Program-made: the position numbers and the translations under genes
Shown: one piece after another, positions 1-64,000 of the stretch
Position numbering within the stretch: position 1 is the stretch's first letter
Layout of the letters: every line of letters begins with the position of its first letter
NCBI RefSeq assembly: GCF_000024725.1
Contig: NC_013960.1
Location: forward strand, 1 to 64,000
Reading direction: 5' to 3'
Source: Nitrosococcus halophilus Nc 4
GTDB lineage: Bacteria; Pseudomonadota; Gammaproteobacteria; Nitrosococcales; Nitrosococcaceae
DNA length: 64,000 bases
The notes under the pieces: generated by a model
Seen by the model: the letters and a program-made list of their open reading frames with translations, nothing else
Database searches by the model: none
Told to the model about the DNA's origin: nothing

Positions 1-243
1 TAAAGCCAATAAACTATCTGGCAGCGGTGGCTGATGTCAAGAGAAGAATTAGAAATCCATTCCTCCTTGCCAAGATGGCTCGATAGGGATAAGTTTTTTA
101 TTTCCCCAGTAACAATAATCAGGGCAGAAACCCAGTCCTTATACGCTAAGGATACGTTAAGTTGCCCTTGTTTCTGGCCGCATCTCTCTTAAACGCTGGG
201 CAATCTAGCCTAATCTCGATTGTTTACAAGGAGTATGCAATCC

Positions 244-1596
244 GTGCCATTCTCGCTTTGGGAACACTGCCTTAATCATTTAGAAGGGGAACTTGATCTC
301 CAAGAGTTCAATACCTACATTCGCCCCTTACAAGCAATACAGCAAGATTCTAATCTGCGACTTTACGCGCCCAATCAATTTGTGGTCGATTGGGTGCAAG
401 ACTGCGCTGAAAGCCGCATTAATGCGTTACTATCCCACTACAGCGACGGTCGCATCGAAAAGGCAATCTTGGAAGTGGGTTCTTGTAATCCGCAGCCACA
501 AGCCCCCTCCCCTGTGCCTGAACTACCTTCAGAATCCCCATTCGCCCCTTCGCCTAGAGGCATCGATCGGATACCCGAATCCCGACTCAACAAAAATTAT
601 ACCTTCAACAATTTTGTTGAGGGCAAATCTAATCAGCTGCCTCGTGCCGCTTCCTATCAAGTTGCAGAAAACCCTGGAAGCGCCTATAACCCTCTCTTCA
701 TTTACGGAGGGGTAGGCCTTGGCAAAACCCATCTGATGCATGCTGTAGGCAATTATATCCGAACCCGTAGCCCTGACGCTCGGGTGGCTTATTTACACTC
801 AGAACAATTCGTTGCCGAGATGATTAAGGCCTTACAGCTTAACGCCATTAACGAATTTAAGGCCCGTTACCGCTCGGTAGATGTCTTGCTTATCGATGAC
901 ATCCAATTTTTTGCTGGAAAAGAGCGCTCCCAGGAAGAGTTTTTCTATACTTTCAACACCTTACTTGAGGTCCAACACCAAATTATTTTGACTTGTGACC
1001 GCTTCCCGAAAGAGGTTAATGGGTTGGAGGAACGGTTGAAATCACGTTTTGGCTGGGGGTTAACGGTTGCTGTTGAACCTCCAGAATTGGAAACACGGGT
1101 CGCAATTTTAATGAACAAAGCCAACATTGAAAGCGTTGCCCTATCGGATGACGTCGCATTTTTCCTCGGACGCCTCATCTATTCTAACGTCCGTGAATTG
1201 GAAGGAGCACTACGGCGGGTGATCGCTTACTCTCGATTTACCCGTCGTCCCATTACGATGGAACTGACCCGCGAAGCACTTAAAGACCTACTAGCCTTGC
1301 AAGAGAAGCTAGTCACTATCGAGAATATCCAGAAAACAGTAGCGGAATATTACAAGATCCGGGTTTCTGATTTACCGTCGAAGCGGCGTTCCCGAGCGAT
1401 AGCTCGGCCCCGGCAGATCGCCATGACCCTTTCCAAAGAACTCACTGATCACAGTTTAACGGAAATTGGAAAATCCTTCGGCGGCCGCGATCACACCACA
1501 GTTCTCCATGCCTGTCGTAAAATAGATGAGCTTAAGAGAACTGATCGGCGAGTGGCTGAAGATTACCAAAATCTACTGAAAAGACTATCTACCTAG
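244..1596 (+). CDS. dnaA: Chromosomal replication initiator protein DnaA
   Basis: DnaA binds 9-bp boxes at the origin and opens it for DnaB loading. The N-terminal helical domain ([10 protein letters not shown]) is followed by a Pro-rich linker near residues 85-115, an AAA+ domain with Walker [10 protein letters not shown] and Walker [10 protein letters not shown], and the C-terminal box-binding signature [14 protein letters not shown]. Start choice: an in-frame TTG at 220 and ATG at 235 exist, but AAGGAG at 228-233 leaves only 1 nt before the ATG. It leaves 10 nt before the GTG at 244, which gives the N-terminus MPFSLW, close to the MSLSLW start of E. coli DnaA (also GTG). The protein is then 450 aa, normal for the family. 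It is followed directly by oriC and dnaN. The 5' flank (1-219) shows no gene. Confidence 0.97.
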
Positions 1597-1597
1597 A

Positions 1598-1763
1598 TGT
1601 GGATAAGGGTGTGGATAAGTTGTGTATAACGCGTGGATAAGTTGTTGAAAAAAATTACCCCACAAATTATCCACTGTTTATCCACCAGTTATACACGAGT
1701 TATCCATAGGGTTATCCACATAATAACTTTTTGATTAAATTAAATAAAAGTAAGATATCCACA
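1598..1763. other. oriC: Chromosomal replication origin oriC (DnaA-box array)
   Basis: Ten matches to TTATNCACA, allowing one mismatch, fill the dnaA-dnaN gap. Four read on the minus strand, starting at 1598, 1610, 1621 and 1632. Six read on the plus strand, starting at 1667, 1678, 1689, 1700, 1712 and 1755. Within each arm the starts are 11-12 bp apart, about one helical turn, so the boxes lie on one face of the DNA. The two arms point at each other across a 26-bp spacer (1641-1666). An AT-rich stretch at 1721-1755 next to the perfect box at 1712-1720 is the likely unwinding element. No GATC sites were seen, so SeqA/Dam control as in E. coli is unlikely. Confidence 0.93.
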
Positions 1764-1892
1764 GATTTTCAGGTGACTCACTATCACTATTAATATAGAT
1801 TCTTAAAGATAATAGTAATAGAGCTTGTGGGAAACTGGGACAATGCTAGATACCCTTTATCCCTACTTGTTTTAAGAGAGAAAAAGCAATAG

Positions 1893-2996
1893 ATGCAGTT
1901 TTCCATTGAAAGAGAAGAAATCGTTAGACATTTAGCCACAGTTTGTGGTGTAGTAGAACGACGCCATACGCTGCCTATCCTCTTCAACGTTCTTCTATCC
2001 GTTGAAGAGGATAGGCTATCCCTGACGGCAACGGATCTTGAAGTCGAGATAAGAACTACTCTTGAAGTTCTCCATCCAAAAGGAGGAAAAACGACTGTTT
2101 CAGCAAGGAAATTTTTGGATATTTGCCGTGCCTTACCTGCTCGAGCTGAACTGGAAGTACAACATGAAAAAGGGCAATTTCATGTTCATTCTGGTCATAG
2201 TCGGTTCACGCTTAGCACACTTCCTGCTGAAGACTTTCCAAGCACCGATAGCCTTGAGGAGGTGGTAGAGCTAGAATTGACCCAAGCAGAGCTAAAACAA
2301 TTATTGCACCGGACGGTCTTTTGCATGGCCCATCAAGATGTCCGCTACTATCTCAATGGCTTATTATTGGAGCTTGGTGAAGAAACCGTCTATGCAGTTG
2401 CCACAGATGGGCATCGCCTTGCAGTGGCTTCTTTGGAAAAAGGACCTCGACGGGAGGGGGTGCAGATCCAATCTATCATCCCTCGAAAAGCGGTGTTGGA
2501 GTTGGTGCGTTTGCTTGAGGAATCAAATGAACCGGTACGATTAAAGTTTGGTACCAATCAAATGGGGGCAGAATTTCAGGGGTTATCCTTTTCTACTAAG
2601 CTAATCGACGGTCAATTCCCCGACTACAAACGGGTCATACCTGTGGGCTGTGAGAAGCGGTTTGTTGCTGATCGGGAACAATTTAAACAAGCTTTAGGAC
2701 GGGTAAATATTCTCACTAACGATAAATACCGTGGGGTACGTTTACACTTATCAAATTTAAAGCTACAAGCGACGGTCACGAATTTAGAGCAAGAATCTGC
2801 CGAAGAGGAATTAGAGGTTGAGTATCAAGGGGAAAGCTTCGAAATTGCTTTTAATAACTCCTATCTTATTGATGTTCTTAATATTATAAATACTGAGCAA
2901 GTTAAATTAGAGTTTACCAACGCGAATAGTAGCTGCCTGATTACTCCTATTGGCGAGGTTGGCAGCAAATATGTGGTAATGCCTATGAGATTGTAG
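1893..2996 (+). CDS. dnaN: DNA polymerase III sliding clamp (beta subunit)
   Basis: The beta clamp is a ring-shaped homodimer that tethers polymerase III to DNA. The protein is 367 aa, normal for the family, and reads through three clamp domains. It begins MQFSIEREEIVRHL and ends with the conserved VMPMRL tail that forms part of the partner-binding pocket. The central part has the typical YLNGLLLE and ATDGHRLA motifs. It sits between oriC and recF in the classic dnaA-dnaN-recF-gyrB order. The leader upstream (1764-1892) is AT-rich and likely carries its own promoter. Confidence 0.97.
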   Translation: MQFSIEREEIVRHLATVCGVVERRHTLPILFNVLLSVEEDRLSLTATDLEVEIRTTLEVLHPKGGKTTVSARKFLDICRALPARAELEVQHEKGQFHVHSGHSRFTLSTLPAEDFPSTDSLEEVVELELTQAELKQLLHRTVFCMAHQDVRYYLNGLLLELGEETVYAVATDGHRLAVASLEKGPRREGVQIQSIIPRKAVLELVRLLEESNEPVRLKFGTNQMGAEFQGLSFSTKLIDGQFPDYKRVIPVGCEKRFVADREQFKQALGRVNILTNDKYRGVRLHLSNLKLQATVTNLEQESAEEELEVEYQGESFEIAFNNSYLIDVLNIINTEQVKLEFTNANSSCLITPIGEVGSKYVVMPMRL

Positions 2997-3054
2997 TTAA
3001 CTGCTAGCGTTAATCTTTTATTTTATTCATTGGCCACTTTTCTAGCCCTGTTTA

Positions 3055-4143
3055 ATGCATATTGCTCATCTTGATATACGCAACTTCAGGAATTTAGAGC
3101 ACATCGAATTTTATCCCGCAAAAGGCCTCAATATTTTTACAGGTGCCAATGGCAGTGGTAAAACTAGCCTCTTAGAAGCTATTTATTTACTGGGATTGGG
3201 ACGTTCTTTCCGTAGCTCTCAATTAGCCTCGGTTGTCCGGGGTAACATGAAATCGCTGCGGGTTGTGGCTAGAGTCAAGCAAACCACAGATGCTTTCCAG
3301 ATCGTAGGAGTAGAGTTCAGCTCTACTGGTTTTCGTGCCCGCATTAATGGAAACGCCGTAAAGAGGCGTTCCCAACTAGCTGCCCAATTACCCTTGCTTT
3401 ATATGTCCTCCTATAGCCACCTCATACTCGATGGAGGGCCCCGCTACCGTAGACAATGGCTTGATTGGGGACTATTTCACTTGGAGTCTAATTTCCGTGA
3501 TTTATGGTGGCGCTATCATCGGGCGCTAAAGCAGCGTAATCATGCATTAAGAACCCAGATGCCTAGTTGGCGCCGAGAAATTGATGCCTGGGATAGGGAA
3601 CTTGCCACCTACGGAGAGCAGGTGACCTCTTTTCGGGAAGCTATTCTCTCTCAGTTGCAAGAGAGCGTATCTCAATTGTTTGCAGTCTTAGCCCACCAAG
3701 TTGGGCCTGTGACTATGGAGTTTAAGCGAGGCTGGAGCCGCACCATAGCTCTGGGAGAGGTTCTGAAAGCAACCTTAGATTATGATCGGGCAGCAGGCTA
3801 TACGCGATATGGCCCCCATCGTGCGGAGGTGGCATTCTACGCAAGCGGAAAAGATGTTAGGGATATACTATCTAGGGGCCAGCAAAAGGTGTTTTGCTAT
3901 TCCCTGGCGTTGGGTCAGGTAGAGTTATTATGTAAAATAAAAGAACAACATTGTATTTTTTTGATTGACGATTTTACCTCAGAACTTGATGCAGATCATC
4001 GAAGACGGGTGTTGGCATTGCTAAATCAATTAGGGATCCAAGTCTTTGTTACTACTGTGGAAACACTAGATAATGAACTGAAGGCCTATCCCGATTCCCA
4101 ACAGTTCCACGTGGAACTGGGAAAACTCAGAAAAATGGTATAA
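3055..4143 (+). CDS. recF: DNA replication and repair protein RecF
   Basis: RecF is an ABC/SMC-like ATPase that helps load RecA onto gapped DNA through RecFOR. The Walker A motif GANGSGKTSLLEAIYLLG is near residue 30. The ABC signature SRGQQKVF and the Walker B/D-loop LIDDFTSELD are in the C-terminal third. The length of 362 aa is normal. The gene follows dnaN after 58 nt and precedes gyrB by 24 nt, so it is probably co-transcribed. No strong Shine-Dalgarno sequence precedes its ATG, consistent with low expression. Confidence 0.96.
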   Translation: MHIAHLDIRNFRNLEHIEFYPAKGLNIFTGANGSGKTSLLEAIYLLGLGRSFRSSQLASVVRGNMKSLRVVARVKQTTDAFQIVGVEFSSTGFRARINGNAVKRRSQLAAQLPLLYMSSYSHLILDGGPRYRRQWLDWGLFHLESNFRDLWWRYHRALKQRNHALRTQMPSWRREIDAWDRELATYGEQVTSFREAILSQLQESVSQLFAVLAHQVGPVTMEFKRGWSRTIALGEVLKATLDYDRAAGYTRYGPHRAEVAFYASGKDVRDILSRGQQKVFCYSLALGQVELLCKIKEQHCIFLIDDFTSELDADHRRRVLALLNQLGIQVFVTTVETLDNELKAYPDSQQFHVELGKLRKMV

Positions 4144-4146
4144 TAA

Positions 4147-6585
<2,439 letters not shown>

Positions 6586-6639
6586 TTTGATAGGTAACCA
6601 AAGATTATTAGCTTGAAAAGTATCTTGGGGTAAAAAGGG

Positions 6640-6655
6640 GGGACATCCTTGTCCC
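6640..6655. terminator. Possible hairpin terminator between gyrB and ndh
   Basis: A GGGACA/TGTCCC stem with a TCCT loop lies between the convergent gyrB and ndh genes. There is no convincing U-run on either strand, so this is only a candidate. Confidence 0.3.
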
Positions 6656-6686
6656 TGGGGTTCAAAAGCTTTTTAACAAACTCGGT

Positions 6687-8009
6687 TTAATGGAGCTTGA
6701 TTTTAGGATGGACGCTGCGTCGGAATAAATGGGAAATAGTAAGCATGGTGGTGCGAAAGGGACCAAATAGGGCCATTTGATGCATTTTATAAAGGGAAAG
6801 ATAAACCAACCGAGCAATTAGCCCTTCTATCATGATGCTACCGGTAATATTTCCCATCAGGTTTCCCACAGTGCTATATCCTCCCAAAGATACCAGCGAA
6901 CCATAGTCACGGTAGTGATACTCCTGAAGTGGCTTCCCCTCCAGCTGATTACGGATATTTTTATATAACAATTGAGCCTGTTGGTGGGCTGCTTGGGCAC
7001 GGGGTGGCACCACTCCTTCATGATTTTTCCAGGGGCAGGCGGCACAATCACCTAGAGCAAAAATATTTTCATCACGGGTGGTTTGCAATGTTGGTCTAAG
7101 CACCAATTGGTTGAGTTTATTGGTTTCCAGACCATTTATATCCTTTAAGAAATCCGGCGCCTTGATACCGGCTGCCCAGACTTTGATTCGCGCTGGAATA
7201 AAACGCCCGCTTTGGGTTTGAATCCCTTTTTCCGTGACTTCAATGACCCGTTCGTTAACCAGGATTTCAACGCCCAGTTTGCCAAGCTGCTTCTCAGTAG
7301 AACCAGAGATTCGAGATGGCAACCCTGGTAACAGGCGAGGAGCGGCCTCAATAATACTGAGTTTAATATCGGCGGGCTTGACCTCTAGGCCATAGGCAGT
7401 AAATAAACGGGAGACCGCATGTAGTTGGGCAGCCAATTCAATCCCAGTAGCTCCCCCTCCGACAATGGCTACATCGAGTTCACCACTTGCCATGGGTTTG
7501 CCTCGGGCATGGGCTCGTAAATAAGACTCTATGATTTGCCGCTGAAAATACTCAGCCTGTTGGGTAGTATCCAAGAAGAGGCAATGTTCCTGGACGCCGG
7601 TAATCCCAAAGTCATTGCTGACGCTACCCACTGCGATTATCAAAGTATCATAATTAAAATTACGTCGGGGAATGATCTCTTCTCCTTTTTGATTGTAAGT
7701 CGGCGCAACAGAGATTTCCCGTTTCTGGCGATCTAGGCCATCCATCCGCCCGCGGCGATAGCGGAAATGGCTCCAAGCGGCCTGAGCTAGATATTCAATT
7801 TCATCTTCGTGGGAATCAAGGGTGCCTGCAGCAACTTCGTGGAGCAAGGGCTTCCAAATATGAGTAGGACTGACTTCTATTAGGATAATCTCAGCTAATC
7901 CTGTTTTACCAAGCTTTTTTCCTAATTTAGTTGCTAGCTGTAGGCCTCCAGCCCCGCCACCCACGACGATAATTTTATGTTTACTGTTCCCTGCTTTTTC
8001 TGTTGCCAT
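6687..8009 (-). CDS. ndh: Type II NADH dehydrogenase (NDH-2), FAD-dependent
   Basis: Peripheral-membrane flavoprotein that passes electrons from NADH to quinone without pumping protons. The N-terminal FAD-binding Rossmann motif IIVVGGGAGGLQLATKLG is near residue 13. The second dinucleotide-binding motif VAIVGGGATGIELAAQL (about residues 180-197) would bind NADH. FALGDCAACPW near the C-terminal third is the conserved FAD-contacting segment. The length of 440 aa fits the family. A hydrophobic C-terminal part (about 380-420) probably anchors it to the membrane. It is monocistronic and divergent from the pterin-type gene at 8150. A related sulfide:quinone reductase is less likely because the cysteines expected in SQR are not evident. 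Confidence 0.85.
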   Translation of the reverse strand: MATEKAGNSKHKIIVVGGGAGGLQLATKLGKKLGKTGLAEIILIEVSPTHIWKPLLHEVAAGTLDSHEDEIEYLAQAAWSHFRYRRGRMDGLDRQKREISVAPTYNQKGEEIIPRRNFNYDTLIIAVGSVSNDFGITGVQEHCLFLDTTQQAEYFQRQIIESYLRAHARGKPMASGELDVAIVGGGATGIELAAQLHAVSRLFTAYGLEVKPADIKLSIIEAAPRLLPGLPSRISGSTEKQLGKLGVEILVNERVIEVTEKGIQTQSGRFIPARIKVWAAGIKAPDFLKDINGLETNKLNQLVLRPTLQTTRDENIFALGDCAACPWKNHEGVVPPRAQAAHQQAQLLYKNIRNQLEGKPLQEYHYRDYGSLVSLGGYSTVGNLMGNITGSIMIEGLIARLVYLSLYKMHQMALFGPFRTTMLTISHLFRRSVHPKIKLH

Positions 8010-8149
8010 GGTGTATAAGATCTTTGTTAAAAGAAAAAACTTATTCTATCGTGTTTAATTTTGCGGCAATATGAATTCTAGGATGATCATTATCTAGGCT
8101 CTGCGCTCATAATGACTAAAATATAGAAAAGTTTCTGGGAGCTCCGCTA

Positions 8150-9562
8150 GTGAGAGAACATATCCTCTTTCTTACTGGGAAGCTGGCTGAACCCAGCTTG
8201 TGCAAAATCCTCAAGGCTATGGAACCGGTGGATTTTGATTACACCGTGAAACAATTGGGATTGAGTGTTGCTGCTTTGATGACGGCAGAGATGGTCGAAC
8301 GTCGTTTGACGGAAACCGGTGAAGCCACCCGGATTCTGGTGCCAGGCCGTTGTCGCGGCGATTTAGAAAAACTCTCTAAAAAACTGGGGCTGCCTGTGGA
8401 GCGAGGGCCAAATGAGCTCAAAGATCTCCCTGCTTACTTTGGTCGTAGTGGTCCAGCCCCTGATCTCAGTCGATACAAGGTGTGTCTCTTTGCTGAAATT
8501 GTGGATGCCCCACAACAGTCAGTTCAGGGTATTCTAGACCGGGCTGCCTATTACCGAAGCTGTGGTGCCGATGTTATCGATCTAGGTTTTCTTCCGAGTG
8601 AACCTTTTGACCACCTGGAGGAAGCTATTCAGGCCCTTAAGGCGGAAGGGTATTGTTTAAGTGCCGATTCCCTGGAGCCAGAAGATTTAATTCGCGCCGG
8701 AAAAGCGGGTGTTGATTATCTACTGAGCCTTACTGAGAAAACTCTCTATATTGCTGATGAAGTGGGTTCTACCCCAATTCTAGTCCCGGCTGCGCGGGGG
8801 GATTTGCCTTCCCTGGAGCGGGCGATGGAAAGCCTAGACAAACAGGGGCGTGCTTGGCTTGCTGATCCTATTTTGGAACCTATCCATTTTGGCTTCATGG
8901 ATTCCCTAGCCCGTTATCATGAACTGCGTCGTCGCTATCCTCAAGCACCCCTCCTGATGGGGGTAGGTAATCTGACGGAGCTAACAGATGCTGATACTAC
9001 CGGGATCAACGCCATCCTGTTTGGTATTATTTCTGAGCTTGGAATCAGTGCGATTCTGACGACAGAAGTGAGCTCCCATGCTCGGCGGGCAGTCCGGGAA
9101 GCAGATCTCGCCCGCCGTATCATGTATGCGGCACGGGAAAACAATGCTCTGCCACAGAATATTGATGATGGGCTGCTATGTCTCCATGAGCGCCGACCTT
9201 TCCCCGATTCCTCTAAGGAAATTGCTGAGTTGGCGGCCCGAGTTAGAGATCCCAGCTACCGCATTCGCATCAGTCAGGAAGGAATCCATATTTTTAATCG
9301 GGATGGCATCCACAGAGCTCAAGATCCCTTTGATTTATTTCCCCACCTTGCCGTAGCAGGAGATGCAGGCCATGCCTTTTATCTAGGAATAGAGTTAGCA
9401 CGGGCACAGATTGCCTGGCAGTTAGGCAAGCGCTACAGCCAGGATGAAGAACTAGATTGGGGTTGTGCCTATGAGCAAGAGACAGAAGATCTCATGGAGC
9501 AGAAGCCACCCGGTACCACGCTGCAGAACTCTAAGCGGGGGGAGGGCAATGGCAAGGCTTGA
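8150..9562 (+). CDS. Dihydropteroate synthase-like protein (DUF6513-type), probable H4MPT pathway
   Basis: The 470-aa protein has an N-terminal domain (about 1-150) followed by a TIM-barrel resembling dihydropteroate synthase: AYYRSCGADVIDLGFLPSEP (about 140-160) matches the GAxxIDIGG-type strand, and PLLMGVGNLTELTDADTTGI (about 264-283) matches the later barrel strands. Proteins of this form recur in methylotroph and archaeal gene sets for tetrahydromethanopterin. The exact reaction is not established from sequence. The GTG start has GGGAG about 8 nt upstream. It overlaps the DUF447 gene by 14 nt, and mfnB follows, so the three form one operon that fits a C1-cofactor role. It is not the housekeeping FolP, because of the extra N-terminal domain and diverged motifs. 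Confidence 0.75.
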   Translation: MREHILFLTGKLAEPSLCKILKAMEPVDFDYTVKQLGLSVAALMTAEMVERRLTETGEATRILVPGRCRGDLEKLSKKLGLPVERGPNELKDLPAYFGRSGPAPDLSRYKVCLFAEIVDAPQQSVQGILDRAAYYRSCGADVIDLGFLPSEPFDHLEEAIQALKAEGYCLSADSLEPEDLIRAGKAGVDYLLSLTEKTLYIADEVGSTPILVPAARGDLPSLERAMESLDKQGRAWLADPILEPIHFGFMDSLARYHELRRRYPQAPLLMGVGNLTELTDADTTGINAILFGIISELGISAILTTEVSSHARRAVREADLARRIMYAARENNALPQNIDDGLLCLHERRPFPDSSKEIAELAARVRDPSYRIRISQEGIHIFNRDGIHRAQDPFDLFPHLAVAGDAGHAFYLGIELARAQIAWQLGKRYSQDEELDWGCAYEQETEDLMEQKPPGTTLQNSKRGEGNGKA

Positions 9563-10133
9563 AAGCAAGATCCATGAAGTTATCCTCACCACCTTAAGTG
9601 AAGACGGGCAGATTCATGCAGCACCCATGGGCATTTGGGAAGAGAAAGGCAATTTTATCGTGGCTCCTTTCAAGCCCTCTACCACCTATAACAATTTATC
9701 CCGCTACCCTGAGTGTGTAGTCAACTACACAGACGATGTTCGGGTATTTGCAGGATCGGTTACGGGTCGGCGCCATTGGCCTACCCAAGCAGCTACCCGT
9801 GTCTACGGGGGGGTCCTGGTACAAGCTTTGGCCCATAGTGAACTGCGGGTGACTCAATTGCAGGATACGGATCCTCGAGCCCATTTTTATTGCCGGGTAA
9901 TATACGAAGCGAACCATAGGCCTTTTCGTGGTTTCAACCGGGCCCAAGGGGCCGTTATCGAAGCCGCCGTGTTGGTAAGCCGTTTACATCTCTTACCTTT
10001 CGATAAGATTGAAAGAGAATTGAAATATCTCCAAATTGCTGTTGACAAGACTGGAGGACCTCGTGAGTGGGAAGCCTGGGAATGGTTGATGGAACAGGTT
10101 CAGCATTATCGTGGGGAGGAAATGAAGTCATGA
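9549..10133 (+). CDS. DUF447 family protein, probable H4MPT/methanofuran accessory gene
   Basis: A 194-aa protein with a flavin-reductase-like split-barrel look: it opens LESKIHEVILTTLSEDGQIHAAPMG and continues with TTYNNLSRYPECVVNYTDDV. DUF447 proteins are found mainly in methanogens and in bacteria with the tetrahydromethanopterin pathway. No reaction has been assigned that I can name. A longer in-frame start at 9465 exists, but ATG 9549 follows GGAGGG at 9541-9546 and gives the usual N-terminus. It overlaps the upstream gene by 14 nt and shares an ATGA overlap with mfnB, which indicates translational coupling. Confidence 0.78.
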   Translation: MARLESKIHEVILTTLSEDGQIHAAPMGIWEEKGNFIVAPFKPSTTYNNLSRYPECVVNYTDDVRVFAGSVTGRRHWPTQAATRVYGGVLVQALAHSELRVTQLQDTDPRAHFYCRVIYEANHRPFRGFNRAQGAVIEAAVLVSRLHLLPFDKIERELKYLQIAVDKTGGPREWEAWEWLMEQVQHYRGEEMKS

Positions 10134-10810
10134 ACCGCTGGCTGGCCAGTGTTCGTAATCTGGAAGAGGTCAGCAGCTTGCTTGCGGAAGGGCCTGACAT
10201 CATTGATCTTAAGGAACCCAAAGAAGGAGCTTTGGGGGCTCTATCCTCAGAAACCATCTGCCAGGCTGTAGCCTTGATCGGAGGTCGTTGTCCCACTAGT
10301 GCCACTATCGGTGATCTCCCCATGGAACCAGCACCCATTTGCCATGCCGTGGAACAAATCGCAGCCACTGGGGTGAACTACGTGAAAATTGGTCTGTTCC
10401 CCGATGACCGGGTACCTGATTGCTTGATAGCTCTGCAGCCATTGGCAGTTCAAGGAATTTCTTTGGTAGGCGTGATGTTCGCCGACAAACGGCCCGATTT
10501 TTCTTGGATATCCTTGATGGAGAAGGTGGGCTTTACAGGAGCCATGTTGGATACGGCCGCTAAAGATGGCCACAATTTGCTCAGCCATCTGTCACTGGCT
10601 GAGCTGAGTGGCTTCGTGCAAACAGCCCGCAGTGGTGGTCTAGTCAGCGGCTTGGCAGGTTCTCTTAGTTTTGAGGATATACCCAAGCTGTTGCCTTTAG
10701 GAGCTGATTATTTGGGATTTCGTAGCGCTTTATGCTGTGCTGGGCAGCGGCAATCTAGCCTTGATCCAAAGGCTATTGCTTTGCTTAAGCGCGCTTTGAA
10801 TAGGCGCTGA
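10130..10810 (+). CDS. mfnB: (5-formylfuran-3-yl)methyl phosphate synthase MfnB (DUF556)
   Basis: MfnB condenses two glyceraldehyde-3-phosphate molecules into the furan precursor of methanofuran. The 226-aa TIM-barrel starts MNRWLASVRNLEEV. It shows the conserved DIIDLKEPKEGALGAL segment carrying a catalytic lysine near residue 27, and the later MLDTAAKDGHNL segment carrying a second conserved lysine. The start is ATG 10130 in an ATGA overlap with the DUF447 stop, not the upstream in-frame ATG at 10067. As the last gene of the DHPS-like/DUF447/mfnB operon, it links that operon to the fhc genes 5 kb away, whose products need methanofuran (or an analogue) as formyl carrier. Confidence 0.85.
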   Translation: MNRWLASVRNLEEVSSLLAEGPDIIDLKEPKEGALGALSSETICQAVALIGGRCPTSATIGDLPMEPAPICHAVEQIAATGVNYVKIGLFPDDRVPDCLIALQPLAVQGISLVGVMFADKRPDFSWISLMEKVGFTGAMLDTAAKDGHNLLSHLSLAELSGFVQTARSGGLVSGLAGSLSFEDIPKLLPLGADYLGFRSALCCAGQRQSSLDPKAIALLKRALNRR

Positions 10811-10928
10811 CAATGGTTTCAAAAAAATACCTTTTAATAACATTATTTGCTTGAAAAGTCCGTGATTGTGGCTTTCTTAAGTTGAGTTAGATAATTTTTA
10901 TCGATGGGGCTAGAGGGATAAGGAGAGT

Positions 10929-12113
10929 TTAGAGATAGCTCAGCCACCAGCTTTGGCTACGTTTTTTGAGATGGGCATACCATCGGCACAGGGGATACAG
11001 TGCTCCCACTACCATAATCCACACCAGGTAAACCCGCAGCAGGCTAGGTTCGTAGCTTTCCGGAAAGCCGCCGGATTGGGATAGGTACCGCAGTCGATCC
11101 CAAGTACCAAATGTCCATCTGATCCAAAGCATCGCCAGGATGTGGATGAGGAGTAGGTGCACAAGGTAGTAGAAAAAGGGGACCTGCCCAAATATCTTCA
11201 CTCCATCGGCGAGCCGTCCACGCCATTTTTCAATCAAGGGAAGCAAAGCAATGGCTGGGCTTAAGGTCATCAACAGATAGGCGAGCGATGGTGGATACTT
11301 CTCGGTATTCAATATCTCAAGGACGCTGAACAGAAGGCCGCGCTCACTGGGCTGCCAGGGCTCAGGGTCACCATAGAGGTTGAAGCCGCGAAGAATAATA
11401 AAAGCGGCGACTAATCCTAGGCCGAGTTTATAGAGGAGAGGATTGCGGTGGTCGGCTGGCAGGGTCACAAGGCGGCCAAAGCCATAGCCTGCCACCATTA
11501 CCCCGAGCCAAGGGATCAGAGGATAGGCGACAAAAAAATAATTGATAATGGGAACTGGCTGGCCCCCCATTTCATGCAAGATGTTCCAGAAGATGGACCA
11601 GTCACCGAACTGTTGGGCTTGGATAGGATCAAGTAGGTTATGACCCACTATCATTGTAAGAGCGCTTCCCATGGACACCCAAAATGGCAGATAGAGCATT
11701 CCAGCCAGAAAGATCATGGACCAACCAATGGCCCAAATCACCTGAACAAAAAGATAGGGATACCAGCCGAAGGTCCAGGAAAGGTTGATAACTGATAACT
11801 CAATAAAGATAAGCCATAGCCCTCTAGTGACTAGAAAACGGGCTAGCTCGTGATGGGAGCAACTTCGGTTGTGGCGGTAGAGGTAGGCGCTGGTTCCAGC
11901 TAAAAAGATAAACACTGGCGCACAAAAGTGGGTGATCCAGCGGGTCAAAAACAATCCGGCAGAGGCTTGGGAAAGATCCTCGGGTGGGTAAGGAAAGGGA
12001 CTGAAGAAATTACGGACATGGTCAATGGCCATGATGACCATAACAATTCCTCGCAGGAGATCCACAGAGACGATGCGGGGTGCAGTGGCTGATGGGATTC
12101 CTGGCTGACTCAA
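10929..12113 (-). CDS. DUF1624/heparan-glucosaminide N-acetyltransferase-like membrane protein
   Basis: A 394-aa integral membrane protein with about ten hydrophobic segments. The first helix carries RIVSVDLLRGIVMVIMAIDH, with the Asp-Leu-Leu-Arg-Gly and downstream Asp-His pattern typical of the DUF1624/HGSNAT-like acyltransferase family, which moves acyl groups across the membrane to sugars. The substrate cannot be told from sequence. It converges on mfnB and has no operon partner. The 463-nt region upstream presumably contains its promoter. Confidence 0.72.
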   Translation of the reverse strand: MSQPGIPSATAPRIVSVDLLRGIVMVIMAIDHVRNFFSPFPYPPEDLSQASAGLFLTRWITHFCAPVFIFLAGTSAYLYRHNRSCSHHELARFLVTRGLWLIFIELSVINLSWTFGWYPYLFVQVIWAIGWSMIFLAGMLYLPFWVSMGSALTMIVGHNLLDPIQAQQFGDWSIFWNILHEMGGQPVPIINYFFVAYPLIPWLGVMVAGYGFGRLVTLPADHRNPLLYKLGLGLVAAFIILRGFNLYGDPEPWQPSERGLLFSVLEILNTEKYPPSLAYLLMTLSPAIALLPLIEKWRGRLADGVKIFGQVPFFYYLVHLLLIHILAMLWIRWTFGTWDRLRYLSQSGGFPESYEPSLLRVYLVWIMVVGALYPLCRWYAHLKKRSQSWWLSYL

Positions 12114-12576
12114 TGCTGGCTCCTTCTTCGGCCCAGCTTTTGGACACTTATTTTTTATTTAGAGTTCCAGTTTCCACAAAAAGTTTACTTTGTTTGTCCT
12201 TTTGAAAGTTACCAGGTGGCTGAACTAGGGGGCATTTGCCTCTAGCATCCAACTGTTTTGTTGCCTGGAACTAATGACTTTCAGGTGGTGACTAATAGTT
12301 CACTCGAATAGAGTGCTTTCAAAGTTAGACCCTAGCTTTTTAGGCTTGCTTCATTTCAGGTCATAGTCCCTGGGTGCTTTTCTTGCATTCAAGTTTCGGT
12401 GATCGGGCTTATCAAGCAATCACAATGAAGTTTGGTGCCGTAAGTGGGCAATGTTCTTTGTTCTTGTAGGATAAAACCTTAACCTGGCTTGAGTAGGTCT
12501 ACTCAGAATCACCCACCGTCAGGAAACCAGCTCTCTCCTGGGGGAGCCTGAAAACTGTGATAATCCATGAGGTTCG
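12114..12576. other. Intergenic region between divergent membrane protein and multicopper oxidase genes
   Basis: 463 nt without a credible gene. It must hold the promoters of both flanking divergent genes. Just before the multicopper oxidase there is a GC-rich patch (about 12532-12547) with a short self-complementary CTCTCC...GGGGAG element. I recognise no riboswitch or repeat. Confidence 0.4.
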
Positions 12577-14280
12577 ATGAGCTGGCCGAATCTTTATGAG
12601 GTTAAATCAAAGATGGTTCCACGCCGTTTTCTGGTGGTATTTTTTTTGGTCGTTATCCTATTTGGGGCGGGGTTGCTTGCCTTTCCCATTGGAAAAAACG
12701 CTTACCAACCTCCGCCTCCCACCGCCAAATTTGATCTGTCAAAATTGGAAACAGAACCTGTGTGCCCGGAGGTGGATCCCCTATGGCGGAAATCCCAGGT
12801 TATTGATGGTGTTTTGATAGAGGAGTCTCCCCTTTGTCATCCAGATAATCCCGCCTTAGTGGCCGCTTTTGTGAAAGGCACTAACAATATTTCCCATGAT
12901 ACCTTGATGGAATCAGGGTTGGCGATGGATGCCGTTACCAAGGGGGAAGACTTGGATGGGGACGGTGACCCGGATGTTATTGAGATCCGACTTGAAGTGG
13001 CTGAATTAAACGGGCGTTCCCCCGACTATGCTGAGCCTATTCCCGGTTATTTCATTGCTCCAGGTATTCAGCCCGGCTTTTGGGCCTTTGTCCCTAAAAC
13101 CCATGGCATGTCTACTGAAAACTTCGAAAGCCTGAAGGCTAACCCATTACTGCGGTTGCCTTCCCCTACCATCCGGGTCGAAGCAGGGGATAGGATAAGA
13201 ATAATTCTGGAAAATACCCATTATCTGCCTCACACGATCCATTTTCATGGGGTCGATCATCCTTACATGAATGGGATGGGCAAAGGTAATGATGGGGTGC
13301 CAGAGACGAGCCACCGACCGGTGATGCCTGGAGAAAGTTTTATTTATGAAATGAAGCCAAGGCAGACGGGTACCATGCTCTATCATTGCCATGAACAAGC
13401 GCCTGTCCATGTCATGCTAGGGTTGATGGGGATGTTCGTTGTGGAAGAGAATCGCCCTAATAACTGGGTCCAAACCTTAAATGTGGGAGCAGGACAGGTG
13501 CGTCATCCTTCCGTGGCTGTTAAAGAAAATTACGATCGGGAATATGATCTGATTTACCAAGAGGTGGACCAGGATCTTAATAATTTGATTAGAACAGCAA
13601 ATGATCCCCGCTTGATCGCCAAGGCCACCACCCGCGGCTATGATATGACTGAGGGTACCCCTGATTACTTTTTGCTCAATGGACAATCATTTCCCTATAC
13701 GTTGCGAGAATCACTTATCGTTGTCAATGCCAATGAACGTGTCAAATTGCGTTTGGCCAATGGGGGAGACGATAAGTACATCGCTATCCATAGCCATGGA
13801 CACAGGATGAGAATCACCCATTATGACGGGATAGAGCATAACCCGGAGGCTCAGGTTACGCGGGATGTGGCTGATCTCAGTCCAGCCCAGCGCTTGGATT
13901 TAGTCCTCACTACCATTGATGATGGTTTGCATAGCTTCGGCGAAGGGGTATGGATGTTTCACGACCACCAAGAGAAGGCGCTGACTTCTGACGGGATGTA
14001 TCCAGGGGGAGGAATTACCTTGATTGTTTATCGCTCCTACCTTGGTGAAAATTATATGCCGCTACTCCACGGTGTCGATATCAAGCCATTTTTCTCTAAA
14101 GCATTCTATGAAAGAAAAGTACCGGCTTGGAGTAGCTATGACGAAGCAGGCATGTTAGGTGATCCTGAACTGGTAACTGGCTTCGTTAGTATCCGCTCTC
14201 TATCATTAACTTTCCTTGCGGGATTGCTGTTAGGAGGCATTGTGATTGTAATGGGCGCACTCAAAAGACGTGCTTCGTAA
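12577..14280 (+). CDS. Multicopper oxidase with apparent type 1 copper site in the N-terminal cupredoxin half
   Basis: A 567-aa protein with one N-terminal and one C-terminal hydrophobic helix, so probably membrane-anchored with the oxidase outside the cytoplasm. Four HxH motifs for the trinuclear copper cluster are visible: HTIHFHG (about 219), YHCHEQAPVH (about 269), HSHGH (about 405) and FHDHQ (about 461). The Cys-His-Met set expected for the type 1 copper (HCHEQAPVHVMLGLMG) lies in the first half, and the last motif has Asp where laccases have Cys. A DxDGDGDPD loop near residue 126 resembles a calcium-binding loop. The substrate is unknown. A start at ATG 12613 is also possible, but GAGG precedes 12577 at good spacing. 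Confidence 0.82.
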   Translation: MSWPNLYEVKSKMVPRRFLVVFFLVVILFGAGLLAFPIGKNAYQPPPPTAKFDLSKLETEPVCPEVDPLWRKSQVIDGVLIEESPLCHPDNPALVAAFVKGTNNISHDTLMESGLAMDAVTKGEDLDGDGDPDVIEIRLEVAELNGRSPDYAEPIPGYFIAPGIQPGFWAFVPKTHGMSTENFESLKANPLLRLPSPTIRVEAGDRIRIILENTHYLPHTIHFHGVDHPYMNGMGKGNDGVPETSHRPVMPGESFIYEMKPRQTGTMLYHCHEQAPVHVMLGLMGMFVVEENRPNNWVQTLNVGAGQVRHPSVAVKENYDREYDLIYQEVDQDLNNLIRTANDPRLIAKATTRGYDMTEGTPDYFLLNGQSFPYTLRESLIVVNANERVKLRLANGGDDKYIAIHSHGHRMRITHYDGIEHNPEAQVTRDVADLSPAQRLDLVLTTIDDGLHSFGEGVWMFHDHQEKALTSDGMYPGGGITLIVYRSYLGENYMPLLHGVDIKPFFSKAFYERKVPAWSSYDEAGMLGDPELVTGFVSIRSLSLTFLAGLLLGGIVIVMGALKRRAS

Positions 14281-14285
14281 GTCAT

Positions 14286-14308
14286 ACGGTCTGGCCACGC
14301 TGACCCTA
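14286..14308 (+). repeat. Copy of a dispersed 23-bp repeat
   Basis: This 23-bp stretch matches positions 48350-48372 at 21 of 23 bases in the same orientation. At the other locus it is the right end of a palindromic element. Only the right half is recognisable here. Confidence 0.5.
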
Positions 14309-14336
14309 AGTGCCTTAGTGCTCATTTAAAGGAAAC

Positions 14337-14369
14337 TGGTCCCCATGGAAATATCTCCCATGGGGACCA
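14337..14369. terminator. Strong hairpin terminator between convergent multicopper oxidase and fbp genes
   Basis: A perfect 12-bp stem (TGGTCCCCATGG with CCATGGGGACCA) and 9-nt loop lie between the stops of two convergent genes. It is followed on the plus strand by an AT-rich ATTTATTC tract. It probably ends transcription from the multicopper oxidase gene, and perhaps from fbp too. Confidence 0.7.
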
Positions 14370-14405
14370 ATTTATTCAATAAAAATTTTCTTCTATGGAG
14401 AGAAG

Positions 14406-15413
14406 CTAGGCTTCTTGGTGGTAAGCCACTACCCGTTCCACTTCGTTTTTAGAGCCGAGGATGACAGGTACTCGTTGGTGAATACCTTCGGGATCTACTT
14501 CTAAAATGCGCTGTTGGCTGGTGGAGCTGGCACCGCCGGCTTGTTCCACGATGAAACTCATGGGGTTGGCTTCATACATTAAACGCAATCGGCCAGGTTT
14601 ACTCGGGTCCCGGCTATCCCAGGGGTACATAAAAATCCCGCCGCGGGTCAGAATCCGGTAGACTTCCGCCACCATGGAGGCAACCCAGCGCATGTTGAAA
14701 TTCTTGCCTCGGGGACCTTCCTTCCCTTGTATGCATTCCTCAATATACCGTTGTACCGGTGCTTCCCAGAAACGTTGATTAGACATATTGATGGCGAATT
14801 CCCCAGTGTCCTCCGGAATGGTCATATTTGGATGGGTGAGGATAAATTCGCCAATGTCCTGGTCTAGGGTGAAACCATTGACGCCATGGCCGGTCGTTAA
14901 CACCATCATGGTAGTAGGACCGTAGATGCAAAATCCAGCGCACACTTGCTGGGTACCCGGTTGTAGGAAATCTTTCTCGGTGGGTTCAGGCACACCATCC
15001 GGGCAGCGTAGAATGGAGAAGATGGTGCCTACCGAGATGTTGACATCAATGTTGGAAGAGCCATCCAAAGGATCAAAAAGCAGAAGGTATTTACCCTTAG
15101 GATATTGGCTAGGAATGGAAATGATACCTTCAACTTCTTCTGAGGCCATGGCGGCTAGATGCCCGGTCCATTCCAGAGACTTCACCATGACTTCATTGCT
15201 GATCACGTCGAGTTTTTTCTGGCCTTCGCCTTGAACATTTTCGGTCCCCGCAGCCCCTAGTATATCGATGAGACCACCACGGTTAACTAAGTGGGAGATA
15301 GTTTTACAGGCAGTCACGATATCGTTAAGCAGCCCGGTAAAATCGCCTGTAGCGTTGGGGATACTGCGTTGTTCCTCGATAATGAACTGAGTTAAAAAGG
15401 TACCACTATGCAT
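14406..15413 (-). CDS. fbp: Fructose-1,6-bisphosphatase, class I
   Basis: Hydrolyses fructose-1,6-bisphosphate in gluconeogenesis and the Calvin cycle. The 335-aa protein carries the metal and substrate motifs of class I FBPase: the SEEVEGI segment near residue 91, the metal-binding [15 protein letters not shown] near 110-125, and the C-terminal [21 protein letters not shown]. It has no operon partner here. Its presence fits an autotroph that fixes CO2 by the Calvin cycle, but gluconeogenesis alone would also require it. Confidence 0.95.
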
Positions 15414-15772
15414 AAATTAATCATCCTCATTGCGTGTTTAATGAAAAACAAAAACTTAATGGAAAATGGATGGAGAAAGGGCTGTATACCCTGAGCTAAA
15501 TCGTCAGAATCCAAATAACAATGGGTAATATTTAACTTAAAAGTTGAGTTAAAACCGACATGGGGGATGCATCCCTGCTCAATCGAATGTTATACCCAAG
15601 GATATTGGTATTCTGCCCAAATGCTGTCCCTCGTCCTTGACTCAGCCGTGGGGGTAGACTGCCTTTGGGGCCAGAGGGGGAGGGTTATCATGTCCATTTG
15701 GGGTACAAAAAAGGCGCTATTATACCAATAACAGGAAATAAAATTTCCATATGGGCGTGAAAGAGTATATTT
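15414..15772. other. Intergenic region upstream of fbp and downstream of fhcC
   Basis: 359 nt without a gene. It holds the fbp promoter and the end of the fhc operon. The only structure I can point to is a 12-bp perfect palindrome GGGATGCATCCC at 15564-15575, which could be a protein-binding site. Confidence 0.35.
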
Positions 15773-16597
15773 TTAAGCAGTTTCTTGGATCTGGATCAAA
15801 ATCTCACCATGGCCCAAGGTGGCCATATCGCCGCAAAAACGATGGACCCGGCCCGTTTTAGTGAGGGTGGTAAAGCGGGTTTCTAGATTCTGGTAAGATT
15901 TCAGCATAAGGGGTAAAAACCCCAACGTGTGACGGCCACAGTCATTAAACGTCGCGCTCAGCTTAGCGGGAGCTTGCCAAAGCAAAAGAGTTCCTCGCTT
16001 CATGCCATATCCTGGATAATTTCCAGTTTTACCCAGCACTGCAATCGTGCCCGCTAACATGCGTGAGCCTAAGTAATCACCTGCGTTTCCTTCGATAAGT
16101 AAAGTTCCTCGACGCATGTGATCTCCAGCACGGGCACCCACATTTCCACTGACAATCACCGTTCCCCCGGCCATGCCGATTTTGTTACCGGGGCGGGCGG
16201 CCCCTAGGAAATCACCACTATTACCCTCGATTCGGAGTAATCCCCCCCCCATTTCACAGCCCGCAAAAGCACCGCTATTGCCGCGGACATTAATTTGACC
16301 GGCATTCATGCCCATGCCTGCATAGGCACCGCAAGGACCCTGGACTTCGATTTGGCCGCCAGAAAGATTTTTACCTAGGTAATCTAGCAGGGCGGTTTCT
16401 CCAGTGAAAACCAGGTGCTTGGTATTGTCCCCAGAAATCTCAAAGAGTTCATCTACCCGCAGGCGGCGATTACCTGTCACCAGGGCAATAGAACCTATTT
16501 CAGCCTTAGAGAGGCCCGCTAAATTTTCTGGAGTGAGCGGGGAGACATCCACCCCCTGGGGAGGAGCAGTTTTTAAGGTCAGAGTCAGCGTATTCAT
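15773..16597 (-). CDS. fhcC: Formyltransferase/hydrolase complex subunit C (formylmethanofuran dehydrogenase C-like)
   Basis: FhcC is the structural subunit of the bacterial Fhc complex, which transfers the formyl group from formyl-H4MPT to a methanofuran analogue and hydrolyses it to formate. The 274-aa protein consists largely of tandem glycine-rich beta-helix repeats (about residues 75-215) of the form GNSGxFxGxxMxxGxIxVxG, as in FwdC/FmdC and the C-terminal domain of glutamate synthase. It is the last gene of the fhcBADC operon, 91 nt after fhcD. The last repeats are followed by the conserved CGRHTLGFLPLML-like segment. Confidence 0.9.
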   Translation of the reverse strand: MNTLTLTLKTAPPQGVDVSPLTPENLAGLSKAEIGSIALVTGNRRLRVDELFEISGDNTKHLVFTGETALLDYLGKNLSGGQIEVQGPCGAYAGMGMNAGQINVRGNSGAFAGCEMGGGLLRIEGNSGDFLGAARPGNKIGMAGGTVIVSGNVGARAGDHMRRGTLLIEGNAGDYLGSRMLAGTIAVLGKTGNYPGYGMKRGTLLLWQAPAKLSATFNDCGRHTLGFLPLMLKSYQNLETRFTTLTKTGRVHRFCGDMATLGHGEILIQIQETA

Positions 16598-16688
16598 GGG
16601 AGGTTTCCAGAAGCCATCATCCTATGGGGTTATCGGCAAGAGGAAATACTCATTCTGTAATTTGGTCATTCTGCTGCTAAGCCATTCG

Positions 16689-17585
16689 TCATGCCATGAT
16701 TTCTTGGAGGTGAAAATGAAAGGGGCCGAGTTTACCGCCGTAGTTACCTGCGCTGATGCGAGAGATCCCATTTTGGGCTCCGAGACTACAGGCGGCGGAG
16801 ATTCCAGCGCGCATGGCTTTTTGGATGTCTTCTTCAGAAAGACCATCAATGACGATTTCCATCACGGATTCAATTTCGGCCGAAAGCTCGGTTCGGGTCT
16901 GTCCTTTAAGGGTGGGGCAAAAAGCTTCGTTGGTGGAGGCATTCAGCCCCTTGTACTTAGAACCTACTTTTGAGCCTGAGCGAACGACACCACCGGGAAA
17001 GGGCATAATCACATTGGGAATTTTTTCCATGGCTGCAATAGCTGCCTCGCAGGCAGCGAGGGCTTGGGGTTGGGATTGGGCAAGAACGAGAAAGTTGCCA
17101 CCTCCTATGGCGGGGATCATGCCCACAGTTTCTTCAGTGAGAAATTCACCGTCCATGACAGGAACTCGCCAATAGCGGCGGCCATTAATTAATTTTGATA
17201 TTTGAAAGCCGTCACCAAAAAAGCGGAGATTTTTTCCCAGGGGAAGGGCTTCACCCTCATGGATTCCGGCAAATAAGGCGGAAGTGGGTGAAGTGAGCAC
17301 GCATTGACCGGCCCGGGTTTCAAGCTGCTTGGCTAATCCTTTGCCCCCCATAGCAAATACCAAAACGGCAACCCCCGGTCGTCCGTCCGGCGTTTCAGAA
17401 GGGTCTAATTCCCGTTCAATGCCTGCTTCACAACCGCAGGCGATCACCGAAGTCGCAAACCCGGTCATGGCTTGAGCCGAATGATGGGCCCACTTGAGAT
17501 TTTGAGCGGTAATAATGACCCGGGTGGCTTTCATGGGGAAAGCTTCAGCAAAAGAGGGGTCAATCTTGACGCCGTTGATGATCAT
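16689..17585 (-). CDS. fhcD: Formylmethanofuran:tetrahydromethanopterin formyltransferase (FhcD)
   Basis: Transfers the formyl group between tetrahydromethanopterin and methanofuran. The 298-aa protein starts MIINGVKIDPSFAEAFPMKA, typical of Ftr/FhcD, and ends with the conserved GISRISAGNYGGKLGPFHFH segment. It overlaps fhcA by an ATGA (17582-17585), so translation is coupled. In bacteria it works inside the Fhc complex in the direction of formate release, supplying an exit from H4MPT-bound C1 units. Confidence 0.93.
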   Translation of the reverse strand: MIINGVKIDPSFAEAFPMKATRVIITAQNLKWAHHSAQAMTGFATSVIACGCEAGIERELDPSETPDGRPGVAVLVFAMGGKGLAKQLETRAGQCVLTSPTSALFAGIHEGEALPLGKNLRFFGDGFQISKLINGRRYWRVPVMDGEFLTEETVGMIPAIGGGNFLVLAQSQPQALAACEAAIAAMEKIPNVIMPFPGGVVRSGSKVGSKYKGLNASTNEAFCPTLKGQTRTELSAEIESVMEIVIDGLSEEDIQKAMRAGISAACSLGAQNGISRISAGNYGGKLGPFHFHLQEIMA

Positions 17586-19249
17586 CGGAATGCTCCCCCA
17601 TGACAGGGATGCACCTGAATACGGCCCCGTCCAGGGTGAACAATTTCTTCATCGTCTATTTTAAAATTGCTAAGCTTTATGGAAAGATAACGATCAAAGT
17701 AGCTAGCAAGCTCCTTTTCTATGTTGTTATCGAATTCCGGCCGGACCACGTGGGTGGTGCCCCAGGTCACCTTGACGACCTCCCCATTTTTAACCACCAG
17801 CTCTCCGTCCTTAAAAACATAGTCGGGTTTAGAGAACATTTTTTCTTTGTCTTCATGTTCCGTATAGACGGTGATATCGGCTGCTGCCCCGACACCCAGA
17901 TGCCCCCGGTCTGAAAGGCCGAGTAGCTTAGCGGCTCCGGCCCGGGTGATGACGGCGATTTCATAGAGGGAGTACTCCCGGTCAATAGCGCCTAGAGTGC
18001 TTGCCTGGGCAGAATCCGGGTGGATAGTGGCTAGCATGTCATTACGGAAGCTGCGGTCCATCAACAATCGGATGAGGTGGGGATAAGTGACAAAGGGCGC
18101 GCCATTGGGATGATCGGTGGTGAGGAATACCCGCCAAGGGTCATCCACTAAAAGAAAGATCTCTAGGCCAATGGCCCACTGTAGGGCATTGACGAAGCTC
18201 TTATCTCGGTATTTAAAAGGGACAATGCCGCAGCCCGCATCGCATTCAATATCCATGCAGACCCACTTCTTGGGGTGGGCATGGCGGTGCCCAGCGTACT
18301 GGCGCATGTTATCACCTGAAGCCGTGACGGTTTGTCCAAAGAGGATCTGACCGACGTCAATAGTAATGTTGGGGTGCTCCTTCACCGCCTCCGCGATTTG
18401 GGCTGCCCCGGAGGAAAATTTGCGGTCACCTTCAGTTCCATAGCTATGGAACTGCACATGGGTAAGATGCATGGGAAGACCCTCAATTCCCTGGATGGTG
18501 TTTAGGGTGGTCTCTATGTTACCCGGCACACCCAGATTACAGCCATGGACATGAAGGGGATGGGGAACGCCTAACTCATGCACCGCTCGGGCAAGATGAA
18601 GCAGGACTTGGCGCGGCGTAGCGCCGTAGTGGGGACCTGGCTCGTCGAGATCCAGCTTGCGTTGATTGAATTTGAAGGCGCTGATGCCGCCGGGATTGAC
18701 CACCTTAATCCCTAGACATTGGCTTGCTTTCAAGGTCCAGGCCACATAGTCGTTAAAGGCTTTCTGGTCCTTGTTCGCTGCCAACATCCGCAGCACATAG
18801 TCGTCACTGCCCAATAAGACATAACCGCCTTTATCCACGATGGGAATATCCCCCATCTCCATATGGGCCTGGCGGGCATTCGTAGGCAATACTGCGGGTT
18901 CGAAGGCTGCCGTATAGCCCATTTCTGCATACCGGTAACCAGTGGTAAAGGTGCTGGGAACGGCATGTCCGCATCCAGCCCGTAATAAATCAGTACGGGC
19001 TAGCGGATCGGCACGGTGGTCTTCCGGTAGCAGGGTGCGGGCGATATTGATTTTGCCCCCACCGATATGGGTATGCATATCAATAGCCCCGGCCATAACG
19101 ATTTTATTGCTCAAATTATAGTTTTGGTCGATAGGGAGATCACCGGGGGAGTCGACAATGCGGCCATCGCGTACATAAATATCACGAACTTCGCCATTGA
19201 TTCCATGCATAGGATCATAGACGGTGCCGCCAGTGAGTTTGATGAGCAT
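17582..19249 (-). CDS. fhcA: Formyltransferase/hydrolase complex subunit A (amidohydrolase)
   Basis: FhcA is the zinc-dependent amidohydrolase subunit that hydrolyses the formyl-carrier to formate. The metal-binding motif DMHTHIGGGK is near residue 57 and further His-rich strands follow (HPLHVHG, HLTHVQFH, TTDHPNGAPF). An in-frame start 159 nt further upstream would overlap fhcB, but ATG at 19249 follows GGGAGGAAGG and begins MLIKLTGGTVYDPMHG, the normal family start. That makes it 555 aa. It sits 34 nt after fhcB and overlaps fhcD. Confidence 0.92.
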   Translation of the reverse strand: MLIKLTGGTVYDPMHGINGEVRDIYVRDGRIVDSPGDLPIDQNYNLSNKIVMAGAIDMHTHIGGGKINIARTLLPEDHRADPLARTDLLRAGCGHAVPSTFTTGYRYAEMGYTAAFEPAVLPTNARQAHMEMGDIPIVDKGGYVLLGSDDYVLRMLAANKDQKAFNDYVAWTLKASQCLGIKVVNPGGISAFKFNQRKLDLDEPGPHYGATPRQVLLHLARAVHELGVPHPLHVHGCNLGVPGNIETTLNTIQGIEGLPMHLTHVQFHSYGTEGDRKFSSGAAQIAEAVKEHPNITIDVGQILFGQTVTASGDNMRQYAGHRHAHPKKWVCMDIECDAGCGIVPFKYRDKSFVNALQWAIGLEIFLLVDDPWRVFLTTDHPNGAPFVTYPHLIRLLMDRSFRNDMLATIHPDSAQASTLGAIDREYSLYEIAVITRAGAAKLLGLSDRGHLGVGAAADITVYTEHEDKEKMFSKPDYVFKDGELVVKNGEVVKVTWGTTHVVRPEFDNNIEKELASYFDRYLSIKLSNFKIDDEEIVHPGRGRIQVHPCHGGAFR

Positions 19250-19283
19250 GGTAGGCCTTCCTCCCGTCAGGCAGGCGATGAAA

Positions 19284-20561
19284 TTAACGATTGTATTGGA
19301 GCATGGCGTTAACAATCTCGGCAGTACTGGGAAGCCCTGATTGCCGCAATTGACGCAGGGGTACGGCGACAACATTGTCACTGCGGTAGGTATGTCCCGG
19401 ATGGTCAATCCCCGGCGTGCCTATGGGGATAAAGACTTCTGGCGCCTGGTTAAAATCCATGCCAGCTCGCCCCAATACTACCGTAGGAATAGAAGTCGCC
19501 GGCGGAGTTCGGCCTTGGTCGAAGGCCGAGATCCACACCAAGGCATCCGCTGCTCCTGATTCGAGTAGGCGTTCAGAGCTGCAGTGATAGGGGTCATAAT
19601 CAGGGTAACCTCGGGCAAAGCTGGTACGTACAGGATAACCCGTCTGCCAGGTGCAGACTTGGTTAGCGGTGATCTGACCGTTCTGCCCGCCCAGGGGAAG
19701 TCCCGAGCAGCGGGTCGTTTTATTTAGGGCCATGATTAACTCACAGAGCATTTGGATAGTGAGTTCGGCATGAGGGAAAGTCCATTGTCCTGCAGCCCAG
19801 GTCACCACGCCATACTGGGCTTGCTTTAATCGATCCGCTAAAGCGGCTAATTCCTCCATGGCAATTCCAGCTACCGCCTCGGCTTGGAGGAGATGGCCAG
19901 CTACTTGGGCCCGTAGCGCGGCCACTACTTCTGGAAGTTCCTCCTGTTTACAGTGGATGACTAGAGGGGCACGACCATCAGGCCCGTAGGCCGCCTGCCC
20001 ACTGGGAGATTTGCCTAAATAGATAATTTCCCGCTGGGCAGTGTCTTGGTTAAAGAGAGTTTCCGGGTTCCAGATATAGCGTTCGAAAAAGCGGGGAAAG
20101 TGGGTTTCAATATCGCTGCCCACCACCAGCAAGAGATCGACCCGATTTTTCACTTCACTGAGGGTTGTGGTTATCCAACCGCTGTCTTGAAGGGCCAAAA
20201 TGTTGCGCAGGGCCGCTTCGGAATCCATATGATCGACCACTGCCCCGTAGCGATCGGCGAGCGCTAATGCGGCCCGAATCCCTTCCACATCAGTGGCAAG
20301 CCCAGATATCAGGGGTAGTTTCGCTTGGCTGAGAATTTCAACGGCGCGTGCGATCGCCGTTTCTAGGCGGGTTGCTTTACCTTGAATTTGAGGGGTGCTC
20401 TCGCCTATTTTCTGTTCAAAAGCGGGTTGGGTCACCGGGCAGCCGTTCTCTAGAACGGTGAGCCGATTGCCTTCTACCTTCACCTTAAGGTCATCGGCAG
20501 CAATACCACAAAATGGGCTGGGGACCTCATCCCAGACTCCAGGCTGGATCTGGCGGGTCAT
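19284..20561 (-). CDS. fhcB: Formyltransferase/hydrolase complex subunit B (formylmethanofuran dehydrogenase B-like)
   Basis: FhcB is related to the molybdopterin/tungstopterin subunit of archaeal formylmethanofuran dehydrogenase. The N-terminus has only one cysteine in PSPFCGIAADDL, where archaeal redox-active enzymes have a multi-Cys iron-sulfur site. Loss of redox sites is the known state of bacterial FhcB, whose complex is a hydrolase. The 425-aa length fits. The gene follows the pterin dehydratase by 8 nt with a GAGGAAG Shine-Dalgarno sequence, and fhcADC follow, giving the fhcBADC order known from methylotrophs. Confidence 0.9.
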   Translation of the reverse strand: MTRQIQPGVWDEVPSPFCGIAADDLKVKVEGNRLTVLENGCPVTQPAFEQKIGESTPQIQGKATRLETAIARAVEILSQAKLPLISGLATDVEGIRAALALADRYGAVVDHMDSEAALRNILALQDSGWITTTLSEVKNRVDLLLVVGSDIETHFPRFFERYIWNPETLFNQDTAQREIIYLGKSPSGQAAYGPDGRAPLVIHCKQEELPEVVAALRAQVAGHLLQAEAVAGIAMEELAALADRLKQAQYGVVTWAAGQWTFPHAELTIQMLCELIMALNKTTRCSGLPLGGQNGQITANQVCTWQTGYPVRTSFARGYPDYDPYHCSSERLLESGAADALVWISAFDQGRTPPATSIPTVVLGRAGMDFNQAPEVFIPIGTPGIDHPGHTYRSDNVVAVPLRQLRQSGLPSTAEIVNAMLQYNR

Positions 20562-20569
20562 GATCTTCC

Positions 20570-20947
20570 TCAGTCGTATTTAATATACTTAAAGCGAGGG
20601 TCATCTGGGGTCCCTTCTAGGGGCCCTTCCTCTTTCCCCGGTTGCCATTGAATGACCTCTTCGATTTTCTTGGCTAGGGTAAAGTCTTTGTCGGTAACGC
20701 CTTTGGCATGGTGATTGACCAGCCTAACTTCCACCCAAGCGTAAGAGGCAGTCAGGTCGGGGTGATGCCAAGCCGCTTCTGCCAAATGGCCCACAGCATT
20801 AATGACCATCAGGGTTCCCTTCCAGCTGTTGGTTCGGTATTTCCTGCGGATCCAACCTTTTTCGTAATACCAATGGGGCAGTTCTTTTTTGAGCCGCTCC
20901 TCAATCTCCTCTTCGGTGTAAGTCCTTTCTTTTACTTGCTCAGTCAT
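20570..20947 (-). CDS. Pterin-4a-carbinolamine dehydratase family protein
   Basis: A 125-aa protein with a short charged N-terminal part and a pterin carbinolamine dehydratase fold at about 25-110. The family motif is clear: HLAEAAWHHPDLTASYAWVE, then LVNHHAKGVTDKDFTLA. Members in C1-metabolism clusters are thought to act on, or protect, the pterin of tetrahydromethanopterin; the exact substrate is inferred. It is the first gene of the pcd-fhcBADC operon, which supports a role with the pterin C1 carrier rather than with aromatic-amino-acid hydroxylase recycling. A 6-bp inverted repeat TAGGCT/AGCCTA lies just upstream. Confidence 0.85.
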   Translation of the reverse strand: MTEQVKERTYTEEEIEERLKKELPHWYYEKGWIRRKYRTNSWKGTLMVINAVGHLAEAAWHHPDLTASYAWVEVRLVNHHAKGVTDKDFTLAKKIEEVIQWQPGKEEGPLEGTPDDPRFKYIKYD

Positions 20948-21011
20948 GGTGACCTCCCTTGAATTCGTTCTCCTCTAGGCTGATAGCATAGCCTATAGCA
21001 AGAGAAATTGA

Positions 21012-21623
21012 CTAAGACTTTACTTTAAACATCTGGCATTCAATTTGATTCTTGCGCAATTGCTGGCGGATCCGCTGGAGATTAGGGAGATTGCTGCTAG
21101 GGCCAATGCGGACTCGGTGCCAAGTTTTGCTGTTACCGATGGTCACGGTTTGAATGGTGGCCTCTACTCCCATCAGCGCCAAATCAGCCTTGCGTTTGTC
21201 GGCTTGGGCATAACTGCGGAATGAACCTGCTTGCAGGACATAAACTTGCGAGGGTACCGATTTGGAGGGTGATGGCTTAGGCGTGGGCTTGGGGGAGGGT
21301 TCGGGGGGCGCCTTGGGTTGAGGTTTTGGCTGTTGTTGAGAGGATAACGGTTTAGGTTCTGGTACCGCCACCTCCATTTTGGGCAGTAGGGTATAAAATT
21401 CAAACCGGGGTGTTGTGGACTGCTCCGTACTGGCTTTTTGGGCTTCGATGGCATTTTCGACTGGGGGAGTATTATCAGCGCTCTTCCCTATCCAGGGAAG
21501 CCAGTTCTGGAGGGAAGGCAAAAACATTACCAAGGCGCCAACCAGCAATCCAGCAATAAGCCAGGACCAGGGTTTAGATGTTTGACCAGAGGAGGTGCGT
21601 CGTCTGCGTTTATTAGGGGGCAT
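21012..21623 (-). CDS. SPOR-domain cell-division protein (FtsN-like)
   Basis: A 203-aa bitopic inner-membrane protein. The cytoplasmic N-terminus is basic (NKRRRR), then one transmembrane helix (about 19-40), a periplasmic Pro/Lys/Gln-rich linker (about 85-125), and a C-terminal SPOR domain (about 127-202: YVLQAGSFRSYAQADKRKAD). SPOR domains bind denuded septal peptidoglycan. It lies 3 nt after argS in the same direction. In Pseudomonas an FtsN-like SPOR protein follows argS too, so an FtsN-type role is likely but not proven. Confidence 0.85.
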   Translation of the reverse strand: MPPNKRRRRTSSGQTSKPWSWLIAGLLVGALVMFLPSLQNWLPWIGKSADNTPPVENAIEAQKASTEQSTTPRFEFYTLLPKMEVAVPEPKPLSSQQQPKPQPKAPPEPSPKPTPKPSPSKSVPSQVYVLQAGSFRSYAQADKRKADLALMGVEATIQTVTIGNSKTWHRVRIGPSSNLPNLQRIRQQLRKNQIECQMFKVKS

Positions 21624-21626
21624 GGG

Positions 21627-23384
21627 TTACATGGCCTCCGGTGCCGAGACACCCAATAATGTCAGACCATTTTTTATGACCTGTTGGGTTGCCGCAATCA
21701 AGGTTAATCGAGCATCCCGTAGTTCAGGGGTATCCACAAGAAAGGTATGGGCATTGTAATAAGTATGAAAATCTCTCGCTAAATCCATAAGGTAATAGGC
21801 CAATAGGTGGGGCGCACTTTGGGTGGCAGCATCTTCAACCACCTCTGAATAACAGGAGAGGCGGTCCAGTAACGCTACCTCATGGGACTCATTAAGCTTC
21901 TGTAATTGTTTCCTGCCTTGTTTTGGATCCCAGGCAAGCCCCCGTTCTTCAAGTTGGCGGAAAACGCTGGAAATACGGGCATGGGCGTACTGCACATAAT
22001 AGACGGGGTTTTCGTTGCTTTGGGACTTAGCCAGCTCCAGATCAAAATCCATATGTTGTTCAGCGCTGCGCATGACATAAAAGAACCGGGCTGCGTCCTT
22101 CCCCACCTCTTGGCGCAATTCTCGCAAAGTGACGAACTCACCACTGCGGGTGGACATTTGTACTTTTTCCTTGCCGCGGTAAAGAATGGCAAATTGGACC
22201 AGTCGGATCTCCAGTTGCTGGGGATCAGCACCTAGGGCCTGGAGGGATGATTTAACCCGTTGCACGTAGCCATGGTGATCGGCGCCCCAGACGTCGATTA
22301 TTTTAGGGTAACCCCGTTCCAGTTTATTCAAGTGGTACGCAATGTCCGAGGCAAAATAAGTAGGTTGACCATTTTCCCGGATGACGACCCGATCTTTTTC
22401 GTCGCCGAAATCAGTGGAACGAAACCACCAGGCGCCTTCTTTCTGATAAAGATGGCTCGAAGTCTTGAGCTGTTCTACCGCCTGCTCTACCGCACCGGTT
22501 TCCATGAGATGGCGTTCGGAAAACCATTCGTCATAGGTGACCCCAAATTCAGCCAGATCCTCACGGATGTCCGCCAAAATCGAATTAAGCCCCTGATCAA
22601 AAACTTGCCGATAACCCCTTTCTCCCAACAGGTCTTTGCACTTTTGAATAAGCGCGTCGATGTACTGTTCTTTGTCTCCCGTAGGGGCATCCGGCGGTAA
22701 TCCGTCTAGGATCTCTTGCCCAGGACGATGGAAAATATCGTCCTTTTCAGTCTTAAGAACCTGAGCAATATCCCGAACATAACTGCCCCGATAGCCATTG
22801 GCAGGAAAGGGGAGAGTCTCGCCACACAGTTCTAAGTATCGTAACCAGACGCTGGCGGCAAGAATATCCATTTGGCGTCCAGCATCGTTCACATAGTATT
22901 CCCGGTGAATCTTGTAGCCCACAGTGGTGAGTAAGCGAGCGAGGGCGTCGCCATAAGCTGCTCCCCGACCATGGCCCACATGGAGAGGTCCAGTAGGGTT
23001 GGCAGAGACAAACTCTAAGTGGACTGGCTTATTTTGCCCTAGATTGCTGCAGCCAAAGTCTTCCCTTTGGTCTAGCACCAGGGAAACCACAGCCTGAAAG
23101 GCAGGTAAAGCCAGGGTGAAATTGATAAAACCTGGGCCCGCTATCTCGACTTTTTCCACCCAAGGGTGTTCCGGCAAGCGGCTCACGATAAGTCCGGCTA
23201 GATCGCGCGGTTTTTGCCGCGCTTCCTTGGCCAACATCATGGTGATATTACTGGCAAAATCCCCATGACGTTTGTCCCGAGTCCGTTTGACTTGGATGTT
23301 ATGGGTATCCCAATGGGGCAGCATTCCTTCTTGTTGCAAAGAGGAAAGGGCAGTAACGATAAGTTTCCGAAGTTGTTCTTTCAA
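21627..23384 (-). CDS. argS: Arginyl-tRNA synthetase
   Basis: Class I synthetase that charges tRNA-Arg. The HIGH-type motif is [20 protein letters not shown], the catalytic domain continues with [11 protein letters not shown], and the DALR anticodon-binding domain is at the C-terminus. The open frame extends to an ATG at 23525, but that overlaps the end of priA and adds 47 residues with no family match. A TTG at 23384 gives [16 protein letters not shown], aligned with normal ArgS N-termini, and 585 aa, the usual size. The start is therefore probably TTG. It lies downstream of priA and upstream of the SPOR gene. Confidence 0.93.
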
Positions 23385-23488
23385 GAGAGGGTCTTCTTTA
23401 GTGATTGTCTTTTGAAAATGAAAAACAGAAGATTCTAACCTGGCCGTTGCCGAACGAGAAGGGCTCGTGTGATTGCTTTTGGGGAGGT

Positions 23489-25702
23489 TTACATGAGATC
23501 GACCGGGTCCACATCTAAGGACCACTGTACCTTCCGGGCTGCTTTGAGATGCTCTAGTTCAGGTACCCAGGCAGCCAATAATCGTTGCAAATGGGTGCGA
23601 GAATTTCCTTGGAGTAGAAGTTGAGCGCGGTAACGGCCAGCTCGGCGCTCCATGGGAGCGGGTACCGGTCCGAGTAAGGTTATCCCCTGGGAATTAAACT
23701 CTGTGGCCAGTTTCCGCGCTGCTTCGAGAAATATCATTGGAGCGGCAGGGGACACGGCTCTTGCGCGAAGTAGGACCAGGTAACCCAGGGGAGGAAATCC
23801 GATTTGGCGGCGCTCTTCCAGAAGTATCTCGGCGACGTGTCGATAGCCATGGTCGACTAGCGCCGTCAGCAAAGGATGCCCAGGGTGATGAGTCTGGATC
23901 AACACTTCGCCGGGCTTATTGCCCCGACCGGCCCGTCCCATCACTTGAAGGATGAGCTGAGCCATGTGCTCTCCAGCACGAAAGTCGCTGCCAAATAGAC
24001 CCTGGTCAGCATCGAGGATTCCCACCAGCGTGATATTGGGGTAGTGGTGGCCCTTGGCCAACATCTGGGTGCCAATCAAGAGGCGATATTTTCCACTATG
24101 AACACCCTCGAGCATCTCATTCAAGGTCCCTACCCGACGGGTGGTATCCCTATCAATACGTGCAATCTCAACCTCCGGAAAAAAAGTTTTAAGCCCAGTT
24201 TCCACCTGTTCTGTGCCTAACCCCCGTGGGCGCAAGAGCGGATTTTCACACTGAGGGCAGCTGGTGGGCAAAGGATATTCAGCTCCGCAGTGGTGGCAAA
24301 GCAGTCGGTCGGTGCGCTGATGGACGGTCATATAAGCGTCGCAGCGGCGACAAGGTACAACAAAGCCGCATTCGTGGCAGATTAGAGTCGGCGCGAAGCC
24401 CCGTCGGTTAAGAAACAGTAATGCCTGATTTCCTTGTCCCAAATGATGCTTCAAGGCCGCCAGCATAGACGGAGAGATTCCAGCCTCCAGCGGGCGGGAG
24501 CGGACATCAATCAATTGAATCCGTGGCGTTTGCGCTGGGCCTGCCCGTTGTGACAGCCGCAGCAAGCTGTAGCGTCGTCGCTTGACATTATCAAGACTTT
24601 CCAAGGAGGGGGTCGCACTGCCTAATACAACCGGTATCTTAGCTTGGTAGGCCCGCATGATGGCTAGATCCCGGGCATGGTAGCGGAATCCTTCCTGTTG
24701 TTTAAAGGAAGGATCGTGTTCTTCATCAATAATAATTATCCCCAGATGCTGGAGAGGGGTCCATATGGCGGAGCGGGTTCCAATGACCACCGCAGCTCTG
24801 CCCTCATAAGCAGCGAGCCAAGCGGCTAAGCGCTCCCGGTCACTCAGGGCAGAATGCAAAACCGCGATGGGCGCTTGAAGCTGGCGGCGAAAGCGTTCCA
24901 CGATTTGGGGCGTTAGCCCGATTTCCGGAATAAGCACCAGGGCCTGCCGGTTGTGAGTGATTATCTTTTCAATGGCCTGCAGGTAGACTTCTGTTTTGCC
25001 ACTGCCAGTCACCCCTTCTAATAAGAAAGGTTGAAATTGTTGCTGTGCCGCAAGGAGGGTGGTGACGGCTGCTTTCTGATCGTCATTGAGCTGGTGTCGA
25101 AGTTGCTCCTTTAGGGGTTCTTTGTCCTTGCAGAGGAGTTCTTCTTGAGAATGCACCCAACCCTTAGCAATGAGGCTGCGAAGGCTGCTTTGGCAAGCAC
25201 CCAATTGCTCCTTGATCTGGGATGAGGTTAAACCCTCTGGATAGGGGCGTAGTAGCTCTACCAGTTGTTGCTGCCGAGGAGCTCGGTTAAGGGTTGCTAA
25301 CTCAGCGGCGCGGCCTTTAGGGCTCAGAAACCACCGTCGGTAGACAGGGGGGGCAGCGGGTTTCCCCTGGCGTAGGTGTTGAGGTAAAGCGCTAAAAAAG
25401 ACTTCTCCGGGGGGATGATGATAATACTCAGTGGCCCACGTGAGGAGTTGGAGTAAAGAGGGGGGAATGATGGGCGTTTTGTCGAGGCAGTATTGGGCTT
25501 GCCTTAGCTTATCGGCAGTGATTGGACTTTGAGAGACGACTCGGGCGAGGATGCCCACCACTGTGCGTCTGCCAAAAGGGACCTGTAAACGGATGCCAGG
25601 TTGCAATTGTTGACGCGGAACTCCGGCTGGCGGTAGGTAATCAAAGTAACGCCGCAAGGGGGAAGGGATGGCTAGACGCAGAATAGTGGGAGGGGTCACC
25701 AT
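23489..25702 (-). CDS. priA: Primosomal protein N', replication restart helicase
   Basis: PriA reloads the replisome at collapsed forks. The 737-aa protein has the N-terminal DNA-binding domain ([10 protein letters not shown]), Walker [19 protein letters not shown] (about 228-245), DEEH box [20 protein letters not shown], and the eight-cysteine zinc module ([31 protein letters not shown]) inside the helicase core. Helicase motif [14 protein letters not shown] follows. It leads the priA-argS-SPOR group. Confidence 0.96.
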
Positions 25703-25797
25703 TCAGGTCATGGGTAGCGTCAGCTTGCCCGATAGCATATCAAAGGAAACCGGAAAGTAGAGGAGATCTTCTAAAGAATTGGATAAGTTTTATCGGG

Positions 25798-26358
25798 TTA
25801 GCTTCCCACTGGACGTTGTAAGGCCTTTTCAACTTCGTCGCGAGTCTCTTTACCCACGAGGAGTTCAATCAAAGTAAGGGCAAAGTCCATTGCCGTTCCC
25901 GGCCCTTTTGAAGTGACAACGGGACCATCTACAACGACGGCTTGGTCTTCTAAGGTGGTGGTGGGTAAGTTGAGCTTGTCAAGGAAGCCGGGATAACCCG
26001 TTGCCCGTTTGCTATCAAGCAGTCCTGCTTTCGCAAGTACGGTAGGAGCGGCACAGATGGCAGCGGTGAGCTTTCCCCGTTCTACGGTATGCTTTAGCAA
26101 GGCGTGAATACGCGGGTCGGCATTGAGATTATCAGCCCCAGGCTGGCCACCTGGTAGCACTACCATATCAAATTCTTGTTGAACCACTTTATCCAGCGAG
26201 GTATCAGGAATTAAGCGGGTGCCACGGCTAGCCGTTACTACCTGCTCATCAAGGCCCGCTGTAACGACCTGGATTCCAGCACGCCGTAGTAAGTCAATGA
26301 GTGTGATAGCTTCCAGTTCTTCGCAACCTTGGGCCAAAGGGATAAGAACGTTGATCAT
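25798..26358 (-). CDS. yajL: DJ-1/PfpI family protein (YajL-like)
   Basis: A 186-aa protein of the DJ-1 superfamily, linked to oxidative and carbonyl-stress protection (chaperone or deglycase activity is reported for the family, but debated). The nucleophile-elbow cysteine is in LTAAICAAPTVLAKAGLL (near residue 105), and the conserved Glu that tunes it is in the N-terminal GCEELEAIT. GYPGF and TSKGPGTAMDFAL are typical of YajL/ThiJ-type members. It lies between priA and ctpA in the same direction. Confidence 0.85.
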   Translation of the reverse strand: MINVLIPLAQGCEELEAITLIDLLRRAGIQVVTAGLDEQVVTASRGTRLIPDTSLDKVVQQEFDMVVLPGGQPGADNLNADPRIHALLKHTVERGKLTAAICAAPTVLAKAGLLDSKRATGYPGFLDKLNLPTTTLEDQAVVVDGPVVTSKGPGTAMDFALTLIELLVGKETRDEVEKALQRPVGS

Positions 26359-26480
26359 CAGCGACCTCCTTTAAAAAGACCCTAAAGACTTCCCTGTCCT
26401 TTGATTCCAGGCTGCGGGTCTACCCTGAAAGTGCTTAATATTTCTGTGGGGACCTGCGCCGTTCCCTGTATTTATTGGTA

Positions 26481-27794
26481 TTATTGCTCTGCTGCTAGGA
26501 TGCTGAGTCCCTTAAGTAAGTTTAATGCTTCATACAAAGGATAGTCTTCCGTAGCGAGGGAATTTTTATTGTCTTCTTGGGGGTTATCTTTTGTTTCTTC
26601 CGCTTTGTTCCCATTGCTGAGGTGACGGGAAAGATCCGATTCTCTAACCGGATTAAACTCAGCGGGGTTAGAGGCTGAAACCTTTACACTTTCAAGTTCA
26701 ATATCCGGGACAATCCCTTCAGCCTGGATGGAGCGTCCAGAGGGAGTGTAATAGCGAGCAGTGGTGAGTTTCAGCGCGGTGTTTTCAGTGAGCGGTAAAA
26801 TAGTTTGGACCGATCCTTTACCAAAGGTGCGTGAGCCGACCACTATTGCTCGGCGATGATCCTGAAGGGCCCCAGAGACAATCTCAGAGGCGGAGGCTGA
26901 ACCTCCATTTACTAAAATCACTATAGGTGAATTATCAAGGATATCACCAGAGGTGGCCCGGAATCTCTGTTTGGACTCCAGATCCCTGCCTTCCGTATAG
27001 ACAATGACGCCTTTTTCTAAGAAGGCATCAGAGACCTCTACTGCGGCGCTGAGGACTCCCCCTGGGTTGTTACGTAGGTCTAGAATTAAACCTTTAAGCT
27101 TTCCGCTGTTTTCTTCTTTGAGTTTTTCAATGGCGTTCTGAACATTGGATGCCGTTTGGGTTTGGAACTGGCTGACGCGGATATACCCATAACCTTCTTC
27201 CAAGGTCCTATTTTTGACGCTTTTAACCTTGATAACGGCACGAGTGATGGTGAATTTTAGAGGTTGCTCTTCACCCTCTCGGATAATAGTCAAAATGATG
27301 TCTGTACCTGGCTTACCGCGCATTCGCTGCACGGCTTCGCTGAGGCTCATGCCCTTTACCGGCGTGTCATCAATGCGGATGATGAGATCCCCCGCCTTGA
27401 TACCTGCTTTTTGGGCTGGAGTGTCATCGATAGGGGCAACTACACGGACAAAGCCATCTTCCATGCCAACTTCAATACCCAGCCCTCCGAATTTACCGGA
27501 AGTTCCAATGCGGAGTTCCTTGTAAGCTTCAGGGTCTAGGTAAGCAGAGTGGGGATCCAAGCCAGCAAGCATTCCACGGATAGAATCCTCGATCAGTGTT
27601 TTGTCATCCACCAATTCGACGTAACTACGCTTAATCTGCCCAAATACCTCTGAAAAGATCCGTAGCTCTTCCAGAGGCAAGGATTTCGATTCGTTCTCCG
27701 AGCGTTCAGCCAGGACCATTTGTCCAAAAACCAGGCTTACACCCAAGACGAGACCTAAGGTCATTATCAATAAATCACGTTTTGAGAATGGCAT
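26481..27794 (-). CDS. ctpA: Carboxyl-terminal processing protease (S41 family)
   Basis: Periplasmic serine protease that trims C-termini of envelope proteins. The 437-aa protein has an N-terminal signal/anchor (about 8-30), an activation region with DPHSAYLDPEAY, a PDZ domain (about 98-170, IDDTPVKGMSLSEAVQRMRG), and the S41 core. The catalytic Ser is in NGGSASASEIVSGAL and the Lys is in FGKGSVQTILPLT. The normal order in gammaproteobacteria is gpmI-envC-ctpA. Here envC is decayed, so ctpA follows gpmI after a long spacer and may need its own promoter. Confidence 0.93.
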   Translation of the reverse strand: MPFSKRDLLIMTLGLVLGVSLVFGQMVLAERSENESKSLPLEELRIFSEVFGQIKRSYVELVDDKTLIEDSIRGMLAGLDPHSAYLDPEAYKELRIGTSGKFGGLGIEVGMEDGFVRVVAPIDDTPAQKAGIKAGDLIIRIDDTPVKGMSLSEAVQRMRGKPGTDIILTIIREGEEQPLKFTITRAVIKVKSVKNRTLEEGYGYIRVSQFQTQTASNVQNAIEKLKEENSGKLKGLILDLRNNPGGVLSAAVEVSDAFLEKGVIVYTEGRDLESKQRFRATSGDILDNSPIVILVNGGSASASEIVSGALQDHRRAIVVGSRTFGKGSVQTILPLTENTALKLTTARYYTPSGRSIQAEGIVPDIELESVKVSASNPAEFNPVRESDLSRHLSNGNKAEETKDNPQEDNKNSLATEDYPLYEALNLLKGLSILAAEQ

Positions 27795-27976
27795 GTATCT
27801 ATCGTTCCTGCGAGAAAGCGCTTAATCCAGCCAGATCGAGGGTAGATTTCGGATGCTAAATTTATGGTGCCCCATCGTTTCGATAATCACAATTTCATCT
27901 AGCAAGGTCGCCTAGTCTCTACCCTGATAGGGTAGCTTGTTCTAGTCTTTTGACCGTTAAAATCAAGATGGTTTCA

Positions 27977-28166
27977 TCAACCAGGATAATAGGGAGAGAC
28001 AACCTTCCCTTGCTAGCGAAGCTCAATATAAACTCCTACCTGCTGGTGTTCGCTGTTATGACCAGTTTGGACTAACACCCCTCTAGTATCGACTCCATCT
28101 CCGATTTCCTTGAAAAGCGATAGGTTATGTCCATATAGACTCCTAGAGAATTGCCCTGGCATGGAA
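27977..28166 (-). pseudogene. envC: Remnant of envC (LytM/M23 amidase activator)
   Basis: Read on the minus strand, this stretch encodes SLYGHNLSLFKEIGDGVD, then VLVQTGHNSEHQQVGVYIEL, an in-frame TAG at 28013-28015, and RxQGKVVSP-type C-terminal residues before a TGA at 27977. That is the C-terminal LytM domain of EnvC (normally SLYGHNxSL ... GxSGG ... YFEIRxxGxxxNP). A TGA also blocks the frame upstream, and the coiled-coil N-terminal half is not recognisable. Its place between gpmI and ctpA is exactly where envC is expected. EnvC normally activates septal amidases, so that job must be done elsewhere or not at all. Confidence 0.7.
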
Positions 28167-28314
28167 ACCTCTCAATTTACTGAGAAGACGGTTTATATCA
28201 CCATAACCCACTATACAATAATAGCCTATAAGTCGCCTAACTAGTCAGCGGATGCACTCTAGCTCTGTCCTGTTGGGATGAGAGGGTGCAAGGTCACGGT
28301 CTCATAGCAGGATC

Positions 28315-29868
28315 TCATGTTGACCGTAGCTCGATCAAGCGGTGCTCGCTCATCTCGGGTGGCGGTTCAATGCCCATTAGGTAAAGCATGGTGGGGGACA
28401 CATCTGCGAGGCTGCCATTGGCGCTGACAATCGCGGAGCGCTTGCTGGCAAAGATAAGAGGAACCCCATTGTGGGTATGAGCGGTATGGGGCTGGTCGCT
28501 CTGCGCATCATACATTTTCTCGGCGTTGCCATGATCAGCGGTAATAATTAATTCGCCGCCGGCGGATTGGAGAGCAGCCCATACCCGCCCCAAGCATTCA
28601 TCAAGGGCCTCTATTGCTTTGACCGCGGCATTGAAATTCCCTGTGTGGCCGACCATGTCTGGGTTGGCGTAATTGCAGATAATGACATCGTATTTGCCGC
28701 TATCAATCGCCTCTACCAGACTGTCGGTGATCTCCACTGCGCTCATTTCGGGTTTTTGGTCATAGGTAGCGACTTGAGGCGAGGGAATAAGAATTCGATC
28801 TTCCCCCTCAAAAGGCTGTTCCCTTCCCCCGTTAAAAAAGAAGGTCACATGGGCATATTTCTCGGTTTCTGCAATCCGTAACTGGTGTAGACCTGTCTCA
28901 GCGAGTACTTGACCCAAGGTATTCTTGGGTTTTTCACTCGGGAACACCACTGGAATATCAAAATCCTTGCTGTACTCGGTGAGGCTGACAAATTGGGCTA
29001 ATTTTGGCCAGTAGGTGCGTTCAAAGCCAGTGAAATTAGGCTCGATAAAAGCACGGGTAATCTGCCGAGCGCGGTCGGAGCGAAAATTCATAAAGATGAT
29101 GACATCACCATCTTCTACTCGAACGGGCGGTTTGCTGGGGGAGGCTATCCGGGTAGCTCGGACAAATTCGTCAGTTTCACCCCGTTCATAGGCCATGGCC
29201 AAAGCCTGCTCAGCGTTTTCTGCCTCATATTCCGCCTGGCCGGCAGCAATCAGATCGTAGGCAGCTTGAATGCGAGGCCAGCGATGGTCACGATCCATCC
29301 CATAGTAGCGGCCAATAAGAGAGGCAAAGCGGCCATGACCAAGCTCAGTGAATTTATCCTGCATGGCTAAGATCGAGGTCTGGGCGCTTTTGGGGGCGGT
29401 GTCTCGGCCATCAAGAAAGGCGTGCAAATAGACCTGATGACAGTGGCGTTTTACGGCGAGCTCCACCATGGCATGGATATGCTCTTCGTGGCTGTGAACC
29501 CCACTGGGGGAGAGCAAACCTAGGATGTGGACGGCTTTACCTGATTGGACAGCTTTATCAACAGCCTCGGTGAGTGTGCGATTGGTAAAAAAGGACCCCG
29601 TGCGGATAGCGCGATTGACCCGCGTATATTCTTGATATACGACGCGTCCCGCACCTAAGTTAAGGTGGCCCACTTCAGAGTTACCCATTTGTTCGTTGGG
29701 TAAACCCACTTCGGCGCCGGAAGCACGGATCACTGTATGGGGGTAATGATTCCATAATGTGTCCCAGACAGGGGTGTGCGCAGCTTGAATAGCATTGGAT
29801 GTTGTCTCTTCACTATAGCCCCATCCATCTAAGATGACTAAGGTCAAAGGTCTAGGAGATATCGACAT
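28315..29868 (-). CDS. gpmI: 2,3-bisphosphoglycerate-independent phosphoglycerate mutase
   Basis: Interconverts 3- and 2-phosphoglycerate with two Mn ions. The 517-aa protein starts [17 protein letters not shown] with the first metal ligand Asp. The phosphorylated Ser is in [15 protein letters not shown] near residue 63. The second metal cluster shows [15 protein letters not shown] and [11 protein letters not shown], and [13 protein letters not shown] completes the site. It is divergent from the yibN-grxC-secB-gpsA cluster, the same arrangement as in E. coli. Confidence 0.96.
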
Positions 29869-30656
29869 AGCAGTTGTTTATTCAGTACGTCCTCAAGTTT
29901 GCTCTAGTGACGGCAAAAGGTCTTAGCGCGGCATGATGATACATGGTTTTCTAATATCCGTGTATAATGGACCGCTTTTAAAAAGTTAGTGATTTTGTCC
30001 AAACCTCAAAGATATATATTGATTTATGTCCCAGAGTGATACGGTAAGCTGATTACTAGGCCTGGGGCCGTTGATGGACATGGGCATGCTTGGTTTAGGG
30101 TCTGGAGACCTCCCTCCCCCTTTTTTTGCCAAAGGGATCTCGGTTTATCCAAGGCGAGGAGTTAGTCAGCACTCATGGAGAATGCTGCCGACCCGTTGTT
30201 TATTAACAAAAATGCTGAGCATGCTCAGCCCGTATGTTCAATGGAGCCAACGGCAAATTTCAAACAGGCTATAAGTCCTCTGCCAGCGCTTCTGTTTCTT
30301 TATTCCTGTGTTTTCAAAAAGATGCAGGATATCCAGAAATAACATTCGCACAGAACCCAGAATCGAAAAAATGTAAATTCCTTATGGTTTAATTCATTAG
30401 AATACCATAGATGGCGGCAAGCAAGATTGAGTTGATGATGCATGCAGAGTTCAGAAGTAGCCATTCAGGACAGGGGCTTTGAAATTTCATAGCGCGCTCA
30501 GGTTAAAGCAATGTCCCATCTTTGAGTCTCGAAATTGAAATAAAATGAAGGTTTTTTGCTGTCCGCGACCCTGATACGATGCGACCACAAAATCTTTTAA
30601 GGAATTTGCTGATCAGCCAACCTGAGTAGCCGATAGTACAGAAACAGGATAACAAA
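29869..30656. other. Long intergenic region between gpmI and yibN, with a 16-bp palindrome
   Basis: 788 nt without a credible gene between two divergent operons. It contains a perfect 16-bp palindrome GCTGAGCATGCTCAGC at 30214-30229. The region is unusually long for this genome segment, and I recognise no RNA family or decayed gene in it. Promoters for gpmI and yibN must lie near its two ends. Confidence 0.4.
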
Positions 30657-31388
30657 ATGGATACCAATCGCCTTTTTGAATTTCTCACCAACCACTGGAT
30701 GTTGTCACTGCTGCTCGTGGTTATTTTGCTTGCTTTGGTTATTGATCCATTGCTGCGTCGACTACGCGGGATTAAGACGGTGTCTGCGGTTGAGGCCACG
30801 CGACTGATTAATCAAGAAAACGCTCAAGTCGTTGATATTCGAGAAGAAAAAGAATTCGATAAAGAGCATGTTCTCGATTCCATAAACCTACCTTTCTCTA
30901 ATTTTCTTAAGCGCTTAGATAGTCTCGACAAATTCAAAGGTCGTCCTTTGTTGGTGATATGGGGGACAGGGCAGCGAGCATTCTATGTTGCCACGCAGTT
31001 GAGCCTCCAGGGTCATAAGACCATTTATGTACTTCAGGGCGGGATCGAGACATGGAAAGAAGCGAAAATGCCCTTATTTAGCGGCAATACTAAGGCCCAT
31101 AAGGCCAAAGCAAAGGTTCAGGCTCAGGCCGAAGCTCCCGCTCAGGCCGAAACTCCCGCTCAGGCTGAAACTCCCGCTCAGGCTGAAACTCCCGCTCAGG
31201 CTGAAACTCCCGCTCAGGCTGAAACTCCCGCTCAGGCTGAAACTCCCGCTCAGGCTGAAACTCCCGCTCAGGCTGAAGCTCCTGCCCAAACCAAAATGAG
31301 CGATCAGCCTAGAGCCAGTAAGAGAGCCAGGGGCGGTAAAGGAAAAAAAGCCAGGGGGAGCAAAAAGGCCAAGGCCAGGCGGAGTTGA
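30657..31388 (+). CDS. yibN: YibN-like membrane protein with degenerate rhodanese domain and repeat tail
   Basis: A 243-aa protein with one N-terminal transmembrane helix (about 14-32), a rhodanese domain (about 40-140: AQVVDIREEKEFDKEHVLDS), and a low-complexity C-terminal tail. The catalytic cysteine loop reads VIWGTGQRAF, so the active-site Cys is missing, as in E. coli YibN; sulfurtransferase activity is unlikely. The tail has nine hexapeptide units AQAE(T/A)P followed by a very basic end (SKRARGGKGKKARGSKKAKARRS). The E. coli homologue lies in the same gene order before grxC and secB. The tail is unusual for the family. Confidence 0.85.
   Translation: MDTNRLFEFLTNHWMLSLLLVVILLALVIDPLLRRLRGIKTVSAVEATRLINQENAQVVDIREEKEFDKEHVLDSINLPFSNFLKRLDSLDKFKGRPLLVIWGTGQRAFYVATQLSLQGHKTIYVLQGGIETWKEAKMPLFSGNTKAHKAKAKVQAQAEAPAQAETPAQAETPAQAETPAQAETPAQAETPAQAETPAQAETPAQAEAPAQTKMSDQPRASKRARGGKGKKARGSKKAKARRS
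31125..31286 (+). repeat. 18-bp tandem repeat, about nine units, inside yibN
   Basis: An 18-bp unit (CAGGCTGAAACTCCCGCT) is repeated about nine times without breaking the frame. Seven units encode AQAETP and the end units encode AQAEAP. The near-identical nucleotides point to recent expansion by slippage, so the copy number probably varies between strains. Confidence 0.92.
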
Positions 31389-31391
31389 ACA

Positions 31392-31649
31392 GTGCCAAAA
31401 GTTGTGATGTATACCACCGCATGGTGTCCTTATTGTATTGGGGCTCGACGTTTATTAGATGATAAGGGCATTGGTTACAAAGAGATACGCGTTGACCTTG
31501 AGCCTGAACAGCGTGCCATTATGATTGATAGAAGCCGTCGCCGGACTGTGCCCCAGATATTCATCGATGATCAGTCTATTGGTGGTTTCGATGACTTAGT
31601 TCGACTCGATCGGGCAAGAGAACTTGATACGCTGTTAGGCCTTGCTTGA
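31392..31649 (+). CDS. grxC: Glutaredoxin 3
   Basis: An 85-aa dithiol glutaredoxin that reduces protein disulfides with glutathione. The redox motif is CPYC at residues 12-15 in MYTTAWCPYCIGARRLL. RTVPQIFIDDQSIGGFDDL carries the conserved cis-Pro and glutathione-binding GG. It uses a GTG start 3 nt after the yibN stop. Gene order yibN-grxC-secB-gpsA is conserved in gammaproteobacteria. Confidence 0.95.
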   Translation: MPKVVMYTTAWCPYCIGARRLLDDKGIGYKEIRVDLEPEQRAIMIDRSRRRTVPQIFIDDQSIGGFDDLVRLDRARELDTLLGLA

Positions 31650-31709
31650 CCATAAGCAATGGTCCTAGGAGGCTTTTTTAACGCACGAGCTTTTTACAGG
31701 ATGGACCAA

Positions 31710-32213
31710 ATGGCAGAAGAGAGTGCAAACCAACAAAGCAACGAACAAAATCAACAAACCCAGTTCGTTATCCAGAAGATCTACGTGAAAGATATATCTT
31801 TCGAAACTCCTAATTCTCCCCAGGTTTTTACTCAAGAATGGAAGCCTGAAGTCAATCTTCAGCTTAGTAATGAAAATAAACGTATCGCTGAAAATGTATA
31901 TGAAGTGATATTGTCGCTGACCGTAACAGCCAAACTTGGCGACCAAACGGCCTTTCTTGCCGAGGTTCAGCAAGCAGGTATTTTCACGCTCAATGGCTAT
32001 AGTGATCAGAATCTGGGACCTCTACTGAGTAGCTACTGTCCTAATATCCTGTTTCCCTTTGCCCGGGAGGTGGTCGCGGATCTAGTGACGAAAGGTGGTT
32101 TTCCGCCGTTGCTGCTGGCGCCAATCAACTTTGACGCGCTCTATGCACAACGGCTGAAGCAGCAGCAACAGCAACAACGCCAATCGGCCGAGGCGGCTGA
32201 AGTTCGGCATTGA
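31710..32213 (+). CDS. secB: Protein-export chaperone SecB (housekeeping copy)
   Basis: SecB is a cytosolic tetrameric chaperone that holds preproteins unfolded and hands them to SecA. The core FVIQKIYVKDISFETPNSP and the conserved ILFPFAREVVADLVTKGG then FPPLLLAPINFDALY are typical. An ATG at 31701 sits directly on the AGGA, so ATG 31710 (MAEESANQQS) is the better start and gives 167 aa. The C-terminal end is Gln-rich. It shares the cluster with grxC and gpsA. A second, divergent SecB-like protein occurs at 45562 in a toxin-antitoxin module. Confidence 0.95.
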   Translation: MAEESANQQSNEQNQQTQFVIQKIYVKDISFETPNSPQVFTQEWKPEVNLQLSNENKRIAENVYEVILSLTVTAKLGDQTAFLAEVQQAGIFTLNGYSDQNLGPLLSSYCPNILFPFAREVVADLVTKGGFPPLLLAPINFDALYAQRLKQQQQQQRQSAEAAEVRH

Positions 32214-32235
32214 CCTGTGGGTTAATTTTTTATCA

Positions 32236-33258
32236 GTGGGACCTCAAAACGGCAACGAGTGCTTAAAGACCTTAGTGGTGGGAGCTGGCTCTTGGGGCAC
32301 CGCCTTAGCCATTTTGCTTGCTCGCAATCAGGTGCCTACCTTGCTATGGGCGCGGGATTCGGCTCAAGTGGCGGCCATGGTCCATGCCCGTCACAATGAC
32401 CATTACTTGCCGCAAGTATTTTTCCCCCCGTCTCTAGAACCGATTGCGGACTTGGAAGCCGCATTGCCACAGGTGACACAAGTCCTTGTGGTCGTCCCAA
32501 GCCATAGTTTTCGGTCGGTATTAGAGCGTTTAGCGGGGCATTTACCTGATGGCATCCCCCTGTCCTGGGCGACCAAGGGCTTAGAACCCGGTACTGGCCG
32601 GCTGTTACATGAGGTCGTGGCGGAAGTTTTGGGTCCTGGGTGGCCAATGGCTGTGGTGTCGGGACCTACCTTTGCCCAGGAAGTCGCTGCCGGGTTACCG
32701 ACAGCGGTGACGATAGCCGCTACCCAATCGGTGGTAGCGGCCCGCCTTGCTAGTTGCCTTCATGGGGATAATTTTCGGGTCTATACCAGCGATGATCTCA
32801 TAGGTGTGCAATTAGGGGGAGCGGTAAAAAATGTTCTTGCCATTGCGGCGGGGATTGGTGATGGCTTGGGGTTTGGTGCCAACACCCGGGCGGCCTTGAT
32901 TACCCGTGGGCTTGCAGAACTAATGCGTTTTGCCCTCGCTTATGGAGCCCAAAGAGAGACCTTGATGGGATTATCAGGGTTGGGGGATTTAGTGCTGACC
33001 TGCACCGATGATCAGTCCCGTAACCGGCGTCTTGGTCTGGCATTAGCCCAAGGAAAGCAGTTAGACGAAGCCCAGGCGTTCATTGGCCAGGCCGTGGAGG
33101 GAATAACAGCCGCTAAGGTAGTGGTCGCAAAGGCTAGACAACTTAATGTAGAAATGCCCATTGCAGAGCAAGTTTACCAAGTATTATATGCTGGGCGCTC
33201 GCCACGACAGGCCGTTGAAGCTCTGTGTAGCCGGGAACAAAAACCCGAATATGTATAA
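32236..33258 (+). CDS. gpsA: NAD(P)-dependent glycerol-3-phosphate dehydrogenase
   Basis: Reduces dihydroxyacetone phosphate to sn-glycerol-3-phosphate for phospholipid synthesis. The Rossmann motif TLVVGAGSWGTALA is at the N-terminus, VVSGPTFAQEVAAGLPTA and LGGAVKNVLAIAAGIGDGLG (catalytic Lys) follow, and the C-terminal domain has GLSGLGDLVLTCTDDQSRNR. It uses a GTG start. At 340 aa the length is normal. It is the last gene of the yibN cluster. PlsY, which uses its product, is encoded at 36.5 kb. Confidence 0.95.
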   Translation: MGPQNGNECLKTLVVGAGSWGTALAILLARNQVPTLLWARDSAQVAAMVHARHNDHYLPQVFFPPSLEPIADLEAALPQVTQVLVVVPSHSFRSVLERLAGHLPDGIPLSWATKGLEPGTGRLLHEVVAEVLGPGWPMAVVSGPTFAQEVAAGLPTAVTIAATQSVVAARLASCLHGDNFRVYTSDDLIGVQLGGAVKNVLAIAAGIGDGLGFGANTRAALITRGLAELMRFALAYGAQRETLMGLSGLGDLVLTCTDDQSRNRRLGLALAQGKQLDEAQAFIGQAVEGITAAKVVVAKARQLNVEMPIAEQVYQVLYAGRSPRQAVEALCSREQKPEYV

Positions 33259-33275
33259 GATGAGGTGTTTGCTTA

Positions 33276-34238
33276 ATGAAGAGCGATGATTGCCACCGAT
33301 CTTCGTGGCTAAGATTACCTTTTTTCCTCTTTTTGGCTCTGTGCCTGGTGGCTTGTGGTGGCGGCTCGGCAACCAAAGAGGAGGTAGAAGGCAGCGAAGA
33401 GGGCCGTGTTCTCTGGGAGGCAGGTGAGCAATATGTGCGCCTCAACTCCAGTGATAGGGCCGTGGATAATCAGCACCCCGCAGCAGTGACTGCGGAAGAG
33501 ATGCGCGCTGCTTTGGAATCGCTCTTTGTCCCAGAGCGGCGTTTTATTAGAAAAAAATTAAATCCTATTTTCTCTCCGGGAGAGGTTCAAGTGCTCAGCG
33601 CGGCTTTGGCCCAAGGTTTGGCTTTAGCTCGGCCCGATCAAGATATTACCTTTGTGAGCATTGGTATTCACCAGGGAACCTTTGCCAAGGTCCGTAAGGC
33701 CAATACGGGACGGGTATTTTTTAAAGACGATAAGCTCCATATTATTTTTGGCATGCTTCACCATGAGGTCCGTGACCAGGACCGTGAAACCGGGGCGCAG
33801 ATTGATCGACGCTTACATCCTTTTGTGGTGGGCTCCCGCCTTTACGAAACGAAGCTTTCGCATACCGTTGCTTTGGAGGAAGGCCAAGCATTTTATTTGG
33901 ACCCGGAGAGTGGCGAGGAACGAGAAGACTGGTTGGTGTTGGATATTCCTACCCTCGTTGCCAAGCCCGATCAGAATACCCCAGATGAGCATATTGATCC
34001 GACGCTTTTGGAGGATATTGCACGCAGCAAGCAGGAGACCCAGAACCTTAAGGAAGATCTTGCCAATGTTAAGGAAGTCTTATTCGAACTCAAGGAGGAC
34101 CTGCTAGAGCTCCAACAGGGAGGGGGTTATGCAACGATTGAGGCCCGTCTTCAATCCTTGAAGAAGCTCTATGATAATGGGCTCATTAACCGTGATGAAT
34201 ACCAGGTTAAGCGCCGGGAGCTGCTGAACGAGCTATAG
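33276..34238 (+). CDS. Predicted lipoprotein with C-terminal SHOCT-like domain
   Basis: A 320-aa protein with a signal peptide and lipobox LCLVAC (Cys near residue 27), so probably a lipoprotein. The middle (about 60-220) has no recognised fold. It is followed by a predicted coiled coil (about 245-280, SKQETQNLKEDLANVKEVLF) and a short C-terminal helix pair, IEARLQSLKKLYDNGLINRD, typical of SHOCT oligomerisation motifs. It starts 17 nt after gpsA and its stop overlaps that of midA (convergent) by a few bases. Its function is unknown. Confidence 0.75.
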   Translation: MKSDDCHRSSWLRLPFFLFLALCLVACGGGSATKEEVEGSEEGRVLWEAGEQYVRLNSSDRAVDNQHPAAVTAEEMRAALESLFVPERRFIRKKLNPIFSPGEVQVLSAALAQGLALARPDQDITFVSIGIHQGTFAKVRKANTGRVFFKDDKLHIIFGMLHHEVRDQDRETGAQIDRRLHPFVVGSRLYETKLSHTVALEEGQAFYLDPESGEEREDWLVLDIPTLVAKPDQNTPDEHIDPTLLEDIARSKQETQNLKEDLANVKEVLFELKEDLLELQQGGGYATIEARLQSLKKLYDNGLINRDEYQVKRRELLNEL

Positions 34239-35438
34239 GCGGGTCCGCCGGTCTCGCAAGCTAAAGCCCAATAAGGGTGGATCTATCCCCCGGGTCAGGG
34301 CAAGGATCTTGAAAAGTTCGCCCATCTCGCTGGGGAGAGTGAGGCGTTTGATCTGATTGCTGATTTCCAAAGCATGGTATCCTCCCGCTGCGATTTCAGC
34401 CGCCGCTAATTCATCCAAACCGCAGGCCAGCAAGAAATCGGTTTGGGAACAATAACCCGCGACCCTAAGCCCGCTGTTATGGCCTGCCTCGGCGAGGGCA
34501 GTAAAATCCACATGGGCGGTAATATCTTGTAATCCCGGTAAGATCAGCGGGTCTGGATGGGCCCGATGGCGATAATGGCACATGAGGGTTCCTGTCGTTC
34601 GATCCGGGTGATAATACTCCTGCCGGGGAAAACCATAATCGATAATGAGCAGCATTCCTTGTTGTAAGCGGTGAGCAATTTCAGCCACCCAGTTCTCCAT
34701 GGCTAAATTGACTTCCGACTCGTAGCGGTTTACCTGCTTGAGCAACAGGCGGATTTCGGTGATGCGCTCTTTAAGGCGGGCGTGGCTCAAAGGGCCTTTT
34801 TTCCAAACAAAGCTGTCTCCTTCATAGCCCACGTAGCGTTCCCAACTGTGTTCGTCCTCAAGCTGAAAGCAATGCACAGGCATGGCATCACAGACCTCAT
34901 TGGCAAGCACCAACCCCTGAATGTTATCGGGTAAGCGGTCTAACCAGCTTACTTTGGGGGCGAGGTGAGGGACTTGCTGTTGCAGCGTCTGTTGCTGCCG
35001 TTGGCGTAACTCGGCGCTAAGTTCCAGGATGAAATATCGCTCTGGTAGTTGCCCTCTGCGGTCCAGCTCAGCTAACAAATCGGCGGCCATGCGGCCTGAT
35101 CCCGCCCCAAATTCCAGGATCTCGCCTGAGCCAAGCAGTTCCAAGACTTGTTGACACTGGCGAGAGAGGCAGCGGGCAAAGAGAGGGGACAGTTCAGGAG
35201 CAGTGATAAAATCACCGGCAGCGCCTAACTTGTGCAGGCCTGACATGTAATAACCTAAGCCCGGCTTATAAAGCGCCAGTTCCATGAAGCGGGCAAAAGA
35301 AATTTGGCCGCCATTTTGTTCAATGTCCTCCCGGATGATACTTTGCAATTTTTGGCTATGGGCCAAGGCTGCCGGATTAGGGAGAGGAAGAGGATCTTTG
35401 TGGTGATGGGGGGAAATCATGGGTGGAGGTACTGTCAA
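34233..35438 (-). CDS. MidA/NDUFAF7-family SAM-dependent methyltransferase
   Basis: A 401-aa protein whose SAM-binding motif I is EILEFGAGSGRMAADLLAEL (about 102-121). SFARFMELALYKPGLGYYMS near the N-terminus and IIDYGFPRQEYYHPDRTTGT near the middle are signature segments of the MidA/DUF185 family. Mitochondrial NDUFAF7 of this family methylates an arginine of a complex I subunit; the bacterial substrate is not fixed. It lies downstream of folB-folK in the same direction. Confidence 0.85.
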   Translation of the reverse strand: MTVPPPMISPHHHKDPLPLPNPAALAHSQKLQSIIREDIEQNGGQISFARFMELALYKPGLGYYMSGLHKLGAAGDFITAPELSPLFARCLSRQCQQVLELLGSGEILEFGAGSGRMAADLLAELDRRGQLPERYFILELSAELRQRQQQTLQQQVPHLAPKVSWLDRLPDNIQGLVLANEVCDAMPVHCFQLEDEHSWERYVGYEGDSFVWKKGPLSHARLKERITEIRLLLKQVNRYESEVNLAMENWVAEIAHRLQQGMLLIIDYGFPRQEYYHPDRTTGTLMCHYRHRAHPDPLILPGLQDITAHVDFTALAEAGHNSGLRVAGYCSQTDFLLACGLDELAAAEIAAGGYHALEISNQIKRLTLPSEMGELFKILALTRGIDPPLLGFSLRDRRTRL

Positions 35439-35516
35439 AGCTTTATCTTAAGCCCCTATATCCGTTGGTTGGGGTCGGTTATTCAGGGAAAAGACGTATC
35501 TAGGGGGAAAAATGGC

Positions 35517-36005
35517 TTATAGCTTCAAGTCGGTTGGCCATAAACGGTTTGAGGATTTATCAAAGGTAGCCCAGAGTTCGGCATAAGATTTGCCCAGAAC
35601 GGGATGATGGCAGCGGGGTGCAATCTCTGCAAGGGGCTGAAGTACAAAGGCATAATTAAGAATATCATCCCTGGGGATTTGGAGCCCTGGCTCGTCAATG
35701 ACTAAGTCATTGTAAAGCAGGAGATCCAAATCGAGGGCTCGGGGGGCAAAGCGGGGACCACCCCGCTTGCGGCCGCAGGCCCGCTCAATCTCATGGAGGG
35801 CATGGGCGATTGTTTGGGGTGGCTCATTGGTATCAAAACCGACCACCAAATTGTAAAAATTATCGCCTTGAAATCCTACCGACTCGCTTTCAAATACCCG
35901 TGAAATAATAAGGGGCCCATAGCGACGGCGGAGCGCATCGACTCCAGCACGGATATTGTTCTCCCGATTGATGTTGCTGCCTATACTGACATATGCACGG
36001 GCCAT
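35517..36005 (-). CDS. folK: 2-amino-4-hydroxy-6-hydroxymethyldihydropteridine pyrophosphokinase
   Basis: HPPK transfers pyrophosphate from ATP to the pterin alcohol in folate synthesis. The N-terminus ARAYVSIGSNINRENNIRAG, the FYNLVVGFDT strand, and the catalytic RGGPRFAPRALDLDLLLYND block are diagnostic. The frame is open to 36041, but ATG 36005 begins just past the folB stop and matches the family start (162 aa). It is transcribed with folB. Confidence 0.94.
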   Translation of the reverse strand: MARAYVSIGSNINRENNIRAGVDALRRRYGPLIISRVFESESVGFQGDNFYNLVVGFDTNEPPQTIAHALHEIERACGRKRGGPRFAPRALDLDLLLYNDLVIDEPGLQIPRDDILNYAFVLQPLAEIAPRCHHPVLGKSYAELWATFDKSSNRLWPTDLKL

Positions 36006-36010
36006 AATGC

Positions 36011-36382
36011 TTAAGGCTGTGCTGGCTCCTTGGGCTGGCAACGCTCGATAATGACCCCTACGCCTCGAGCACCGCGCACCGCGCCCTGCTTGTCCACTTT
36101 AAGGCGCAGCCAAGAAACTCCAAATTCATTTAATATGATCTGCGCCGCGCGCTCTGCCAAAGTTTCCACTAATAAAAATTCGCTATTGCCGATGAAGTCT
36201 ATCATTCGTTTGGCCACTGCTTTGTAGTCGAGGGCGTCCTCAATGTTATCGCTGACAGCAGCTTTGGCGACATCGGTGGCCATTTCTAAATCCAGGGAAA
36301 TTGTCTGCTTGATTCGACGCTCCCAATCATAAATACCTATTACGGTATCAATACGTAAGTCGTTTAAATAGACGATGTCCAT
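36011..36382 (-). CDS. folB: Dihydroneopterin aldolase
   Basis: Cleaves dihydroneopterin to 6-hydroxymethyl-dihydropterin, the step before FolK. The 123-aa protein has IVYLNDLRIDTVIGIYDWER at the N-terminus with the substrate-binding Glu, LVETLAERAAQIIL, and the C-terminal LRLKVDKQGAVRGARGVG. It is followed directly by folK and is divergent from plsY. Confidence 0.94.
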   Translation of the reverse strand: MDIVYLNDLRIDTVIGIYDWERRIKQTISLDLEMATDVAKAAVSDNIEDALDYKAVAKRMIDFIGNSEFLLVETLAERAAQIILNEFGVSWLRLKVDKQGAVRGARGVGVIIERCQPKEPAQP

Positions 36383-36464
36383 TGCATTTCAACAAGTAGT
36401 ATAGCCGGTAGCACAGAGTATCAATATAATGAATGTCTTTAGCCTGGAAAGTATCCAGGTTCAG

Positions 36465-37070
36465 ATGGAGAAAACGACCAATAATAACATGCTAACTACT
36501 TTAATTCTGCTGCTCATAGGTTATGTTGTAGGATCTTTATCTAGTGCTATTATCGTGGCGCGATTGGCAGGTTTAGGAGATCCCCGTACTCAAGGATCGG
36601 GAAATCCTGGTGCAACTAATATTCTGCGCTTGGGTAGTAAGCGGCTCGCAGCGGTAGTGCTCCTTGGTGATACCCTCAAGGGGATTTTACCCGTGTGGTT
36701 AGCATGGGGAATAGGAGTCGAGGCCTGGGTTATTGCTGGAGTCGGATTAGCGGCTTTCTGGGGTCATCTCTATCCGGTATTTTTTGGTTTTCATGGGGGT
36801 AAGGGAGTAGCTACTGGATTAGGGGTGTTGCTAGGCTTTTCTTGGCCCCTTGCCCTCGCCGTGTTGAGTATCTGGCTGCTGGTGTTTTGGCGCTGGCGAA
36901 TCTCATCTCTCTCTGCACTTTGTGCAGCCGCGCTTGCCCCTTTCTTGGCTTGGTGGTTGGTACCGGAGACTGCAATTAGGGTGGCGGTCGCCGTCTTGGC
37001 GGTATTTTTACTTTGGCGCCACCAAGATAATATTCGCCGTTTATTCAGTGGCCAGGAAGGTCGCGTTTAG
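36465..37070 (+). CDS. plsY: Acyl-phosphate:glycerol-3-phosphate acyltransferase
   Basis: PlsY is a small integral membrane enzyme that starts phospholipid synthesis by acylating glycerol-3-phosphate. The motifs [28 protein letters not shown] and [18 protein letters not shown] are the three conserved cytosolic loops, and about five transmembrane helices surround them. Upstream in-frame ATGs at 36429 and 36465 precede the core start [12 protein letters not shown] (36489). I use 36465, which has AGG at reasonable spacing, but 36489 is possible. Confidence 0.92.
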
Positions 37071-37080
37071 GCAAGCCTGG

Positions 37081-38088
37081 TTAAATCTCCGGCAGGCTAT
37101 CGAGAGACCATCTTGCCCGGGCCTTAAATCCAAGGCCGACTTGCTCTCCAGCTAAAAGACGTTGACAGCCAGCAAAAGCAACCATGGCTCCGTTATCAGT
37201 ACAGAAAGCCAACCGTGGATAATAAACTTGGGCATTTTCCTGGGCTCCCATGCTCTTAAGGCGTTCTCGAAGCGCTTGGTTGGCGCTGACCCCACCGGCG
37301 ACAACCAGACGCTTGAGTCCCGTTTGTTGCAAGGCTCGGCGGCATTTGACGGTGAGGGTCTCCACGACGGCATCTTGAAAGGCCCGGGCAATATCGGCGC
37401 TAGCTTCAGGCCCTTTCTCGTATAAGGTATTTAGGGCATAGGTTTTTAGCCCGCTAAAACTAAAGTCTAAACCTGGGCGATCGAGCATAGGACGTGGAAA
37501 ATGGAAACGATCCGGGTTTCCTCGTTCGGCGAGCTTGGCTAGAGCAGGTCCTCCTGGATAGCCCAGTCCAAGCAGTTTAGCCGTCTTGTCAAAGGCTTCG
37601 CCCACGGCATCATCAAGGGATTCGCCAAGCACCCGATAAGCCCCAATATGGCTCACTGCTATTAGCATAGTGTGGCCTCCGGAGACGAGGAGCGCGCAAA
37701 ATGGGAAATCAGGGGAGTCCGCTTCTAGCAGGGGAGAGAGTAAATGCCCTTCCATATGATGGACGGCAAGCGCAGGTTTACCCCAAGCCCAAGCTAGGCT
37801 ACGGCCCACTGCGGCACCCACTAAGAGGGCACCGATGAGTCCTGGACCTGCAGTATAGGCAACCCCGTCAATGTCTTGCTTGCTAAGATCGGCCTGCCCT
37901 AGTACCTGGCGGAGCAAGGGCAATAGCTTACGAATGTGATCCCGGGAGGCCAATTCCGGGACAATCCCGCCATAGTCGGCATGAAGTTCTGCTTGGCTAT
38001 AGAGGATGTGGGCTAACAGCCCCCGCTTGCTGTCAAAGACGGCAACGCCTGTTTCGTCGCAGGAAGTTTCGATTCCAAGTACGCGCAT
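37081..38088 (-). CDS. tsaD: tRNA N6-threonylcarbamoyladenosine synthase catalytic subunit
   Basis: TsaD transfers the threonylcarbamoyl group to A37 of ANN-reading tRNAs, working with TsaB, TsaC and TsaE. The 335-aa ASKHA-fold protein begins [17 protein letters not shown]. The iron-site histidines are in [14 protein letters not shown], and [10 protein letters not shown] and [16 protein letters not shown] are family signatures. It is divergent from rpsU, the usual gammaproteobacterial arrangement, and converges on plsY with a 10-nt gap. Confidence 0.96.
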
Positions 38089-38359
38089 AGGTTTTATAGG
38101 AGGCCGGGAGCGTCAGTCTTGTGACCCACTTTCCGCACTTCCTTCGTAACTTGCTGAAAATCCAAGATTAACTTTTACGCTAGTTTTAAGCTGTAATTAA
38201 AAAAATATAAAAATCAATAAGTTATAAATAGGGGGGCGGAATGCCGATTGCGAGCAAATCCTCTTTGCATTTTTGGCTTGTAATTCGTAGAATCCGCACA
38301 CTTTAACCTATGGGTAAGTTTTTTCCTATACTTAGTGTTAAGTTAACAGAGGAGATTTT

Positions 38360-38575
38360 ATGCCAAGCATTCGAGTGAAAGAGAACGAGCCTTTTGATGT
38401 TGCTATTCGCCGCTTTAAGCGGACGTGTGAAAAGGCAGGTGTTTTGTCGGAAGTCCGACGTCGGGAATTTTATGAAAAGCCTACGGCTGTTCGCAAGCGC
38501 AAAGCCGCGGCTGCAGTCAAGCGTTCCATGAAGAAGTTGGCGCGCGAGAGAGCACGTCGCACCCGACTCTATTAA
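38360..38575 (+). CDS. rpsU: 30S ribosomal protein S21
   Basis: A 71-aa basic ribosomal protein: [20 protein letters not shown] at the N-terminus and a highly basic C-terminus. A GAGGAG Shine-Dalgarno sequence precedes the ATG. It is the first gene of the macromolecular-synthesis operon rpsU-yqeY-dnaG-rpoD. The 271-nt AT-rich gap before it, shared with divergent tsaD, holds its promoter. Confidence 0.97.
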
Positions 38576-38626
38576 GCCTGTTACCCTCCCCTTGCTGTCT
38601 GATTGACATTTTTAATGGTGACTGAA

Positions 38627-39085
38627 ATGGGTTCACTGAAAGCGCGCTTACAGGAAGAGGTGAAGGCTGCCATGCGGGCTAAAGATAAAGCCCGGCTGGG
38701 GGTCTTGCGGATGATAATGGCGACCCTTAAGCAGTTTGAAGTGGATACCCGTGAATCTTTAGAAGACGCGCAAATTATTGCGCTGTTGGATAAGATGATG
38801 AAGCAACGGCGTGAGGCTTTGGAGCAATACGAAGCCGCAGGAAGGGAAGACTTGGCTGAAAAAGAGCGCTTTGAACTGGATGTGATTCAAAGTTATATGC
38901 CAACGCCACTCAGCGAGGCTGAAATCGAACAGCTCATCAAGGAGGCGATTGCTCAGTCCCAGGCGGTTACAATAAAAGATATGGGCAAGGTGATGGGGAT
39001 TCTCAAACCCCGCATCCAGGGCCGCGCCGATATGGCAGTGGTGAGTGCTAAGGTCAAGTCACAGCTAACGACAGCGCCTAGCTGA
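38627..39085 (+). CDS. yqeY: GatB/YqeY domain protein
   Basis: A 152-aa helical protein whose C-terminal part resembles the tRNA-binding tail domain of amidotransferase subunit GatB. RLGVLRMIMATLKQFEVDTR, then VIQSYMPTPLSEAEIEQLI and MGKVMGILKPRIQGRADM are typical. Its precise function is unknown. The frame is open from 38603, but MGSLKARLQEEVKAAMRAKD at ATG 38627 fits the family start. No strong Shine-Dalgarno sequence is seen. It is embedded between rpsU and dnaG as in Pseudomonas. Confidence 0.9.
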   Translation: MGSLKARLQEEVKAAMRAKDKARLGVLRMIMATLKQFEVDTRESLEDAQIIALLDKMMKQRREALEQYEAAGREDLAEKERFELDVIQSYMPTPLSEAEIEQLIKEAIAQSQAVTIKDMGKVMGILKPRIQGRADMAVVSAKVKSQLTTAPS

Positions 39086-39192
39086 CCTTAAATTCCCTCG
39101 ACAAGCGCTTAATATTCAGCTAATTTTTCCTGGATAGACGCCGTTTTTCTGATGGTTTGTGTCTGTTTCTATGCCTAGGTATTTAGGGGTGT

Positions 39193-40908
39193 ATGGGGGA
39201 GCGGTTCCCGCAAGAATTCATCGATGAGCTGGTGGCGCGTACGGATATCGTGGAATTGATAGATTCCCGTATTCCTTTACGCAAGGCTGGCCGTGAGTAT
39301 GTGGCTTGTTGCCCTTTTCACAACGAAAAGACCCCCTCCTTTACGGTTAGCCCACAAAAACAGTTTTATCACTGTTTTGGGTGTGGTGTCCATGGGACGG
39401 TCATTGGGTTCTTGATAGCCTTCGACCGTCTTAGTTTTATCGAGGCGGTAGAGGAATTGGCGCAACGGGTGGGGATGACTATTCCCCAGGGCTCGGATTC
39501 AGCTCATCGCAATCACCATCAGGGCCTGTATGAAGTGTTGTCCTATACTGCAGAGTTTTACCAGCAGCAGTTAAAAACAGGGACCCATCAGGGGCGAGTC
39601 AAGGCATATTTGCAGGGACGGGGTTTAAGCCACCCTATTATTACTGAATTTGGGTTGGGTTTTGCTCCATCCCGCTGGGATGCATTGCTGCGCCACACGC
39701 CATTGCCGCTTAGGTCTCGCCTTCAGACGGCGGGCTTAGTGGTCGATAAAGGGGATGGCCGTTGTTACGATCGGTTTCGAGATCGGGTGATGTTCCCCAT
39801 TCATGATTACCGGGGGCGGGTGGTTGGCTTTGGCGGTCGTCTTTTGGGTGAGGGATCTCCAAAATACTTGAATTCGCCGGAAACGCCGTTATTTCATAAA
39901 GGGCGGGAGCTTTATGGCTTGTATCAAGTACGGCAATCAGTCCGCCACTGTGATAGGTTGTTGGTGGTGGAGGGGTACATGGATGTCTTGGCCTTGGCTG
40001 AGCATAACATCCGCTATGCGGTGGCGACTTTGGGAACGGCGACTACCCCGGATCATTTGACCCGTTTATTCCGGATGACGCCAGTGGTGGTGTTTTGTTT
40101 TGACGGGGATCGGGCTGGCTACCGAGCAGCTTGGCGGGCGCTGGAAACAGCACTCCCCTTATTGAGTCAAGGGCGGCAGGTGCAGTTTATGTTTTTGCCC
40201 CAAGGGGAAGACCCGGATACTGTGGTGCGTGCAGAAGGTCAGGCCGCTTTTGAAGCCCGCCTTGAAAAGGCTACGCCACTATCAGATTTTTTGTTAAGCA
40301 GTTTGCAGCGAAAGGTTAATCTTGGCAGCATGGATGGACGGGCACGCCTAGTAGAATTAGCACGGCCCCTCGTCTCTAAGATCCCGCCGGGGGTTTATCG
40401 GGATATGCTGCTTGCTCGTCTGGCGGAAGTTGCCCAAGTAGAGCAAGCAGCCCTCACTCGCCATTTGGATCAAGGTAAATCCCCCCCGGTAGTGCCCCGT
40501 CAGCGATTGGAGCGGGGGATGGCTCCCCTAGCACGGAAAGCAGTGGCTATTCTGCTTCAACGGCCTAATTTGATTCAATCGGTAGATGAAAGTTTTTCTT
40601 TACGGGGGTTAGACGGGAGAGGAGCGAAATTACTCCAGGAGTTGATTGAATTATTGCAAAGTAGTCCACATTTAAGTACGGCTGCCTTGCTTGAACGCTG
40701 GCGGGATTCGGAAATGGGTCGATATCTGGAGCAATTAGCAAGTTGGGAATTGTTTTTGACTGATGAGGATATGGGATTGGAATTACAAGCCGCTTTAAGG
40801 CGTTTACAGGCTCAGGCAGCGGAGCAGCGGATGACAATGCTTTCTAATCAACCTTCCTTGACTGCTGCGGAGCGGCAAGAATTGCTTGCCTTGCTAGCGG
40901 CCAAGTAG
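39193..40908 (+). CDS. dnaG: DNA primase
   Basis: Primase makes RNA primers for Okazaki fragments. The 571-aa protein has the N-terminal CHC2 zinc-binding domain (CCPFHNEKTPSFTVSP, FYHCFGCG; about 39-63), the RNA polymerase/TOPRIM core with VEGYMDVLALAEHNI and FCFDGDRAG metal-binding acidic residues, and a C-terminal DnaB-interaction domain. It follows yqeY and precedes rpoD. Confidence 0.96.
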   Translation: MGERFPQEFIDELVARTDIVELIDSRIPLRKAGREYVACCPFHNEKTPSFTVSPQKQFYHCFGCGVHGTVIGFLIAFDRLSFIEAVEELAQRVGMTIPQGSDSAHRNHHQGLYEVLSYTAEFYQQQLKTGTHQGRVKAYLQGRGLSHPIITEFGLGFAPSRWDALLRHTPLPLRSRLQTAGLVVDKGDGRCYDRFRDRVMFPIHDYRGRVVGFGGRLLGEGSPKYLNSPETPLFHKGRELYGLYQVRQSVRHCDRLLVVEGYMDVLALAEHNIRYAVATLGTATTPDHLTRLFRMTPVVVFCFDGDRAGYRAAWRALETALPLLSQGRQVQFMFLPQGEDPDTVVRAEGQAAFEARLEKATPLSDFLLSSLQRKVNLGSMDGRARLVELARPLVSKIPPGVYRDMLLARLAEVAQVEQAALTRHLDQGKSPPVVPRQRLERGMAPLARKAVAILLQRPNLIQSVDESFSLRGLDGRGAKLLQELIELLQSSPHLSTAALLERWRDSEMGRYLEQLASWELFLTDEDMGLELQAALRRLQAQAAEQRMTMLSNQPSLTAAERQELLALLAAK

Positions 40909-41042
40909 ATCTGCCTTGTATGGTGAAGGTAGAGGGTTGAGCCTGGGTAGGCACCTAGGGTGAAGGTGGTGTATAATTTTCAGATTTGGTTTTCGGTTTA
41001 GCCGGTAGCTATTTTTGAGCCTCTTGGTAGCAAGTTGAGAAT

Positions 41043-42851
41043 ATGGAGCAAGATCGCCAATCACAATTGAAGCTCTTGATCGCTAGGGGTAAGGATCGGG
41101 GGTATTTATCCTACAGCGAAGTGAATGATCACTTGCCTGACGATGTCATCGATCCGGAACAGATCGAAGATATTATCACTATGTTCAATGATATGGGCAT
41201 TTCCGTGCATGAAGATATGGCGGAAGCAGATGCCCTCGCCATCATGGATACCGCGGTTGCCGATGATGAGGCGGCTGAAGAAGCTGCTGCCGCCCTGGTC
41301 TCCGTGGATGGGGAATTTGCCCGGACTTCGGATCCAGTCCGCATGTATATGCGGGAAATGGGCAGCGTTGAGCTTTTGACCCGAGAAGGGGAGATTCGCA
41401 TTGCTAAGCGAATCGAAGAGGGAATGCGCCAAGTTCATACTGCTCTTTCTCTTTTCCCCGGCAGTGTAGCTGAGTTATTACGTCAATATGAAAGGGTGGA
41501 GGCAGGTGACGCCCGCTTAGCTGACATGATTTCCGGGTTTCATGAGCCGGAAGAAGAGGATATCAAGGAGGCCGTTGCGGAAGAAGAGGCTGTTGCCGAC
41601 TCGGCTGAAGACAGTGAAGAGGAAGAAAATGGCGGCGGCCCTGATCCGGAAAGAGCCCGGGAACAGTTTGTCCAGCTGCGGGAATTGTACCGGTTGCGCC
41701 AGGAAGCCGCTTCCAAGGATGATGGTAAAGCGCTAGCTGAGCTATCGGAGGCAATGAGCGAATGTTTCCTCCGGTTTAAGCTTGTGCCTCGCTTGTCCCT
41801 CCAGTTGATAGAAGGCCTCCGCGCCGTGGTGGCAGGGATTCGGGTGCTTGAACGGACTATCATGCAAATTGCGGTGAACGAAGCTCATATGCCGCGCCAG
41901 GATTTCTTATCTTCTTTCCAAGGGCAGGAAACGAACCTGAATTGGGTAGAAAAACATATTCGGGCGAAAAAACATTATTCTTCCGTGCTCAGAAAAAAAG
42001 GGGAGGCGATTCGGCAAGCTCAAGAGAAGCTTATTGCCCTTGAGCAGGGGGCAGGCATGAGTGTCGCCGAGATTAAGGAGGCTAATCGCTCCTTGTCTAT
42101 TGGGGAAGCCCGGGCTCGACGGGCGAAAAAGGAGATGGTCGAGGCAAATTTACGCTTGGTAATCTCCATCGCCAAAAAATATACCAACCGTGGCCTCCAG
42201 TTTCTGGATTTAATCCAGGAAGGCAACATTGGTCTCATGAAGGCAGTTGATAAATTTGAGTATCGCCGCGGTTATAAGTTTTCCACTTATGCCACTTGGT
42301 GGATACGGCAGGCAATTACCCGTTCAATTGCTGATCAAGCTCGGACCATCCGTATTCCGGTGCACATGATTGAAACTATCAATAAACTCAACCGCGTTTC
42401 GCGCCAAATGTTGCAAGAAATGGGTCGAGAGCCGACTCCCGATGAGTTGGCTGAGCGGGTGGATATGCCGAAAGATAAAGTACGAAAGGTTCTGAAGATT
42501 GCCAAAGAACCTATCTCAATGGAAACACCCATTGGCGACGATGAAGACTCCCACCTGGGGGATTTTGTCGAGGACGCCGAGGTCGTTTCCCCGCCTGATG
42601 CAGCGATTTTCTCTGGATTGCGGGAAACCACGCAACAAATACTGGCGGGTTTGACCCCACGTGAGGCTAAAGTGCTGCGGATGCGCTTTGGGATCGATAT
42701 GAATACGGACCATACTCTGGAGGAAGTAGGTAAGCAATTTGATGTAACCCGGGAGCGAATCCGCCAGATCGAGGCTAAGGCCCTGCGTAAATTGCGCCAT
42801 CCTTCCCGTTCGGAGCAGTTACGCAGCTTCTTGGACATGGAGAGTCAGTAA
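41043..42851 (+). CDS. rpoD: RNA polymerase primary sigma factor (sigma-70)
   Basis: The housekeeping sigma factor. The 602-aa protein has region 1.1 (about 1-80), region 1.2 [20 protein letters not shown], the large acidic nonconserved region (about 160-220, many Glu and Asp), regions 2.1-2.4 with [20 protein letters not shown] and [20 protein letters not shown], region 3, and region 4 with [15 protein letters not shown] and [18 protein letters not shown]. It ends the macromolecular-synthesis operon; a tRNA gene follows after 18 nt. Confidence 0.97.
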
Positions 42852-42869
42852 CTAACAGAAGTTATTATT

Positions 42870-42945
42870 GGGCCTATAGCTCAGTCGGTAGAGCAGGGGA
42901 CTCATAATCCCTTGGTCGCAGGTTCGAGTCCTGCTGGGCCCACCA
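42870..42945 (+). tRNA. tRNA with CAU anticodon, probably tRNA-Ile2 (lysidine-modified)
   Basis: A complete 76-nt cloverleaf including encoded CCA: acceptor GGGCCTA/TGGGCCC, D-stem GCTC/GAGC, anticodon stem GGGGA/TCCCT with loop CTCATAA, T-stem GCAGG/CCTGC. The CAU anticodon could be Met or Ile2. The ACTCATAATC loop context followed by TTGGTCGC resembles E. coli tRNA-Ile2 more than elongator tRNA-Met, so the cytidine is probably converted to lysidine by TilS. The AT-rich accessory patch starts just downstream, although I found no duplicated tRNA end as attachment site. Confidence 0.93.
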
Positions 42946-43025
42946 AAGAGAATCAGCGGCTTGCGCGATAAAGCAGGGCCGCTGTTTTTGTTTATGTAAG
43001 CAGTAATTAAGCATCAGACGAAAGA

Positions 43026-43121
43026 TATCCACCCCCCTGCACGCGTGGTGGATCGCAAAATTCACCCGGTTGGTCTTTTTTATAGAGGGGAAATTCCCTT
43101 TTTTATAGCCTCCGCTATCTC
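43026..43121 (+). repeat. Imperfect direct repeat, copy 1
   Basis: About 96 nt that recur at roughly 80% identity 173 nt further on. Shared blocks include CCGGTTGG, TTTTTTATA, GGAAATTCCCTTTTT and GCTATCTC. The unit contains a short self-complementary CCACC...GGTGG element. No coding function is apparent. This and copy 2 fill most of the 400-nt stretch between the tRNA and the first small gene. Confidence 0.6.
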
Positions 43122-43198
43122 TATTTTTTATAGATTCCGCAAAATCCTCCTTTTAGGGGCTGAAGAAATTACCCATTTTTGTAAGTTATAAAAATAGC

Positions 43199-43287
43199 TA
43201 TCCCCCTCCTGCCTGGTGGACCGCAAAGCTCAGCCGGTTGGCTTTTTTATAAAGAGGAAATTCCCTTTTTGTAGTCTGCGCTATCTC
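43199..43287 (+). repeat. Imperfect direct repeat, copy 2
   Basis: About 89 nt matching copy 1, with a few small deletions near its left end (it lacks the CACGCG piece). The pair might be the scar of a local duplication or the ends of a lost element. Confidence 0.6.
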
Positions 43288-43362
43288 CGAGTTCGATCGG
43301 CATGATATTAATAAAATGGGGGTAATAATGTTCACCTTGACTAACAATAATGTACGAGAGCC

Positions 43363-43470
43363 ATGAGCCGTAAGAGAATAGAGACGCCTGAGCAGAAACA
43401 GGCAAAGGCGAATATTATTAAGTTGTATAATGCAATAGTTCGGACAGTTTTTATTCAAAATGATCAATAA
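43363..43470 (+). pseudogene. 5' fragment of a gene interrupted by an inverted-repeat element
   Basis: A 35-codon frame beginning MSRKRIETPEQKQAKANIIK and ending LYNAIVRT before running into the inverted-repeat element and a stop. Joining its LYNAIVRT to the downstream IDNEYKRKKVREG by removing 133 nt (43446-43578) restores one continuous 163-codon frame into the HTH gene at 43607. This reads like the lost N-terminus of that gene. Alternatively it is an unrelated chance frame. Confidence 0.4.
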
Positions 43471-43583
43471 GTTGCCATTCCCAGATGAATAAAATGCAAG
43501 TTAGGATTATCCTTGAGTTGCATTTTATTCAGTAAGTCTCTGATTGTTGGTGGCAAACCTGCCCAAAACTGTCCGAACTATTG
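43433..43583. mobile_element. Nested inverted-repeat element, possible MITE of about 141 bp flanked by TA
   Basis: A perfect 19-bp inverted repeat (CAATAGTTCGGACAGTTTT at 43433-43451, its complement at 43565-43583) encloses a second perfect 14-bp inverted repeat (TGAATAAAATGCAA at 43486-43499, complement at 43518-43531). If termini are taken as GTTCGGAC...GTCCGAAC, the 141-bp unit is bordered by TA on both sides, as for miniature elements of the IS630/Tc1 type. There is no transposase. It could instead be operators for the adjacent HTH regulator. Confidence 0.55.
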
Positions 43584-43606
43584 ATAATGAATATAAAAGG
43601 AAAAAA

Positions 43607-43987
43607 GTGAGAGAAGGTGTTAAAGTTACCCATGCCTCTGTCGCTAGGCGAATGGGCGTTAAGGTCGGGAGTGTAACCCAAGATCTCAATGAGAAATATC
43701 CGGTCGGTCAAAGCGCGGCGGAACGGTGGGCTAAATTCCTCGACATGGAACCATGGGACATTCACCCAGGTATTAAAAAGCCTGCGGTAACTAATGAAAA
43801 ACTAATGAGAACAACAATAAGGGAGGTATTGGATGCTGCGGACACAATGGAAGCTGATATCGACGCTGAGACTATCGGCATGATTGCATCCAAAATTTAC
43901 GTAGATTGCGAGAAAAACGAGATCTACGATGTTGAAAGAATTAGAGAAAAGGCACGGACGGCTATCATGTTTACCACCAATAAATAA
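43607..43987 (+). CDS. Small predicted DNA-binding (HTH) protein, possibly 5'-truncated
   Basis: 126 aa from the GTG at 43607, which follows AAAAGGA at good spacing. The frame is open to a TTG at 43544, but that would run through the inverted repeat. Residues 5-50 (VTHASVARRMGVKVGSVTQD) look like a helix-turn-helix, and KYPVGQSAAERWAKFLDMEP resembles a phage-type or plasmid-type regulator. The rest is acidic and helical, and I do not recognise a family. An upstream piece at 43363 may be its original start, so this gene is either a remnant or reinitiated downstream of an insertion. Confidence 0.5.
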   Translation: MREGVKVTHASVARRMGVKVGSVTQDLNEKYPVGQSAAERWAKFLDMEPWDIHPGIKKPAVTNEKLMRTTIREVLDAADTMEADIDAETIGMIASKIYVDCEKNEIYDVERIREKARTAIMFTTNK

Positions 43988-44010
43988 GGGGGTGCGCAAA
44001 TAGTCTCTTT

Positions 44011-44359
44011 TTAGGATGCTCGAAAACTCACCATTCTTGTCGCACCCTTTCTCACCTTGTTGACGTCCACACCATCAATAAACACATGGCCCACGGTACG
44101 GCCTTAGCGGTCAACGTCCTCCACCACTACCCGCGCTTGTTTGCCGAATACCAAATTAGAGAGAGCCTGCTTTGCCCGGCTGCCGTAGGGTTGCCCCTTC
44201 TCGGGTGGTGTCGATCTCAGCCAAGCGGACTTTGACTTGCTCTTTGGCGGATGTCAGTAAGGTTAGGGTATCGCCATCGGATATGCCAACGACTTTGCCG
44301 ATATGGGTGGTATTAGCGAGGGTTAGGAGTAGCGCCGATAGGAAAAATATAACTTTCAT
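44011..44359 (-). pseudogene. Decayed staphylococcal-nuclease-like (thermonuclease) gene
   Basis: The minus strand begins with a signal peptide (MKVIFFLSALLLTLANTTH) and the nuclease N-terminus IGKVVGISDGDTLTLL then VRLAEIDT. A one-base frameshift follows. In the shifted frame the homology continues as GQPYGSRAKQALSNLVFGK and VVVEDVDR, then a TAA where Tyr is expected (RYGR becomes R-stop-GR), then GRTVGHVFIDGVDVN. The catalytic C-terminal part is largely missing. Such nucleases are secreted and Ca-dependent in other bacteria; this copy is dead. Confidence 0.8.
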
Positions 44360-44502
44360 GGAATTCCCTCTTTTTTCTTATTAGAGGAATCTAAGTACCT
44401 CGGCAAAAATTTTAGAGTATTTATTCCCCTGTGCCCTAGTTCTACCCTGCTAAGCCACTCTAAAAACATATCCATAGGTACTTATTATCGGCAGTTAGGG
44501 AT

Positions 44503-44529
44503 AAAACAAAAGCCCGCTTGGGGCGGGCT
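44503..44529 (-). terminator. Rho-independent terminator on the minus strand
   Basis: A perfect 7-bp GC stem (AGCCCGC/GCGGGCT, loop of 5) at 44511-44529. Read on the minus strand it is followed by TTTTGTTTTAT. There is no minus-strand gene immediately upstream of it (to the right), so it is either an orphan from a lost gene or it blocks antisense transcription coming from the toxin region. Confidence 0.6.
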
Positions 44530-44702
44530 AGGGTAGGGTTAGTGGGGGCGGCTAGATAAGGGGAGAAACCAGTAAATACTAAACAGTGGGTTGCTTGTGC
44601 CGATTAAATTTTAACCAATGGGCGTCTAGAACTATAACTATATGAAAAGCAAAAATTATTATCTATAAAGGCAAAATATGCCACAAATAAATTAAGATGA
44701 TG

Positions 44703-44742
44703 TTGAATTTATGTTGAAGTTAACATATATATTAATTATAGT
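44703..44742 (+). promoter_or_regulatory. Probable promoter(s) of the toxin-antitoxin-chaperone operon
   Basis: Two overlapping sigma-70 promoters with 17-bp spacers can be drawn: TTGAAT (44703) with TATATA (44726), and TTGAAG (44714) with TATAGT (44737). The second would start transcription within a few bases of the toxin ATG at 44751, leaving almost no leader and no Shine-Dalgarno sequence, which would keep toxin synthesis low. The repeated GTTGAA and the GTTAAC palindrome are candidate operators for the antitoxin. Confidence 0.5.
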
Positions 44743-44750
44743 GCCTCCCG

Positions 44751-45131
44751 ATGGAAGATTACCAAGGGAAGAAATATAGAGTAATTCACTGCGAAGGTGC
44801 TAGGGAGAGCTTCGAGTCTGCGCTAGAACATGCTCCAAAACATTTACAGGACAGCTATAGAGCAAGGATGAGGAGAATTAGGGAGTATTTAGCTGATGGA
44901 CGCCGTTTATCTAAAGAGACGTTCCCCAAGGAAGGGAAATTACCTGATGGAAGCCACTTTTGGGCTTTAAAGAAGATACCTATAAGAGCATATGTATGGC
45001 TATCTACAAAATCACAAAGAACTTTTTATATAAGCCACTATATATACAAGAAAAGAGATAAGTTAGTGAAGTCTGACATAAAGAGAGTTTGTGATAACTG
45101 GAGAAAGATTGAGGAGGGTGAAGATGAGTGA
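44751..45131 (+). CDS. RelE/HigB-like toxin of a toxin-antitoxin-chaperone module
   Basis: A 126-aa basic protein of RelE/HigB type: an N-terminal helical part (ESFESALEHAPKHLQDSYRA), then the beta-sheet core GSHFWALKKIPIRAYVWLS and FYISHYIYKKRDKLVKSDIK. Family members are usually ribosome-dependent mRNases; which residues are catalytic here is not certain. It is the first gene, overlapping the antitoxin by 8 nt. Toxin-first order with an XRE antitoxin is the HigBA arrangement. No Shine-Dalgarno sequence precedes it. The region is AT-rich compared with the flanking chromosome, consistent with horizontal acquisition. Confidence 0.78.
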   Translation: MEDYQGKKYRVIHCEGARESFESALEHAPKHLQDSYRARMRRIREYLADGRRLSKETFPKEGKLPDGSHFWALKKIPIRAYVWLSTKSQRTFYISHYIYKKRDKLVKSDIKRVCDNWRKIEEGEDE

Positions 45132-45558
45132 TTTTTTAGAGAGATGGGCAAGCGAGGCAGAGAGTAATAGAAAGATCTGCGCTAGGGAAGATCTGGTAGT
45201 AGATGTCACCGAAGATCTCCTTATCGTCATGGAAGACAAAGGAGTATCTAAGTCTGACTTAGCTCAGTCCTTAAGCAAATCTAAATCATTTGTTACCCAG
45301 ATCTTGAGCGGATCTAGAAATATGACTCTGCATACGCTCTCGGATATTTGCTTTGCTTTAAACATTAAACCAAAAATATCTTTTTCTAACCTCAACAACG
45401 GCCGGTGTATAAATGGGGAGAATCGTAGATTTGATTGGGAAAGAGATGAAGAATACCAGGAAAGTGCTGATATATTGAAACTTACAGAAAAGCGTCCTAG
45501 AGAGGAACGTAAAGTTACATTGAACGGGCATAGAGAAGATGGCCTGAAATATGCCTAA
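45124..45558 (+). CDS. XRE-family antitoxin with candidate chaperone-addiction tail
   Basis: 144 aa from ATG 45124, preceded by GAGGAGGG; an in-frame ATG at 45091 lies inside the toxin gene and is not preferred. Residues 41-80 form an XRE helix-turn-helix (SKSDLAQSLSKSKSFVTQIL) that should bind the toxin and the operon promoter. The C-terminal tail after residue 86 is not part of the HTH fold and contains RRFDWERDEEYQES, with Trp105 and Tyr111 spaced like the Trp/Tyr pair I recall for the chaperone-addiction (ChAD) peptide of M. tuberculosis HigA1. By analogy the tail would be aggregation-prone or degraded unless held by the SecB-like protein encoded 3 nt downstream. Confidence 0.8.
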   Translation: MSDFLERWASEAESNRKICAREDLVVDVTEDLLIVMEDKGVSKSDLAQSLSKSKSFVTQILSGSRNMTLHTLSDICFALNIKPKISFSNLNNGRCINGENRRFDWERDEEYQESADILKLTEKRPREERKVTLNGHREDGLKYA

Positions 45559-45561
45559 GCC

Positions 45562-46086
45562 ATGAGTCAAGAACTATTAAATGAAGCGGCCAATCACCTT
45601 GTGTTGGGCGCTATCTATTTAAAAGGAAGCCAGACCTTTAAAGAGGATAACTTTTCCACGAGTAGAAAAGGACAGCGTATCCAGCATCAATCTTTTAGGG
45701 GCCTTCTGCACTGCGATATACAATCTAAAGAGAAGAACAACAAGCAGGTATTCCTATATAAATATATTTTTTCTGTAGGAGTCAGATTAGTTGATAGCGG
45801 ACTCGAAGAAGGAGATAAAGGATTTGTTCTTGTCTCGATAGAAGCTGAATTTGAAACTAACTATTTATCAGATAAACTACTTGAGGAAGAATGTATTGAA
45901 GCATTTGGTAAGCTGAACGTCGGCTATCATGTATGGCCTTATTGGCGAGAGTATGTTCAAAGCACGTGCGCCCGTATGGGGATTAATCCCATAGTTGTTC
46001 CTCTCTATACAGACTTGCAGAAGAAGCAAAAAAAAGGCAATTATCCTAAAAAGAGCAAAGAATCTTCAAGGAAGGCTAGTGATTAG
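45562..46086 (+). CDS. SecB-like chaperone of a toxin-antitoxin-chaperone (TAC) module
   Basis: 174 aa. The C-terminal half carries the SecB signature in diverged form: HVWPYWREYVQSTCARMG (123-140) then INPIVVPLYTDL, which aligns with ILFPFAREVVADLVTKGG and FPPLLLAPINFD of the housekeeping SecB at 31.7 kb. A beta-rich stretch VSIEAEFETNYLSD precedes it. The Lys/Ser-rich tail (from about 152) is not SecB-like. It starts 3 nt after the antitoxin stop, so the three genes form one operon. In known TACs such a chaperone protects and folds the antitoxin, so losing the chaperone frees the toxin. Confidence 0.82.
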   Translation: MSQELLNEAANHLVLGAIYLKGSQTFKEDNFSTSRKGQRIQHQSFRGLLHCDIQSKEKNNKQVFLYKYIFSVGVRLVDSGLEEGDKGFVLVSIEAEFETNYLSDKLLEEECIEAFGKLNVGYHVWPYWREYVQSTCARMGINPIVVPLYTDLQKKQKKGNYPKKSKESSRKASD

Positions 46087-46193
46087 CCTTCCTGTTGTCC
46101 TCAATAGAGACTAAATTATCTCGATGTTTCTTGTCAGCCATAAATCGCTCCCTTTAAAACGATTGATGGCCTTCTACTGTAGAAACCTTCTTA

Positions 46194-46369
46194 CTATTCG
46201 ATGGTAACTGTAAATTTACCACCGGCAAACCCCTCGATTGGCGTGCCCACTACCTCCCAAAGCCCAAGCGTTAACACATCCATAACGGCGTGGTCTGCCG
46301 CACGACCTACTGATCTCTGATTACCTCTCTCCAAAAATAGTAAGGCTATTCTTTCAATGTTTGCCTTTC
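46194..46369 (-). pseudogene. C-terminal fragment of an unidentified conserved protein
   Basis: The minus-strand frame reads GRAADHAVMDVLTLGLWEVV then GTPIEGFAGGKFTVTIE and a stop. It is open upstream only to a TAG near 46370 and has no start. The motif TLGLWEVVGTPIE looks like a real protein end rather than random sequence, but I cannot name the family. It overlaps the last bases of the antiporter gene and probably marks the right border of the accessory patch. Confidence 0.4.
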
Positions 46370-48051
46370 CCTAGTCGCTCTAGCACATGCCGGGCCATAC
46401 CCGTGGCCAGTTCGCTCTCTCCAAGAAAGACTTGCCCAGCCTCCTCTTGCTCTAGCAGCCTGGCTTCTTCTTCGTTGTGGGTACGGACGACCGTCTCAAT
46501 GCCTGGATTGAGTGTACGTGCTGTCTTAATCATTTGTCGTACATTCAGGGTGTCAGGGGTAGCGACCACCAACATCCTGGCCCGAGCAATATGGGCTTGA
46601 ATGAGTACGGCTGGGTCCGAGGCGTCCCCCGACACGGCAGGTAACCCCTGTTCCCGCAGCGCCTCGACTAGCTCGCGATTCTGCTCTGCAACTACATAGG
46701 GGATGCCTTTTTTCGTTAGCATATCCCCAATCCGTCGACCGACTCGACCATAGCCCACTAAGACCACCTGTTTGGAAAGGTACTTTTGCTCAGTCGAGAG
46801 GGGGAGTTCGGCTAAGGGATCATCGGGTCGTTCAAGTATCCGAGCTAGGGCCGATCGGGATCGAATCCATCTCTGTAGCGGTTCAATTGCTTTGAACACC
46901 ATGGGGTTGAGGGCGATGGAGATTAAGGCACCGGCCAAAATCAAGCTTTGACCTTCAACGGAGAGTAGCCCTAGGCTCACGCCAAATCCGGCCAAGATGA
47001 AAGAAAATTCACCGATTTGGGCAAGACTGGCCGAAACGGTAAGCACCGTATTCAAAGGGTAACGGAAGGTGGACACTAGGACTGCCGCTGCCAGTGATTT
47101 TCCCACAATGATGATAGTCACGACAGCAAGTACTTCCAAAGGTTGTTCAATGAGGACAGCAGGATCGAAAAGCATTCCTACCGAGACAAAGAACAGCACT
47201 GCAAAGGCATCTCTCAGCGGCAGAGACTCGGCGGCAGCCCGATGACTGAGTTCAGATTCTCTTAATACCATGCCAGCAAAAAAGGCACCCAGAGCAAAGG
47301 ATACCCCGAATAGGGCTGTGGCCCCGTAGGCGATACTCACGGCTGCCGCCACCACGCATAGGGTGAAAAGCTCCCGTGAGCCCGTATCCGCTATTTGCCA
47401 CAAGAGCCAAGGGAAAAAGCGGCGTCCCACGATGAGCATCAGCGCAACGAACGCTGCTACCTTACCTAAAGTGACGACCAGTGGCCACCATAATCCCGTC
47501 TCTCCGGCATAGGGCGTATTGCCCCCCAGCCATCCTGCTAGTGGCGGAAGAAGGACTAGCACGAGCACCATGGCAATATCCTCCACCACCAGCCAGCCAA
47601 TAGCGATTCGACCATTGATGGATTCCAAAACGCCATGGGTTTCAAGGGCCTTCAACAGGACTACGGTGCTTGCTACCGACAATGCCAAGCCAAAAACCAC
47701 AGCACCTCCCAGCTCCCACCCCCATGCGGTCGCCACACCCATGCCCAATCCGGTGGCAACAGCCATCTGCAATATGGCTCCAGGCAGGGCAATCTTACGA
47801 ACCGCCAATAGTTCTTCCAAAGACAAGTGCAGCCCGACGCCGAACATCAACAACATCACACCAATCTCAGCCAATTGCGCCGCGATTTCCACGTTAGCTA
47901 CAAAACCGGGTGTAAAAGGGCCGATGAGAATGCCGGCCAATAGGTACCCTACCAACGCTGGCAGCTTGATTCGCTCGGTGAGGAAACCCAGCGCAAGAGC
48001 GAGACCAAGCGCTACAGCGAGGGTCGTAATCAGGGGAACGCTATGGGGCAT
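46354..48051 (-). CDS. Monovalent cation:proton antiporter, CPA2/Kef family (YbaL-like)
   Basis: A 565-aa membrane protein with about 12 transmembrane helices in the N-terminal 390 residues (LVGYLLAGILIGPFTPGF; GVMLLMFGVGLHLSLEEL; FGVSFALGAFFAGMVL). A cytoplasmic TrkA-N/RCK domain follows from about 415 (KQVVLVGYGRVGRRIGDML) with a nucleotide-binding GxGxxG-type turn. YbaL/KefB-type proteins exchange K+ or Na+ for H+, gated by NAD(H) or glutathione conjugates in some members. The substrate cannot be fixed from sequence. It is the first of three transporter genes on this strand but has its own upstream spacer. Confidence 0.88.
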   Translation of the reverse strand: MPHSVPLITTLAVALGLALALGFLTERIKLPALVGYLLAGILIGPFTPGFVANVEIAAQLAEIGVMLLMFGVGLHLSLEELLAVRKIALPGAILQMAVATGLGMGVATAWGWELGGAVVFGLALSVASTVVLLKALETHGVLESINGRIAIGWLVVEDIAMVLVLVLLPPLAGWLGGNTPYAGETGLWWPLVVTLGKVAAFVALMLIVGRRFFPWLLWQIADTGSRELFTLCVVAAAVSIAYGATALFGVSFALGAFFAGMVLRESELSHRAAAESLPLRDAFAVLFFVSVGMLFDPAVLIEQPLEVLAVVTIIIVGKSLAAAVLVSTFRYPLNTVLTVSASLAQIGEFSFILAGFGVSLGLLSVEGQSLILAGALISIALNPMVFKAIEPLQRWIRSRSALARILERPDDPLAELPLSTEQKYLSKQVVLVGYGRVGRRIGDMLTKKGIPYVVAEQNRELVEALREQGLPAVSGDASDPAVLIQAHIARARMLVVATPDTLNVRQMIKTARTLNPGIETVVRTHNEEEARLLEQEEAGQVFLGESELATGMARHVLERLGKGKH

Positions 48052-48446
48052 TGGCTTTTTTTCTCCTTAGGAGTAGGGCGGGTTTATTTTGTCTGGGGGG
48101 AGGAGTTTCTGACCCATCTTCCCCCTACCACCTAATGAAATCAAAGGCGTAATGTGTTTGTACCCATGTAATATTTATAATAAAATCAATAAGTTATTTA
48201 TATTTGAAGGAAGATGGGTCTGTGATAGCCTTTCCCGTTTAAATTTAATCTATAGCATTTCTCGTTCAAACAAGACCTAAGGCGCTTGGGGCAAGCGTGA
48301 CCAGACACGCTGTCGATCCGTCCCTGGAAGCTCGACGTCCCTGCCGCCGACGGTCTGATCACGCTGACCCTAGGCCCAATGGGTTCCAAACAGTGATTAA
48401 GAGACTAAAAAGGGGAAACCCGGTGCTGGTAATAAAGACAAAACGC
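48052..48446. other. Intergenic region holding a palindromic repeat element
   Basis: 395 nt without a gene between the antiporter and permease genes. Apart from the repeat at 48294-48365 it holds only AT-rich sequence with the antiporter promoter. Confidence 0.45.
48294..48365. repeat. REP/MITE-like palindromic element, 72 bp
   Basis: The ends AGCGTGACCAGAC (48294-48306) and GTCTGATCACGCT (48353-48365) are inverted repeats with one mismatch. The interior is GC-rich (TCCCTGGAAGCTCGACG, then TGCCGCCGACGG) and resembles intergenic repeats I have seen in other marine gammaproteobacteria. Its right end plus CCTA recurs at 14286-14308. It is probably a dispersed non-coding repeat. Confidence 0.55.
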
Positions 48447-49853
48447 TTATTCAAGGGGGGCATGAGCGGGCTCGCTTTTCTCCGGGGCAGCGAGCTTGCT
48501 GTGACGGTAAGAATAAGTGAAATAAATGATCAAACCTGCGGTCAGCCAAAGGGAAAACCGGGTCCAGGTCTCTGCGCCCAAATTGGTCATCAAGTATACG
48601 CAGAAGGCAATCCCCAGTATTGGGACAATGGGGCTGAAAGGAGTCCGAAAGGGTCGATGTAAATCTGGTTTAGTGTAGCGCAACACCGCGACACCGGCGC
48701 AAACTACGACAAAGGCACCCAGCGTGCCGATATTGGTAAGCTCAACAATATCATTGAGGGGCGCGAAGCCTGCAATGGTGGCCATTGCCACTCCAGCCAA
48801 CAGGATCACGCGCGCTGGGCTGCCAGTTTTCTCGTTTATATGGGAGAAAAAGGGGGGTAGCAGGCCATCTCGCGAGATGGCAAAAAGAATCCGGGTCAGG
48901 CCAAAATAAAGCACCAACATGACAGTGGTGAGGCCGGCAATGGCACCGATGGCGATCATACCAGAGGCCCATTTTTCGCCTACCTGGAGCAGGGCATCGG
49001 AGACCGGTGAAGGTACGTCCAGGGAGGGATAGGGGACAATACCCGTCAGTAGCGCGGCAACCAGCATATAAAGTAGGGTGCAGATGGCAAGGGAGCCGAG
49101 AATGCCGATAGGGAGATCTTTTTGCGGATTCCGGGTTTCTTCGGCTGCTGTGGATACCGCATCAAAACCGATATAGGCAAAAAAAATGCTGGCGGCGCCT
49201 GTCATAACCCCTTCCCAGCCAAAGGGCATAAACGGAGTCCAGTGGTTGATATCCACATGGAAGAAGGCAACACCGATAAACAGCAGTATGGTGGCTACCT
49301 TCACGAATACCATGATGGCGTTGAATTGGGCACTGACCTTGGCGCCGGTCGCTAGGAGGGTGCCTAGGGCAAGGATGATGAGCATTGCCGGCAGGTTGAT
49401 CCAGCCGCCCTGGGAAGGCGTTTTTGTGAGTACCTCGGGAAGGTGGATCTCCATCGCCGCTAGCACGTTGTCCACATAACCTGCCCAGCCAGCCGATACG
49501 GCCGAGATGGCAACAGAATATTCCAGGATTAGCATCCAGCCAATGACCCAGGCAACGAATTCCCCCAGGCCTGCGTAGCCATATCCGTAGGCACTGCCAG
49601 CACCGCCGATGGAAGCAGCAAGCTCTGCATAGGATAGAGCAGCGAAAGTCACTGCCATCCCCGCTACCACGAAGGACAGCACAACCGCGGGCCCTGCGTG
49701 ATTGGCTGCAGCAATACCTGTCAGTACAAAAATACCAGCGCCGATAATAGCGCCAATGCCAAGCAAGACCAAGTCAAATGCACCCAGTACTTTTTTGAGA
49801 CCGGTATCTTTGGCAAGGTCCGTTTCGATAGGTTTGGTTCGAAACAGTTTCAT
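48447..49853 (-). CDS. Amino-acid permease of the APC superfamily (cationic amino-acid transporter type)
   Basis: A 468-aa membrane protein with about 12 transmembrane helices. The first helix has the substrate-binding GIGAIIGAGIFVLTG. SIFFAYIGFDAVSTAAEETR NPQKDLP is the conserved loop before helix 7, typical of CAT/YfnA-type permeases. The substrate (Arg, Lys or neutral amino acids) cannot be set. It is flanked on the same strand by two CPA2 antiporters, but the gaps are too large to call an operon. Confidence 0.86.
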   Translation of the reverse strand: MKLFRTKPIETDLAKDTGLKKVLGAFDLVLLGIGAIIGAGIFVLTGIAAANHAGPAVVLSFVVAGMAVTFAALSYAELAASIGGAGSAYGYGYAGLGEFVAWVIGWMLILEYSVAISAVSAGWAGYVDNVLAAMEIHLPEVLTKTPSQGGWINLPAMLIILALGTLLATGAKVSAQFNAIMVFVKVATILLFIGVAFFHVDINHWTPFMPFGWEGVMTGAASIFFAYIGFDAVSTAAEETRNPQKDLPIGILGSLAICTLLYMLVAALLTGIVPYPSLDVPSPVSDALLQVGEKWASGMIAIGAIAGLTTVMLVLYFGLTRILFAISRDGLLPPFFSHINEKTGSPARVILLAGVAMATIAGFAPLNDIVELTNIGTLGAFVVVCAGVAVLRYTKPDLHRPFRTPFSPIVPILGIAFCVYLMTNLGAETWTRFSLWLTAGLIIYFTYSYRHSKLAAPEKSEPAHAPLE

Positions 49854-49931
49854 GGCTTTTTTCTAATTTAATTTTCTAAAAACTTAAGATTGACTTTAGA
49901 GGGTAATAAAAACTGGTTTTGCTACTTTCCA

Positions 49932-51530
49932 TTAGGGTGGGGGCCTAATGGGCGCTTTTTCCATAGGGTTTAAGGGGAGCGGCTTCAGGGTAATAGAGTT
50001 CGCCTCCGCCAATGCCCGTTCAGCCAGGCGTTCGCCGGCCTCATTGAAGGGGTGGAAGATCAAATTAATCCCGTTTTCGTAGAGTTTGGCATCTTCTTCT
50101 GGATAGAAACTCATTGCTGCCAGCATGCCTTGAAAACCATTTTGGCGCAAGTCCTTGGAAAGACGCAGCTTGGCTTCTAGATCGGGCATTCCTAAGATAA
50201 CCCCAACCAGTGAGTTGACGCTAATTTTTTCTAGCAGATTAGGATCTTCCGCATCACCATAGACGACACGACGCTTTTCTTCCAAATGCTGGCGGACGAT
50301 CACCAGATCGGAATCTAGGCCCAAGGCTCGTTGATGCCTTTGAGTCAGCAAATCGTAGGCTGCGGTGCCTGTTCGTCCCATACCGACAATCAGCCATTTT
50401 GCTTGTCCAACATTTTGCGGTTCCTCATCTGGGTGGGGAACCTGACGCTCGAAGCGGACTAACCATCGTTCAAAATAGGCAAAAAGGGTGTGAGAGGCTC
50501 GGCTCAAGGGGGCCGCGATTATAAATGAGATGGTAACCAAAAGGGCTAAGCTAGGCAGCCAGGTGGAAGGGAGAATTCCATTTTTTGCTCCTACAGCAGC
50601 GGCGATTAGCAGAAATTCGCTATAGCTAAACAATGCCAGAGAAGTGAGAAAGGCCGTTCGTGCTCTCAAGCCGAAGAGGGTGCCAAGGAAGAAATACAAT
50701 ACTGCCTTCAGGGGTAAAAAGATTATCAAAGGAAGTAGCCATTTGCTATCTTGCAAGTTTGGCAATCCCTCGAGGCCAATTTGTAGGAAAAAACCCACGA
50801 GAAAGGCTTCTTTCAGCCCCCAAAGGGTTTTGGAGAGTTCCTCGGAACGGGAGTGATCAGCGAGTAGCATACCGGCTACTAAAGCTCCTAGCTCTGTACC
50901 CAACCCCAGTGCTTGAAAGGTATGGGCCCCGCCCAGGGCGACAAGGAGGCCATAAAGTAGCAAAAGCTCACTATGACCACTCCAGGTGAGGGCTTGTTTG
51001 AGCGGTAAGCGCAACAGGGGAGTGCAGAGTAGAAAGATCGGTGTCCACAGAGAGAGCGCGCCGTTTTCGGCTGCCACTAACATTCCTACTGCCACCAAGT
51101 CTTGCAGGATTAAAATGCCGATGGCGAGACGACCGTGAAAGGCACCGAGTTCACCTTTTTCTTCCAATACCTTGGCCGCAAATACGGTACTGGAAAAAGC
51201 GAGTCCGAGGCTCAGAAATAGGGCTGGAGATTGGGCTATTTTAGCGGTGAGGAAAAGTAGGGTAAATCCTATTCCGAGGGCTATCAGGTGAGTGGCCCCG
51301 ATACCCAATACTTCCCACTGCAATAGGCTTTTGAGATCTAGCTTAAGGCCAATCCCAAATAATAACAGCAAAACCCCTAGCTCGGTGATGGTATGGATGA
51401 CGGGTCCCCCGCTAATACCCCATCCCCCAAGGACGAAGCCCCCAATTAAATAGCCTACTAGCGGAGGAAGGCCAAAATATGAAGCCCCTAACCCAAGGAC
51501 ATAGGCAACAGCGATCCAGATGATTTCCAC
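49932..51530 (-). CDS. Monovalent cation:proton antiporter, CPA2/Kef family, second copy
   Basis: A 532-aa protein with an N-terminal Na+/H+ exchanger domain of about 12 helices (LVGYLIGGFVLGGWGI; GVLLLLFGIGLKLDLKSLL; LGTELGALVAGMLLADHSR) and a C-terminal RCK/TrkA-N domain from about 370 (KWLIVGMGRTGTAAYDLL). It is only distantly like the antiporter at 46354, so not a recent duplicate. A second antiporter suits a salt-tolerant or ammonia-exposed cell, but that is inference. It lies 78 nt upstream of the permease gene. Confidence 0.86.
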   Translation of the reverse strand: MEIIWIAVAYVLGLGASYFGLPPLVGYLIGGFVLGGWGISGGPVIHTITELGVLLLLFGIGLKLDLKSLLQWEVLGIGATHLIALGIGFTLLFLTAKIAQSPALFLSLGLAFSSTVFAAKVLEEKGELGAFHGRLAIGILILQDLVAVGMLVAAENGALSLWTPIFLLCTPLLRLPLKQALTWSGHSELLLLYGLLVALGGAHTFQALGLGTELGALVAGMLLADHSRSEELSKTLWGLKEAFLVGFFLQIGLEGLPNLQDSKWLLPLIIFLPLKAVLYFFLGTLFGLRARTAFLTSLALFSYSEFLLIAAAVGAKNGILPSTWLPSLALLVTISFIIAAPLSRASHTLFAYFERWLVRFERQVPHPDEEPQNVGQAKWLIVGMGRTGTAAYDLLTQRHQRALGLDSDLVIVRQHLEEKRRVVYGDAEDPNLLEKISVNSLVGVILGMPDLEAKLRLSKDLRQNGFQGMLAAMSFYPEEDAKLYENGINLIFHPFNEAGERLAERALAEANSITLKPLPLNPMEKAPIRPPP

Positions 51531-51759
51531 GAACTAAATTGCTGAGATTATTTTTTTAGGCTTGAATGGACGAACCCAGAGCCAATTTATCGTTTTTGTC
51601 GCTGCTAAGCAATGACGGAGACGGGGTTTATGCTTGCAGTTGAGGCCTTTGAAAAGGGGTTAATTTTTAAGATCTATGATATCTAAGATAACCTAGATCA
51701 AAAATAATTTTTATATTGATGGGTTGACAGAAGCTGCAAACGAATGCTTACTAGTAATG

Positions 51760-51962
51760 TCAGGCGCTCATAACATTCTATAGTAGAAAGCCGCGTTTGT
51801 AGCTCTGGAGCTTTCTAGGCCTGCATCGTCACATATCAAGGGGTATGATGGCAGGCGCCAGTGGCAATCAATAATAATAAAAAATATATATAAGTATAAG
51901 AAAAAACTAAAAAAAAGAACTAAAGGGATACCGCTGGTTTTTTTACCGTTATGAGCGCCTGA
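51760..51962. mobile_element. Possible MITE: 203-bp segment bounded by a 15-bp perfect inverted repeat
   Basis: TCAGGCGCTCATAAC at 51760-51774 has its exact complement at 51948-51962. Inside are an imperfect hairpin (GCCTGC...GCAGGC, about 51820-51858) and a strongly AT-rich tract. No transposase and no clear target-site duplication are seen. It may be a non-autonomous element or a structured RNA locus in the 726-nt gap between the antiporter and the next small gene. Confidence 0.5.
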
Positions 51963-52256
51963 TTATTGAGAAAATTTTAAATTCAGGACTGTGGACACCC
52001 GCCTACAGAGGTAGGACAAACTGCATAAGTCCAGATATTTTAATTCAGACCTTTGGTTTGGGTGTTTAGTTTCTTTAAATCTCTAAAAAAGGTTACTTTT
52101 TTCTAAGGAGTGGGACACGGTAATGCGCCAAAGCGGGCTCAGGGGTGGCTTAAAACCGCCCCCAAGCGCCCTAAGAATTCCCCAGCTTTAGGGGGAAAAT
52201 ATCAATTTTGCTATAGATAGAAAATTCCGCTCGGTTTGTTAAATCAGCCTATAGCA
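51963..52256. other. Non-coding stretch with two short hairpins
   Basis: A GGGGTGG/CCGCCCC stem (52142-52162, one G-T pair) and a TTCCCC/GGGGAA stem (52178-52197) lie past the 3' end of the small minus-strand gene. Neither has a convincing U-run. Nothing else is recognisable. Confidence 0.35.
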
Positions 52257-52469
52257 TTACACTTTCTGTTTATAGTCTGGGTCAATCCAACATTGGGGAA
52301 GTTGTTCTCCTGAGGGAAAGATAAGATCTGCTTTCTGGAAAGGAGCGGGTTCTTGCATCTCCTCCCCCACATGAAAGCGGCCGGTGATGTTCTCCCTACA
52401 AGGATCCACTAATTCCTTGATATCAAGAATTTCTACGAGGTCAGAAGAAGGTTTGTGTTTTAGATACAT
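52257..52469 (-). CDS. Small conserved-looking hypothetical protein (70 aa)
   Basis: 70 aa starting MYLKHKPSSDLVEILDIKEL, with AGGAG at ideal spacing upstream of its ATG. It contains GRFHVGEEMQEP and FPSGEQLPQCWIDPDY, which look like a compact conserved domain. It has no signal or membrane segment. Small proteins of this form occur in other autotrophic proteobacteria to my memory, some labelled acetyltransferase without support. No function is assigned. Confidence 0.6.
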   Translation of the reverse strand: MYLKHKPSSDLVEILDIKELVDPCRENITGRFHVGEEMQEPAPFQKADLIFPSGEQLPQCWIDPDYKQKV

Positions 52470-52650
52470 TTTGGGCTCCTAAGTTAAAGCTTGCCCATTT
52501 TCACTAGCGGGGCAAGCCATTGAATGCTTTATGTTATCTTTTAAGCATAACCTGGCTTAGGCATTCGGTAAACGTCAGCTGCGATTTGGTGGATGAATTT
52601 CTCTCTTGGGTCGATAACCTTACTCACTAATAAATGCTGGAGACTGAGCA

Positions 52651-52998
52651 ATGACTGAGCCCCAAATTAAGTCTGATCCCCTCTATTTATTACTTAGAAA
52701 CGGTGAGATTGAGGAGTTCAACCGCCGGGTGGCAAGTGGAGAAACTTATGATCTCACCCATTGCGATTTCCGCAGAGCAGATCTGCGGGGATTGGTGGCG
52801 GATGGCCTAGATTTCAGTGGTAGTTATTTCCGCCAAGCAGACCTAAGAGGTATTGATTTTTCTAGGAGTCGGCTCGAAGGGTCGAGCATACATGGTGCCC
52901 ATATTGCAGGAGTTTATTTTCCTTCGGAGTTGAGACCTGAAGAGATAAGTTTATCCTTGCTCTATGGAACTCGGATGCGTTATTTAAAGGCGGATTAG
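52651..52998 (+). CDS. Pentapeptide-repeat protein
   Basis: 115 aa. Residues about 35-85 contain A(D/N)LXX-type repeats (CDFRRADLRGLVADGLDFSG, then YFRQADLRGIDFSRSRLEGS) that fold as a right-handed quadrilateral beta-helix. The N-terminus is a short helical cap. Some pentapeptide proteins mimic DNA, for example to protect gyrase, but this one is short and its role is unknown. It has its own promoter region and converges on tatC with a 4-nt overlap of ends. Confidence 0.82.
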   Translation: MTEPQIKSDPLYLLLRNGEIEEFNRRVASGETYDLTHCDFRRADLRGLVADGLDFSGSYFRQADLRGIDFSRSRLEGSSIHGAHIAGVYFPSELRPEEISLSLLYGTRMRYLKAD

Positions 52999-53747
52999 CT
53001 TTCCTCTACAGAATTTTTCGGCACGAACAGTCGGGAGAACCACAATCCTGCTTCGAATAAAATCCACATGGGGAGGGCCAGCAAGGTTTGTGAGATGATG
53101 TCGGGGGGGGTCAGTAACATACCAAAAACGAAGGCCGCAACAATGATATAAGGGCGCTTTTCTCGTAGACGCTCCACCTCGGTAACCCCTGCCCATACCA
53201 GCAATACAGTAGCGACAGGTACTTCAAAGGCAATCCCAAAAGCAAAAAACATTGTGAGCACAAAATCCAAATATTTGCTGATGTCAGTCATGACAGCAAT
53301 GTCTTCAGGTGCTGCCTGAGTGAAAAAGCCAAACATCAAAGGGAACGCTACAAAGTAAGCAAAAGCAACTCCTAAGAAGAACAGGAGGGTGCTAGAAGCT
53401 AATAGGGGCAGAATAATGCGGCGCTCATTTTTGTAGAGGCCGGGGGCAACAAAAGCCCAGATTTGGTATAAAAGCATGGGGACAGAGAGCATAATCGCTG
53501 TCACCAAGGTTAGTTTAAAAGGGGTGAGGAAAGGCGCCGCTACCTCAGTAGCAATCATTGAGTTGGTCTCGGGCAAATGAGCCATGAGAGGACGTGCCAG
53601 TAAGCGGTAGAGGTCATTGGCAAAGGGCATAAGTACGACCGCCATGACCAATACGGCGGCAATACCGCGAAGCAAACGGTTCCGCAACTCGAGCAAGTGC
53701 GAGACTAGGGGTTGTTCTTCGTTGTCGGAAGATTCAGGCGCCGTCAT
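52995..53747 (-). CDS. tatC: Sec-independent protein translocase TatC
   Basis: TatC is the twin-arginine signal receptor and core of the Tat translocase. 250 aa with six transmembrane helices. It starts MTAPESSDNEEQPLVSHLLE, and the conserved ELRNRLLRG and the loop GLYKNERRIILPLLASST are present. An upstream in-frame ATG exists but lies within tatB; ATG 53747 overlaps the end of tatB by 14 nt. It is the last gene of the hisBHAFIE-hinT-tatABC run. Confidence 0.95.
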   Translation of the reverse strand: MTAPESSDNEEQPLVSHLLELRNRLLRGIAAVLVMAVVLMPFANDLYRLLARPLMAHLPETNSMIATEVAAPFLTPFKLTLVTAIMLSVPMLLYQIWAFVAPGLYKNERRIILPLLASSTLLFFLGVAFAYFVAFPLMFGFFTQAAPEDIAVMTDISKYLDFVLTMFFAFGIAFEVPVATVLLVWAGVTEVERLREKRPYIIVAAFVFGMLLTPPDIISQTLLALPMWILFEAGLWFSRLFVPKNSVEES

Positions 53748-54045
53748 TGGACGCTTTGGGAGGGGAGTGTTTGCCCTGGTCCTGGGGTGGATTCGGTTTT
53801 CGAGGAGGAGCTTCGCCAATAGTTTCGTTCAGATCGAGAAAATCTTTATCTTCTTTAAGCGATTGGCGAAGTTCTTCAGCCCTTAACTCTTCTTCCACTT
53901 CTTGCTTGATTTGGGAGACAAAGCGGCGTGCTTTCCGTATCCATAGCGCCGTAGTACGGGCAACGGTGGGTAACCGCTCTGGACCCACTACTACCAGCAG
54001 TATCACCAAAATCACCAGGATTTCCCAAAAGCCAATGTCAAACAC
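53734..54045 (-). CDS. tatB: Sec-independent protein translocase TatB
   Basis: 103 aa: one N-terminal helix with the TatB signature MFDIGFWEILVILVILLVVV followed by GPERLP, then an amphipathic helix and a charged coiled-coil tail. TatB works with TatC as the receptor for folded twin-arginine preproteins. The Glu in the membrane helix and the GPERLP hinge separate it from TatA. It lies 19 nt after tatA. Confidence 0.94.
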   Translation of the reverse strand: MFDIGFWEILVILVILLVVVGPERLPTVARTTALWIRKARRFVSQIKQEVEEELRAEELRQSLKEDKDFLDLNETIGEAPPRKPNPPQDQGKHSPPKASNDGA

Positions 54046-54064
54046 AGGATAATAGTATAAGGAA

Positions 54065-54340
54065 TTACTTGAGGTCGTTATCTGACTTTACTTTGAAGTC
54101 AGCATCACGATGATCTTTCTGGGAAAAACCTTCGGTTTTCTTGGTTTGCCCTTGTTTATCCTCTATGGTTTGAACCTCTTCGGTATCATGGGATTCTTCA
54201 TCGCGCAAAGAATTACGAAAACCCTTTACCGCGCTGCCCAGATCAGCGCCGATGGAGCGCAACTTTTTGGTACCAAATAGCAGCAATATAATCGCTAAGA
54301 TGATAAGAAGCTGCCAAATACTAATTCCACTCGCTCCCAT
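54065..54340 (-). CDS. tatA: Sec-independent protein translocase TatA
   Basis: 91 aa: [20 protein letters not shown] is the membrane helix and hinge, followed by the amphipathic helix [19 protein letters not shown] with the conserved Phe and a long charged tail. TatA polymerises to form the passage. It leads tatABC and lies downstream of hinT. Confidence 0.94.
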
Positions 54341-54421
54341 AATTTTATTCCGCGTCCTTAAATAATGGGGGTTATCTTTTCGATATAGATTAGCAATAGT
54401 TGATCGAGTTCTAGGCGCTAA

Positions 54422-54763
54422 CTAGAAACCTGGCATTCGGTTGCCACCTAATAAATGGAGATGAAGATGATCCACTTCTTGGCCACCTCCCCGCCCAGTA
54501 TTAATTATAGTCCGAAAACCTGCCTGGAGGCCCTGGCGGTGGGCTAGGTGGGGCAGTAGCAGTAGCATATGGCTAATCAGTCCTTCATGTTTGATTTCTA
54601 GTTCATTTAAGCTGGGGATATGAGTACGGGGGACGAGGAGCAGATGCACCTCCGCTTTAGGGTGAATGTCTTTAAAAGCAATTACTTGGTCGTCTTCATA
54701 AACTAACGTAGCTGGGATTTTACCCTCTATAATTTTACAAAAGATGCAATCTGTATTACCCAT
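54422..54763 (-). CDS. hinT: HIT-family nucleotide hydrolase (HinT-like)
   Basis: 113 aa. The histidine triad is [10 protein letters not shown] near the C-terminus and the N-terminus is [20 protein letters not shown]. HinT proteins hydrolyse purine phosphoramidates such as adenosine-5'-phosphoramidate. Two starts compete at 54769 and 54763; AGGA lies about 8 nt before the second (MGNTDC), so I prefer it. It overlaps the end of hisE and is co-transcribed with his and tat. Confidence 0.92.
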
Positions 54764-55088
54764 CGTCATTATCCTTACCCCGATTAGCTTTCTCTTCTAG
54801 CCCGGATAAACCAAAACGCCGGTCTAGTTCGTTAAGTACCTGTTCGGGTCGAAGCCCGTAGTCGGCTAGCATCACTAAGCTATGGAACCACAAATCAGCA
54901 GTTTCATGGATAATAGCATCCCTTTCCATGCTTTTAGCGGCAAGGATGGTTTCTATGGCCTCTTCTCCTAGCTTCTTTAAGATTTTATCCTGTCCTGCTT
55001 GATAAAGATTAGCCACGTAAGAGTGTTTCGGGTCTGCATTTTTGCGCTCCTCTAATATTATAGCGAGGCGCTCAAGGATATCATTCAT
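54756..55088 (-). CDS. hisE: Phosphoribosyl-ATP pyrophosphatase
   Basis: 110 aa, the second step of histidine synthesis. It is a MazG-like all-alpha enzyme with [15 protein letters not shown] and [14 protein letters not shown] as the metal-binding helices. It is separate from HisI here (fused in E. coli). The start overlaps the end of hisI by 4 nt. Confidence 0.95.
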
Positions 55089-55477
55089 CCGGATTTCCCG
55101 TAGATGCTGTCAGGATGTTTCAATACGGGTTCAACGCTGGTCCAGTTGTCCCTCTCTAGGCGTTTGAAAAAGCAACGGTGACGGCCGGTATGGCAAGCAA
55201 TTCCGCCCTTTTGTTCAACTAATAAAAGCACTGCGTCGTTGTCACAGTCAAGGTGAATGGCTTTAATAACTTGTTCATGGCCTGATTGCTCGCCCTTATG
55301 CCACAAACGCTGCCTGGATCGAGACCAGTAAACCGCATGACCAGATTGCAGAGTGGTTTCCAGGGCTTCTCGATTCATCCAGGCGAGCATAAGCACCTGA
55401 CCCGTATGAACTTCTTGGGCTATTGCGGGAACTAACCCTTCCTCGTTCCAAGCGATTTCCTCTAACCAGGAGGACAT
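55085..55477 (-). CDS. hisI: Phosphoribosyl-AMP cyclohydrolase
   Basis: 130 aa, the third step of histidine synthesis. [30 protein letters not shown] and the zinc/metal residues in [17 protein letters not shown] and [10 protein letters not shown] are diagnostic. It follows hisF by 2 nt. Confidence 0.95.
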
Positions 55478-55479
55478 TG

Positions 55480-56253
55480 TTACAGCCTCATCTCAATGCC
55501 ATGGGCCAATAAATGCCGTTTGGCTTCTTCTATGGTATGTTGACCAAAGTGAAAGATGCTAGCGGCCAGCACTGCATCTGCTTTTCCTTCCAGGATCCCT
55601 GCAGCTAGATGTTCTAGGGTACCTACCCCTCCCGAGGCAATCACAGGTACTGGAACGGCCTCGCTGATGGTGCGAGTAAGCAAGAGGTCAAAGCCTTCCC
55701 GGGTTCCGTCCCGGTCCATGCTGGTCAACAGAATTTCCCCAGCACCAAATTCCACCATCCGACGAGCCCAAGTGACGGCGTCGATCCCGGTTTCTTTGCG
55801 TCCACCATGGGTAAAAACTTCCCATCGTGGTGGCTCATCGGCACGGGAAACTCGCTTAGCATCCACGGCGACAACAATACACTGAGAGCCAAAGCGTTCA
55901 GCTGCTTCCCGAACAAATTCGGGGCGCTGTACTGCAGCGGTATTAATGCCCACTTTATCGGCGCCGGCGATTAACATACGCCGGATATCTTCTAGGCTTC
56001 GGATCCCCCCACCCACGGTCAGGGGAATGAATACCTGAGCGGCAATTGCCTCAACGACGTGCACCATTGTATTCCGGTTATCGCTGCTAGCGGTGATATC
56101 TAGGAAGGTGATTTCATCTGCACCTTGCTCGTCGTAGCGGCGGGCAATTTCTACCGGGTCGCCCGCATCGCGAATATCGACAAAACGGACCCCTTTCACC
56201 ACCCGGCCATTATCCACGTCAAGACAGGGAATGATACGTTTAGCTAAGCCCAT
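55480..56253 (-). CDS. hisF: Imidazole glycerol phosphate synthase, cyclase subunit
   Basis: 257-aa TIM barrel. [18 protein letters not shown] holds the first catalytic Asp, and later strands show [24 protein letters not shown] (second catalytic Asp) and [15 protein letters not shown]. It uses ammonia made by HisH to form imidazole glycerol phosphate and AICAR. It lies 9 nt after hisA. Confidence 0.96.
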
Positions 56254-56262
56254 TCACACTGC

Positions 56263-57003
56263 TCACTCTGCGGATAAACGTTTTACTAAAGCCAGGGCCT
56301 CAGTAAGTTGAATTTGGCCCTCGTAGAGAGCCCGGCCGATGATGGCGCCCGCAATGCCATCTTGTTCATGCCGGTATAAAGCCTCTATATCTGCCAGTGA
56401 GGAGACCCCTCCTGAGGCGATGACGGGAATATTAACCGCTTCGGCTAGTTCGCGAGTTGCCTCGATATTGACTCCTTTCATCATGCCGTCACGCTGAATA
56501 TCAGTGTAAATAATGGCTTCGACCCCATCCTTTTCAAAATGTCGAGCAATATCGACCACATTATGGCGGGAAAGTTTAGACCATCCGTTAATCGCAATTT
56601 TGCCTTCTCGCGCGTCAAGGCCGAGGATGACATGGCCAGGGAATTCTAGACAGGCATCGGCGACGAAATGGGGAGTGTTAATGGCCTTAGTGCCGATAAT
56701 GACATAACGAACACCCGCATCTAAATAGGTCTGGATGGTATCCCCGTCGCGAATTCCCCCCCCGACTTGAATATCCATGTCGGGTAGGGCCTGGGCAATG
56801 TTATAAATAATATCGGCATTGACAGGCTGCCCTGCAAATGCTCCGTCTAGGTCAACTAAGTGAAGCCGTTCTATACCGGCTTCGGCCCAATGTAGGGCCA
56901 TAGCTACTGGATCATCAGAGAATACCGTATCATCCTCCATGCGTCCCTGACGCAGGCGAACACATTTCCCCCCCTTGAGGTCAATGGCAGGTATCAATAA
57001 CAT
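56263..57003 (-). CDS. hisA: Phosphoribosylformimino-5-aminoimidazole carboxamide ribotide isomerase
   Basis: 246-aa TIM barrel related to His[20 protein letters not shown] contains the catalytic Asp, followed by [31 protein letters not shown] and [13 protein letters not shown]. It carries out the Amadori isomerisation before HisF/HisH. Confidence 0.96.
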
Positions 57004-57058
57004 GGTGGTTTCCTTCCGGTTTGCAAGCGATTTGGCTCGAATTGCAGTGGATAATGTC

Positions 57059-57688
57059 TTAACTTACTCCATTCCATGTCAGGAAGTTGGCAAGTAGTTG
57101 CAGCCCATATTTTTGGCTCTTTTCTGGATGGAATTGGACCGCAAAAATATTGTCTCGGGCTAGCGCCGAGGCAAAGGAAGTAGAATAGTCCGTGCGACCA
57201 GCGATTAAGGATGGTTCATCGGGTACCGTATAATAGCTGTGGACGAAATAGAAACGACAGTCCTGGGGAATATCGCGCCACAGGGGGTGGGCATGAGCCT
57301 GGTGAACTTGATTCCAGCCCATGTGGGGCACCTTCAAATGCTCTTCGGCGGCATCAAAATGTTTTACTTGGCCCGGTAATATGCCAAGGCAGGAAGTCCC
57401 TTGGTTTTCCTCGCTAAGCTCAAGTAAGGCTTGCATACCCAGACAGATACCTAGAAATGGCCGATCAGCAGCACATTGCGCGACAATGGTATCCAAATTT
57501 AGGTGCCGTAGTTCATTCATACAGTCTCGGATAGCACCCACGCCGGGGAAAACTACCCGATCAGCTGCGCGGATTCGTTGGGGATCACTGGTGACCTCTA
57601 CGCGAACCTTGTCTGCAACCTGTTCCAATGCCTTAGACACTGAGCGAAGGTTGCCCATCCCATAATCAATCACCGCTATGCTGGACAT
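57059..57688 (-). CDS. hisH: Imidazole glycerol phosphate synthase, glutaminase subunit
   Basis: 209-aa class I glutamine amidotransferase. The nucleophile Cys is in [13 protein letters not shown] (near residue 80), and the catalytic His-Glu pair is in [14 protein letters not shown]. It delivers ammonia to HisF. It lies 21 nt downstream of hisB. Confidence 0.96.
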
Positions 57689-57709
57689 GAGTTTAAGCCT
57701 AATTTATAA

Positions 57710-58303
57710 CTATAACGTCCCTTTGGTGGAGGCTAGTTGTCCTTTCCGGCGTGGATCTTGTTCCACGGCAACCCGCAAGGCGCGACCAAAGGCCTTGAAT
57801 ATGGTCTCAGCAATATGATGGGTATTTCGCCCCTGCAGGTTGTCAATGTGCAAGGTCATTGCGGCGTGATTGACTAGCCCTTGAAAAAACTCCTGGAAAA
57901 GATCCACATCGAAATCACCAATACGGGCCCGAGGATAATCCACCCGATAGTGCAGGCTTGGCCGCCCGGAAAGGTCTAATACTACCCTGGAAAGCGCTTC
58001 ATCCAAGGGAACATAGGCATGACCATAGCGCTGAATTCCCGTTTTATCGCCAATCGCTTGTTTCAAAGCCTGTCCCAGGGTAATGCCAATATCTTCAACG
58101 GTGTGGTGAGCATCGATATGCAAATCCCCAGATGCTTTTACTGTGAGATCGAATAATCCATGTCGAGCCACTTGGTCCATCATGTGCTCAAGAAAAGGCA
58201 CCCCTGTTTCGGCGGAAAAATACCCTTCTCCGGCCAAGTTGAGGGCAACTTCGACGCGGGTTTCTAACGTCTCACGGTAGACGGTCGCTGTATAGCTCGA
58301 CAT
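57710..58303 (-). CDS. hisB: Imidazoleglycerol-phosphate dehydratase
   Basis: 197-aa monofunctional IGPD with two copies of the metal motif: [16 protein letters not shown] / [14 protein letters not shown] and [21 protein letters not shown]. The histidinol-phosphatase half found in E. coli HisB is absent, so that step is encoded elsewhere. It is the first gene of the his-hinT-tat run. Confidence 0.96.
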
Positions 58304-58470
58304 GGTTTTCTCCGATACAAGGCTTGCAAGAGCATGGCGTGTGTTTTCGGGAGATATGAATATTACCTGAATTTGCTCATTGCTACCTGATTTGCAAGCG
58401 CTTGATCGTTGCTATCTCTGCTGTGAACTAGATTAGTTCCCTATCATTTTTGCCTTAACCGGGTTAAGCA

Positions 58471-58683
58471 TTAAGTGCTGGCTAAGTGGAGAATTAATTG
58501 GACGAGCCCCACTAAAGTTAGGACAAAGAGGGTGACCGCAACAATACCAGCAAAAATAAAGGAAGTTGGCCGTCCATGATTGAAGTCACGTTCATGGTTA
58601 CGGCGGTTCTGTACTCCTATCATTGCGGAAAAAACGCTTTTAAATACTTGCACTAAGGTGGGGGGAGTATCGTTACTTTGCAT
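58471..58683 (-). CDS. DUF2970 small membrane protein
   Basis: 70 aa. LVQVFKSVFSAMIGVQNRRN near the N-terminus and one C-terminal transmembrane helix (about 42-66) match DUF2970, a gammaproteobacterial and betaproteobacterial family of unknown function often near respiratory genes. It is divergent from the cytochrome c genes. Confidence 0.8.
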   Translation of the reverse strand: MQSNDTPPTLVQVFKSVFSAMIGVQNRRNHERDFNHGRPTSFIFAGIVAVTLFVLTLVGLVQLILHLAST

Positions 58684-58977
58684 TATAAATCATTGCCTGT
58701 TAATCGGGTTACGTGTATGGTTGCACCCCAATAATATACCGTGCTATCCAGCTAGGCGCCAAGAAAAAAACCCTATCGAGGGCAAGTTGCCTATTGCGCT
58801 GCGACTGTTAAGAGATATATAAAATATAGGTTACTAAAGAGATTTTATGGCTGTTAATGCCCATCCATGCTTAAGCGCGCCTCTGAAAAGAGATCTGCTG
58901 GGTACGGAGATAAAGGCACTAAATTAGTTGATAAACTAGGGACTTAGATGAATTATCCACTAAGGGGAGCAATCAAA

Positions 58978-59298
58978 ATGGGTAAGAAAAACCTTTTTAT
59001 TCTCTTGAGCGCCGGTGTAGCGTTGCTGGGCAGTTTCACTGTCCAGGCTGCGGGTGATCCTGAGGCAGGTCGTCAAAAAGCGGAACTTTGCGCAGGCTGC
59101 CACGGCATTCCTGGTTGGCGTAATGCTTATCCTGCCTATTCGGTGCCAAAGCTTGGTGGGCAGCATGCGGAATATCTCGTTGCTGCACTTAAAGCTTATA
59201 AATCCGGCGATCGAAACCATCCGCCAATGCAGGGTTCGGCTGCTAGCTTGACTGAGCAGGATATGCTTGATATTGCCGCTTTCCTTTCCGGTCAATAA
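58978..59298 (+). CDS. Small periplasmic cytochrome c (class I)
   Basis: 106 aa from ATG 58978, preceded by GGGGAG; an upstream ATG at 58948 lacks a signal-like start. It has a signal peptide to about residue 24 (QAAGDPEAG), then heme site CAGCH and an axial Met near HPPMQGSAASLTEQDMLDIA. It resembles c4/c553-type domains and probably carries electrons to the terminal oxidase encoded 2 kb downstream. It contains an insert GIPGWRNAYPAYSVPKLGGQ longer than in its neighbour. Confidence 0.88.
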   Translation: MGKKNLFILLSAGVALLGSFTVQAAGDPEAGRQKAELCAGCHGIPGWRNAYPAYSVPKLGGQHAEYLVAALKAYKSGDRNHPPMQGSAASLTEQDMLDIAAFLSGQ

Positions 59299-59352
59299 GA
59301 AATAGCAACTCTAACGGTTAAAGCAAGAATATACGATTAAGGAGAATTTTCG

Positions 59353-59691
59353 ATGCTGAGACGGTGGTTACTCTTATTTGTGTCGGTGTTTGCGGTGCTG
59401 ATGTCTGGTTCTCTTCTAGCAGCCGGCGATCCGGCCGCGGGAAAGCAAAAATCCCAAGCTTGCGCAGCTTGCCATGGACCCGATGGTAATAGCCCCGCGC
59501 CGCAATTTCCTAAGCTGGCTGGGCAGCATTCTGATTATCTGGTGCATGCTTTGACTGCTTACCAAACCGGTGAGCGGAAAAATCCCATGATGCAGCAGAT
59601 GGCGGCTCCGCTTTCCGAGCAGGATAAAGAAGATCTGGCTGCCTACTACTCAAGTCAGAAAGGCCTTAGTTTGGGTTGGAAGCTGAAATAA
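59353..59691 (+). CDS. Cytochrome c553-like protein
   Basis: 112 aa. It has a signal peptide to about residue 24 (SLLAAGDPAAG), heme site CAACHG, NSPAPQFPKLAGQH, and axial Met in RKNPMMQQMAAPLSEQDKED. It is clearly a paralogue of the preceding gene, 54 nt away and in the same direction, and ends before a hairpin terminator. AGGAG precedes the ATG. Confidence 0.9.
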   Translation: MLRRWLLLFVSVFAVLMSGSLLAAGDPAAGKQKSQACAACHGPDGNSPAPQFPKLAGQHSDYLVHALTAYQTGERKNPMMQQMAAPLSEQDKEDLAAYYSSQKGLSLGWKLK

Positions 59692-59710
59692 GTAATGCCT
59701 TCTAGCCACA

Positions 59711-59777
59711 GGCCTGAGTGGGTAGGGCTAGTTTTCTTCTAAGACAACTGCCCTACCCGCGGGCCTTTGGTTCTTTT
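59711..59777 (+). terminator. Hairpin terminator after the cytochrome c pair
   Basis: An 11-bp stem (GTGGGTAGGGC at 59718-59728 with GCCCTACCCGC at 59750-59760, one G-T pair) with AGGCC/GGGCCT flanks, followed by TTTGGTTCTTTT. It separates the cytochromes from the DUF2244 gene. Confidence 0.7.
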
Positions 59778-59850
59778 AGCTCAAAGTTTTGATCTGAATC
59801 GTCTTAACACGTACAATTCCGCAGGGCTTGCGCGGGCCCAAGGGTGTAAT

Positions 59851-60327
59851 GTGATTTCCAAGCAGATCGAGCCCCATAAAAACACGCTTCAATTTATCCT
59901 TCAGCCTAACAGTTCCCTGAGTTGGCAAAAAATGAAGCTGGTTTTTTATGCTGTGGCGGGAGTCCTGGGGATCATTTCAGGAGCATTTAGCCTCCTGGGC
60001 CTATGGCTGATATTTCCTTTTGCGGGATTGGAGTTGGTCGTTCTGGGATCTGCATTTTACCTTTGTGCTCGTCGTGCTCAACGCTGTGAGGTAATCACGA
60101 TCGACCAGAATGGAATCGAGATATTCCGCGGCCGTAAGGCAAATGGTGAAAGATGGAGGTTTCACCGCCAGTGGGTGCGTGTCCGGGTTGAATCCGCACC
60201 CCATGCCTGGCATATGAGCCATCTCATGATAGGTTCACATGGGCATGAGGTAGAGATTGGAATTTTCCTCACTGAGGAAGAGCGGCTCTACTTAGCGAAG
60301 GAGTTGCGGAAGGTTTGCAGCCCATAG
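59851..60327 (+). CDS. DUF2244 membrane protein
   Basis: 158 aa from GTG 59851, preceded by AAGGG at good spacing; the frame is open further upstream to the terminator, which argues against the earlier start. FILQPNSSLSWQKMKLVF then two transmembrane helices and GLELVVLGSAFYLCARRAQR match DUF2244. Family members are common near cytochrome oxidase genes, as here, but their function is unknown. Confidence 0.72.
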   Translation: MISKQIEPHKNTLQFILQPNSSLSWQKMKLVFYAVAGVLGIISGAFSLLGLWLIFPFAGLELVVLGSAFYLCARRAQRCEVITIDQNGIEIFRGRKANGERWRFHRQWVRVRVESAPHAWHMSHLMIGSHGHEVEIGIFLTEEERLYLAKELRKVCSP

Positions 60328-61062
60328 TGGTTTCATTTCCATTATGGGTGTATAAATAATGGCATCTATAAAACATGTATGGTATATATGGGTTTGGTAC
60401 CACTATTTGGATCGCCCATAGGATCTATGAATTTTGCAAGGCCCAACCTTAAAATGGAACCAGAGCTAGCCGCGGGAAGCCAAAGCCATAAACTGCTGTG
60501 GTGCCAATCCTCACAGCAGTTTCGCGGTTTGGGCTTGAGCCATAGGTTAAAGGCTGGGGTACCAGCGATTAGCTCCCGCTCCTTGAGCGCACACCATGGT
60601 TTTTTGGTGTCTGGCATTACCGGCAAACTCAAGGTTTAGTGAGTGCTTATGCTACCACCAGTCCACCGGAGTATCTCGGACTGGACCAGTAAAAGTGACA
60701 TTGCGCGAAGAGGGTGCATGGTGACAGAGGTGTTAGCAAATATTTTCGGTGGCTCCACACAACATTACCCGGACGTCCTGAATTCTGGTCAAGGCAGGAA
60801 CTGCATTTCATTTGAGCCTAAATATCGTGGAGAGCGATGAGCATTCAGTTTCAAAGGTGCAGACGCTTGTGGGCGAGCTTGCCACTAACCAATAATGGTT
60901 TAGCACCTATATTTTTTGTTTTCTGTACCTTGTTTAAACCGACGTTTGGTTGGGTGCAGACTTTGCGCGTGAACGAGACGTTGGTCCTTTATCCAAGGAT
61001 GCGAAAAGTTGTTTAAAACATTCGAGAACCATCACATTAATTGACAGTTGAAGGGGAGATGA
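60328..61062. other. 735-nt intergenic region upstream of the cox operon
   Basis: No credible gene; short frames here lack Shine-Dalgarno sequences and family features. It holds a strong hairpin (next entry) and near 60660-60685 a CCAGTCC/GGACTGG inverted repeat. The cox promoter should lie in the right part (about 60900-61060), where sequence is more AT-rich. Confidence 0.45.
60461..60551. repeat. Long imperfect hairpin with a perfect 11-bp core stem
   Basis: AAACTGCTGTG (60490-60500) pairs perfectly with CACAGCAGTTT (60512-60522) around an 11-nt loop. Flanking AAGCC...GGGCTT and AACC...GGTT segments extend it imperfectly to about 90 nt. No U-run follows. It could be a palindromic repeat element or a structured RNA. 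Confidence 0.5.
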
Positions 61063-61893
61063 ATGGGCGTGTCTGATAAAAGAAGCTTATTCACGGTTAT
61101 TGCGGGAGCCATAGGCCTGTTCCTGATGAGTGGAAATGCTAGCGCCGAGTTAGCCGTGAATCTGACTGAAGGAATTACTCCTTCCTCAAAAGAGATATAC
61201 GACCTCCATATGCTGATTTTTTGGGTTTGCGTCGGTATCGGTCTTTTAGTTTACGGTATTATGGCATGGAGCATTTACCATCACCGTAAGTCCAAGGGTG
61301 TGGTAGCTAGTCAGTTCCATGAAAATACTACCCTTGAAGTACTATGGACGGTTATCCCGTTTGTAATCTTAATATCCATTGCGGTGCCGGCAACCTCTGC
61401 CATGATCCGCTTGTATGATGCTTCAGACTCGGAACTTACCATTAAAGTTACGGGTTACCAGTGGCGCTGGCGCTATGACTATGTAGACCATGGATTTGGT
61501 TTCATGAGCAGTTTGTCCACGCCATTTGATCAGATAACGAATAAATCACCTAAGGGTGAAAATTATCTGCTTGAAGTGGACAATCCATTGGTGCTTCCAG
61601 TCAATAAAAAGGTCCGTTTTGTCATTACCGCCGATGATGTCATCCATGCTTGGTGGGTGCCGGCGCTTGGGTTCAAGCAAGATGCAATCCCAGGTTTTAT
61701 CAATGAGGCTTGGGCGGTCATAGAAGAGCCGGGAATTTATCGGGGCCAATGTACGGAACTTTGTGGTCGGGGGCATGGCTATATGCCTATTGTCGTAGAA
61801 GCGAAGACTCAGGAAGAGTTTGACAAATGGGTATCTTCGCAAAAAGCTGCCCAGTCCAGTGACACAAACGGTGATTCAACCGAGTCAAGTTAA
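61063..61893 (+). CDS. coxB: Cytochrome c oxidase subunit II
   Basis: 276 aa: signal peptide (about 1-28), two transmembrane helices (about 45-70 and 85-110), aromatic electron-entry loop QWRWRYDY, and the periplasmic CuA domain. The CuA ligands are visible in HAWWVPALG and QCTELCGRGHGYMPIVV (two Cys, His, Met). It accepts electrons from cytochrome c and passes them to heme a. No heme c domain is fused to it. GGGGAG precedes the ATG. It is the first gene of the operon. Confidence 0.95.
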   Translation: MGVSDKRSLFTVIAGAIGLFLMSGNASAELAVNLTEGITPSSKEIYDLHMLIFWVCVGIGLLVYGIMAWSIYHHRKSKGVVASQFHENTTLEVLWTVIPFVILISIAVPATSAMIRLYDASDSELTIKVTGYQWRWRYDYVDHGFGFMSSLSTPFDQITNKSPKGENYLLEVDNPLVLPVNKKVRFVITADDVIHAWWVPALGFKQDAIPGFINEAWAVIEEPGIYRGQCTELCGRGHGYMPIVVEAKTQEEFDKWVSSQKAAQSSDTNGDSTESS

Positions 61894-62060
61894 AGAAGCG
61901 CTCTAACTCTAGCCGAAGGATATCGTACTTAGGTTCCTAGATATTTCTCGCGTTGCTATGGGGTTCAAGGAGGCGAGAAAAAAGAAGGTAAAAAAGGGAT
62001 AGGAAATAACCTCGGTAAGGTATTTTTCATGATGAGGATTAATTTTGTAGGAGAAATGGC

Positions 62061-63650
62061 ATGAGCACAGCAGTAGCACATGATGATCACGCGCATCATC
62101 CAACAGGAATTGCGCGCTGGCTGTTCACCACTAACCATAAGGATATCGGAACGCTGTACCTATGGTTCAGCCTTATCATGTTCTTCGTTGGTGGCGCAAT
62201 GGCGCTGGTATTCCGGGCCGAACTCTACTCCCCGGGAATGCAGATTGTAGATCCCCAAAAGTTTAATGAATTAGTAACACTACATGGGCTGGTGATGATC
62301 TTTGGTGCCCTGATGCCGGCTTTAGCGGGTTTGGCGAACTGGCAAATACCGCTCATGATCGGCGCACCTGATATGGCCTTGCCGCGGATGAACAATTGGA
62401 GTTTCTGGATTTTGCCTTTCGCCGCAGCCTTACTCCTCGGCAGCATGTTCGTGCCGGGTGGTGGCCCCGCAGGGGGATGGACCATGTACCCGCCCTTATT
62501 CGCACAAGGGGGAGCGGGCATTGATATGACCATCTTTTCCGTCCACTTACTGGGTATCTCCTCCATATTGGCTTCAATCAATATTATTGCCACCATCCTG
62601 AATATGCGGGCACCGGGCATGACTCTGATGAGAATGCCGATGTTTGTCTGGGGATGGTTAATCACTTCCTTCTTGTTGATTGCAGTGGTTCCAGTACTTG
62701 CCGGCGCTGTGACCATGGTTCTAACCGATCGTCATTTCGGCACCAGCTTCTTTAATGCGGCAGGCGGTGGTGACCCAGTAATGTTCCAACACATTTTCTG
62801 GTTCTTTGGCCATCCCGAGGTTTATGTTCTCGTATTGCCTATTTTTGGGGTTATTTCGGAAATTATCCCCACCTTTGCTCGCAAACCCCTATTCGGCTAT
62901 AGCTCCATGGTCTACGCCATGGCCTCTATCGCCTTTCTTTCTTTCATCGTGTGGGCGCATCATATGTTTACCGTGGGAATGCCGGTTTCGGGAGAACTGT
63001 ACTTTATGTACGCTACCATCCTGATTTCTGTTCCCACTGGCGTTAAAATCTTTAACTGGCTTACCACCATGTGGCGGGGCTCCATGACCTTTGAAGTGCC
63101 CATGCTGTGGTGTCAAGCTTTCATCGCGCTATTCACCATTGGTGGTTTGACCGGCTTGATGATGGGTGTGGCCCCGGTAGACTTCCAATATCACGATACC
63201 TATTTCATCGTTTCTCACTTCCACTATGTGGTGTTGCCAGTAACAGTCTTTGGTACCTTTGCCGCTGTTTATTATTGGATACCGAAGTGGACGGGTAATA
63301 TGTATGACGAGGGCTTGGCGAAATTGCATTTCTGGTTATCTGTGATTTCCATGAATATCATTTTCCTTCCCCAAGCGTTCCTTGGTCTAGCGGGTATGCC
63401 CCGGCGGATACCTGACTACGCCTTGCAATTTGTTGAATTCAACACCATTTCCACCGTAGGTGCTTTTATATTTGGCATTTCCCAGTTGATCTTCGTGTAT
63501 GTGATTGTTAAGACCATTCGCGGAGGAGTTGGGGTCAAAGTGAGCGATCAAGTTTGGGAAGGCGCGAAGGGCCTTGAGTGGACCCTCAGTTCACCACCGC
63601 CCTATCATAGCTTTACAACTCCGCCTCAGGTGACTTCAAAGCCCTATTGA
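62061..63650 (+). CDS. coxA: Cytochrome c oxidase subunit I
   Basis: 529 aa with 12 transmembrane helices. It starts after a His-rich N-terminus, and LHGLVMIFGALMPALAGLAN contains the heme a His. FWFFGHPEVYVLVLPIFG holds the CuB His cross-linked to Tyr and the Glu of the D-channel, so this is an A1-type oxidase. HHMFTVG, PTGVKIFNW (K-channel Lys) and HFHYVVLP (heme a3/a His) complete the site. GGAG precedes the ATG. It pumps protons while reducing oxygen. Confidence 0.96.
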   Translation: MSTAVAHDDHAHHPTGIARWLFTTNHKDIGTLYLWFSLIMFFVGGAMALVFRAELYSPGMQIVDPQKFNELVTLHGLVMIFGALMPALAGLANWQIPLMIGAPDMALPRMNNWSFWILPFAAALLLGSMFVPGGGPAGGWTMYPPLFAQGGAGIDMTIFSVHLLGISSILASINIIATILNMRAPGMTLMRMPMFVWGWLITSFLLIAVVPVLAGAVTMVLTDRHFGTSFFNAAGGGDPVMFQHIFWFFGHPEVYVLVLPIFGVISEIIPTFARKPLFGYSSMVYAMASIAFLSFIVWAHHMFTVGMPVSGELYFMYATILISVPTGVKIFNWLTTMWRGSMTFEVPMLWCQAFIALFTIGGLTGLMMGVAPVDFQYHDTYFIVSHFHYVVLPVTVFGTFAAVYYWIPKWTGNMYDEGLAKLHFWLSVISMNIIFLPQAFLGLAGMPRRIPDYALQFVEFNTISTVGAFIFGISQLIFVYVIVKTIRGGVGVKVSDQVWEGAKGLEWTLSSPPPYHSFTTPPQVTSKPY

Positions 63651-63685
63651 TAGGTGGATGGTTGTTCTAGGGATAACTTTAGATT

Positions 63686-63814
63686 ATGACTGACAGACTT
63701 GGGTCTAAGTCTCCGAGTCGGCGCCGGGCGAAAGCCCGGCGTACGGCATGGATCCTTTTTGGGATTGTCTTGGCTATTTATTTCTTATTTATCTATCTGA
63801 CTGCGACAAGGTGA
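63686..63814 (+). CDS. Small membrane protein of the cytochrome oxidase operon
   Basis: A 42-aa frame: a basic N-terminus (SPSRRRAKARRTAW) and one transmembrane helix (ILFGIVLAIYFLFIYL). Tiny proteins of this type occur between coxA and ctaG in many proteobacteria and are thought to help assembly. Its TGA overlaps a possible GTG start of the next gene. It begins 36 nt after coxA. Confidence 0.75.
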   Translation: MTDRLGSKSPSRRRAKARRTAWILFGIVLAIYFLFIYLTATR

Positions 63815-63822
63815 GCACGGTT

Positions 63823-64000
63823 ATGAGAGAAGCCAATAAGCGCAGGTTAGTGCTGAGGCTAACCCTAGTAGTGGTAGCAATGTTCGGCTTCGGCTATGCC
63901 ATGGTGCCGCTCTACAATGTGTTCTGTGATATTACTGGTCTAAACGGTAAACCAGATAATGTGGCGGTATCAGCAGCTAAAGCTGGCACGGTGGATACTA
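63823..64000 (+). CDS. ctaG: Cytochrome c oxidase assembly protein CtaG/Cox11 (truncated by window end)
   Basis: Only the N-terminus is present. It shows a basic start (REANKRRLVLRL), one transmembrane helix and the conserved VPLYNVFCDITGLNGK, whose Cys helps deliver copper to CuB of subunit I. ATG 63823 has AAGGTGA about 8 nt upstream; GTG 63811 in the same frame is an alternative. Subunit III would be expected next. Confidence 0.9.
   Translation, partial: MREANKRRLVLRLTLVVVAMFGFGYAMVPLYNVFCDITGLNGKPDNVAVSAAKAGTVDT

Follow-up and report, generated by a model that had tools for sequence, protein, structure and literature searches.

The Fhc complex of Methylorubrum extorquens (PDB 6s6y) is described, in the sections of Hemmann 2021 (PMC8141765) that deal with it, as an assembly of four subunits (FhcABCD) that uses polyglutamylated methylofuran (MYFR) as a bound formyl shuttle, and those sections give Orf17, MyfA, MyfB and MfnB/E/F roles in MYFR synthesis. 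Among ammonia oxidizers of the family Nitrosococcaceae, Nitrosococcus halophilus and N. wardiae were reported to encode the entire tetrahydromethanopterin (H4MPT) gene set plus methanol dehydrogenase, and the partial clusters of N. watsonii and N. oceani were interpreted as recent loss of function (Chistoserdova 2016, PMC5020050). The same paper used the word "enigmatic" for what H4MPT/methanofuran reactions do in species that are neither methanogenic nor methylotrophic. A methanotroph ancestor is proposed in the part of Khadka 2018 (PMC6215863) that concerns descent.

The window, a stretch of 64,000 nucleotides at the start of contig NC_013960.1 of N. halophilus Nc 4, carries five genes on the minus strand that together cover exactly 15773-20947, in the order pcd-fhcB-fhcA-fhcD-fhcC, and every one of them matches its family. 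The pterin-4a-carbinolamine dehydratase-like gene pcd (20570..20947) is the first gene (PF01329, 92.6 bits against a cut-off of 26; NF002017, 81.8 bits against 80). It is followed by fhcB, for subunit B (19284..20561; TIGR03129, 441 bits, cut-off 328; no Pfam match); fhcA, for the amidohydrolase (formyl-methylofuran hydrolase) subunit (17582..19249; TIGR03121, 812 bits, cut-off 393); fhcD, for the formylmethanofuran-H4MPT formyltransferase, Ftr (16689..17585; TIGR03119, 460 bits, cut-off 293); and fhcC, for the GXGXG-repeat subunit C (15773..16597; TIGR03122, 296 bits, cut-off 131). All four Fhc subunits thus lie together, each above its curated cut-off. The intergenic gaps of 8, 34, -4 and 91 bases fit a single operon; a promoter and terminator scan gave results at chance level. 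For fhcA, the TTG listed as the start (19408) probably makes the frame too long; an ATG at 19249 is preceded by a good ribosome site. The operon lies between genes for a class 1 fructose-1,6-bisphosphatase (FBPase; 14406..15413, minus strand) and a SPOR-domain protein (21012..21623, minus strand), both conserved neighbors, followed by two further minus-strand reading frames that serve as synteny landmarks and that we take, from their sequences, to be ArgS (21627..23525) and PriA (23489..25702). The plus-strand gene mfnB (orf22; 10130..10810), for the 4-HFC-P synthase of the furan-ring step of methylofuran synthesis, also falls within the window.

FhcA contains the HxH, Lys, His, His and Asp motifs, which we take to be metal ligands by reference to the archaeal FwdA structure. 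In FhcB, Ala stands where the archaeal subunit has its W/Mo-ligand Cys/Sec and two of the four Fe-S cysteines are left, and because of these two features the subunit is probably non-redox; a dehydrogenase role was rejected, as the ligand Cys is absent. The pcd product matches its family and carries the full active-site motif of pterin-4a-carbinolamine dehydratase.

The original prediction of a complete fhcBADC operon headed by a pterin dehydratase and belonging to an H4MPT-linked C1 pathway, with an ammonia oxidizer such as Nitrosococcus considered as a host, is borne out: the host is congeneric with N. oceani and N. watsonii, and its genome holds the remaining pathway genes. Searches for fae, mtdB, mch and β-RFAP synthase (mptG), of which fae and mch had been named as the genes on which the claim depended, located every one of them once, near C2:3.992-3.999 Mb; mtdB was identified through its Mpt_N domain, and mptG scored 182 bits against the TIGR00144 cut-off of 113.5. 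The genome also encodes mtdA, a myfB-type ligase, a CitG-like gene and orf17. All of fae, mtdA/B, mch, fhc and mptG are present, and the scores of the operon and pathway gene matches are far beyond chance. Since this gene set was published in 2016 (PMC5020050), the operon finding as first posed was already known.

In the pathway as we read it, Fae would condense formaldehyde with dephospho-H4MPT, MtdB/MtdA and Mch would carry the product on to formyl-H4MPT, FhcD would transfer the formyl group to the complex-bound MYFR, and hydrolysis of formyl-MYFR by FhcA would give formate, making Fhc the predicted final step of a complete formaldehyde-to-formate route in N. halophilus. MYFR may be the prosthetic group of Nitrosococcus Fhc, as the presence of its synthesis genes predicts. 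The methanol dehydrogenase of this genome is closest to XoxF and bears the motif DEWDYDGVN, which we take to be the lanthanide signature of XoxF-type enzymes, and an MxaJ-like protein is also encoded. With the full pathway, these genes are consistent with detoxification of formaldehyde derived from methanol that ammonia monooxygenase would make from methane; energy gain from methanol is equally likely, and we regard detoxification as the main function as plausible but somewhat short of probable.

Comparison of six Nitrosococcaceae genomes separates the pathway into two parts. FhcD (FTR), MfnB, MyfA, MyfB, Orf17, MfnF and MfnE were matched in all six, and an mfnD-like gene sits in the methylofuran cluster of each. 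By contrast, fae, mch and mptG occur in two of the six (G000 and G003), as do mtdA, mtdB, the CitG-like gene and the operon pcd, the last four counted with single-sequence queries for which these two genomes served as positive controls; mtdB of G003 is damaged by an internal deletion. In the remaining four (G001, G002, G004 and G005, namely N. oceani, N. watsonii and two reduced genomes), homology searches for fae, mch, mtdA, mtdB and mptG found none, and no recognizable H4MPT synthesis route was found. The H4MPT genes are absent from three separate spots, and the order pntB-myfA-myfB-orf17-mfnD-mfnF-pabB-mfnE-aroB is intact in all four. From gene content we assign fae, mch, mtdA, mtdB, mptG, the CitG-like gene, pcd and perhaps XoxF to a putative H4MPT module, and fhcBADC, mfnB, mfnE, mfnF, the mfnD-like gene, orf17, myfA and myfB to a putative Fhc-MYFR module; we infer that the two ATP-grasp genes fill the MyfA and mfnD-like roles. 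The operon is headed by pcd in the two genomes with H4MPT genes (the pcd adjacency count was 17/58), and this co-loss suggests a probable part for PCD in the repair or synthesis of the H4MPT pterin. The four relatives seem to have dropped the formaldehyde route and kept its last complex together with the genes for that complex's own cofactor.

The original prediction had also proposed descent from, or exchange with, methanotrophs. The priA-argS-SPOR-(pcd)-fhcBADC-FBPase locus is common to the sister family, Methylophaga included, and because these surroundings are shared, vertical inheritance of the fhc locus within the order is favored. An old exchange may nevertheless have occurred, since in the Fhc tree Nitrosococcaceae group with Methylococcus and locus L089 (support 100/98). 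That tree, and the predominance of Methylococcales among the top FhcD matches outside the family (up to 86%; the best 80 of 544 confirmed places), could also speak for a recent arrival of the pathway in N. halophilus from a methanotroph. The surroundings of fhc are, however, shared by 6/6 family genomes and 6/6 sister-family stretches, and for this reason recent horizontal gain was rejected as the main reading. In addition, ArgS adjoins fhc in just 4 of 80 named loci (three from Methylophaga, and L077), many of the loci being too short upstream, and Mch, MptG and Fae of Methylococcus (L012) are only 59, 46 and 65% identical. We therefore consider recent arrival very improbable. Trees of Fhc proteins group the four genomes lacking H4MPT genes (support 91 and 99/97; alternative grouping p 0.03), trees of neighbor proteins keep Nitrosococcus together (support 98 and 87/91), and the neighbor proteins do not reject the grouping of the four (p 0.069); the H4MPT genes may thus have been lost once or twice.

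Retention in these four genomes could reflect decay in progress, the Fhc and MYFR genes being leftovers of a recently lost pathway, which agrees with the published interpretation for N. watsonii and N. oceani. Several features point this way: the usual fhcD start in these two species is CTG, with no ATG, GTG or TTG there; the MyfA-type gene encodes 332 aa in G005 and 308 aa in G001 versus 403 aa in N. halophilus; insertions separate orf17 from myfB in G004 and G005; and constraint on FhcA and FhcB is weaker in the pair without H4MPT genes (dN/dS 0.14 and 0.21) than in the pair with them (0.05 each). Against decay, the module's 11 genes all occur as open frames in 4/4 genomes across three genera, including genomes as small as 1.85 and 2.01 Mb, and the missing genes are those for H4MPT. 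The FhcA metal-site motifs are intact in all four. In the single testable pair, N. oceani versus N. watsonii, the 11 genes are under purifying selection (dN/dS 0.07-0.35; FhcB 0.21, FhcA 0.14, FhcD 0.07, FhcC 0.16, MYFR genes 0.13-0.35). A decaying remnant is on this evidence unlikely.

Residues fixed in other Fhc sequences and changed in all four genomes number 13/792, versus 4/701 in ArgS, FBPase and PriA, where just 3/6 sister-family rows were long enough for the PriA count. With no clear excess over the neighbors (Fisher p 0.084), these shared substitutions make a weak case for a shift in specificity, which was not adopted. Among the five FhcA sites, however, three (A310V, G312S/A and R316Q) fall in one loop.

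Because the four relatives keep Fhc and MYFR genes as open frames without H4MPT genes, the comparison suggests a second, previously undescribed, H4MPT-independent job for Fhc. We are fairly confident in the joint reading that Fhc is the last formaldehyde-to-formate step in N. halophilus, that the family holds two modules, and that Fhc has a job without H4MPT. Import of H4MPT, or synthesis of an H4MPT-like pterin by unknown enzymes, would leave the Fhc donor unchanged, and gene absence is judged by homology alone (in genomes 98-100% complete); yet fae, mch, mtdA, mtdB and mptG are jointly missing, which leaves no known enzyme to load an H4MPT-type carrier and makes this alternative extremely unlikely.

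As for the donor behind an H4MPT-independent job, our leading but tentative guess is N5- or N10-formyl-tetrahydrofolate (formyl-H4F), which would yield H4F and formate; most simply, by analogy with N5-formyl-H4MPT, it would be the N5 form. It is thus conceivable, though we would not call it probable, that Fhc and methylofuran act without any H4MPT in these four ammonia oxidizers, with FhcD drawing the formyl group from formyl-H4F and FhcA freeing formate. FolD, GcvT and PurN are encoded in all six family genomes. A search that was positive in 11/14 controls detected 5-formyl-H4F cyclo-ligase in no family genome (0/6); 38/57 sister-family (Methylophagaceae-type) genomes, some of them incomplete, likewise gave no match. 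In G008 (1.1 Mb, 100% complete) neither FTR nor cyclo-ligase was found, and Fhc is therefore no obligatory substitute for the cyclo-ligase. PurU is present in N. oceani and N. watsonii, which are therefore probably already able to hydrolyze 10-formyl-H4F; a swap in which Fhc replaces PurU was discarded, PurU occurring in 2/4 genomes without H4MPT genes and 0/2 with them.

If the folate reading is true, an archaeal-type C1 complex is coupled to folate and methylofuran is a folate-pathway cofactor. In this family evolution has in effect run an experiment, deleting the H4MPT genes while keeping Fhc with its cofactor genes, so that the "enigmatic" role becomes testable with few strains and enzymes. 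Co-loss also sorts poorly known cluster genes, placing the CitG-like gene and pcd with H4MPT and orf17, the mfnD-like gene, mfnE and mfnF with methylofuran. Since four relatives keep Fhc and methylofuran genes without H4MPT genes, fhc alone is, judged by gene content, no marker of the H4MPT pathway in Nitrosococcaceae, and fhc genes are unsafe as markers of methylotrophy.

Compared with archaeal Fwd/Fmd (PDB 5t5i and relatives), the A and B subunits and Ftr are homologous, and subunit C is so by family, but the Nitrosococcus FhcB has Ala for the W/Mo-ligand Cys/Sec and an incomplete set of Fe-S cysteines. PurU and 5-formyl-H4F cyclo-ligase would perform the same job as that proposed for Fhc, recovery of H4F from formyl-H4F, with proteins unrelated to it. 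FhcA, FhcB and FhcD match chains of the M. extorquens complex, in which FhcB is a shorter chain of 361 aa that matches the 425-aa protein of Nitrosococcus only from residue 59 of the latter onward; unlike in M. extorquens, the complex occurs in the four Nitrosococcaceae relatives without H4MPT genes. The gene set is identical to that of the methylotroph H4MPT-linked formaldehyde oxidation that PMC5020050 describes in N. halophilus and N. wardiae, whereas the family comparison presented here splits that pathway into an H4MPT module, in 2/6 genomes, and an Fhc-methylofuran module, in 6/6.

Gene calls and profile matches place pcd, fhcB, fhcA, fhcD and fhcC, in this order, on the minus strand at window positions 15773-20947. 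The original prediction of an fhc operon led by a pterin dehydratase was thereby borne out with exact coordinates, and all four subunits of the formyltransferase/hydrolase complex (Fhc) pass the NCBIfam curated equivalog cut-offs in the profile search. The leading gene encodes a pterin-4a-carbinolamine dehydratase (PF01329; NF002017, 81.8 bits against a cut-off of 80), in which residues 57-88 carry the complete dehydratase motif. FhcA probably starts at 19249, not at 19408.

The window covers bases 1-64000 of contig C2. The original prediction had proposed a search of the rest of the genome (4,145,260 bases; contigs C2, 4,079,427, and C1, 65,833) for fae, mtdB, mch and the beta-RFAP synthase gene (mptG), and all four are present. 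They lie in a single cluster of tetrahydromethanopterin (H4MPT) and methylofuran genes at C2:3.991-4.004 Mb, comprising mtdA, mptG, mtdB, an ATP-grasp gene, mch, a RimK-like ligase gene, a CitG-like gene (presumably orf7), fae, a HisA-like gene (orf17), an mfnD-like ATP-grasp gene, mfnF, pabB and mfnE; mfnB is outside it, at window 10130-10810. The first ATP-grasp gene and the RimK-like ligase gene are taken as putative myfA/orfY and myfB/orf5, respectively. The products of mtdA and mtdB both contain an Mpt_N domain and were provisionally told apart by sequence. At about C2:3.982-3.985 Mb is the sole methanol dehydrogenase seen, which is XoxF-like, of the lanthanide type (931 bits to XoxF 6dam; fetched locus L003:7063-8886, equal to C2 about 3983063-3984886, minus strand), with an MxaJ-like partner (TIGR03871, 283 bits, cut-off 212). 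The dehydrogenase carries a DYD motif, the mark of lanthanide enzymes. As only this type was seen, methanol oxidation in the organism, an ammonia oxidiser on the strength of its genus, may depend on rare earths.

Gene content was compared across six Nitrosococcaceae genomes. In addition to that of the window (G000), these are N. oceani ATCC 19707 (G002) and N. watsonii C-113 (G004), both of the same genus; G003 (4,022,640 bases), which we take to be N. wardiae; and G001 (1,848,551 bases) and G005 (2,011,873 bases plus a 6,436-base contig), which belong to other genera of the family, probably the acidophilic Nitrosacidococcus and Nitrosoglobus. FhcD (FTR), MfnB, MyfA, MyfB, Orf17, MfnF and MfnE were found in all six, as were an mfnD-like gene and pabB within the clusters. 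Only G000 and G003 have mch, fae and mptG; the same two of six have mtdA, mtdB, the CitG-like gene and the operon pcd, as judged by one joined single-sequence query with G000 and G003 as positive controls. One weak match (33-35%) to a pcd paralogue lies elsewhere in each of the six genomes. The multicopper oxidase gene that adjoins the fhc locus (window 12577-14280) is likewise present in G000 and G003, whereas the regions retrieved from the remaining four do not contain it.

These four keep the order pntB, myfA, myfB, orf17, mfnD-like gene, mfnF, pabB, mfnE, aroB, and compared with G000 they are without mtdA-mptG-mtdB, mch and citG-fae, which are gone from three separate spots. (The names pntA/B, aroB, gltX and sspB are provisional assignments from sequence.) Unrelated insertions interrupt the methylofuran cluster of G004 and G005, and extra frames lie between mfnE and aroB in G001. 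XoxF and MxaJ were not found in the sspB-gltX interval of G001 and G005, their place in G000, with sspB matched by eye. In G003, mtdB (L128:12116-12858 on contig C1, minus strand) is damaged by an internal deletion of ~190 bases, a frame change and smaller differences, so that an H4MPT set with an intact mtdB is shown in one of the six genomes; MtdA might stand in for MtdB in G003. Hemmann 2021 (PMC8141765) equates MfnB with Orf22, MfnE with Orf21 and MfnF with Orf9, and reports from deletions that Orf17, MyfA and MyfB are required for methylofuran, the orf17 mutant still producing methenyl-dH4MPT. From the roles given there, the kept genes are therefore those for methylofuran and Fhc, and the missing ones those for H4MPT.

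All 11 genes of the retained module have open frames in each of the four genomes, and the metal-site motifs of FhcA are kept in all of them. The usual fhcD start reads CTG in N. oceani (L124:11176) and N. watsonii (L126:10688), which could mean that translation begins at CTG or that the protein is shorter, and the MyfA-type gene is shorter in G005 (332 aa) and G001 (308 aa) than in the window's genome (403 aa). When N. oceani is compared with N. watsonii, the Fhc genes have dN/dS values of 0.07-0.21 and the methylofuran genes of 0.13-0.35, against 0.03-0.22 for the neighbours FBPase, ArgS, PriA and the SPOR protein; the pair with H4MPT genes shows tighter constraint on FhcA and FhcB (0.05 each) and the same value for FhcD (0.07). 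Among 533 columns that do not vary in 70-88 other Fhc sequences, seven differ in all four; the reference rows come from Methylococcales, Methylophaga and the family, irrespective of their H4MPT gene content, and exclude those lacking a near full-length gene. Apparent changes in 13 N-terminal FhcD columns of N. oceani and N. watsonii are an artefact of the chosen start. Once the rows were matched, Fhc did not significantly exceed the neighbour proteins in such changes (13/792 versus 4/701 sites). We read this as Fhc having probably retained its function under somewhat relaxed constraint. The FhcA loop 310-316 (window about 18302-18322), ASGDNMR in the window, reads VSSD.MQ or VSAD.MQ in all four.

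The arrangement priA-argS-SPOR-(pcd)-fhcBADC-FBPase is shared by all six Nitrosococcaceae, with FBPase inverted in G005, and the same surroundings occur in 6/6 loci fetched from the sister family of the same order, where pcd gave only one weak match, in a single locus; the Fhc proteins of the sister-family locus from G040 are identical to those of Methylophaga lonarensis (L019). Among 80 named loci, ArgS adjoins fhc in four (L019, L056 and L064, of Methylophaga, and L077), and pcd is immediately upstream of fhcB in 17 of the 58 with enough upstream sequence. Together with the presence of FTR in 60 of the order's 63 genomes, the shared locus supports vertical inheritance from the order's ancestor. 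An Fhc tree of 29 hand-chosen rows (of 73 usable) places Nitrosococcaceae beside Methylococcus and L089, a position also compatible with an old exchange between the two lineages. One loss of H4MPT and two losses both fit.

In its usual reaction, FhcD takes the N5-formyl group from H4MPT and passes it to methylofuran. The closest substitute donor would be formyl-tetrahydrofolate, and FolD, GcvT and PurN are present in all six family genomes. 5-Formyl-tetrahydrofolate cyclo-ligase (PF01812) was found in none of the six by a search positive in 11 of 14 controls; single-sequence queries found PurU in N. oceani and N. watsonii and not in the other four. Against the folate reading, most sister-family genomes also have no cyclo-ligase match (19 of 57 have one), and G008 is without both cyclo-ligase and FTR, so this reading is the simplest hypothesis, not a demonstrated one. 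Order-wide, 44 of 63 genomes, some incomplete, are without a cyclo-ligase match, which is unusual next to the controls.

In the open-access literature searched, we found no description of an Fhc-methylofuran module that is kept as a working unit in the absence of H4MPT. Judged by titles and abstract starts, only PMC5020050 and PMC6215863 treat Nitrosococcus together with H4MPT, methanol dehydrogenase, formyltransferase, methanofuran or fhcD, and papers on Nitrosacidococcus, Nitrosoglobus and formaldehyde make no link to the Fhc/H4MPT pathway; the N. tergens genome paper (PMC8115276) has no word starting with methanol, methanofuran, methanopterin or formyl. Khadka 2018 (PMC6215863) has built a methanotroph-ancestor hypothesis on the Nitrosococcus set. 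The full H4MPT set of N. halophilus is already in print: Chistoserdova 2016 (PMC5020050) credits N. halophilus and N. wardiae with the entire complement, and describes partial clusters for N. watsonii and N. oceani, which that paper interprets as a recent loss of function. The gene set of G000 agrees with the complement printed there for N. halophilus, whereas the damaged mtdB of G003 contradicts the printed "entire complement" if G003 is N. wardiae.
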